From IMG/VR virus record IMGVR_UViG_3300024517_000077, positions 1-30,481 of that record: a DNA stretch of 30,481 bases; one strand, written 5' to 3'. The position numbers were made by a program, and so were the translations under genes. This document shows, piece by piece, positions 1-30,481 of this stretch (position 1 is the first letter of the stretch; every line of letters begins with the position of its first letter). This stretch comes from a virus. The notes beneath the pieces were generated by a model. That model ran no database searches, was not told the origin of the DNA, and saw only the letters and a list, made by a program, of their open reading frames with translations.

Positions 1-250
1 GACCGGATAACCCTGTGCCATCGTTGCCGTTGACGGAATCAACCCACACGGTGTCACCGGTTTGGATGGCTGTCGGGCCGCCACCTCCTGTGATCGACGT
101 GTAGGCGCCGCCAAATGCGCTGACCTCAGCATCACCTGTGCCAATGTTTGCGCGCAAACGAATAGTGTTGGGCGAGGACAGCCCAGCGGCTGCGCCGTCA
201 TCTAGCTCTAGGATCTCAGCGCCGGCTGGGCCTTTAGCTGCAATGGCCAT
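1..250 (-). CDS. Tail fibre / beta-helix protein, 5' part only (runs off left edge)
   Basis: An ATG at 250 opens 83 codons without a stop before the window edge, so only the N-terminus is present. The start overlaps the stop of the upstream 49-residue gene as TAATG, which implies coupled translation. After a Gly/Ala-rich segment (residues 1-66) comes VDSVNGNDGTGLSG (residues 70-83). That motif is typical of the entry into right-handed parallel beta-helix surface proteins such as phage tailspikes and lyase-like fibres. The 524-residue fibre protein at 402-1976 has a comparable motif (NQAVGSDENSG), so the two may be related receptor-binding or depolymerase proteins. Position at the end of the tail cluster fits a distal fibre. 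Enzyme activity cannot be judged because the body of the protein is missing. Confidence 0.7.
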   Translation of the reverse strand, partial: MAIAAKGPAGAEILELDDGAAAGLSSPNTIRLRANIGTGDAEVSAFGGAYTSITGGGGPTAIQTGDTVWVDSVNGNDGTGLSG

Positions 251-399
251 TAGTGCACCTCAAAACGAGCCATGCCATGGCCGCTTGGAAAAAACAGGGT
301 CATCCTACCGCCACCGAGCACCAGGCGAATGAGTGCGCCTGGGTTTGCCAGCCTGGTTGGCTCATATTCGCTCATGGACTGAATGTCGATCACTGGCAT
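250..399 (-). CDS. Small 49-residue protein between fibre genes
   Basis: This short ORF starts at ATG 399 (MPVIDIQSMSEYEP...) and ends with TAA at 250-252, overlapping the next fibre start as TAATG. A strong Shine-Dalgarno sequence, GAGGAG, lies about 6 bases upstream of the ATG. The stop of the preceding fibre gene is at 402, leaving a 2-base gap. The good ribosome site and the tight coupling on both sides support real translation. I recognise no family. The sequence has no signal peptide, membrane segment or cysteine cluster. By position it could be a small fibre-associated or fibre-assembly factor, or a translational coupler that delivers ribosomes to the fibre gene; both are inference. 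Confidence 0.62.
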   Translation of the reverse strand: MPVIDIQSMSEYEPTRLANPGALIRLVLGGGRMTLFFPSGHGMARFEVH

Positions 400-401
400 C
401 G

Positions 402-1976
402 CTACTCCTCAACCGCAAAGGCGCCTTTGCTCAAATCCACAACTGGCAAGCCAGCGATCAGGGTTGGCACGCTGCCAACCAGCACATCAGCAACGGTTGG
501 CGCTGCCAGCGCAAAGCGAGAGGCTGCCGGGATCGCATAGATGAGCATCCCGCCGCTATCAACCTCAACGACATAGTCAACCACGTTGCCAATCCCCCAC
601 ACAATTCCACGTATAATAACATTGCCATGGGTCTCGCATCTGACCGGCCTGCTTGCCGCTGAAACCTGGTCTACCACCACCCATTCGCCGCTAGGGCCAA
701 CCCTAAACGTTCCATCTGCCTCAGCCCCTATTTCAGACGTCGCTGGACCGGTAAATTGCGCAACGTTTCGCGACAGCATGTCTATGTAGCTGCCATTGCC
801 AGCCACAACGCTGCCCCTAATCCAGTTGGACCACAGGAAAAGCTGCGCATTGAATGCCCTCAGACTGGTTGATAAACATTCGACGTTGCATCCGTTGACA
901 CTAGCACCAAACAGGGATGGCCCAGCAAAGTAGGGGCTGTTCATCTCGAGATGGCAAAAGGTAAATGATGCAAAGCCGCTTGTGATTTGGATTCCCCTGT
1001 CAAACCCAAGCGGTGGGTTGATGTGGAGGTTTTTGAACTGGATCCAGCCAGGCGCATCTTGAGAAATCTTGCCCGTCAGCTGGGTTAGCTGGACAGCATC
1101 ATATGTCTCTGCTGGCGCTGGGTCATGCGTTGCAAATGTGGTCTCATCGAAAAAGCCATTGTACCTAGCGGTCTTTGCTACAGGCTCGACCATCACCCAT
1201 GATGCAGCGCCAGCATTTGGACCACTTGTGAGCACGCAGAGCCGCTCTAGCCCTCCGCTGGCAGCCCAGCTGGCAGGCAGTGCCGCATCTGTCATGGTTC
1301 CCACAGTGCCAGGCGCAGCCCATGCAGTTACAGCCGTGAATGAGCCGCTAAATAGCACAGTGCGAGTTCCTTCGTAGCTTATGCTGCCATATGGAGCCAA
1401 TTGGCTAACTGGGATCCGGTTCTCAATATCTCCAACATAATTGGCAGCAAAGGTCACCACCATGGCGATTTCAATGGGCTGGTCAGCATCTGCGACGCGG
1501 CGCTGAAACTCCTCATGGCTTGCCAGCGGCATGCCAGCTGTCAGGCCACTGTTTTCATCGCTGCCAACAGCCTGGTTGATGTGCCACGTTGGCTGCGCTC
1601 TCCACCTGGCATTGCTTTGGCAAGCGCGAACCCACTTGCCAGCGCCGCTCAAAGTATTGATGACCGTGATCCCATCAGCGCCCAGTGCGCTGGTCTTATC
1701 AAGCCACCACATGTCGCGAATGCTGGCCATCGCTGCAATTGCGCCATCATCTAGCAGCGCGTCATCCACAGCACCCAGCGAGGCAATGTTTGCCACCACC
1801 AATGTGCTTCCACCACCGCTGACTGCGGTGATGTCAATGCGCTTGGTTACTGGGTTGTAGGCAATCGTCGGACCAATGAAATTGAGGCTCGAGCTATTGG
1901 GCTGGACTAGCGTTCCAGCGCTGTAGATATTTGGGCCAAGCAGCTCAGCCAGCCAGTCAGTTGTGCCAAGGCCCAT
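402..1976 (-). CDS. Tail fibre / tailspike-like beta-helix protein
   Basis: The 524-residue protein lies three bases after its upstream neighbour. The N-terminus (about residues 1-60) contains GPTIAYNPVTKRIDITAV, a common fibre-stem pattern. Residues 60-115 (VANIASLGAVDD...WWLDKTS) resemble a fibre segment seen before catalytic or receptor domains. At about 131-150 the NQAVGSDENSGLTAG motif marks entry into a probable right-handed beta-helix. The rest is rich in Gly, Ser, Asn and short beta-prone stretches, as expected for a pectate-lyase-like fold. It sits where Mu has its fibre gene S. Likely role: receptor binding or surface-polysaccharide binding/degradation at the tail tip. No catalytic triad can be assigned by eye. 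The fibre role is fairly secure; the enzymatic part is speculative. Confidence 0.72.
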   Translation of the reverse strand: MGLGTTDWLAELLGPNIYSAGTLVQPNSSSLNFIGPTIAYNPVTKRIDITAVSGGGSTLVVANIASLGAVDDALLDDGAIAAMASIRDMWWLDKTSALGADGITVINTLSGAGKWVRACQSNARWRAQPTWHINQAVGSDENSGLTAGMPLASHEEFQRRVADADQPIEIAMVVTFAANYVGDIENRIPVSQLAPYGSISYEGTRTVLFSGSFTAVTAWAAPGTVGTMTDAALPASWAASGGLERLCVLTSGPNAGAASWVMVEPVAKTARYNGFFDETTFATHDPAPAETYDAVQLTQLTGKISQDAPGWIQFKNLHINPPLGFDRGIQITSGFASFTFCHLEMNSPYFAGPSLFGASVNGCNVECLSTSLRAFNAQLFLWSNWIRGSVVAGNGSYIDMLSRNVAQFTGPATSEIGAEADGTFRVGPSGEWVVVDQVSAASRPVRCETHGNVIIRGIVWGIGNVVDYVVEVDSGGMLIYAIPAASRFALAAPTVADVLVGSVPTLIAGLPVVDLSKGAFAVEE

Positions 1977-1978
1977 GA

Positions 1979-2602
1979 TTACACCGGTTCGACTGCAAAC
2001 AGAATCGCGTGGATATCAGTATCTGGCCCAGCGCCAATTTCAGATGTATAGGTGACAGAATAACTACCACCAGCGACAATTGTGTGGGCAATGACGCCGC
2101 TGCCAAATGAATGTAGGGTGGCCAGGTCAGCGCCATTTGATGGATCCGAAAAGCTGGTGACATTTTGCGCAATGGCACTGCCTCCGGCTGGGTCATGGTA
2201 ATCCAGGCTTATGGCCTGCGCAGGAACCGGGGGTGCTCCAGCTGGGTGGGTAACACACCTTGTCCAGCATGTAACAGATACGATTCTAAAGGGGCCACCA
2301 GCAGGCAGTGTGGCGCCCAAATCAGCCCCCCATGTGATGGTGTCGCCAGCCGCTAACGTCTCTCGCCACAGCTTGGTTGTGCTGTTGTACGCAAAAGCGG
2401 CACCAGTTTGGCCAGCTGGCCCGCCAAGTGGCTGCGATAGCGTAAATGGCACAGCTGGCAGCGTGCGGTTGCGCAGGTAGGCTATGGCGTCCGCAAACTC
2501 CTGCATGTTATTGACGAAGTTTGCCTGATTGACCGCGTCACCATCGGCAAAAGTCGTGAAATTGGCAGGGTAGGCGTCAACTGGTGCAATAATCACTGGC
2601 AT
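1979..2602 (-). CDS. Tail fibre-associated protein, unknown function
   Basis: The 207-residue protein lies between the gp48-like baseplate gene (four bases upstream) and the large fibre gene (three bases downstream). The N-terminus (PANFTTFADGDAVNQANFVNNMQEFADAIAY in two parts, residues about 13-43) resembles stems of short phage fibres that begin with a 'dGd.vna.~fn' pattern. The remainder is Gly/Ala/Thr-rich and beta-prone with no transmembrane segment. There are two cysteines in VSVTCWTRCVTH. It is probably a short tail fibre or fibre connector attaching to the baseplate. I do not recognise a named family, so the call rests mainly on composition and position. Confidence 0.6.
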   Translation of the reverse strand: MPVIIAPVDAYPANFTTFADGDAVNQANFVNNMQEFADAIAYLRNRTLPAVPFTLSQPLGGPAGQTGAAFAYNSTTKLWRETLAAGDTITWGADLGATLPAGGPFRIVSVTCWTRCVTHPAGAPPVPAQAISLDYHDPAGGSAIAQNVTSFSDPSNGADLATLHSFGSGVIAHTIVAGGSYSVTYTSEIGAGPDTDIHAILFAVEPV

Positions 2603-2605
2603 AGA

Positions 2606-3574
2606 TCAAACCTGGTGCATCCATTTGATGGTGTCGCCACCAACAACCGCACCACCTCCACAAATCAAATCTGGGTCTCCAACATATTCGCCCGACAACA
2701 CTATCAAAAGATAGGGGTTTATGCTGTGGCCGCTTTTCCATTTGCGCGCAATTGCCTTGGTTGTGCGCACTTCGCCAACCGTGGCAGTGCTGCCAACTGT
2801 ATGCGCATCATCGCCACTGGCCACCAGGAAGCCGTTGCCACAAATCCAGGGCACCCAGGGATGTGGCTGCTCGATTACAACGACAAACCGCGACCACCAG
2901 CAGGCCAGCAGCTGCGCCACCACGGGCCCCTCTGTCACAAGCGGGTTGGTGGCCCCTGAGGTATCAAAAAGCTCTAGGATGGGCCCATTCAGCGCCCTGA
3001 TGGTGAATGTGCGCCCATCATTGGCTGTGGTTCCTCGCAGCGTGACTGCCCAGTTGACGCGGTATCCTAGATCTGCCCAATCCTGGCCATCGAGCCGCAA
3101 AATCTCACTGAATGCGCTCACGCCAATGTCGAACAGCAGCAGGTTCAACGTCTCATCTTTGGCGTGTGGCTCCTCAAAGCGCCAGCTCTGGCGCTCTGGT
3201 CGCTCATCGTTGTTGCTCGCTGGGATTACCAGCGTGTTGGTGTATCCAGCTGCCTCGAGCTGCTCGACAATGGCCACGCCGTTGCCAGCGTGCTGCCACG
3301 TATCCCAAGCTTTGTGCAGCCTCGCTCGATATGTAGCGTTGCTGTCTGCAGGGTAGCGAGGCATCGAGCGCTCTGTGCCAATGGATGGCAGTGCATCATC
3401 TGGGCTGCTGTTGGATAACAGCCACGGAGCTTTGAGCGCTTGCGCAGCCCCCTCTGACAGCAGGTCATAAGTCAGGCCAATGGCACCGCCCACAAATCTA
3501 CGCCCCACAAACCTCCGCAGCCATGGCGGTGATATGCGAAAAGAAAAGTCTCTAAATGTGAATGGTTCAGCCAT
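2606..3574 (-). CDS. Baseplate/tail protein in Mu gp48 position (tail protein I-like)
   Basis: The ATG at 3574 overlaps the stop of the baseplate J-like gene as TAATG; a TTG nine bases earlier is in frame but less likely. The protein has 322 residues. The N-terminal 120 residues contain a pattern (IGTERSMPRYP...YRARLHKAWDTW...GVAIVEQLEAAGY) seen in phage tail proteins that follow baseplate J. The middle (PHPWVPWICGNGFLVASGDD) and the C-terminal TVGEVRTTKAIARKWK are also typical of that group. The gene order J-like, then this protein, then fibres matches Mu gp47-gp48-S. Expected role: joining fibres to the outer baseplate. The C-terminus is richer in Gly and Trp than Mu gp48, so it may be a distant member. 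Confidence 0.72.
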   Translation of the reverse strand: MAEPFTFRDFSFRISPPWLRRFVGRRFVGGAIGLTYDLLSEGAAQALKAPWLLSNSSPDDALPSIGTERSMPRYPADSNATYRARLHKAWDTWQHAGNGVAIVEQLEAAGYTNTLVIPASNNDERPERQSWRFEEPHAKDETLNLLLFDIGVSAFSEILRLDGQDWADLGYRVNWAVTLRGTTANDGRTFTIRALNGPILELFDTSGATNPLVTEGPVVAQLLACWWSRFVVVIEQPHPWVPWICGNGFLVASGDDAHTVGSTATVGEVRTTKAIARKWKSGHSINPYLLIVLSGEYVGDPDLICGGGAVVGGDTIKWMHQV

Positions 3575-4722
3575 TAGGGCCAATTGAGATAGGTAGGCGT
3601 AACAACGCCAACGATCATGATTTCATTTGGTGCCAGAGCCACATCCGCCGCTGGCAACGCAAAGACCACATTGACCACACCATCAATGCTGCTCACTGCG
3701 GTTACAAGCTCAGAAAAGAGCATTAAGCCGTTGCCACCAATCAGGGTGCCACCGATGGCCAGGCCATTGACGAAGTCCGAAATGGCCTCCTCGATTGCTG
3801 CCTGGGTCGCAGGGGTGTTTTTGGCAGCCTCGACATAGGCGGTAAAGGTAAAGCCCTGCGTCACCTCGGTGGCTGCAATGGCTTTGGCATCGCTGGTCTC
3901 GCATACCTGCGCATCAAAGGCAGCCTGGACAGTGATGATGTCTGCTGGCTGTGCTGTGGCTGTGGCTCGAGCAAGGTAGACGTCCAGCGTGCCAGAGCCC
4001 CTCGGATTGGTGTCGTCAATGCCAACTCTTTGAATGTCAGCGTCTGCATTCAGAGCAACGTTGGTGTAGAGCTCCGCAGGGCTGCCAATCTGATTTTGCG
4101 TTGCCCACTTGGTAGTATTGCGCTGCCTCAGAACCTTGTCAGCCTCTTGGTCAAGGCCTTGGGTTGTGATCCATGTTGTGGCTGGTGCTATGGCGTCATT
4201 GCTGCCAGTCACTCCAGCCAGTGGCGTGTTTAGGGTTGTGATCGCACCATTGGGTGGAACGTTGCCATCGGTGCCAGTCAAAAGGGCTTTTATGGTGACA
4301 ACCAGCGTACCACCAGCGGGCACGATGCCGCCTGTGCTGTTTTGATATTGCCTGCCAGCTGCATCGCTAACAATCAAGTCACCAGCCACGATGGCATGGG
4401 GCGGCCCAATCAATGCGCCTGTCAGGGTGTAGTCACCCTCGGTGGCAAGCGCACCCACTCGCTGGTTGTCATAACTCGAGTTGCTGAACTCGGTTAGCGC
4501 GTCGCCCTCTGCGCTGTCGTTGAAACCCATGCGGCTGATGGTGTCGACCACAACGGTAAACTGGGCCGAAACATTGCCCATCATCTCCACGATGGTGCGC
4601 TGTACGCTGCCGCTCTGCCAGCTGGTTGTTGAGAAACCAAGGCCGTTGAGAATGTCCAGAATCCTGGCAGTTTCTTGGTCTGCTGTGGCTGGCGTTCTGA
4701 GCTGCTCTAGTGATAGCGGCAT
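3574..4722 (-). CDS. Baseplate wedge protein, J-like (Mu gp47 type)
   Basis: The 382-residue protein shows the usual baseplate J features. An N-terminal wedge motif comes first (LDILNGLGFSTTSWQSGSVQRTIVEM). A central segment follows with PNGAITTLNTPLAGVTGSNDA and then QEADKVLRQRNTTKW. The C-terminal half has NADADIQRVGI and an alternating alpha/beta segment ending SSIDGVVNVVFALPAADVALAPNEI. The late 'P..D..l...ei.v.G' pattern is a hallmark of the family. It follows the gp25-like gene by three bases and overlaps the next gene as TAATG. Function: assembly of the baseplate wedge around the hub, by analogy with T4 gp6, P2 gpJ and Mu gp47. Confidence 0.88.
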   Translation of the reverse strand: MPLSLEQLRTPATADQETARILDILNGLGFSTTSWQSGSVQRTIVEMMGNVSAQFTVVVDTISRMGFNDSAEGDALTEFSNSSYDNQRVGALATEGDYTLTGALIGPPHAIVAGDLIVSDAAGRQYQNSTGGIVPAGGTLVVTIKALLTGTDGNVPPNGAITTLNTPLAGVTGSNDAIAPATTWITTQGLDQEADKVLRQRNTTKWATQNQIGSPAELYTNVALNADADIQRVGIDDTNPRGSGTLDVYLARATATAQPADIITVQAAFDAQVCETSDAKAIAATEVTQGFTFTAYVEAAKNTPATQAAIEEAISDFVNGLAIGGTLIGGNGLMLFSELVTAVSSIDGVVNVVFALPAADVALAPNEIMIVGVVTPTYLNWP

Positions 4723-4725
4723 GGG

Positions 4726-5121
4726 TCAAATGCTCTCGTTCAGTATTACCACAATGGCCTCGCCACTGGGTTTTGATGAGACCTCAAAGGTCAAGTCAAA
4801 TGGGCCGTCATCATCTTCAATTTCGGCATTGATGGTCAGCACATCGCCAGTCAATTCGGCTGTGGCCACACAATCGTTGATTCGCTCGTCTTTGGGCAGC
4901 TCATCCTGGATGCCAGTGCTGATGATTTGTGGCTGCACCGTGGCATTGACCAGGTTTAACACGCTAAAGCCATACTCTGGATCGTAGAACAGGCCACGGT
5001 TTGGAGTGCCAAGCCTGCGAGCTGCAGCCTGGGCTAGACCTTTACGGCCATCGACCAGCGACAGGTTAAAATCCAGATCGGTGACGCAGCTGAAATCAGA
5101 TCCATAAACTATCGTTGCCAT
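4726..5121 (-). CDS. Baseplate protein gp25-like (Mu gp46 / P2 W type)
   Basis: The 131-residue protein is the usual length for this lysozyme-fold baseplate family. The central RKGLAQAAARRLGTPNRGLFYDP segment (about residues 27-49) corresponds to the family's conserved region in which an arginine-rich helix precedes 'P.~~G~~~.pdyG'. C-terminal beta strands carry GPFDLTFEVS. It lies directly upstream of the J-like wedge gene and directly downstream of the hub/spike gene, the order found in Mu and P2. In T4 the homologue gp25 nucleates sheath assembly on the baseplate. The same role is inferred here; there is no evidence of muralytic activity. Confidence 0.82.
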   Translation of the reverse strand: MATIVYGSDFSCVTDLDFNLSLVDGRKGLAQAAARRLGTPNRGLFYDPEYGFSVLNLVNATVQPQIISTGIQDELPKDERINDCVATAELTGDVLTINAEIEDDDGPFDLTFEVSSKPSGEAIVVILNESI

Positions 5122-5122
5122 G

Positions 5123-6328
5123 TCATGCTTTCAGCTTGGGATTGCCTGACGTTATGATCCCAGCAAGGCTCAGCACCGTTGGTGCTGGCGGGGCCAGCGA
5201 GATGTTGGTTGCTGCGATAGAAAAAGCCACCGCTGGGCTACCAGTGCCGTCTAAATAGCTGAACAAAACAGGGCCTAGTGGGATTGGCTGCGAAACCGTT
5301 AGCGCCCCCTGGCTTGTGGTGTCGTTGGTCCTTGCGATGTCTTGAATCCCATTTTCAAACGTAATGCTGGTTACGCTGGTATTTGCCAGCCATTGCGCAA
5401 CATAGGGGCGCTTTGGGTCGCCAGCCTCGAAACCGATCAAACAACGCGATCCAGGTGGCACCTCGGTGGCATAGCCTGGCTCGCCATGCCTGATTCGAAT
5501 GTTGCCCAAGCCGAGGCCTTTCAATTCTGCGTCATCTGGCACCAACTCGAGCTGCCCTGCAACCTGAGCTGCAACCGTTGCGGGCCACAGGGCATGGTAG
5601 GCCAGGCGCCTGCCCACAACGGCCTCAATGATGGCCTGCAAGCTGCCCTTGATGCGGCCATTGACGGCCTTGGTGCTGTCGTCAAAGTAGATTTCTTGGC
5701 GCAGCTGGCCAGCGCTTAGCAGCGTGCTCACATAGCTGACTGGCCTGCCATCGATTGCCACACCTGGCTGGATTATTGGGTCTGCATCTGGTGCATAGAC
5801 CACTGAGCCAATGGCTGGATCTGCCACAATCTCAATCTGCGATGAGTCAAGCTCCGCAAAGCTCGCCTGGCCAAGCCTCAGCTCGCCAGCCCTGGTGATG
5901 CGCCATGGCACACCAAGCTCGTCTGCGATGTCTTGCACGGCATGGGCTGCCGCTCCTGCCGTCCTCTGCCAGTTTGCCACTTGATAGGTGGACAGATCCA
6001 TCGAGTCACTTGCAAGCGCTTGTGAGGCGGCTGTGGCAATCTCAGACAGCACCGCGGACAGCGTCACGAGCGCATAGTTTTTGGGCGCCAATGTGGCCAG
6101 CAAACCACCGCTGCCACCCTGGATCCTGCCCATCCAGCGCCCAGACTCAACGCCACCGCGATAAACTGAGCCAGCAAAGGCAGCATCGCCAAGGCTCATG
6201 GCCACAGCAGAGCCAGCCGCGATGTCCTCAGCCGCATCTACCTCGAGGTCAGCCGTCCAGTTGCCATCGCGAGGCTCGAAAACCGATGCGCTGATGATTG
6301 GCAGCCCGTTGAGAGTGTAGGCTGTCAT
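5123..6328 (-). CDS. Baseplate hub / spike-like protein (Mu gpP-gp45 region)
   Basis: A 401-residue protein overlaps the upstream gp43-like gene by four bases (ATGA). The N-terminal two thirds read like a hub protein: ISASVFEPRDGNWTADLEV, then GRIQGGSGGL, then DIADELGVPWRITRAGELRLG. From about residue 275 comes an OB-fold-like segment with IRIRHGEPGYATEVPPGSRC followed by LIGFEAGDPKRPYVAQW. This is the pattern of gpV/Mu gp45-type spikes ('G..v.VgF.~GDpdrPyv.g'). Mu encodes hub P and spike gp45 as separate genes; here one ORF occupies both slots. The C-terminal tail after residue 320 is Thr/Ser/Pro-rich with no needle repeat that I can see. The hub/spike assignment is fairly strong; the idea that it replaces two Mu genes is inference. 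Confidence 0.75.
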   Translation of the reverse strand: MTAYTLNGLPIISASVFEPRDGNWTADLEVDAAEDIAAGSAVAMSLGDAAFAGSVYRGGVESGRWMGRIQGGSGGLLATLAPKNYALVTLSAVLSEIATAASQALASDSMDLSTYQVANWQRTAGAAAHAVQDIADELGVPWRITRAGELRLGQASFAELDSSQIEIVADPAIGSVVYAPDADPIIQPGVAIDGRPVSYVSTLLSAGQLRQEIYFDDSTKAVNGRIKGSLQAIIEAVVGRRLAYHALWPATVAAQVAGQLELVPDDAELKGLGLGNIRIRHGEPGYATEVPPGSRCLIGFEAGDPKRPYVAQWLANTSVTSITFENGIQDIARTNDTTSQGALTVSQPIPLGPVLFSYLDGTGSPAVAFSIAATNISLAPPAPTVLSLAGIITSGNPKLKA

Positions 6329-6981
6329 GTGGCACCATCCACAAACGTGTTTTCGTAGATCTGCTGCGTCGTATCCACAACAGACCCAACGAGACCCTTT
6401 TTAGCCTGCTTGATTGGACTGTTTTGCTGCGGGTTGTCGTTGCTATCGCCAAACGCGGACTCTTTTTGGTTGACTGCCACAGACTCAATCTCGTTTGTGG
6501 CTTTGCCTGCCTTGGTGCCGCTGCCTTTTTTCACCGGCTTTGGCCTGGCGATCCATTCGATGCACTCGAGAGACACCGTTAGCTGCTGGGTGCCCTTATC
6601 CAGCGCAAAAACGGGCACCGCTTTGATGTAGCAAGTGGTTATCCCGAGCACCTGAAGCGAGGGATAGACAACACCAATGGGGCTCCTTGGCCCACCTGGC
6701 CTGCGAGGTGACACGCTAGGCAACAGCCTTTGCAGCTCCACCCAGTCACCTTGATTGTAAATCAGGATGCTGACTGAAAACTCTGCTGGGTCGTTGCCTT
6801 CGTCCTTTAGCCTGGCACCATCGCTGCCTTTGCTGCGCTTGACATCAATGCGCCTGGCAATGCCCTTGCCGCTGACAGATGCGATGCCTGGCCACCGCAC
6901 TCCACCAAGGTAGATCGTGTCCCACTCATAAGTGGCAAGCTCGCCCCCGCCAAAAAACTGAGCACCAGCCAGAACGGTCAT
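6325..6981 (-). CDS. Tail tube-baseplate junction protein (Mu gp43 slot)
   Basis: The 218-residue protein follows the tape measure with a four-base ATGA overlap. Its first 140 residues match the pattern of small tail proteins that bridge tube and baseplate: IYLGGVRWPGIASVSGKGIARRIDVKRSKGSDGA (in two parts), then DPAEFSVSILIYNQGDWVELQRLLP, then VVYPSLQVLGITTCYIKAVPVF. From about residue 150 the sequence turns into a low-complexity Lys/Ser/Asn/Gln-rich tail, probably a flexible peptide. Mu gpN and XkdP-type proteins occupy this position in other phages, but I see no LysM domain. The junction role is inferred from position and partial resemblance. Confidence 0.65.
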   Translation of the reverse strand: MTVLAGAQFFGGGELATYEWDTIYLGGVRWPGIASVSGKGIARRIDVKRSKGSDGARLKDEGNDPAEFSVSILIYNQGDWVELQRLLPSVSPRRPGGPRSPIGVVYPSLQVLGITTCYIKAVPVFALDKGTQQLTVSLECIEWIARPKPVKKGSGTKAGKATNEIESVAVNQKESAFGDSNDNPQQNSPIKQAKKGLVGSVVDTTQQIYENTFVDGAT

Positions 6982-8717
6982 ATTGTGCCCACGCCCAACT
7001 CAAGCGCGGCCCGCTCAAATGCTGCTGCCATCTGCAACAGCTGCTGCTTTTTGATCTCACTTGCTGTGGCAGCTGCACTGGCTGCCTCATTCACAGATGT
7101 CTCAAACACATTTGTTTGGTTGACCGTGGCGCCACCACCACCAAGGCCTGGCGCAAGCTGCACCGAGCCCTGCAGCGATGGCACAGCATTGACCGATTGC
7201 ATGCCCTCGGCATAGCCAAGCGCTGACATCTTGCCCAAATACCCAAACACCTTTGACGGGCTGCCTATGCCCAGCACCTTTGTTGCGGCGCCAATCGCAG
7301 ACTTTGCCACCGACACAATGCTGGAAACGACAGAGCTGGCACCCGATGAAATGCCTTTGACAATGCCAGACACGATCGATTTACCAATGCCGAGAGCAGC
7401 AGCGCCAAGCGAGACAACCGCAGCAGCTATTGATGTCCCAATGTTGGCAAAAAATGAGCCTATGGCGCCGATGGCTGCCATTGGAGATGCAACCAGGGTC
7501 TTGAACCACTGCACCACTGATTTTATGCCAGCAACAACCGACCCAAATGCGCCAACAATTAGACCCACGGCCCCAACGATCCCAGTGGCAAAAAGGCCAA
7601 TGGCAGCAAAGGTTGCTCCAATCATTTCGCCAATTGCAGACATGGATTTGGCATCAAATGCGCCAGCTAGCTTGCCAAACCCCTTGGCCAGTTTGCTGAT
7701 GATCACAATCGACTTTGCCAGCCCCTTGCCAAGCCCAGACGCAAACGCCTTGATTGCTGGAGCAGCAGCATCGATTCCTGATTTTATGCGCCCGATTACC
7801 TTTGCAAAGTCGACCTTGCCAAGCGCTGCCCCCATGGCCTTCAGCGCTGGCATAAGTGCTTTGCGCAGCGAAGGGCCAATGCCAATGCCCAGCTTCATCA
7901 GTGCATTGTTTGCTTTATTTTTGAAAGCAGCGAATGCACCGCTGAATGTCTCCATCTGCTTGGCTGTGGCGGTTGCGCCAAGTTTCTGAGCGTTGGCTCC
8001 CTCCAAAAACAGCTGCTTAAATGCCTTGATTGTTTCGGGCACTGGCAGCTTTGCCATATTTTTGCCAGCCTCTTTGATGAACTGGGATGCGTCTTTGCCG
8101 CTTTTGCCAAGCAGCTTGGCCACCCTTGTGAGCACCTTCAATTTGTCAGCGCCAGGGATGCCCTTGAGGATCGTTTGGAATGCGTCCGCCTCGATTTTGC
8201 CGCTGACGATCGATTTTTCCAGCTGCTCAAAGGCCGATGCAACGCTGGCCATCTTGGATGGCACACCAGCTGCCAGCGCATCTAGGTCAGCGCGCCACCT
8301 GACCATTTCTTTTGCGCCTTTGGGCGTAAGCCCAGCGCTGACAAATGACTGGAATGTGCTTACGGTATCGTTGAAACTCAGGCCAAGCTTGTCCGATATG
8401 CGCAGCAATGCTTGCATTTCTGCATCTGCTTTTTTGCCAGAGCCCAGAAACGCCTTTAGCGCAAACCTGAATTTCTCGGTTTGTGCTGCTGCCTTTATGA
8501 TTGCACGACCAGCCATCGCAACTGCAGCAACAACAACGGTCCCAATGACTGCGGCCATCTTGGCAAACGCAGCGCCCACTTTGGCAGCAGCCGCAACACC
8601 ACTGCTCTGGACCTTGCCAAGGCCACCATCAATGCGCCTGAGGCCAGCGGCAGCCTTACGCGATGGGCCGCTAACGCGATCGACCAGCTCAACTGTCAAC
8701 TGTACCGAGTCAGCCAT
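6978..8717 (-). CDS. Tail tape measure protein
   Basis: At 579 residues this is the longest tail gene, and it sits exactly where a tape measure is expected, just after the frameshifted assembly-chaperone gene. The N-terminus (VQLTVELVDRVSGPSRKAAAGL) is typical of Mu-like tape measures. Long Ala/Lys-rich helical stretches follow. Several hydrophobic Gly/Ala/Ile segments lie at about residues 60-75 and 360-480. A C-terminal GIGSPSKVFGYLGKMSALGY motif matches the family's 'GSPSkvf..~G....GY..G' signature. It sets tail length and probably helps DNA pass the inner membrane. It is shorter than Mu's tape measure of roughly 690 residues, so a shorter tail than Mu's is expected. Confidence 0.9.
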   Translation of the reverse strand: MADSVQLTVELVDRVSGPSRKAAAGLRRIDGGLGKVQSSGVAAAAKVGAAFAKMAAVIGTVVVAAVAMAGRAIIKAAAQTEKFRFALKAFLGSGKKADAEMQALLRISDKLGLSFNDTVSTFQSFVSAGLTPKGAKEMVRWRADLDALAAGVPSKMASVASAFEQLEKSIVSGKIEADAFQTILKGIPGADKLKVLTRVAKLLGKSGKDASQFIKEAGKNMAKLPVPETIKAFKQLFLEGANAQKLGATATAKQMETFSGAFAAFKNKANNALMKLGIGIGPSLRKALMPALKAMGAALGKVDFAKVIGRIKSGIDAAAPAIKAFASGLGKGLAKSIVIISKLAKGFGKLAGAFDAKSMSAIGEMIGATFAAIGLFATGIVGAVGLIVGAFGSVVAGIKSVVQWFKTLVASPMAAIGAIGSFFANIGTSIAAAVVSLGAAALGIGKSIVSGIVKGISSGASSVVSSIVSVAKSAIGAATKVLGIGSPSKVFGYLGKMSALGYAEGMQSVNAVPSLQGSVQLAPGLGGGGATVNQTNVFETSVNEAASAAATASEIKKQQLLQMAAAFERAALELGVGTI

Positions 8718-8720
8718 GGC

Positions 8721-9211
8721 CTACTTTGTGAGCATCTGTATCATGGCTCTGAAAATGTCGTGGACCTCTGCATGCAACAGAGCGCCATCTTGAGCCAGCT
8801 CGGTTGGATTGCCTTGCTCGTCTCGATCGCAAAATTGGAACGCCAGCAAAGCGCGTGCTGCGAGCAGTGGCAGGCGCTTGTTTGCATGCCAGCGCTCTAC
8901 CCTTTTCGCGTTTCGGCCTCAAAGCCAGCACCAGCCATGTCGACGGCCTCAGCGCAGGCGCTTGATATGAGCCCTGGGTAGGCATCCAATATGCCAGCTG
9001 CGTCGCTGCGGTCAGGGTGGACCCTAACAGCTCGCACCAGTTCTTTCTGAGCCAGAAACTTGGAGCCATCGCCTGTGGCCTTATCAACGAAGCGCTGATA
9101 TTCGGCCGCAGTTGGGCGCCTGATGGCGAACGGTCCAGATGGAGTTGAATAGACTTTGATCTCTCCATGCTCCACCTGCAATTTGTCCAATGGATCGGTT
9201 TCAGTTGTCAT
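8721..9211 (-). CDS. Tail assembly chaperone, -1 frameshift fusion product
   Basis: Reading continues from the 104-residue chaperone into the -1 frame near its end and runs 60 more codons to a TAG at 8721-8723, four bases before the tape measure ATG. The extension (RVERWHANKRLPLLAARALL..., ending IFRAMIQMLTK) is protein-like and helical, and it contains no good independent start. The -1 frame is closed by TGA at 8919-8921 and the 0 frame by TAG at 8897-8899, so the switch must occur in the roughly 20 bases between. That interval holds AAAAGGG (read on the minus strand, 8906-8900). This is the G/GT arrangement known from lambda, P2 and many other long-tailed phages. The run is not a perfect XXXYYYZ heptamer, so the exact slip is uncertain. 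Confidence 0.72.
8897..9211 (-). CDS. Tail assembly chaperone, short (unshifted) form (Mu gp41 slot)
   Basis: The 104-residue product ends at the TAG immediately after the proposed slip site. The sequence GPFAIRRPTAAEYQRFVDKA near residues 27-46 is typical of tail assembly chaperones ('~~~rrp~~~e~~rf~d~~'). The rest is helical and acidic. AAGGAG about 10 bases before the ATG provides the ribosome site. It lies between the tube gene and the tape measure gene. In characterised phages the short form is made in excess and coats the tape measure while the tube polymerises around it. That role is inferred from position and pattern. Confidence 0.8.
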   Translation of the reverse strand: MTTETDPLDKLQVEHGEIKVYSTPSGPFAIRRPTAAEYQRFVDKATGDGSKFLAQKELVRAVRVHPDRSDAAGILDAYPGLISSACAEAVDMAGAGFEAETRKG

Positions 9212-9249
9212 TGGCTAGTGTCTCCTTTGCCAGCCAGGTTGTTGTTGGG

Positions 9250-9714
9250 TCACACCAGCATGTTGGTAATTGGCAGAATGCCACCAAGCTCGACTCGCAT
9301 GATGTCTAGTGTGCAAGTAACCATAACGGGGTCAGTGCCAGCCGAACCGCTGATGTCCAGCTCTGTGATGACGCACCCAATGCACTTGTCGGTTAGCGTT
9401 CCGTCTCCACCTGGCGCGCTGTATATCACTGTGATGTCAAAGCTGGTGTCCAGGTACCCAGACTGTCCGTTGTTGGTTAGCTTAGCCAGAAAGTCTTGCT
9501 CATCGCGACGGTACAGCGCAACGGAGCCATCGGCATTTAGCTGGCCAAGGGTGCGGGCCAGCTTCTCTGCGCCGGTTCCGTATACCTCGCCAACCTCACG
9601 AGTTTGCTTGTAGGCAAGCTCTGAGCAGCCCGTGAAAATGCCTCCCGCCATGCTAAGCTCGATGCTTGACCAGTCGAATTTGACGCCGTTGATTAGGGGA
9701 TAGTTTGATGGCAT
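9250..9714 (-). CDS. Tail tube protein (Mu gpM-like)
   Basis: This 154-residue protein begins MPSNYPLINGVKFDWSSIEL, which closely resembles the start of Mu-type tail tube proteins. The length is a little above Mu gpM. Internal features include GAEKLARTLGQLNADGSVAL and a C-terminal CVITELDISGSAGTDPVMVTC segment with the usual tube-fold strands. It follows the sheath gene by 11 bases, and the sheath-tube-chaperone-tape order is standard. It polymerises into the inner tail tube through which DNA passes. Confidence 0.88.
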   Translation of the reverse strand: MPSNYPLINGVKFDWSSIELSMAGGIFTGCSELAYKQTREVGEVYGTGAEKLARTLGQLNADGSVALYRRDEQDFLAKLTNNGQSGYLDTSFDITVIYSAPGGDGTLTDKCIGCVITELDISGSAGTDPVMVTCTLDIMRVELGGILPITNMLV

Positions 9715-9725
9715 TGGTCAAAGTC

Positions 9726-11183
9726 CTATGCAGCCTGAGCGATGAGGGTAAAGCCCAAGGTGGTTGTTATAAATCGAGCATAGCCAAGAGGCTGGATGGC
9801 AACCTCTGACAGTAGTGTGCTGGTGGCCACAACGTTGTTTGTGCGGTCAATGGCGTAGCGCAATGCGCTTACCTGGCCAGGGCTGCCTTCGGCATTGATG
9901 GGCTGGGTGAGCTGCTGGCGCAACCGACCAGCAACCTGCGTCTCTAGTCGCTGTGCATCGCGCTCATCGATGAAGCCTGTGCCCGCTTGGGTACGAACGC
10001 CGATATTTAGGAATGACTGCTGGCCGATGAACGTCTCCCGACATGCCACATCCATGACGCGGCCCAGTTGCCAGTCCGTGAAGTCCGATCCTGGGTCGGA
10101 CTTGAGGCGGCCGCGCGTCACAAAGAAGCCCTGGCGACCAAGCTGGCTTCGCAGCGTGGCAATGCGATGCTGGTCCAGCACCTCATCAAAAAATTCATCA
10201 TGGCTAACTTCAACCACGCCAGTCAGCGATCCAGATGCAACGCGCGCCAAGTCGGTGGAGATTAGTGATGCAGTGGCTCGAGCTGCAACAGGCACAACAG
10301 CGCTCATCTTTGGCACGCCCCATCCAGGGATTGGCTTGCTGGTTGCGGTATCTGCATCGCCATAGACAGCCATGACACGAGTTGAGCTCACCGCTGCATA
10401 GGCTGCAATGATAGCTGCGGTGGTGTCATTGCCTGCATCCATGGCAACGCGAACAAAGCGAAAGTTGTTCTCAAATGTGGCCATATGGGTTGCAAGTGCA
10501 GCAAACATTGCCACACCAGCAGCGGCACTGGCAGGCTGGCCAATTAGGGCCATGAATGCCCATTCGATCGGACTGGCATTAAGCACAGCAACACCGGCTG
10601 CCACATCTGCAACACCGTAGTAGGGCGCAGTGGTGTCAAACTCGTGCACATCGCCAGCCTCAAAGAAGTCTGGGCCACCGCCATCGGTAAAGGTGATCGT
10701 GATGCCAGTGCTCGGAATTGTAAACGTGCCAGCCGCTGGGACATTGACCTCGGCGCTTTGAGTGCGCCCATCATCGAGCGAATAGACAAAGGCAAAGTCT
10801 GCGCCTGCCACGCTGCCTGATTGAGTGATGCGCAAAATCAATTCGTAGGCGTCCAGCGGTGCGCCTGCTGGTGGCACCGTAGAGATGTCGCCAGTGCTAG
10901 CGCCAACTCGTGTGACAGTCACGGCGCCAATTGTAGAGGCTACGCTATTGGTCAGTGGCATTGCCAGAATGGGGCCACCTGCAACTGCAAGAGCATGGCA
11001 AACAGCCTCAGCCAATGGCCCTTGGCCAAGCGCCGCAACGGCCGCCGCTGGGCTGTTAACGCTGATGACTGTATTAACGGCGCCAAGGCTCGAGCAGCCA
11101 AGGTAGACAGGCGTCGATGGCGCTGGCTCGCTGATTGCGAGGCCTGGATCCAGAATCGTGAAACTTTGGCCTGGGATTGGCAT
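9726..11183 (-). CDS. Contractile tail sheath protein (Mu gpL-like)
   Basis: The ATG at 11183 is chosen because AAGGAT lies about 9 bases upstream; a TTG six bases earlier is in frame. The protein has 485 residues. Early residues read IPGQSFTILDPGLAISEPAPSTPVYLG in two pieces. A central block contains VAMDAGNDTTAAIIAAYAAV and the C-terminal half has DFTDWQLGRVMDVACRETFIGQQ and FIDERDAQRLETQVAGRLRQQL. The C-terminal pattern is characteristic of Mu-like sheath subunits. The presence of a sheath establishes that the virion has a contractile tail. Upstream is a small Lys-rich protein in the gp38 slot; downstream is the tube gene. Confidence 0.92.
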   Translation of the reverse strand: MPIPGQSFTILDPGLAISEPAPSTPVYLGCSSLGAVNTVISVNSPAAAVAALGQGPLAEAVCHALAVAGGPILAMPLTNSVASTIGAVTVTRVGASTGDISTVPPAGAPLDAYELILRITQSGSVAGADFAFVYSLDDGRTQSAEVNVPAAGTFTIPSTGITITFTDGGGPDFFEAGDVHEFDTTAPYYGVADVAAGVAVLNASPIEWAFMALIGQPASAAAGVAMFAALATHMATFENNFRFVRVAMDAGNDTTAAIIAAYAAVSSTRVMAVYGDADTATSKPIPGWGVPKMSAVVPVAARATASLISTDLARVASGSLTGVVEVSHDEFFDEVLDQHRIATLRSQLGRQGFFVTRGRLKSDPGSDFTDWQLGRVMDVACRETFIGQQSFLNIGVRTQAGTGFIDERDAQRLETQVAGRLRQQLTQPINAEGSPGQVSALRYAIDRTNNVVATSTLLSEVAIQPLGYARFITTTLGFTLIAQAA

Positions 11184-11189
11184 TGTCAA

Positions 11190-11579
11190 TCATCCTTTTG
11201 GCGCTGATTTGCGCCTGCGAATTTTCTTTTTGATGGTCTTAGGCCTGGATGGCTGCTCTTGTTGTGGCTCGCTTTTGCGCGACCTGGTCACCGGCGCTGG
11301 CTTTGACTGCTGGAGCTTGCAGTGTGGCGACAGCGCTGGGCCATGGGGCCTCAGAGTGCCATCACCCAGCTGCTTTTCAACCGCCCTGATGGCGCCCAGG
11401 TATGCGTCCTTGGTCAGCTCGATGGGCTTTTGTGCATCGTGCTCGTGCTGAGCCCAACCATGGACTACCGCTGCCACGTTATGTTGCCAGCTGGGTTGCT
11501 TCTCTCGCCTGGGCTTTGGGCCCACGGTAAATTGGCCTAGCGCCATTGCCCACTGGATTGGCGTTTTCAGATCGGACAT
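11190..11579 (-). CDS. Small protein in Mu gp38 slot with basic C-terminal tail
   Basis: The 129-residue protein has a compact N-terminal region (MSDLKTPIQWAMALGQFTVGP, then HNVAAVVHGWAQHEHDAQKP). After residue 95 there is a long Lys/Arg/Pro/Gln/Ser tail with RSRKSEPQQEQ and TIKKKIRRRKSAPKG. It overlaps the upstream tail-completion gene by one base, and its stop region carries the ribosome site for the sheath gene. Small, poorly conserved proteins occur at this point in Mu-like genomes. The first half with its conserved Trp residues suggests a folded head-tail joining or tail factor; the basic tail could contact DNA or the acidic tube lumen. No family is recognised. Confidence 0.65.
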   Translation of the reverse strand: MSDLKTPIQWAMALGQFTVGPKPRREKQPSWQHNVAAVVHGWAQHEHDAQKPIELTKDAYLGAIRAVEKQLGDGTLRPHGPALSPHCKLQQSKPAPVTRSRKSEPQQEQPSRPKTIKKKIRRRKSAPKG

Positions 11580-12145
11580 TAGCAGACAACCTCCGGGCCT
11601 GTTGGCAGCTCAATGATGCCAGTGTGGTCTTGCGCAGTGAGGATGGCCAAGGGCAAGCCAGCAATGGCAGCCTCGTTAACGGGGATGTGCAAGGTAATGT
11701 CCTGAGTCACAAGCTCGCCCAGCGCTGAATAGTCGGCACCAGACTCTGTTTGCGTCACCCAGCTGTGGTTGCCAAAGGCAACAGATCCGCTTGAATAGCT
11801 CCACACTGCTGCCAGCATGTTGTGCCACAGCGTCTCTGCCTGCTCGAAGTTGCCACCCCAAACCTGAACCTGACAGCGCTGCTCTCGAGTCAACAGCGCC
11901 CTGTTGCGAGTGCCACCCTGACCACCTAGCAGCCTACCACCGATGTTCGACGGCGCAGACATGGTGCCCTCGGTGGGGATCCACACCAGGTGCGGCACGG
12001 TTTCGTGCAGCTCGGTGGCGAGCCTGCCAATGCCATAGCTGACGGCTGTGCGGTTGATGGCATCGCCAATGCCTATATACAGAATGCCAAGCGGGTCGGC
12101 TTGGGCGTGAATGCCATCGACAATCTGCTTGAAAATGGAAGCCAT
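11579..12145 (-). CDS. Tail terminator/completion protein (Mu gp37-like)
   Basis: The 188-residue protein begins MASIFKQIVDGIHAQADPLG and contains GIGRLATELHETVPHLVWIPTEG. A central RCQVQVWGGNFEQAETLWHNML helix is followed by WVTQTESGADYSALGELVTQDITLHIPV (split here as two motifs). The 'v.iwg~~~~~aE.L~~~l~a' helix and the following strands are typical of tail terminator-like proteins encoded between connector and sheath genes. Overlaps of one base with the flanking genes indicate coupled translation. Likely role: capping the finished tube/sheath for head attachment. Confidence 0.7.
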   Translation of the reverse strand: MASIFKQIVDGIHAQADPLGILYIGIGDAINRTAVSYGIGRLATELHETVPHLVWIPTEGTMSAPSNIGGRLLGGQGGTRNRALLTREQRCQVQVWGGNFEQAETLWHNMLAAVWSYSSGSVAFGNHSWVTQTESGADYSALGELVTQDITLHIPVNEAAIAGLPLAILTAQDHTGIIELPTGPEVVC

Positions 12146-12549
12146 CAGCCCAGCTCCGCTTCAAACATGTCCTCAATCACTGCCTCGAATTCAGCCACCC
12201 AGCTAGCAGGCAAGCCACGCCCAGCAGTAGGCACCAAAAGCCGCTTTGCGTTGAAATATTGAGCATAGTTCACACTCAACCCAACGCCAAAGCTGGTGCC
12301 GCTTGAAACGGCATGGGTGCTGCCCTTCATCGCGCCAGTGACAACGCCAACAGCCCTGCCATCTGGCACCTTTTTTGGTGCCCAGCCCTTGCCATAGGGG
12401 TCAGCCTCCTTGGCGAACCCCTCTCGCACCAGGCTAACACACTCCTCGGCCAGCACAGGTGGCGCAGCCTTTAGGATAGCTGGCACACTGGCCACTCTTG
12501 CGGCCAATGCCTCCAGCCTCTTACCGCCCTTGATACGAATGCCTACCAA
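12145..12549 (-). CDS. Phage virion morphogenesis / tail completion protein (gpG/gpS-like)
   Basis: The 134-residue protein reads MVGIRIKGGKRLEALAARVA and then LVREGFAKEADPYGKGWAPK. The 'F..e.dP~G..W.p~k' motif is the signature of the phage virion morphogenesis family, which includes Mu gpG and P2 gpS. Downstream there is VVTGAMKGSTHAVSSG and then YAQYFNAKRLLVPTAGRGLP, matching the family's '~~Yaa~hq~G....R.~l~'. It overlaps the upstream gp36-like gene by seven bases. In Mu, G lies nearer the portal genes; here it follows the gp36-like gene, a modest rearrangement. Function: head completion or tail joining. Confidence 0.8.
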   Translation of the reverse strand: MVGIRIKGGKRLEALAARVASVPAILKAAPPVLAEECVSLVREGFAKEADPYGKGWAPKKVPDGRAVGVVTGAMKGSTHAVSSGTSFGVGLSVNYAQYFNAKRLLVPTAGRGLPASWVAEFEAVIEDMFEAELG

Positions 12550-12983
12550 TTGCGCCTGGCTCCTGCTGCATAGTCAGGTGATGCAGCTGTGCGAGACACG
12601 CCACCAGTTTGCACTTGCGGGGCACCCTCGTTTCGGGTTGTGCCATCGGAGCCACTTGGCAAAGACACTGCGCCCTTGCTGAGCATCTCGAGCCACTGCA
12701 TGGCATCGCGATACCTGGCGCGAATTTCTTCGTCATGCGGCCCCGGTCTCCAGCCACGCCAGCCAAGCAGGCGATAGCTAGTGATGGCAATGGTGGCCTC
12801 AACAATTGACGGGTGGTAGGGCGCTGCCAGCGGTGCCTTGTAATGACTGGGTAGAAAGGTATCGATAAAACCAGAGGCATTCAGGATTTGAGCCTCAATG
12901 TCTGCTGGGTCGACACCATCCAGCGCCTTGCCTCGCAAGCCTAGGCTTTTGAGGTCATCAATGGTGGCATAAGGCACCGCCAT
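12543..12983 (-). CDS. DUF1320-type head-tail connector (Mu gp36-like)
   Basis: The 146-residue protein begins MAVPYATIDDLKSLGLRGKAL and contains ADIEAQILNASGFIDTFLPSHYKAPLA in two parts. This matches the DUF1320 start 'Y.t.~Dl......~...~.~A~~~iD~yl~~Ry~~Pl'. The helical core continues with YHPSIVEATIAITSYRLLGWRG. The last 40 residues are Gly/Ser/Thr-rich and flexible. It lies five bases after the major capsid gene. Members of this family form the adaptor ring between portal and tail. Confidence 0.85.
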   Translation of the reverse strand: MAVPYATIDDLKSLGLRGKALDGVDPADIEAQILNASGFIDTFLPSHYKAPLAAPYHPSIVEATIAITSYRLLGWRGWRPGPHDEEIRARYRDAMQWLEMLSKGAVSLPSGSDGTTRNEGAPQVQTGGVSRTAASPDYAAGARRNW

Positions 12984-12988
12984 GGCTA

Positions 12989-13897
12989 TCAGTTAGCGCG
13001 TGCAGCCAAGAACCACAGGCTGTAGCCAACAGCTCCACGAGCATCAATTCCCCAAATGAACTGATTATCCCAGAACGTGTTGTCATCAGTGGGTGCCGTT
13101 TTGCTGTTCAGCTCAGGCGCGCGGCGCAGCTGATAGATAAGCGGCTTGATGGGCCGACGGGTGTCCATCAGATACCATTGCACAGGATTGGCAAGCCGCT
13201 CCATGACCAGCACGGTAGCAGTGTTGCGCAGCACGTTGGTTTGGGGTGACGTTCCAGCATCGCTCGGAATAAGCTCTGCCTCGAGGATAGTGCGCGCAGT
13301 GCGCTCCAGTGCGGGTGGCACCACCAGCAGGTTAGGACGTACGCCCAGCGGGCGCCCATCTTCACCAATGAAGGTAGTAGACATGGCCGATCGCACGGCC
13401 TCATAGCTTGCAGCAGTCAACGGCGTCGCTGGAAAGTCATTCGCAACCGCAGCACCTCCGGCAAACAAGTTGGGGTGTGCGGCATTGAAGAACGACACAC
13501 CATCAAAGCCAATGCCAGTGGTGGCACCAGCCTCGAGCGCTGCCACAGCCAGGTCATCAGGCCACATTGCAGACTGCTCACCCATAGACTGGAAAAGCGG
13601 CCCATACACGCCCAGGTTATCGTCCTCGATGTCGTCGCGATCCACGCCGATGGTCAGCTCAAAGTGCTGATTGACCAGCTGGTAGTGATAGCTGCTGAGA
13701 TTCTGGATGATGCGAGGCCCAAGCCACTGGCGCATTGCAGGGATTTTGGCCATCCAGCCATAGTCGTTCTGCCTGGTGCTGCTTGGCACCATGGTGCAAT
13801 AGTTTTGGTAGGTGGTCTCTGCTTTGCCATATGCAGCATGGAATTGCGTACTGAACGTGGTTTGCAGGGTTTGGATTGCTGCTGGTGTAATTAGCAT
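12989..13897 (-). CDS. Major capsid protein (Mu gpT-like)
   Basis: A 302-residue protein of the usual Mu T size. Signature segments are MLITPAAIQTLQTTFSTQFH at the start, then YGWMAKIPAMRQWLGPR, HYQLVNQHFELTIGVDRDDIEDD (two parts) and LGVYGPLFQSMG. Toward the C-terminus are RPLGVRPNLLVVPPALE and FIWGIDARGAVGY. The 'W~~~~p~~r~w.G~R' and 'e~tv~V~~~~ieDd~lG.y~p' patterns identify the Mu-like major head subunit. A strong ribosome site (TAAGGAG, 7-8 bases before the ATG) fits very high expression. I see no extra cleaved N-terminal domain, in line with a separately encoded scaffold. Confidence 0.94.
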   Translation of the reverse strand: MLITPAAIQTLQTTFSTQFHAAYGKAETTYQNYCTMVPSSTRQNDYGWMAKIPAMRQWLGPRIIQNLSSYHYQLVNQHFELTIGVDRDDIEDDNLGVYGPLFQSMGEQSAMWPDDLAVAALEAGATTGIGFDGVSFFNAAHPNLFAGGAAVANDFPATPLTAASYEAVRSAMSTTFIGEDGRPLGVRPNLLVVPPALERTARTILEAELIPSDAGTSPQTNVLRNTATVLVMERLANPVQWYLMDTRRPIKPLIYQLRRAPELNSKTAPTDDNTFWDNQFIWGIDARGAVGYSLWFLAARAN

Positions 13898-13909
13898 TTG
13901 CCTAGCTCC

Positions 13910-14338
13910 TTAGTTGCTAGCTGGGAATTGCGTAGCAACCCAGGCAATGTTGTGGACGGCGTCGAATTCGTAGAGAACGCCAACAACTGAAACCGCTGCG
14001 TTGGTGCTAACGGTCTGATCATCTTCGCCATAGACCACAGAGCCAGTGTCTGCCAACGCCACAGGATTGACGCCGTCGTTTACCCATGGGAAAATTCCCG
14101 ATCGAACATCGCAGTCAACAGCGCCAGGCGCACCCAGCGTGTTGTCAACCTGTTCTTCTGCGCGGCCAACAGGCGTCAAACCAGCGGCAGCCGTAACAGG
14201 CGCCAAAAAGCCAGCAGCATCAAGGGCCACAAGTGCGCCCTGGTAAATCAAAACGCCAGCAGCAACGGGGCGAGTGTGGCGGAATGCAAATGGAGATGCC
14301 TTTTCGGCAGTGTCGCGATCAGCAGCAAGTGCAACCAT
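13910..14338 (-). CDS. Capsid decoration/cement protein (Mu gp35 slot)
   Basis: The 142-residue Ala/Val/Gly-rich protein lies between the protease/scaffold gene and the major capsid gene. It reads FAFRHTRPVAAGVLIYQGAL and then LDAAGFLAPVTAAAGLTPVG. Next come GAVDCDVRSGIFPWVN and a C-terminal VSVVGVLYEFDAVHNIAWVAT. The 'G.~v~~Galv~~~~~G~~~P~~~a.gl~~~Gra' pattern is seen in small capsid-stabilising proteins of Mu-like phages. It is mostly beta-strand by composition, with no membrane segment. It probably sits on the capsid surface at local symmetry points. Confidence is good for a structural role, moderate for decoration specifically. Confidence 0.75.
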   Translation of the reverse strand: MVALAADRDTAEKASPFAFRHTRPVAAGVLIYQGALVALDAAGFLAPVTAAAGLTPVGRAEEQVDNTLGAPGAVDCDVRSGIFPWVNDGVNPVALADTGSVVYGEDDQTVSTNAAVSVVGVLYEFDAVHNIAWVATQFPASN

Positions 14339-14341
14339 GGG

Positions 14342-14812
14342 TCAGCCTGCCTTTTTGTTGGAGGTTTCACGTTTGCGCTCAGCTATGAAAGCCTCGCGCG
14401 AAATGTTTGGCATCAAGGTTAGGATGTGCTCATCGTCGGCACTCAGCACAATGGCAGGCTCGATTGCATCGCCATTTACAGCTGGGCCACCTGCAATAGG
14501 CGCACAGTCTCCAAAGGACTGCACCTGGTCAAGGCTCAGGGTGCGCAAAAAGCCATGGATGCTCGGTGGAGCTTTGCCATCCTCGCTCAGCTTGGCAATC
14601 AATGCATCGCGCTCAGATGACACCTTTTCAGCCTCGAGCACTGCAACCCGCTGGGCAAGCTCAATGCTTTTTGCAGCGCCAGCCTTGAGGTCATTGATGC
14701 ATGCCAGCACATCTGCCAGCGTATTAGCGCCATCAACCGCGCTCAATAGCTGGGTTGCTTGCTGCGCCACTTCTGCCTCGCTCGAGAGGCCGAACAGCTT
14801 AACTAGTTCCAT
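14342..14812 (-). CDS. Nested capsid scaffold, internal start in protease gene (Mu gpZ-like)
   Basis: An in-frame ATG at 14812 (residue 225 of the full protein) begins MELVKLFGLSSEAEVAQQAT and gives a 156-residue product. AAAAGGAA lies at 14829-14822, nine bases before this ATG, a good Shine-Dalgarno match inside a coding sequence. The product is almost all helix-forming (ALIDLKAGAAKSIELAQRVAVLEAEKV-like segments) and matches the scaffold part of the fusion. Mu makes its scaffold Z from within gene I, and lambda makes Nu3 from within C, so the architecture has precedent. The internal start is inferred from the ribosome site and gene family. Confidence 0.7.
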   Translation of the reverse strand: MELVKLFGLSSEAEVAQQATQLLSAVDGANTLADVLACINDLKAGAAKSIELAQRVAVLEAEKVSSERDALIAKLSEDGKAPPSIHGFLRTLSLDQVQSFGDCAPIAGGPAVNGDAIEPAIVLSADDEHILTLMPNISREAFIAERKRETSNKKAG

Positions 14813-15484
14813 GTTTTGAAGTTCCTTTTGCGCTGATGGCGCTGGTTTGTGGCCATTAGTATCATGTTTAAGGGCATTTGCGACAAGCGGAATTTGCCCA
14901 TGGGTGGCTGGTAGGTTGGTCAGTGCAACGTTGACTAGCCTGGTCACTCTATACCCCTCCACCGCTTTGCCATCAGACATCACAGCGATTGACTCGCTCA
15001 TGTCGACGTCAAAAGCGGGGCTGTAGTGGCGAAACTCGCGATCTTTCAGCATCTGCTTGGCTCTGGGCGTCCATTCGACATTAGTGGCCATTAGCCCCGC
15101 CTCAGCCACAGCAGGCACAAACCAGCCAGCTGCGCTCGAGCTATCTGCAGTTGGCTGACCACTTAGCATCCCATGATCGAAATCAATGGGAAGCTGCTTG
15201 ATGCCATGCTGCGCATAGGCAGCCATCACCAGCTCTGCTGCCACATCGTCAAACACAAAAACACCCTTGGTGGTGCTCATGGCCCCTTTTGGGAAAATCA
15301 GAAACGAGTCAGCGGGCTCTGCCACATCCTCCATCTCTGGCATCATGAGCTGGACGGTGACCACCTCTGCAGTTGTTTGCTTTTCAATCTCACCGCAAAT
15401 CCGGCCTGCTGCCTCTTCGTCGTGGCCCTTGCTTTGCTGGTCAATCATGCATGCCTCAAATGTCTCATATGGTCCCAGTGGCAT
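14342..15484 (-). CDS. Prohead protease with C-terminal scaffold domain (Mu gpI-like)
   Basis: The ATG at 15484 is preferred over an in-frame TTG at 15511; GCAGGA lies just upstream, and the gene overlaps the MuF stop by 20 bases. The protein has 380 residues. The N-terminal 40 residues (PYETFEACMIDQQSKGHDEE) form a small helical motif seen in phage prohead proteins. The Mu I-like protease region follows, including KQLPIDFDHGM and then AAGWFVPAVAEAGLMATNVEWT and FRHYSPAFDVD. This corresponds to the family's 'lpiDyeHq~' and 'YlSP~f' motifs. After residue 224 there is a long helical region rich in Ala, Glu and Leu, as in capsid scaffolds. The enzyme is expected to digest the scaffold during maturation. 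Confidence 0.85.
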   Translation of the reverse strand: MPLGPYETFEACMIDQQSKGHDEEAAGRICGEIEKQTTAEVVTVQLMMPEMEDVAEPADSFLIFPKGAMSTTKGVFVFDDVAAELVMAAYAQHGIKQLPIDFDHGMLSGQPTADSSSAAGWFVPAVAEAGLMATNVEWTPRAKQMLKDREFRHYSPAFDVDMSESIAVMSDGKAVEGYRVTRLVNVALTNLPATHGQIPLVANALKHDTNGHKPAPSAQKELQNMELVKLFGLSSEAEVAQQATQLLSAVDGANTLADVLACINDLKAGAAKSIELAQRVAVLEAEKVSSERDALIAKLSEDGKAPPSIHGFLRTLSLDQVQSFGDCAPIAGGPAVNGDAIEPAIVLSADDEHILTLMPNISREAFIAERKRETSNKKAG

Positions 15485-16211
15485 CGGGTCCTGCCTTTTC
15501 AGCCTTGGCAATCAAGGCGCTGTATGTCGTTGTATCATAGCCTTTGGGCTCAGGTCGCCAATTGGCAAAGCCTGCTGCTCTTGGGCTGTTGCCAAAGCTG
15601 CCCTGTGCATCTGGTATCTTTAGATCAGAAGGAGCTATGCCCTTGCGCATCGCCTGCCTTGGCGTTAGCGATCGCACACCACTGCGGCAATTGTAATGTA
15701 GCGGCGGCCAGTTTGTGTCCCACCAGTTGTCGTCAGCTGGCTTGACTATGCCGTCACGGTCTCTGCAATATGGGGTGGTGCGGCTGTCCAACACGGCGTC
15801 ATACATGCGAAATGGCCTGAAGCGCTTGACCGCTGGCTGCTCCATCTGTCTCCATCTGCCTGCGTTGTATGCAGTCTGGATGGCTGTACGCCACATGACC
15901 TCGACCCGAGACGGGTTGGCGCCACCCCATGCCCTGGCAAGCTTGCCCGCCATTGCCCTGCTGAATTCAGCATATCCAAGCCCTTGCTGCATGCCCTTTG
16001 CGATTTCGTCAAACACATCCTGAACAAGTCGCAGCTGCGCAACATTGCCAACCCAAAACGCCTGATTGCGAGCGTTGGCCATGAGCTGGGCAACCTCATC
16101 ATCGGTCATTACCAGCCGCGACAAGTGCCATGCGATGGCCTCGTCAAAGGCACGGATCAGCAGGCCAACGGCTGGCCTGGCGTCATCCTGCAATTTCACG
16201 GCTGCGCTCAT
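15465..16211 (-). CDS. Minor head protein, MuF / gp30-like
   Basis: The 248-residue protein overlaps the portal gene by four bases. Residues about 60-120 hold a helical region (VFDEIAKGMQQGLGYAEFSRAM). The signature MuF segment follows: MWRTAIQTAYNAGRWRQM, then YDAVLDSRTTPYCRDRDG and WDTNWPPLHYNCRSGVRSLT. The 'R~~~q~ay~~g~', 'D.rt...C~~~dG' and 'PP.H.nCrc' motifs are diagnostic for the SPP1 gp7/Mu F family. Mu F is longer (about 425 residues); this shorter form ends soon after the motif. These proteins are present in a few copies inside the head near the portal. Some relatives carry toxin domains; none is visible here. Confidence 0.88.
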   Translation of the reverse strand: MSAAVKLQDDARPAVGLLIRAFDEAIAWHLSRLVMTDDEVAQLMANARNQAFWVGNVAQLRLVQDVFDEIAKGMQQGLGYAEFSRAMAGKLARAWGGANPSRVEVMWRTAIQTAYNAGRWRQMEQPAVKRFRPFRMYDAVLDSRTTPYCRDRDGIVKPADDNWWDTNWPPLHYNCRSGVRSLTPRQAMRKGIAPSDLKIPDAQGSFGNSPRAAGFANWRPEPKGYDTTTYSALIAKAEKAGPDATGTI

Positions 16212-17713
16212 AGCTCATCAAGCAAAGCGAATCGGCCAGCTAGCTCGCTGAGAATAAGCGCCCGTTCGAATAGCTCCACAAAGCTACTGGCTGACATGTC
16301 CGCATATTCTGTGCGGAGGTTTTCGCGCAACTGCTCATAGCTGCCACTGTTGGCGACAATGGCCAGCACCTCTTGTAGCCCCACCTTGCCCTTGCTGCGC
16401 TTGATGCCCTCATCGACCAGGTCATCTGCATACTGCTGGCCGGCCACAAACGCGCTACTGGTGTCGCCACTGGCTAGCCTTATGTTGGTTTCCTGCTGCA
16501 CAGGCTGGAATCCCATGGGTGGCGCATCATCGGACTTGCTAACGCCAAAGCGCTCGATCTCATCGATGGTCAAGCCAACAGCCTGCAAGCCTGCCACAGC
16601 CCTGCCAAGATGCTCGAGGGTCTCTGCCGTTAGTTTCAAATCGACAGGTGGCGCAACGTCCCAGTGAGGCCATGGCACAAGCTCTGCGCCATTGTCGTAA
16701 TTATAGGCAGCCCACCAGCTAAGCACCTGGCTGCGCAGCTCGGTGGATAGCACTTGAGCATCTCCAGCGGTGCGCTCCCGCTTGACCTCGCCACCAGCCT
16801 GAGCAGCTGCAAGGCTGCCGCTATCGATCTGGGTTGTAAGGTTGTTGCCAGTCAGCGCAATGGCCAGCGAGTCATCCACATGGCGGATTAGGTCCTTAAA
16901 CCCATCGCTGTTCTGGTCTGTGGCCTCCAGCAGCCGCAAGTCAAACTTGGCTCCATCCTCATCCACGTTGGTTGGCAGCTGGATCGTGGTTTCGGTAGAA
17001 AGGATCCTGATGTCCTCCTGAAATTGGTCTTTGTCTGCTGCATCGCTCACCGCAGGCACATCAGCCAGGATGATTGGCATGCCATGCCGCTCGCTATAGC
17101 GAGCCCAATCACGCACAGCGAATTGGCGCACCAGCCACGGGATGGCCAGGCATCGCGCCAGGCCACCCATCCAGGGCTCATCGCCTCGACCCAGCACCAG
17201 CCACTTGCCATCATTGCCATCCATTGGCACTTTGATCTGGCCAGCTCGAGCTGTGATATAATAGCAACGCTCGGTTCGGTCTGCCCAAACCCATTGCATG
17301 TTCCAAACTTTGAGCCTGGGCCGCCACTCGCCTGCGGTGCGCTCCCATATGATCTCACCAATGGCAACGCCTGCCATCAGATACCATCGCAGCAGCTCAG
17401 CCAAGCTTGCCTCGCTAAAGCCATGCCACCACCAGCGCTCTGCATCCTGCGCAATGTCTGCAGCTCGCTCGCTGTCATCCTCGCCAGGCAGCAGCGAAAA
17501 CTCTGACCGCATCAGCGCATTGATGCGAGTGCTCAGCACAGCAGCCATGCGATCATCTCTGCCCATGGCGTCGATGAGCTTTGATGATTCGCTGAAGTCG
17601 CCAAGCTCATGAGCATTGAGCGCAGAGCGCACAGCACTAACCGTCCAGCTGGGCTTGATACCAGGCGACCAAGGTATATAAATGCGCCTGTGTTGCTGCC
17701 TAGGCGTTGGCAT
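16208..17713 (-). CDS. Portal protein, DUF935 family (Mu gp29-like)
   Basis: The 501-residue protein has the length and features of Mu gp29. Key segments are DAMGRDDRMAAVLSTRINALM, then WYLMAGVAIGEIIWER, PRLKVWNMQWVWAD and YSERHGMPIILADVP. These are followed by GNNLTTQIDSGSLAAAQ and a C-terminal helical domain. The 'D~~v.~~l~~R..al~', 'G~a~~Ei.W', 'y~er~G~P~~~g' and 'G~~l~T' motifs define DUF935. It overlaps the upstream zinc-finger gene by 14 bases and the MuF gene by four. The protein forms the dodecameric ring at the unique vertex through which DNA is packaged. Confidence 0.92.
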   Translation of the reverse strand: MPTPRQQHRRIYIPWSPGIKPSWTVSAVRSALNAHELGDFSESSKLIDAMGRDDRMAAVLSTRINALMRSEFSLLPGEDDSERAADIAQDAERWWWHGFSEASLAELLRWYLMAGVAIGEIIWERTAGEWRPRLKVWNMQWVWADRTERCYYITARAGQIKVPMDGNDGKWLVLGRGDEPWMGGLARCLAIPWLVRQFAVRDWARYSERHGMPIILADVPAVSDAADKDQFQEDIRILSTETTIQLPTNVDEDGAKFDLRLLEATDQNSDGFKDLIRHVDDSLAIALTGNNLTTQIDSGSLAAAQAGGEVKRERTAGDAQVLSTELRSQVLSWWAAYNYDNGAELVPWPHWDVAPPVDLKLTAETLEHLGRAVAGLQAVGLTIDEIERFGVSKSDDAPPMGFQPVQQETNIRLASGDTSSAFVAGQQYADDLVDEGIKRSKGKVGLQEVLAIVANSGSYEQLRENLRTEYADMSASSFVELFERALILSELAGRFALLDEL

Positions 17714-17999
17714 CTGTCATCTCTGCCGATGCCTGAGCATGGCTCTTGTTCTGGCGCCTTAGCCGATACTCGCACTTGCGCGAGCACGTTTGCCTACCAG
17801 GACGAGCAAACTTGTCATTGCAAATCAGGCATGCCTCAGCGTCATCTGCTGGCTTTCCTGCATAGCGCTCGGCATAGCAAGCAACACAAACCACGGTCCC
17901 TTTTGCGTTAATATAGGCCTCAGAGCTCCGCCGCAGCGCTGCCCTGCAATCAATAGCTGTGCACCTGCAAACACTGCCAACATGAACCTTAAACCACAT
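17700..17999 (-). CDS. Small double zinc-finger-like protein between TerL and portal
   Basis: The ATG at 17999 has a very strong ribosome site, AAAAGGAG with 6-base spacing; the GTG at 18002 is less likely. The protein has 99 residues with cysteines grouped as CRC...C, then CVACYAERYAG, then CLICNDKFARPGRQTCSRKC. The last group resembles a treble-clef or ribbon zinc site. The C-terminus is basic (EYRLRRQNKSHAQ) and could bind nucleic acid. It overlaps TerL by one base and the portal by 14, so it is embedded in the packaging operon, where Mu has no equivalent. I do not recognise the family. It could be a packaging accessory factor or a late regulator; no HNH motif is seen. Confidence 0.75.
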   Translation of the reverse strand: MWFKVHVGSVCRCTAIDCRAALRRSSEAYINAKGTVVCVACYAERYAGKPADDAEACLICNDKFARPGRQTCSRKCEYRLRRQNKSHAQASAEMTDANA

Positions 18000-19444
18000 C
18001 ACATTCTCCTTTTGAGGCCTGGCACTCTGCGCCCATGCCTGGCAACCCTGCGTTGCTTGTATAGTACCCGATGAGCGCTGGATAGTGCATCCACCTCGTC
18101 ATCACGAGCATCATTGATCCCGGTGAAGCCCTCAATCACCTCGAGGAAATCAAACAGCCAAGGCGCTGGATGGGTGGCTGGGTCTGGCACTAGCAGCTTG
18201 CCAGCATTCCACGCTGCTGCGCATTCCTGAGCCCGAACAAACTTGTCACTGGTCGCTGCCTTAAACTCAAAGCGCGGCACCCGGCGCTTGATAAATTGCG
18301 TGCTACCTTTTTCGACGCCCGAGCCAATGAAAAGCATTCTGCCAGGCCTCTTGGTAGCTGCAGACACCAGCGACAGCGTGAATTCTGGAGCCTCAACCTG
18401 TTGGCTGACCACGTCGAGCACATAGTAGCAATCGCCAAACCTTCCCAGCGTAACGACCACACTGCGGTCTGCAACGGTTTTGCTTGTATATGCCAAATCG
18501 ACACCATGGCCATACTGCAGCCTTGCTGGCAGCTCGCTGTAAAAGTGTGGTGCACCAAAAACCGCACCGCCCCGCTTGCGCGGCCTGCCTTGGAATAGTG
18601 ACGCAGCGCCATAGTCGCCAATTGCCGTCATGCGTCCTTGGATAACGTCTGCAGTCCAGCCAATCTGCGGCGCCAACGCTTCACCCTCTTGCCTGCCATC
18701 GCCATCGCCTGGCTCTGCTATTGCCCTGCGAGTGATGCCAGGCCATCCACCCTTGATTGCTCGACCTATTGCATCGTCTGGGTGCCACCGGGTGTGAACG
18801 AGGAACACCGAGCCGTTTGGGGTCAATCGAGTGAGCACATCATCAGTGATACTTGCCCAGGCCTTGTCTCGGAACGTTGGGCTTTCTGCCTCTGCTCGGT
18901 TCTTGATTGGATCGTCAATGTATGCTTTGCAAAAGCCGCGGCCGGTCACCTCGCCACCAATGCCTCGAGCCACTAGGCCACCACCCTGCGCAGTTTCCCA
19001 CTCGTCGGCGCGATTGCTGTCGCCTGCCAAGGCTACACCAGCCGCTTTTGCCAGCCTGCGAGCACGCTTGCTTTGCTTAGCTGCAAACGTGGCCGTGTGG
19101 GTCATATAGAGCAGCTGCGACGTTGGGTCCTTTGCCAGCACCCTGGCGATGTCATGCAACAGCAGCTCTGATTTGCCATGACGCGGTGGCACGGTAAACC
19201 ACACCCTGCACGGGCCATGCTCTGCACTATCCAGCGCCCAAGCCAGTTGCCACAGCCACGTTGGTGACATCAGCTCAGGGGTCAGCTTTGGCATAAAATC
19301 AAGCAGACTGTTGGCCGCATGCCTCGATAGCCATTGTCTCGCGCACTCTGCCCAGCTCGGATACAAGTCTCCTGAGCTGCTCTGGCTCGAGAACCCGCTC
19401 GGCAGCTTCGAGGAACTGGTCTTGCGCTTGTTGGACTGTGGCAT
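17999..19444 (-). CDS. Terminase large subunit (ATPase-nuclease)
   Basis: The 481-residue protein has a Walker A-like PPRHGKSE at residues 86-93. The TGRGF...AYIDDP segment (167-179) supplies Walker B and the catalytic acidic residue. SVFLVHTRWHPDDAIGR lies in the coupling region. The nuclease domain includes GHGVDLAYTSKT and the C-terminal DDEVDALSSA. This matches phage packaging motors of the 'PRHGKSE...iDDp' group. The start at 19444 lies inside the upstream gene (146-base overlap). Homology-like sequence begins near residue 38 (LSRHAANSLLDFMP), so a start after the upstream stop would remove family sequence. An AAAAGG is present before the ATG. Confidence 0.92.
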   Translation of the reverse strand: MPQSNKRKTSSSKLPSGFSSQSSSGDLYPSWAECARQWLSRHAANSLLDFMPKLTPELMSPTWLWQLAWALDSAEHGPCRVWFTVPPRHGKSELLLHDIARVLAKDPTSQLLYMTHTATFAAKQSKRARRLAKAAGVALAGDSNRADEWETAQGGGLVARGIGGEVTGRGFCKAYIDDPIKNRAEAESPTFRDKAWASITDDVLTRLTPNGSVFLVHTRWHPDDAIGRAIKGGWPGITRRAIAEPGDGDGRQEGEALAPQIGWTADVIQGRMTAIGDYGAASLFQGRPRKRGGAVFGAPHFYSELPARLQYGHGVDLAYTSKTVADRSVVVTLGRFGDCYYVLDVVSQQVEAPEFTLSLVSAATKRPGRMLFIGSGVEKGSTQFIKRRVPRFEFKAATSDKFVRAQECAAAWNAGKLLVPDPATHPAPWLFDFLEVIEGFTGINDARDDEVDALSSAHRVLYKQRRVARHGRRVPGLKRRM

Positions 19445-19721
19445 TTAGCTCAACCTTTTGGACAACTTTACCCTCTACTCTGTCAAGTATTTCCCTTAAA
19501 TGCTGATACTTGCCTTTCGCGGCCTCTCGCAGCAGAACCTTGACGACGACTTCGGCGAGCTTGCCATCGTTTGCGTCCAGCGCTTGCCGAAGCCTTTTGG
19601 TCAAGCTAGAGCCCCTCGGCCGACCGCCGGGGTTGCCCGACTGGCCCGGCTTCCACATCGGCGCTAGGTTCGGGCTTCTTGGCTCCTTGTTTTTTTCCGT
19701 GTTGCTGTCGGTGTCAGCCAT
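19299..19721 (-). CDS. DUF5681-containing protein, probable small terminase
   Basis: The 140-residue protein carries APMWKPGQSGNPGGRPRGSS near residues 20-39, the DUF5681 signature. These proteins are repeatedly encoded just upstream of TerL in phages and are usually taken as small-terminase-like DNA-recognition subunits. The following region (LTKRLRQALDANDGKLAEVV) and the acidic helix after residue 85 would suit oligomerisation. It overlaps the ParB-methyltransferase gene by eight bases and TerL by 146 bases. The function is inferred from family and position; no helix-turn-helix is obvious. Confidence 0.72.
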   Translation of the reverse strand: MADTDSNTEKNKEPRSPNLAPMWKPGQSGNPGGRPRGSSLTKRLRQALDANDGKLAEVVVKVLLREAAKGKYQHLREILDRVEGKVVQKVELNATVQQAQDQFLEAAERVLEPEQLRRLVSELGRVRETMAIEACGQQSA

Positions 19722-20865
19722 CGGCCACCCGCTTTGCTTTCTTGCCCGTCAAATTCTCCCACCGCTCGACAATGACATCGCAGTATGCCGGGCTAATCTC
19801 GATGCCATAGCACTTACGCCCGAGCTGCTCGGCGGCGATGAGCGTTGTACCTGAGCCGAGGAAGGGGTCAAAGACATCGCCTCCCTTAACGCTTGCGCGC
19901 TCCAAAATCCACGCCCAGAACTTGATAGGCTTAGGGCACGGGTGAATGCTTTTGTCTGACGATTCTGTGTGTACAAGAGAGTCAGGGTGGCTCCCTTCTC
20001 CAGATGCCAACCTGGGATCCTTTCCATAGCAGATAATCGGTTGCCAACAACAAAAGCCCCATGGGCCCCTTCCCGCTCCTGCTGGCGTAAACCATGCCAT
20101 GGTCCATGATGGCTCTGAATATAAAAACAGGTTCTTGACCCCCGGTGTGATCACCATCCTCACACAGTACTTTTTTGCCAGTGGCACAAACCCAGCTATC
20201 AGCGCAACCAAGTTGGCCCTGCTGTCTTCGTGGCGATCGTAGTTGTTCTTGTTGCTTACGGTGTCACCCAAGCCATAAGGCGGGTCCGTTAAGCAAAGGT
20301 CGACCTTCTCCCCACCCATAAGCAGCGCCACATCCTCGGCCTTCGTCGAGTCACCGCAAAGCACGCGATGCTCGCCAAGCTGCCAAAGGTCGCCCGGTTT
20401 CGTCACCGGGTCAGCCGGTGGCTCTGGAACCTCATCCTCGACTACATCGTTAGCGCCTAGCCCAATCGTCTCGCTAATCAGCTTCTCAAGCTCAGCCTCA
20501 TCGAAACCAGCCGCCGCCAAAATCTCTTCGTCATCGATGGCCAGCGCCGATAGCTGCTCGGCTAGCGCAGCGTCATCCCACTCGGCCAGCTCGGCGGTGC
20601 GGTTATCGGCGATGGCGTAGGCCGTTCTGTCCGCCCCCTGAAGCGCCGACCGCACGACATGCACCTCTTGCCACCCAAGCTCACGAGCGGCCGCTAGCGT
20701 GCCGTTTCCGGCGACCACAACCCCTTTCCCGTCGACGACGATGGGCTTCTGCTGCCCGAACCGCGCCAAGCTCGCTTTGATCGTCTCGATGTTTTTCGCG
20801 CTGTGCTGCCGAACATTTGCAGGATCTTGCAGCAGCTTGTCAACGGCGATCCGCGATGCACGCAT
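19714..20865 (-). CDS. ParB-like domain fused to beta-class DNA methyltransferase
   Basis: The ATG at 20865 (MRASRIAVDKLLQDPANVRQ) fits the family start; a GTG at 20895 is in frame. The protein has 383 residues. Residues 1-115 form a ParB/sulfiredoxin-like domain with FGQQKPIVVDGKGVVVAGNG and LAAARELGW. After an acidic linker, the methyltransferase part has LCLTDPPYGLG (catalytic DPPY at 184-187). The AdoMet-binding motif comes late (DPFLGSGTTLIAAEQLG), followed by CYGIEISPAYCDVIVERW. The motif order makes it a beta-class N6-adenine or N4-cytosine enzyme. Such fusions are common in phages, where they modify phage DNA against restriction. An 84-base gap separates it from the resolvase gene. 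Target sequence unknown. Confidence 0.9.
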   Translation of the reverse strand: MRASRIAVDKLLQDPANVRQHSAKNIETIKASLARFGQQKPIVVDGKGVVVAGNGTLAAARELGWQEVHVVRSALQGADRTAYAIADNRTAELAEWDDAALAEQLSALAIDDEEILAAAGFDEAELEKLISETIGLGANDVVEDEVPEPPADPVTKPGDLWQLGEHRVLCGDSTKAEDVALLMGGEKVDLCLTDPPYGLGDTVSNKNNYDRHEDSRANLVALIAGFVPLAKKYCVRMVITPGVKNLFLYSEPSWTMAWFTPAGAGRGPWGFCCWQPIICYGKDPRLASGEGSHPDSLVHTESSDKSIHPCPKPIKFWAWILERASVKGGDVFDPFLGSGTTLIAAEQLGRKCYGIEISPAYCDVIVERWENLTGKKAKRVADG

Positions 20866-20979
20866 AGCAAAAAGATTGCCACAACATAAGGCCACACGTC
20901 AAAAAATCATGATATCCAAGATCGCAATCCCGCCGCAAGTGCCAGAGCTATCTGGGCAACATCAGCTGCCTTTTTGCAC

Positions 20980-21327
20980 CTACATTGGCTCCATTGTCAC
21001 GAGCACCGCATATTCACGCACCTGGCCCCTGGCTTGGCTGTAATGCCAGATGACGCGTGGATCGCGATCGTTTGGCAAGCCAAGCCAATCCGCAAGCTCG
21101 TCGCGAATCGCTTTGAGTGCGCCGCGCAAATTGTCGTCATCCAGCGCCCTTGGTGCCAGCCTGCAAAGCTCGACCTTGGCTGGCAATGGTGGCTGCCTTG
21201 CGCCAGCAACTAGCAGTGCAACCTGGGTTGCCTGCCGCTCTGCTCGAGTCTTGCGATGGCGCTTGGTCCAGTGGCCTCGCTCGTTTGTTTTCGAACAAGT
21301 GCGGATGTCGATCCTAACCGCAATCAT
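20980..21327 (-). CDS. RusA-like Holliday junction resolvase
   Basis: The 115-residue protein is the normal size for RusA. The acidic cluster LDDDNLRGALKAIRDELADW (residues 62-81), followed by NDRDP (86-90), provides the conserved aspartates of the catalytic site. The C-terminal VIWHYSQARGQVREYAVLV matches the family's closing strand. RusA cuts four-way junctions as a dimer; in phages it resolves recombination or packaging intermediates. It overlaps the preceding zinc-finger gene by four bases and lies in the same transcript as the replication-initiator genes. Together with the nuclease, putative annealing protein and SSB of the plus-strand operon it makes a full recombination set. Confidence 0.82.
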   Translation of the reverse strand: MIAVRIDIRTCSKTNERGHWTKRHRKTRAERQATQVALLVAGARQPPLPAKVELCRLAPRALDDDNLRGALKAIRDELADWLGLPNDRDPRVIWHYSQARGQVREYAVLVTMEPM

Positions 21328-21554
21328 CGGTCAGACTCGGCGCACCTTGCCGAGCAGTAGGCCGTCAGCCGGCCGAGAACAATCAAAGCTGCATTGCTGC
21401 AACGGTCACGGCTGCAGCTGGCAACAAATGGCTTTTGCCTGCGGTTTTTGCCCATTGGCGCAATCATCAAAACGCCACATTGGCAGCGCCAAAACCTCGT
21501 GCACAACACCTTGGTGTGGCGATGGCGGTGGTGGCAGTCGTCATTGTCAGTCAT
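21324..21554 (-). CDS. Small Cys/His-rich zinc-finger-like protein
   Basis: The ATG at 21554 overlaps the end of the methyltransferase gene by eight bases; a longer in-frame start at 21635 lies deep inside that gene and is unlikely. The protein has 76 residues. It has a His-rich start (DDCHHRHRHTKVLC), then CQCG, then CSRDRCSNAAL and a final YCSARCAESD. The paired C-x-C and C-x3/4-C groups suggest a zinc ribbon or knuckle. The four-base overlap with the RusA gene (ATGA) indicates co-translation. No family is recognised. Related small Cys-rich proteins occur elsewhere in the window. A role in DNA or protein binding is only inference. Confidence 0.65.
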   Translation of the reverse strand: MTDNDDCHHRHRHTKVLCTRFWRCQCGVLMIAPMGKNRRQKPFVASCSRDRCSNAALIVLGRLTAYCSARCAESDR

Positions 21555-22914
21555 CAAACAAGCCCATCTGTCTCTGGTCGGCTTTGACCTTTGGCGAGGC
21601 GAGCGGCTCAGCTTTGCCAAACCTGCAAGCGGCAATACGGCGGCCCGCTATATCTGCATACTGCGCACTCTGCTCGATGCCAACAAATCGAAACCCCTCA
21701 ATTTTGCAAGCCATGCCAGTCGTGCCAGAGCCACAGAATGGGTCGACCACCAAGCCGCCTGGTGGCGTGATAAGCCTGCATAGCCAGCGCATAAGATCGA
21801 TGCTTTTTACAGTTGGATGGATGTTTCTCCTTTCGCCGCCTCTCATGCCAGACCTTGGATTGTCTTGCCCATTGCTGCCAGGCTTGCGGCCGGTCACCTT
21901 TGACGGATCAACCCTTGCAACATCCCCAAGCCCAGCCTCTCGCTCTGCAGTGCTGGGCTTTGGCGAGTAGCGAAACCGAGGGAAAAACCGCGATGCGCCA
22001 CCGCTGTCGTTGAACCCACACGCATACCCAGACGGCTTGGCAAAGGTGCCATAGACAGCATTCCCGGACACCCCCCCATTATTGGACGCCACCGATTCCG
22101 TCGTGCCGCTCTGCTCATCCAGCATGGCAACTGGGCAGTCAGCCACGCATCGAGCGCCGCAGTCGGCGGCATGGGTTAGCAGCGTGTTACTGGGCCACCT
22201 TCCGGTTCTTCTTTGGCTTGCCTGGTCTTGTTCCCATGCTTCAGAGTTTAGCCGTTGGCCACCAATGCGGCAACCATCAACGTTCAACCCGCCGGTGCCA
22301 AACTCAACCACACACTGGGCGATTGTGCGCTTGCCGAGCGGCTTGCGGCATAGCCACCACATCTCTGCCGCTGGCTTCAAAGCTGTGCCCCACCCTTGCC
22401 AGCGTTTGGCGTCCTCGGTGGATGGCGCGGTTATGGCAACGTCAATCGGTGGCGCCGTCCCAGCGCCTACACCATACGTGCCCCCTTTGTCCTTGCACGA
22501 TACACCAGCATTTCCACCTATCGTATAGCTGCCAACTTGCTGCCTATCAGCACCAGCCGCCTTGTCGATCGCCTTGCTCACGTCGAGAGACTTCGGAAAC
22601 CCTGAGCCAAACAGATGCGTCAAACAATCGCGCACCTCAAAGCCAGCTGTCTCCAAAGCCATACCGGTCCAGTGCGACGTTCGAGGCAGCGCCCAAACCA
22701 CAGCATGGCCACCAGGCTTTAGCACTCGCAGCACCTCAGCCATGACGCTAGCAAGCCACGCTATCCATTGGTCACGGCCGCCTTTGCTGCCATCCCAGGC
22801 TTTGGCCATGAACGCAATGCCAGCCGGTGGGTCTGTAACACATGCATCAATGCTGCAGCTATCAATGCCCCGCAAAACCTCGAGGCAATCACCTGTGATG
22901 ATGACGTCAGCCAT
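21547..22914 (-). CDS. Beta-class DNA methyltransferase with DPPA motif
   Basis: The 455-residue protein starts ADVIITGDCLEVLRGIDS and has ACVTDPPAGIAFMAKAWD at about residues 29-46. The AdoMet-binding motif is at the C-terminal end (VVDPFCGSGTTGMACKIEG), followed by FVGIEQSAQYADIAGRRI, giving the beta-class order. The catalytic tetrapeptide is DPPA rather than DPPY/SPPY; I recall the same 'DPPAGi.FM...WD' form in other phage-encoded methyltransferases, so it is probably functional. The large central region (about 130-340) would hold target recognition and includes CGARCVADC. It overlaps its upstream neighbour by eight bases. Likely role: protection of phage DNA. Base and site specificity are unknown. 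Confidence 0.85.
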   Translation of the reverse strand: MADVIITGDCLEVLRGIDSCSIDACVTDPPAGIAFMAKAWDGSKGGRDQWIAWLASVMAEVLRVLKPGGHAVVWALPRTSHWTGMALETAGFEVRDCLTHLFGSGFPKSLDVSKAIDKAAGADRQQVGSYTIGGNAGVSCKDKGGTYGVGAGTAPPIDVAITAPSTEDAKRWQGWGTALKPAAEMWWLCRKPLGKRTIAQCVVEFGTGGLNVDGCRIGGQRLNSEAWEQDQASQRRTGRWPSNTLLTHAADCGARCVADCPVAMLDEQSGTTESVASNNGGVSGNAVYGTFAKPSGYACGFNDSGGASRFFPRFRYSPKPSTAEREAGLGDVARVDPSKVTGRKPGSNGQDNPRSGMRGGERRNIHPTVKSIDLMRWLCRLITPPGGLVVDPFCGSGTTGMACKIEGFRFVGIEQSAQYADIAGRRIAACRFGKAEPLASPKVKADQRQMGLFDD

Positions 22915-23395
22915 TGCCTTGCTCCAACTGTTGCAACTTTGCCGCTGCGATTGTCCGTGTTTGGCCAGCTCTGCGCTCGATGCGATCCCGATTGGCTACT
23001 GCATCATATAGATCGCAAAAGCGGGCCCTGTCAGCCATGCCATTGGAGCTTTTGCACAGATAGCGCCACCCCATGAGCCCAACGCAATGCTCTGTAGCTG
23101 CATCGCGGAACTTTGGCTGCGGCGAATATGTGCCCTCCATGCGAATCGCATAGCAAACCCTGCCCCACTGCTCGAGCGCAATGGCTGGTGGTGGCTCGAT
23201 GGCATCGAGCAAGTCTGCAATGCGAGGCATCCACCGCGATGTGTCAACCAGCCGGCGGACAGCAGCCTCTGCAGCGCCGTAGTCGCAATCGAGCAGCCTG
23301 CTGGCGTATAGCGCCATTGTCTGCTGGGTGGCCTTGCTGTCGGGCCATGCGGCAGCCAGGGCAGCCACCAGTCTTGTTGCCTCAGCCTTGGTCAT
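22907..23395 (-). CDS. Helicase loader/inhibitor-like protein (G39P N-terminal type)
   Basis: The 162-residue protein begins TKAEATRLVAALAAAWPDSK, followed by YASRLLDCDYGAAEAAVRRL and WMPRIADLLDAI. This pattern ('~~~l~~ayp......~~~~~~~~l~d~~~~~~~~al~~l......fpP~iaei~') matches the helical G39P/DnaB-loader-associated domain found in phage replication modules. The C-terminal half holds RDAATEHCVGLMGWRYLCKS and a basic, Gln-rich tail. It is encoded directly after the initiator-like gene with a four-base overlap, as in SPP1-type replication cassettes. Expected role: delivering host replicative helicase to the phage origin. The assignment is by pattern and neighbourhood. Confidence 0.65.
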   Translation of the reverse strand: MTKAEATRLVAALAAAWPDSKATQQTMALYASRLLDCDYGAAEAAVRRLVDTSRWMPRIADLLDAIEPPPAIALEQWGRVCYAIRMEGTYSPQPKFRDAATEHCVGLMGWRYLCKSSNGMADRARFCDLYDAVANRDRIERRAGQTRTIAAAKLQQLEQGNG

Positions 23396-24141
23396 TGCCC
23401 GCCCCTTTCCAATCTGTCTGCGGCTGCAAATAAGTCTGCAGCCAGGTTGCTGTTGTTGGCTCGCTTCCTTGGCTGCTTGAAATCACCAGCTCGGCGCAGC
23501 CAGTTATTGAATGCTCGCGACCAGTCGAGCTTGGTTGCTTTGCTGCCTGGCACGGCCAGCCAGTAGTCGCGGAAACGGTTGGCTTGGTCAGCCAGATCCA
23601 GGCCCAGCTCACTGGCCAGTAGCTCATGTGCAGCTGATGGCACCCAATCATCGCCAAGCCGCCTGCCGCGTCTTTTTTTAGGGGGGCCACTATGCGTAGC
23701 ATAGGGGGGGTTATTTGGTTGGGTTGGGTTGGGTTGGGTTGGGTGCATGTCCGACGGACATGGCAAGTCGATGGCAGCTGCTATAGCACCAGCCATTGTT
23801 TTGCCATCCTTTTTGCTTGCCCATCGCTTTGCTGAGCCTGCCCTTCCTGCCTTTCTTTTCGCAGACCTGCGCCTGTCTACCTCTGCCCTTGAGTGATTGT
23901 GCTCGAGGTAGTCATGCATCACATATGCGTCGCCAACTTTGACCAAAAGACCGACAGAAACCAGACGAGAAATGTCCCGATTTCTGCCAAAACTCCGACA
24001 AACCACCGCCGGAATCACGCCATCTGTCAGGTGTTTTTGACACCAGCTGCCAAGCCTCACCCAGACACCCATCGCTGCATTGCCCGCAGCCAAAACCTTT
24101 GGGTGGTCTGACAGCGAATCGCACACCGCAAAGTAGGGCAC
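23392..24141 (-). CDS. Phage replication initiator/replisome organiser-like protein
   Basis: The 249-residue protein has an N-terminal winged-helix-like region (residues 1-75): FAVCDSLSDHPKVLAAGNAA, then VRLGSWCQKHLTDGVIP and VKVGDAYVMHDYLEHN. This is the pattern of phage replication proteins whose N-terminus binds origin DNA. A basic segment RRRSAKRKAGRAGSAKRW follows. A low-complexity linker (about 128-160, HPTQPNPTQPNN...) separates it from a C-terminal domain with RFRDYWLAVPGSKATKLDW and AFNNWLRRA. The 'f.~yW....~~~k.dW...w.nWlr' motif is typical of lambda O/DnaD-like C-termini. It follows the HTH regulator by three bases. The linker DNA is unusual: A7, C6 and C7 runs, a hairpin and a pentanucleotide repeat. 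An origin may lie within it, as in lambda O. Confidence 0.75.
   Translation of the reverse strand: MPYFAVCDSLSDHPKVLAAGNAAMGVWVRLGSWCQKHLTDGVIPAVVCRSFGRNRDISRLVSVGLLVKVGDAYVMHDYLEHNHSRAEVDRRRSAKRKAGRAGSAKRWASKKDGKTMAGAIAAAIDLPCPSDMHPTQPNPTQPNNPPYATHSGPPKKRRGRRLGDDWVPSAAHELLASELGLDLADQANRFRDYWLAVPGSKATKLDWSRAFNNWLRRAGDFKQPRKRANNSNLAADLFAAADRLERGGQ
23673..23743. repeat. Low-complexity linker DNA: homopolymer runs, hairpin, five TTGGG repeats
   Basis: On the plus strand this stretch has T7 (23673-23679) and G6 (23681-23686). A perfect hairpin, CTATGC-GTA-GCATAG (23690-23704), and a G7 run (23704-23710) follow. Five tandem TTGGG pentamers end it (23719-23743). All of it lies in frame in the linker of the replication protein. 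A gain or loss of one 5-base unit, or slippage in the A7 run of the mRNA, would shift the frame and remove the C-terminal domain. The window has no other stretch like this. Confidence 0.85.
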
Positions 24142-24144
24142 TGC

Positions 24145-24327
24145 CTAGCCTGCCTCACTGGCTGGCTGCTGCGGCTGTGGCCGCTCGATGCCTAGCCGCT
24201 TGCAAGCGGCTCGCAGGGCATAGTCCAAACCAGACGCAACGCTGGATGGATCGTCCCCCCACTTTCCAACTGTTCTTGGATCAATCCCCGTCTCACCGCT
24301 CAGGCGCAGTTTTTCACGTCTATTCAT
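24145..24327 (-). CDS. Small HTH regulator (Cro/repressor-like)
   Basis: The 60-residue protein starts MNRREKLRLSGETGIDPRTV, followed by GKWGDDPSSVASGLDYALRA and ACKRLGIERP. The pattern 'l~~~tGi~~~tv~kw' is a compact helix-turn-helix in which the recognition helix covers roughly residues 16-26. The C-terminus is Pro/Gln-rich and short. It is the first gene of the 24-kb minus-strand block and faces the divergent plus-strand operon, the usual place for a Cro- or CI-like switch protein. The start codon overlaps an ATGCCT half-site, and a promoter-like TACAAT ends five bases before the ATG, suggesting a leaderless, autoregulated transcript. The DNA-binding role is fairly secure; the switch role is inferred. 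Confidence 0.68.
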   Translation of the reverse strand: MNRREKLRLSGETGIDPRTVGKWGDDPSSVASGLDYALRAACKRLGIERPQPQQPASEAG

Positions 24328-24350
24328 GCCTCATTGTAGGCATACATGCC
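24326..24350. promoter_or_regulatory. Operator-like ATGCC half-sites over the promoter
   Basis: ATGCCT (24326-24331) and AGGCAT (24338-24343) form a perfect 6-base inverted repeat with a 6-base gap. A third half-site, ATGCC (24346-24350), pairs with GGCAT (24339-24343) in a second inverted arrangement two bases apart. Together they cover the -10 box and start codon of the HTH gene. This is a natural binding site for the small HTH protein or its competitor, which would give autoregulation. Binding is inference. Confidence 0.45.
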
Positions 24351-24363
24351 GCCATAAGGTCAA
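24333..24363 (-). promoter_or_regulatory. Probable promoter of the minus-strand block (leaderless)
   Basis: Read on the minus strand, TTGACC (24363-24358) and TACAAT (24338-24333) each match a sigma70 consensus box at five of six positions, with a rather long 19-base spacer. TACAAT ends five bases before the ATG at 24327, so a start site six bases downstream would be the A of that ATG and the mRNA would have no leader. Lambda cI from PRM is a precedent for leaderless repressor mRNA. The remaining intergenic DNA up to 24441 must hold the plus-strand promoter, but I cannot pick boxes for it with confidence. Confidence 0.5.
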
Positions 24364-24441
24364 GCGGCTTGTCATGTTGGGGCCACCTAGTTGCAACAAT
24401 TATGTTGACCGCAATGTAGCAGGTGTGGCAAGGTGCACATC

Positions 24442-24705
24442 ATGAAAGCAAAGCAAGAGTGCCCGTTCGGCAAGACGGCCGCAGACTGGGCCAACGTTGC
24501 TCTTTTCGCGCTCGACCGCGCTGGGATGAGCTACCAGCAGCAGCTCGAGGTGCAGCGCTCGCTAGAGGCCTGGCTGGACCAAGATGACGATGGGGATTTC
24601 GTCATGAGCCCATGCAGCTCGTGCGACTATTCGCATGGGCCCACCACCCATATAATCAACCAACAGCAGGTATGCAAAGCCTGCCGGGCCCTGGTTCGGT
24701 CATGA
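24442..24705 (+). CDS. Small Cys-containing early protein, unknown function
   Basis: The ATG at 24442 is preferred over a GTG at 24433 because AAGG lies 8 bases upstream of it. The product has 87 residues. The N-terminus is KAKQECPFGKTAADWANVAL. A helical, acidic middle (QQQLEVQRSLEAWLDQDDDG) is followed by a C-terminal ribbon-like group, CSSCDY...HIINQQQVCKACRAL. The two CxxC pairs suggest a zinc site. It is the first gene of the plus-strand operon, and its stop overlaps the next ATG (ATGA). First genes of such operons often encode regulators or host-takeover factors, but the family is not recognised. Confidence 0.65.
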   Translation: MKAKQECPFGKTAADWANVALFALDRAGMSYQQQLEVQRSLEAWLDQDDDGDFVMSPCSSCDYSHGPTTHIINQQQVCKACRALVRS

Positions 24706-25184
24706 GCAACCTACCGCCGGGATGTGAGCAGTGGCACATTGACCAGTCGCAGCTTGGCGACTGGTGTGACCGCTGCGTCTCAGAGATCGAGCGCGATGGC
24801 AGTTGTGATTGCTATCGCAGCTGCCGCAAGTGCGGCCAAAAGACAATAGAGCCATGCAGATGCGAAAGGATGCGAGCTATGAATTTCCAACAGGCCTTTT
24901 TGGCCCTGCAAGAGCTGGCAACCCAGCGGCTGGACGTTGTTAGCCTCACCGTCGAGTGCTGGATCCGTCCAGCGGGCAGTGGCTATAGCGGGTCGAAAAT
25001 GACCCGCAGGCACTCGAGCGCGGAGCTGGAGTGGCAGGTGTGGTCACAGCAGGCGAGCCAAAACTTCTGCGCACCGAGCGCAGCAGAGGCCATCGAGCGC
25101 TATCGCCTTGGAGTTAGCGACGAAACGTCAACAGAGGCAACAGCCGCAAACCTGCGTCTAGTGGGGGACTGCAATGTGGATTGA
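24702..25184 (+). CDS. Cys-rich N-terminus plus unknown domain, early protein
   Basis: The ATG at 24702 overlaps the upstream stop as ATGA; an earlier in-frame ATG at 24612 lies inside the previous gene. The protein has 160 residues. Residues 20-60 hold a dense Cys cluster, CDRCVSEIERDGSCDCYRSC, then RKCGQKTIEPCRCERMR, probably zinc-binding. The rest (MNFQQAFLALQELATQRLDV, then VECWIRPAGSGYSG, then WQVWSQQASQNFCAPSAAEA) looks like a separate small alpha/beta domain. An internal ATG at 24880 has AAAGGA about 8 bases upstream, so the second domain could also be made alone (101 residues). The second domain resembles short phage proteins of the 'W...~g~~~~a~s~~eal' kind, function unknown. Confidence 0.6.
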   Translation: MSNLPPGCEQWHIDQSQLGDWCDRCVSEIERDGSCDCYRSCRKCGQKTIEPCRCERMRAMNFQQAFLALQELATQRLDVVSLTVECWIRPAGSGYSGSKMTRRHSSAELEWQVWSQQASQNFCAPSAAEAIERYRLGVSDETSTEATAANLRLVGDCNVD

Positions 25185-25440
25185 TTTTGGGAGGGAGCTG
25201 CTCAGGCTGGCAGCGTGCGCCTTTTGCGCTATTGCGCTGTTAGCACTCTGCATCGTGCTGGCGGGATGCCAGCGGCCAGTAAAGGTGCCAGCCGTTGGCA
25301 CCGTTTGCGCTGACAAGAACAGCAGCAAGCTCGTGCTGCGGCGGTGGATACCTGGCAGCGCTGCTGCTGGCTATCCGCTGGTCTGCGCCGAATATCGGCA
25401 TAGCTGCAACAGTGGCCGCTGCGAGGCGGTGGCACCATGA
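25174..25440 (+). CDS. Small putative lipoprotein
   Basis: The 88-residue protein overlaps the upstream gene by 11 bases, with GGGGGA a few bases before the ATG. Residues 10-30 are strongly hydrophobic (LRLAACAFCAIALLALCIVL) and end in a lipobox-like LAGC, so cleavage and lipidation at that Cys is likely. The mature part has four further cysteines (VCADKN, VCAEYRHSCNSGRC), which could form disulphides in the periplasm. Such small envelope proteins in early operons can be superinfection-exclusion or lysis-related factors, but nothing here is specific. If lipidation occurs, a Gram-negative host is the natural fit. Confidence 0.62.
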   Translation: MWIDFGRELLRLAACAFCAIALLALCIVLAGCQRPVKVPAVGTVCADKNSSKLVLRRWIPGSAAAGYPLVCAEYRHSCNSGRCEAVAP

Positions 25441-26939
25441 GGCTGGCGCTGGTGGACCTGAGCGCCGTATGGTGGACCAACTGGCATGCAACCAGCGATA
25501 GCCAGCTGTCTGCGGCTTATGACAACACACTGCGCATGATTGGCTCGGTAGCTGCGAATCACGATCAGACAGTCATCTGTCTGGACAGCCCCAAGAGCCG
25601 CCGCAAAGAGATGGAGCCGTCTTACAAGGCTCAACGCGAGCCAAAGCCAAAAGCAGCGCTTGAGCAAGCGCGCAGGCTGTTGGCAGAGCTGAAAAAGCGC
25701 TGGCCGTGCTACCAGATTGACGGCCTCGAGGGGGATGACGTCATTGCCACATTTGTTGGCCGAATGGATGAAATCAAAGGGTTGTACAACCCCCGCCGCC
25801 GCTTTGGCGAGTATGAGTTTTGCGATGGACTCGAGCTTGTCATCGTTGGCTGTGACAAGGATTTTTGGCAGTTGTTGGGTGACTGTGTGTCAATGTGGAA
25901 TTTTTCGACAGGGCAGGCCTTTGCAGCTGCAGACTTGATGGCAAAACACGGCATCGAGCCACGCCAAGCTGTGGATTGGCAGGCGCTAGTGGGTGACGCA
26001 GCAGACAATCTGCCAGGGGTCAAAGGCTGCGGGCCAAAGACCGCAACCAAGCTGCTGCAGCAGTTTGGCTCAGCTACTGAGGTGCTCGACGCTGCCAAGC
26101 GCCGGCCAACCGAGTTTGGTGGCAAAAAGCAGCTGTTGTTCAACCTGCAGGAATCGAGCGATCTAATCTACCGAAACCTCGAGCTGATGAGGCTCGTGGT
26201 TGATCAAGAAATGCCATTCGAAGCTGAGTGGGTCAAAGAAGAACGCGAGGCCATCGAATGGGTCGCAGAACAAGAGCAAAAGGAGACCGCAATGAAGCCA
26301 AGCCCACTACCACCACAACCACCACCACAACCAGAGCCAGAGCCAGAGCCAGCGCCTAGCCAGCCACAGGCCCCACCGGCCCGCAAGTCTGACCGGGCAA
26401 TGGTTGTGGGCCAGTCAGCTGACTTCACACGAGCGCTTGAGCCCATGGACATGCGCCAACTGGCGTTTGCGGCTGCCAAGTTTCACGAGAGCCGCTTGTA
26501 TCAGCGCAAGTTTCGCAACGCAGACGAGATCGTCATCTGCGCCATGGCGGGCAGAGAGCGAGGCCTTGGCTTGTTCAGCTCGTTGGCAAATATCCACATC
26601 ATCGAAGGCCAGCCTGCGTTCAGTAGCCACATATTGGTGGGATTCGCGCGGCAGCATCCAGATTGCGAGTGGTTCAGGATGGTCGAAAGCACCGACCAAT
26701 CGGCTACTTTTGAAACCAAGCGCAGGGGCAGCCCACAGGCTGAAACCTGCACTTACACTATAGATGATGCCAAGCAAGCTGGAGTTTGGCGCAGCGGCGG
26801 AAACTGGGCAAAGCGCCCAAAGCAGATGCTGCGCAAACAGGCTGCTGTCGAGCTTGCTCGCGCTGTTTATCAAGATGCATGCGCCGGACTTTATTGCCCA
26901 GAAGAGCTGACGGGAGGCGAAACATGGGTGCAGGAATGA
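25437..26939 (+). CDS. Flap/5'-3' exonuclease fused to RecT-like annealing-protein candidate
   Basis: A 500-residue fusion. Residues 1-260 match T5/PolA-type 5' nucleases: LALVDLSA (Asp7), YKAQREPKP (63-71), IDGLEGDDVIATF (94-106) and VIVGCDKDFWQLL (135-147). The helix-hairpin-helix LVGDAADNLPGVKGCGPKTA lies at 184-203. A Pro/Gln/Glu linker spans about 286-316. Residues 330-495 carry LAFAAAKFHESRLYQ, ICAMAGRERGLGLFSSLANI, HIIEGQPAFSSHILVGFA, WAKRPKQMLRKQAAVELARA and GLYCPEEL. That pattern is shared with phage proteins I take to be RecT-like single-strand annealing proteins. The start overlaps the lipoprotein stop as ATGA. The pair would make 3' tails and anneal them in one chain. The nuclease is confident, the annealing protein moderate. 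An internal start gives the second domain alone. Confidence 0.85.
   Translation: MRLALVDLSAVWWTNWHATSDSQLSAAYDNTLRMIGSVAANHDQTVICLDSPKSRRKEMEPSYKAQREPKPKAALEQARRLLAELKKRWPCYQIDGLEGDDVIATFVGRMDEIKGLYNPRRRFGEYEFCDGLELVIVGCDKDFWQLLGDCVSMWNFSTGQAFAAADLMAKHGIEPRQAVDWQALVGDAADNLPGVKGCGPKTATKLLQQFGSATEVLDAAKRRPTEFGGKKQLLFNLQESSDLIYRNLELMRLVVDQEMPFEAEWVKEEREAIEWVAEQEQKETAMKPSPLPPQPPPQPEPEPEPAPSQPQAPPARKSDRAMVVGQSADFTRALEPMDMRQLAFAAAKFHESRLYQRKFRNADEIVICAMAGRERGLGLFSSLANIHIIEGQPAFSSHILVGFARQHPDCEWFRMVESTDQSATFETKRRGSPQAETCTYTIDDAKQAGVWRSGGNWAKRPKQMLRKQAAVELARAVYQDACAGLYCPEELTGGETWVQE
26292..26939 (+). CDS. Internal-start product: linker plus RecT-like domain
   Basis: The ATG at 26292 is in frame at residue 286, exactly where the nuclease domain ends and the Pro-rich linker begins. 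It is preceded by AAAAGGAGA, with AAGGAG at 26280-26285 and a 6-base spacer, which is close to ideal. The same AAAAGGAGAC stretch precedes the SSB start at 27169. A separate 215-residue annealing-protein candidate would be made in addition to the fusion. This could mean a recent fusion of two genes that kept the second ribosome site, or deliberate production of both forms. The site is seen directly; its use is inferred. Confidence 0.6.
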   Translation: MKPSPLPPQPPPQPEPEPEPAPSQPQAPPARKSDRAMVVGQSADFTRALEPMDMRQLAFAAAKFHESRLYQRKFRNADEIVICAMAGRERGLGLFSSLANIHIIEGQPAFSSHILVGFARQHPDCEWFRMVESTDQSATFETKRRGSPQAETCTYTIDDAKQAGVWRSGGNWAKRPKQMLRKQAAVELARAVYQDACAGLYCPEELTGGETWVQE

Positions 26940-27073
26940 CAAAGCGCTGTCGCATTTGCGATCGCGATCTACCAATCTGGAAGTTTGCCTATTGGCGATT
27001 GCAGTGCAAGCAATGCCGGGCGCTTGTGAAGCGGCTCGAGTATGCGGCCAAAAAGGCACGCAATGCTGGATGA
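26924..27073 (+). CDS. Tiny zinc-finger protein
   Basis: The ATG at 26924 has GGGAGG six bases upstream and overlaps the end of the fusion gene by 16 bases; a second ATG at 26936 overlaps the stop as ATGA. The product has 49 residues. Its KRCRICDRDLPIWKF and QCKQCRALVKRLEY segments give two CxxC pairs 16 residues apart, a classical zinc knuckle, with a basic C-terminus. It resembles the 'C..C.~~~~~~~F' type of small recruitment proteins in phages. Location between recombination genes suggests DNA or recombinase binding, which is inference only. Confidence 0.7.
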   Translation: MGAGMTKRCRICDRDLPIWKFAYWRLQCKQCRALVKRLEYAAKKARNAG

Positions 27074-27233
27074 CCTGCTGCGCGAGCTGGGCCCCAAAAA
27101 GGCCCTACTGATTGTGGACTGCAAACACGTTTTTGCGGTCGCTATAGATAACCCAAAAGGAGACGAAGATGGCAATCACAAACATGGCAATTTTGATCGG
27201 TCGACTGGGCGCAGATCCAGAGATGAGGACTAG
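27063..27233 (+). CDS. Possible 56-residue protein overlapping the SSB start
   Basis: The ATG at 27063 overlaps the upstream stop, and AAAGG lies six bases before it. The product reads MLDDLLRELGPKKALLIVDC and then KHVFAVAIDNPKGDEDG, with a plausible helix-strand start and a hydrophilic tail. It overlaps the first 65 bases of the SSB gene in another frame, so its C-terminus is constrained by SSB. Without it, 95 bases (27074-27168) would be non-coding in an otherwise packed operon. It could be real or a translational coupler for SSB. Confidence 0.45.
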   Translation: MLDDLLRELGPKKALLIVDCKHVFAVAIDNPKGDEDGNHKHGNFDRSTGRRSRDED

Positions 27234-27588
27234 CAAGGCAGGAACCGCAATCCTCAAGATGCGCATTGCTACCAGCGAGCGCCGCAAAGTTGGCGAACAG
27301 TGGGAAAAGGCCACCGAATGGCACAACGTCGCGATGTTTGGCCGCAGAGCAGAGGCGGTTGCCCAGTTTTTGCACAAGGGCAAAATGGTGGCAATCCAGG
27401 GCAGGCTCAGTACCAGCAGCTGGGATGCCGACGATGGCAGCAAACGCTATCGCACCGAGATAATCGTGGATGAGCTAGAGCTGCTCGGTGGCAACGACAG
27501 GCCAGCACAAGCGCCAGCGCCACGATCACAGCAGCAAGAGCCGCTCGATGAGCGTGGCGAAGCCTTTGGCAACGACGGATGGTTTTGA
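27169..27588 (+). CDS. ssb: Single-stranded DNA-binding protein
   Basis: The 139-residue protein has the OB-fold of bacterial SSB: MAILIGRLGADPEMRTSKAG, then KMRIATSERRK, TEWHNVAMFGRRAEAVAQFL and KMVAIQGRLSTSSW. The 'i.iGrLg.dPe.r', 'tew~~~v~f...ae' and 'G~l.t~~w' motifs are all present. A Gln/Pro/Ala-rich tail (about residues 108-130) ends EAFGNDGWF. The tip has a terminal Phe but lacks the run of acidic residues of the usual DDDIPF tip that recruits host partners. AAAAGGAGAC precedes the ATG. It coats single strands for the fusion recombinase and for replication. Confidence 0.92.
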   Translation: MAITNMAILIGRLGADPEMRTSKAGTAILKMRIATSERRKVGEQWEKATEWHNVAMFGRRAEAVAQFLHKGKMVAIQGRLSTSSWDADDGSKRYRTEIIVDELELLGGNDRPAQAPAPRSQQQEPLDERGEAFGNDGWF

Positions 27589-27968
27589 TGGACGAAAAAG
27601 CAAGGGCCATCGCGGCATTGTGGGGATCGCAAAAAGAGCTTGTGGCCAGGATTGACGCTGCAACATCGGAGCTGATTGTGGGCTTGTCGCATGAGATTCG
27701 CGCAGCCAGCTCCAGCGAGGACATCAGGCGGATTGCGGGCCGATGGCCAGACCGAACCTGGCGACATCTGGCATCTCTGCTGCAAGACAACATTGTGTCC
27801 TGGCTCGAGATATCCCGCATTGTCCAGCTGCACATGGTCGGGATCCCGGTTGGCGTCGAGCGCCCGGTCTCCCGGGAGTCTTACGAACTAGTGATGCGGC
27901 ACATTGAGCGGTGCCAAGAGCCGCACGGCCATTGGTGCTGCGGCCCTGACGTTGAGCCGACGCATTGA
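27588..27968 (+). CDS. Hypothetical helical early protein
   Basis: The ATG at 27588 overlaps the SSB stop as TGATG; an in-frame start nine bases earlier is less likely. The product has 126 residues and is mostly alpha-helical by composition (EKARAIAALWGSQKELVARI, then SEDIRRIAGRWPDRTWRHLA and LEISRIVQLHMVG). The C-terminus has HIERCQEPHGHWCCGPDVEP, with three Cys and three His, a possible metal site. It overlaps the C5 methyltransferase start by four bases. No family recognised. Context (SSB before, methyltransferase after) suggests a DNA-metabolism accessory. Confidence 0.65.
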   Translation: MDEKARAIAALWGSQKELVARIDAATSELIVGLSHEIRAASSSEDIRRIAGRWPDRTWRHLASLLQDNIVSWLEISRIVQLHMVGIPVGVERPVSRESYELVMRHIERCQEPHGHWCCGPDVEPTH

Positions 27969-28693
27969 TTGGCAGTCTTTTCAGCGGAATCGGTGGCCTC
28001 GAGCTTGGGCTTGAGGCTGCTGGGCTTGGCCCAGTTGCATGGCAAGTCGAAATAGATCCATATTGCCGCGAGGTACTCAAAAAACACTGGCCGCAAGCAG
28101 GGCAACATGCAGACATTCGAGACATATCAAAGCTGCCAGCCGTCGATGTCATCTGCGGCGGGTTTCCTTGCCAAGACATTTCTGCCGCAGGCAAGGGCGC
28201 TGGCCTTGATGGTCCTCAAAGCGGCTTATGGTGGGAATTTGCCAGAGTCATTGAGGCAAACAGGCCAGCTTTCGTTGTTGTTGAAAATGTCGCCAGCGGA
28301 GCCAAGCGCTGGGTTGATGCCGTATGTGGGTCCCTGGGAAAGCTCGGCTACCAAACGCTACCGATCCCGATTGCGGCAAGCGATGTTGGGGCTCCGCACC
28401 TGCGACGGCGAATATTTATCATCGGCTACAATTCTGCCAACGCCATCGGCTGTGAGCTATGGCAACAACAGGGGAGGCAGAGCGGGAAGAGTGGGCCCAA
28501 TCCGCCACAGCCTACAGAGCTTGGCGCGACACAAGGGTGGCAGCCTCTGCCATCGATTTGCAGAAGCAATGATGGGCCTGACTCGCGACTGGACCGTGCC
28601 AGATTGCGAGCGCTAGGCAACGCAGTGGTGCCACACTGCGCGATGGTTGTTGGCGAGGTTATTCAGCTGCTGATTGCTCAGCACGAGCAATGA
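27965..28693 (+). CDS. C5-cytosine DNA methyltransferase (Dcm type), compact
   Basis: A TTG start at 27965 overlaps the upstream stop (TTGA). The 242-residue protein has motif I SLFSGIGGLELGLEAAG (4-20). Motif IV is GGFPCQDIS with catalytic Cys69, and motif VI is ENV (107-109). Motif VIII is RRRIFIIG (147-154) and motif X is GNAVVPH. Only about 60 residues separate motif VIII from the C-terminal motif, where a target-recognition domain usually occupies 100 or more, so this enzyme is unusually small. Its end overlaps the convergent XRE gene by 35 bases. Probable role: modification of phage DNA, adding to the two adenine/N4-type enzymes on the other strand. Confidence 0.9.
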   Translation: MIGSLFSGIGGLELGLEAAGLGPVAWQVEIDPYCREVLKKHWPQAGQHADIRDISKLPAVDVICGGFPCQDISAAGKGAGLDGPQSGLWWEFARVIEANRPAFVVVENVASGAKRWVDAVCGSLGKLGYQTLPIPIAASDVGAPHLRRRIFIIGYNSANAIGCELWQQQGRQSGKSGPNPPQPTELGATQGWQPLPSICRSNDGPDSRLDRARLRALGNAVVPHCAMVVGEVIQLLIAQHEQ

Positions 28694-29018
28694 TGGCGCT
28701 AAGCGGCTCGCCAAGAGCAGCTGAGAGCCTGTGCATCGTCTGCTCTGATATCGTTGAGCCGTTGCGCTCGCAGCGGCTGATTGCAGGCACGAGCATGCCC
28801 ATCGCCTTTCCAAGCTCGGCTTGATTGAGTCCATGAGCCCGCCTGGCCAAGCGCATTGCCAGACCAAATGTCACCGGTTCGATGCGATGGGCCCTTGTTG
28901 CGATCCACTCACAATAGCGCTCGTGATCGCGGGACAACTCTCGCCAGCTGTCATCGTCGCCAACGGCTGGCACGAAGATGGCAATCACAAATTCGGCATC
29001 GCAATATGCGCAGATCAT
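28659..29018 (-). CDS. XRE-family HTH regulator with Cys-containing N-terminus
   Basis: The 119-residue protein overlaps its upstream neighbour by four bases (ATGA). Residues about 52-110 form an HTH_3 domain: GLAMRLARRAHGLNQAELGK, then AMGMLVPAISRCERNGS, followed by HRLSAALGEPLSAII. The first 45 residues include a CAYC pair near the start and a later single Cys, which could bind metal. It could be the lysogeny repressor, an antirepressor or a regulator of the small right-hand operon. It is transcribed last in its operon, unlike a typical CI gene. The DNA-binding domain is confident; the regulon is not. Confidence 0.8.
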   Translation of the reverse strand: MICAYCDAEFVIAIFVPAVGDDDSWRELSRDHERYCEWIATRAHRIEPVTFGLAMRLARRAHGLNQAELGKAMGMLVPAISRCERNGSTISEQTMHRLSAALGEPLSAIIARAEQSAAE

Positions 29019-29446
29019 GAAAACGCCTCATCAAACATTTCGATTTCATCGACCAGCTCGAGGCATCCCCGCAGCGTTGGCGAGTAGCCAACCGTGACGC
29101 TGGCGCGCTCTCTGTCGCCATCAGCATCGACCATCCACCGTGCGACGTGCCAATCGTGGCCGCTATACGGGCACTCGCCAATTAGGCGATAGCCTCGCTT
29201 GTCTAGCTGTTGCGCGGTGATTGCCTCCCGCAAATCCGCCACAAACTGGTCATGGTGCGCGAAAAGCAAAGAACGCGATGGCCAGCCATCGGTCGGGCAT
29301 TCCAAGGCTGCCAGCAGCGATTCGTCTACCCACTGCGGCAGCGTGCTGTCATCAGCCAGATCAAATTCGCCCACAACCTGCTCGGCGCTGCGATCGCCCA
29401 TGACAGCCTGCCAAACCAGCTGATAATTTTCGCTTATGTTGCTCAT
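29015..29446 (-). CDS. Hypothetical protein of right-hand operon
   Basis: The ATG at 29446 gives 143 residues (MSNISENYQLVWQAVMGDRS...). A TTG at 29515 is in frame but would translate a hairpin region into an unlikely N-terminus. The protein is acidic, with VVGEFDLADDSTLPQWVDES, then REAITAQQLDKRGYRLIGEC and HDWHVARWMVDADGDRERAS, ending LELVDEIEMFDEAFS. No motif or membrane segment stands out. It overlaps the XRE gene by four bases. A hairpin lies between it and the upstream gene. Function unknown. Confidence 0.62.
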   Translation of the reverse strand: MSNISENYQLVWQAVMGDRSAEQVVGEFDLADDSTLPQWVDESLLAALECPTDGWPSRSLLFAHHDQFVADLREAITAQQLDKRGYRLIGECPYSGHDWHVARWMVDADGDRERASVTVGYSPTLRGCLELVDEIEMFDEAFS

Positions 29447-29455
29447 ACCCAGAAA

Positions 29456-29478
29456 GCCGCAGGCGTTAGCTCTGCGGC
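29456..29478 (-). terminator. Hairpin between two genes, attenuator-like
   Basis: On the minus strand GCCGCAG and CTGCGGC form a perfect 7-base stem around a 9-base loop, followed by TTTCT. It sits in the 59-base gap between the stop at 29506 and the ATG at 29446. The stem is G+C-rich but the following U-tract is poor, so it may act as a weak terminator, an mRNA processing site or a translational control element. Confidence 0.45.
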
Positions 29479-29505
29479 AGTGAATGGTGGTGGTGCCCGT
29501 GCCCG

Positions 29506-29817
29506 TTAGCTCCAAACCCTCTCAAAGTAGGGCCCGTTGGCGACCCCGTGGCAGTGCCAGTCCGATGCCTTTGCGGCAGCGATTGCTGTGTCTGCGCTGG
29601 CGTAGTGTCCAACAACCTGATCGTTGCCATCTGCCTTGCTCTGCCAGAGAGTGTAGGCTTCGCCATTGTCCCATGGCCTTGCAATGTCGGTCGTGGGCCA
29701 ATCGGACCCGCAGCCCATGCAATGCTCATCGGACTGATACCGTTGCTCGCCACACCCAAGGCAGCTATCGTGCTGTGGCTCACCGCTGGGCCACGATGAC
29801 AAGGGGTGGTCCCACAT
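29506..29817 (-). CDS. Small zinc-ribbon-like protein
   Basis: The ATG at 29817 overlaps the upstream stop as TAATG. The 103-residue protein has CLGCGEQRYQSDEHCMGCGS at about residues 19-38, a clear pair of CxxC motifs 10 residues apart. Next comes WDNGEAYTLWQSKADGND, then a C-terminal stretch with AIAAAKASDWHCHGV. The second half looks like a small alpha/beta domain that phage proteins use for 'a~~a~~Ai~~Ak~~~W'-type folds. It lies in a four-gene minus-strand operon. Function is not recognised; zinc binding is likely. Confidence 0.65.
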   Translation of the reverse strand: MWDHPLSSWPSGEPQHDSCLGCGEQRYQSDEHCMGCGSDWPTTDIARPWDNGEAYTLWQSKADGNDQVVGHYASADTAIAAAKASDWHCHGVANGPYFERVWS

Positions 29818-30233
29818 TAGTGGGCCTCATTTCCAGCTGCCCACTCCATCGCCTGATCGATCCGGTGATGCATATATCCGCGAGACGCGAGCATTGTAAC
29901 AAGCTCGGTGGTGGCTGCCACCCACTCGCCACGCTCATCGAGCATCGCTCGGAAACCAGCCGGCGCAAGCTTGCGATCGCTCCAGCTGGATCGGCTCTTT
30001 GTAGCTCCAGATGCGGTCACAGTTACAGCGATCGGAGCTGGCGCCGCATCACCACAGAACGGACGAAAGACTAAGAGTTCGCCGATCCCAAAGGCAACCT
30101 GAGCCCAGTCCGCAACCTGGGAAAAGGTGGCAGCACGAACGGTTGCGATTTGCTGGCTACTGCTCTTGTCAACGACAGCATAACAGCGGGTCCCGCCTGG
30201 TAGCTCCGCAGTGGCGATGTGGTTCTTTTGCAT
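29817..30233 (-). CDS. Hypothetical first gene of right-hand operon
   Basis: The ATG at 30233 (MQKNHIATAELPGGTRCYAV) is chosen over an in-frame GTG at 30239; neither has a strong ribosome site. The protein has 138 residues. Segments are VDKSSSQQIATVRAATFSQV, a middle RPFCGDAAPAPIAVTVTASG, and a C-terminal AMLDERGEWVAATTELVTML, ending YMHHRIDQAMEWAAG. The last helix looks amphipathic. Eight bases upstream of the ATG lies the palindrome at 30242-30259. No family is recognised. Confidence 0.6.
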   Translation of the reverse strand: MQKNHIATAELPGGTRCYAVVDKSSSQQIATVRAATFSQVADWAQVAFGIGELLVFRPFCGDAAPAPIAVTVTASGATKSRSSWSDRKLAPAGFRAMLDERGEWVAATTELVTMLASRGYMHHRIDQAMEWAAGNEAH

Positions 30234-30241
30234 GCACACAA

Positions 30242-30259
30242 CTTAACGCTGCCGTTAAG
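30242..30259. promoter_or_regulatory. Operator-like palindrome upstream of the right-hand operon
   Basis: CTTAACG-CTGC-CGTTAAG is a perfect inverted repeat with 7-base arms and a 4-base centre, ending eight bases before the ATG at 30233. It could be an operator for a dimeric HTH protein, or a hairpin in the mRNA leader that hides the ribosome site. Only the structure is seen; the function is inferred. Confidence 0.5.
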
Positions 30260-30301
30260 CTTGGCAACACCTACCAGTGCTTTTTTCGCGCTTTTTTTTG
30301 A

Positions 30302-30412
30302 CTAGCGTGTGATTTCGCTAGCTTGCGAGCGCCTAAAGGTCACTGACTACCACCTTTTTGCACCTGGCGTGTGATTTCGCTAGTTTGCGGGGCGCACCAT
30401 CTTGCGAGCGCC
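30302..30412. repeat. Direct repeats with internal inverted repeats (iteron- or operator-like)
   Basis: GCGTGTGATTTCGCTAG occurs at 30305-30321 and again at 30367-30383, 62 bases apart. Each is followed by a similar YTTGCG. In the first copy CTAGCG (30302-30307) pairs with CGCTAG (30316-30321) around eight bases; in the second copy one arm base differs. A second motif, CTTGCGAGCGCC, is present at 30322-30333 and 30401-30412. The stretch 30234-30481 has no convincing ORF; it also contains T-runs near 30281-30299. Such arrays serve as origins, operators or recombination ends; which one applies here is unknown. Confidence 0.8.
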
Positions 30413-30449
30413 AACTTAGCTGCAGCGTGGCAAGCTGCGGGCATAGTTG

Positions 30450-30479
30450 AGGTCCAGCGGCCCTGTTGCCTCTGGACCT
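30450..30479. repeat. Inverted repeat at right edge
   Basis: AGGTCCAG (30450-30457) and CTGGACCT (30472-30479) form an 8-base stem with a 14-base loop. It lies at the window edge, so a following T-tract or a longer structure cannot be judged. It may be a terminator for a gene to the right or part of the repeat-rich control region. Confidence 0.5.
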
Positions 30480-30481
30480 TG

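Follow-up and report, generated by a model that had tools for sequence, protein, structure and literature searches.

Phage two-component recombinases work by resection of the 5' strand, after which a protein contact brings the annealer onto the 3' overhang (PMC9772228, PMC7496540). In lambda Red (lambda Exo and Redbeta) and in the RecE/RecT SynExo, a 5'-3' nuclease is paired with a separate annealer protein of the RecT/Redbeta fold. Truncation of the Redbeta C-terminus leaves annealing intact and abolishes recombination, and this domain contributes to Redalpha binding (PMC5052646). SSB is a further partner of Redbeta, again with a contribution of the C-terminal domain, and for LiRecT the C-terminal residues are expected to have a role in partner binding (PMC9772228). 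The handover of the 3' strand from exonuclease to annealer is a central question for these recombinases and for recombineering, and partner specificity limits their recombineering use. In DNA assembly, end resection is done with T5 exonuclease (PMC10457141).

A single gene in IMG/VR virus record IMGVR_UViG_3300024517_000077 joins a 5' nuclease domain and an annealing domain of this fold within one polypeptide. The window analyzed is the whole stretch of 30,481 nucleotides. Its relevant features are listed in Table 1.

Table 1. Features at and around the fused gene
Feature	Position	Strand	Evidence or remark
Protein with ParB-like domain and DNA methyltransferase	19714-20895	-	PHROG 498, E 2e-97; ParB-like PHROG 620
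RusA-like Holliday junction resolvase	20980-21327	-	PHROG 34, E 1.3e-4
DNA methyltransferase	21547-22914	-	PF01555
Small ORF overlapping the fusion start (ATGA)	25174-25440	+	weak PHROG 4392
Fused 5' nuclease-RecT ORF	25437-26939	+	500 aa; one open frame from ATG
T5/PolA-type 5' nuclease domain, residues 1-265	25437-26231	+	PF02739/PF01367; alignment to T5 and Taq chains
Pro/Gln/Glu-rich tether, residues 279-331	26271-26429	+	15 Pro in 53 residues
Candidate internal start, AAGGAG-ACCGCA-ATG	26280-26294	+	ATG at 26292; 215-aa annealer-only product
RecT/Redbeta-type annealing core, residues 319-500	26391-26936	+	PF03837, PHROG 561/4171, Foldseek, VIA-align to 7ujl and 7ub2
Cys-rich ORF overlapping the fusion stop, 45 aa	26936-27073	+	weak PHROG 2255 HNH
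SSB, 139 aa	27169-27588	+	PHROG 44, E 1.2e-42
DNA methyltransferase	27965-28693	+	PHROG 363

The fused reading frame

The preliminary description of this DNA had proposed that an intact T5/PolA-type flap nuclease and a RecT-like C-terminal domain share one 500-residue ORF, joined by a Pro/Gln/Glu linker. Each element of this arrangement was recovered, and the 500 codons contain no internal stop. At its start, the ATG shares bases with the stop codon of the small ORF before it, and translational coupling of the two is probable from the sequence.

Residues 3-169 match PF02739 (E 1.5e-17, 64.2 bits against a cut-off of 34.3) and residues 173-265 match PF01367 (E 3.8e-20, 72.6 bits against a cut-off of 40) in Pfam. 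When aligned to the T5 and Taq polymerase chains, D7, D50, K64, R67, E98, D100, D101, D140, D142, D187, and D190 fall on the active site of T5 FEN. Their T5 FEN counterparts, in the same order, we take to be D26, D68, K83, R86, E128, D130, D131, D153, D155, D201, and D204. The metal-binding acidic residues and the active-site Lys and Arg are all present, and they are invariant in the second copy described below. The predicted fold is also that of T5 FEN. The N-terminal part is a member of the T5/PolA-type 5' nuclease (FEN) family with all active-site residues, and nuclease activity is predicted.

The C-terminal part matches PF03837 (RecT) at residues 429-491 of the fusion, with 25.5 bits against a Pfam cut-off of 24. 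When the RecT part is searched alone, the match scores 28.7 bits (E 1.2e-6). PHROG 561, a RecT-like family, covers residues 365-491 (E 6e-14), and a further RecT-like family, PHROG 4171, was also matched. A profile search of this part had been suggested earlier; it leads to annealing proteins and not to an unrelated family.

Predicted structure of the annealer

A profile built from six relatives (A2) finds lambda Redbeta (7ujl, E 9e-4), whereas a sequence search with the narrower A5 profile alone gave no RecT structure. An AlphaFold2 model of residues 286-500 has a mean pLDDT of 55, with values of about 70-86 over fragment residues 121-190 only. Redbeta was the sole Foldseek match to this model below 0.001 (7ujl, E 9e-4). 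VIA-align placed Redbeta 7ujl first (Z 7.7, 83 residues, 2.8 A) and Listeria phage RecT 7ub2 second (Z 6.2, 83 residues, 2.9 A), with unrelated rows from Z 5.0 downward. This margin is modest, so the assignment rests on sequence and structure together.

Structure prediction had likewise been proposed, and it recovers both folds from the fusion. With a single model of all 500 residues, Foldseek returned two separate matches, T5 flap endonuclease at E 9e-9 and Redbeta at E 3e-5. The full-length model is of low confidence (mean pLDDT 50), so the domain arrangement cannot be read from it. The C-terminal part is a RecT/Redbeta superfamily core, for which annealing and oligomer formation are predicted from the sequence and the models.

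Missing C-terminal tail

In alignment A5, nine residues follow the RecT core in both known fusions, against 94-123 residues in 25 stand-alone relatives. The fused annealer keeps the superfamily core and departs from the architecture of the stand-alone subfamily in its C-terminal region. Since the core defines the RecT/Redbeta superfamily, that assignment stands despite the missing accessory tail. An annealer that lacks a tail kept by 25 of 25 stand-alone relatives suggests dependence on the tether. The covalent tether would replace docking through the lost C-terminal region, if the tail of the subfamily docks as that of Redbeta does. Both this loss and the possible internal start discussed below are additional to the claims of the preliminary description.

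The missing tail as a separate downstream gene was considered and rejected, as the next ORF encodes the 45-residue Cys-rich protein. Most of the stand-alone relatives (L009-L037, A5) end in a conserved acidic tip such as DPDDLPAAW.

Second copy of the fusion

The preliminary description had also proposed a search for other proteins with both domains. One was found in IMG/VR, on contig 3300033144_004172 (L002), with 93% protein identity. Both known copies of the fusion are on metagenomic virus contigs. The two differ mostly at synonymous sites, with dS of about 0.63 and omega values of 0.09 in the nuclease, 0.06 in the RecT part, and 0.38 in the tether. Both the nuclease and the RecT halves are thus under purifying selection, as judged from this comparison. 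There are length differences of 30, 3, and 18 nt, and every one is in frame; those of 3 and 18 nt change the length of the tether.

Possible internal start

A Shine-Dalgarno (SD) motif and ATG within the tether region may serve to make the annealer on its own. The motif and spacing of this candidate start are the same as those of the SSB start (AAGGAG-ACGAAG-ATG). It is kept in L002 (3472-3486) while the adjoining tether changes length. Of the ATGs in the window, it ranks within the best 3.6% by anti-SD energy. Chance alone would give about 1.6 motifs of this kind per window; four were found, a number that 6 of 100 shuffles reach, so the candidate may be a chance occurrence.

Genomic neighborhood

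The window also encodes terminase, portal, head, tail sheath, tape measure, and baseplate genes, which indicate a contractile-tailed phage as the source. As described earlier, SSB follows the fusion at a distance of 230 nt, with small ORFs in the gap. A gene for an unknown protein and one for a DNA methyltransferase lie downstream of SSB. A RusA gene had been placed across the control region from the fusion. A RusA-like gene is indeed present on the divergent strand. The earlier placement holds only loosely, since a methyltransferase and two other genes separate this gene from the divergent control region (24.14-24.43 kb), at a distance of about 3 kb.

That control region surrounds a small gene (24145-24327) and contains an imperfect 26-nt inverted repeat (77%; 24177-24202 and 24361-24386). 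Two 35-nt direct repeats, 83% identical, are found near the right end (30293-30327 and 30355-30389; common sequence GCGTGTGATTTCGCTAG). There are three DNA methyltransferases in the 30 kb.

Proposed function

The gene probably encodes an exonuclease/annealase phage recombinase in one polypeptide, with the tether in place of a docking region. The architecture is well supported; the coupling and the use of an internal start, as well as the enzymatic activities and loading of the annealer in cis, we infer. The T5-type nuclease would act on DNA ends, nicks, or flaps, where it would remove the 5' strand. The RecT core, on its flexible Pro-rich tether, would be kept on the 3' strand thus exposed, to which it would anneal a complementary strand, and the SSB encoded next door could take part alongside. 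A covalent tether would then stand in for the C-terminal docking by which lambda-type annealers bind their exonuclease. The internal start may add free annealer; an oligomer could then consist largely of this form and contain only a few nuclease-bearing subunits.

A more specific form of this proposal can be put forward only tentatively. One gene with two starts would yield the fusion and free annealer, which co-assemble; the nuclease-bearing subunits would nucleate the oligomer at a resected end, and the linkage would have replaced the docking domain of RecT.

It is rather unlikely that the two domains are made together and have separate jobs. The nuclease would trim replication primers or flaps, the annealer would recombine, and the fusion would be a neutral joining of neighboring genes. 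T5/PolA-type nucleases are replication enzymes in many phages, with primer removal among their tasks, so the fusion may have a role in replication that involves no coupling. Conservation of the tether is poor, and neighboring separate genes for an SSAP and a T5-type nuclease exist, as in Flavobacterium phage elemoA. However, the fusion has persisted through the divergence from L002 with indels in frame only, and the loss of the tail suggests that the annealer depends on the tether.

It is less likely still that the locus is mainly two overlapping genes, with most of the annealer made from the start at 26292 and the fusion as a minor product. SSAPs act as large oligomers, and the candidate start resembles that of SSB and is kept in L002. 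However, neither copy has a stop between the two parts, and the internal motif is too common to be decisive. An artefact of assembly or sequencing that joined two genes can be dismissed for practical purposes even though the source is a metagenomic contig, since the diverged L002 carries the same join, with mostly synonymous differences, in-frame indels only, and no stop codon or frame error at the junction.

As a natural one-chain recombinase, the protein would make resection-coupled annealing testable by splitting or lengthening of the tether. It could also serve as a compact tool for recombineering or DNA assembly.

Comparison with known systems

In scans of IMG/VR, whether the query was the full protein, either half, or one of three alignments, no fusion other than L002 came up, and two scans of GTDB genomes found no relatives. 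These scans rely on short peptide patterns, so distant members would escape them. Among 50,697 phage and 72,556 plasmid records, none had one place covering 80% of the fusion protein, in a search of limited sensitivity. A nuclease-RecT fusion was not described in the literature searched, which was of limited coverage, and the words fused and fusion are absent from a survey of Firmicutes SSAPs (PMC8093625). Within the sensitivity of these searches, the one-chain form of a two-component phage recombinase appears to be new, with components of known kind.

The closest proteins to the C-terminal part, at about 30-35% identity, are the stand-alone RecT-like SSAPs of PHROG 561 (Synechococcus phage S-LBS1 and IMG/VR L009-L037). 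Unlike the fusion, each of these is a protein of its own, about 280-330 aa long, with a tail of 94-123 aa. In S-LBS1, SSB follows the RecT-like gene, as it does here. A VRR-NUC gene lies upstream of the stand-alone relative in S-LBS1, L014, and L016. Other separate nucleases near such relatives are a RecE-like one in Gordonia phage Wizard and exonucleases in a Manatee Spring phage and in Frokostdame.

In elemoA, the genes for an annealer and a T5-type 5'-3' exonuclease are side by side, 25 nt apart. They differ from the fusion in that they are separate, are in the opposite order (annealer first), and encode an ERF and not a RecT annealer. This pair is plausibly an unfused counterpart of the fusion.

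The exonuclease and annealer of a SynExo are physically associated; here the association is covalent by sequence, with the activities predicted. In comparison to lambda Red and RecET, the fusion is one chain, its annealer is without the C-terminal region, and its nuclease is of the T5/PolA type and not of the lambda Exo/RecE/YqaJ type. The fusion may act in a similar way, but this nuclease places it outside both systems. Its nuclease fold and all of its active-site residues are as in the T5 D15 flap endonuclease and the 5' nuclease domain of PolA. T5 D15 is a single-domain protein and the PolA nuclease is fused to a polymerase, whereas here the nuclease is fused to an annealer.
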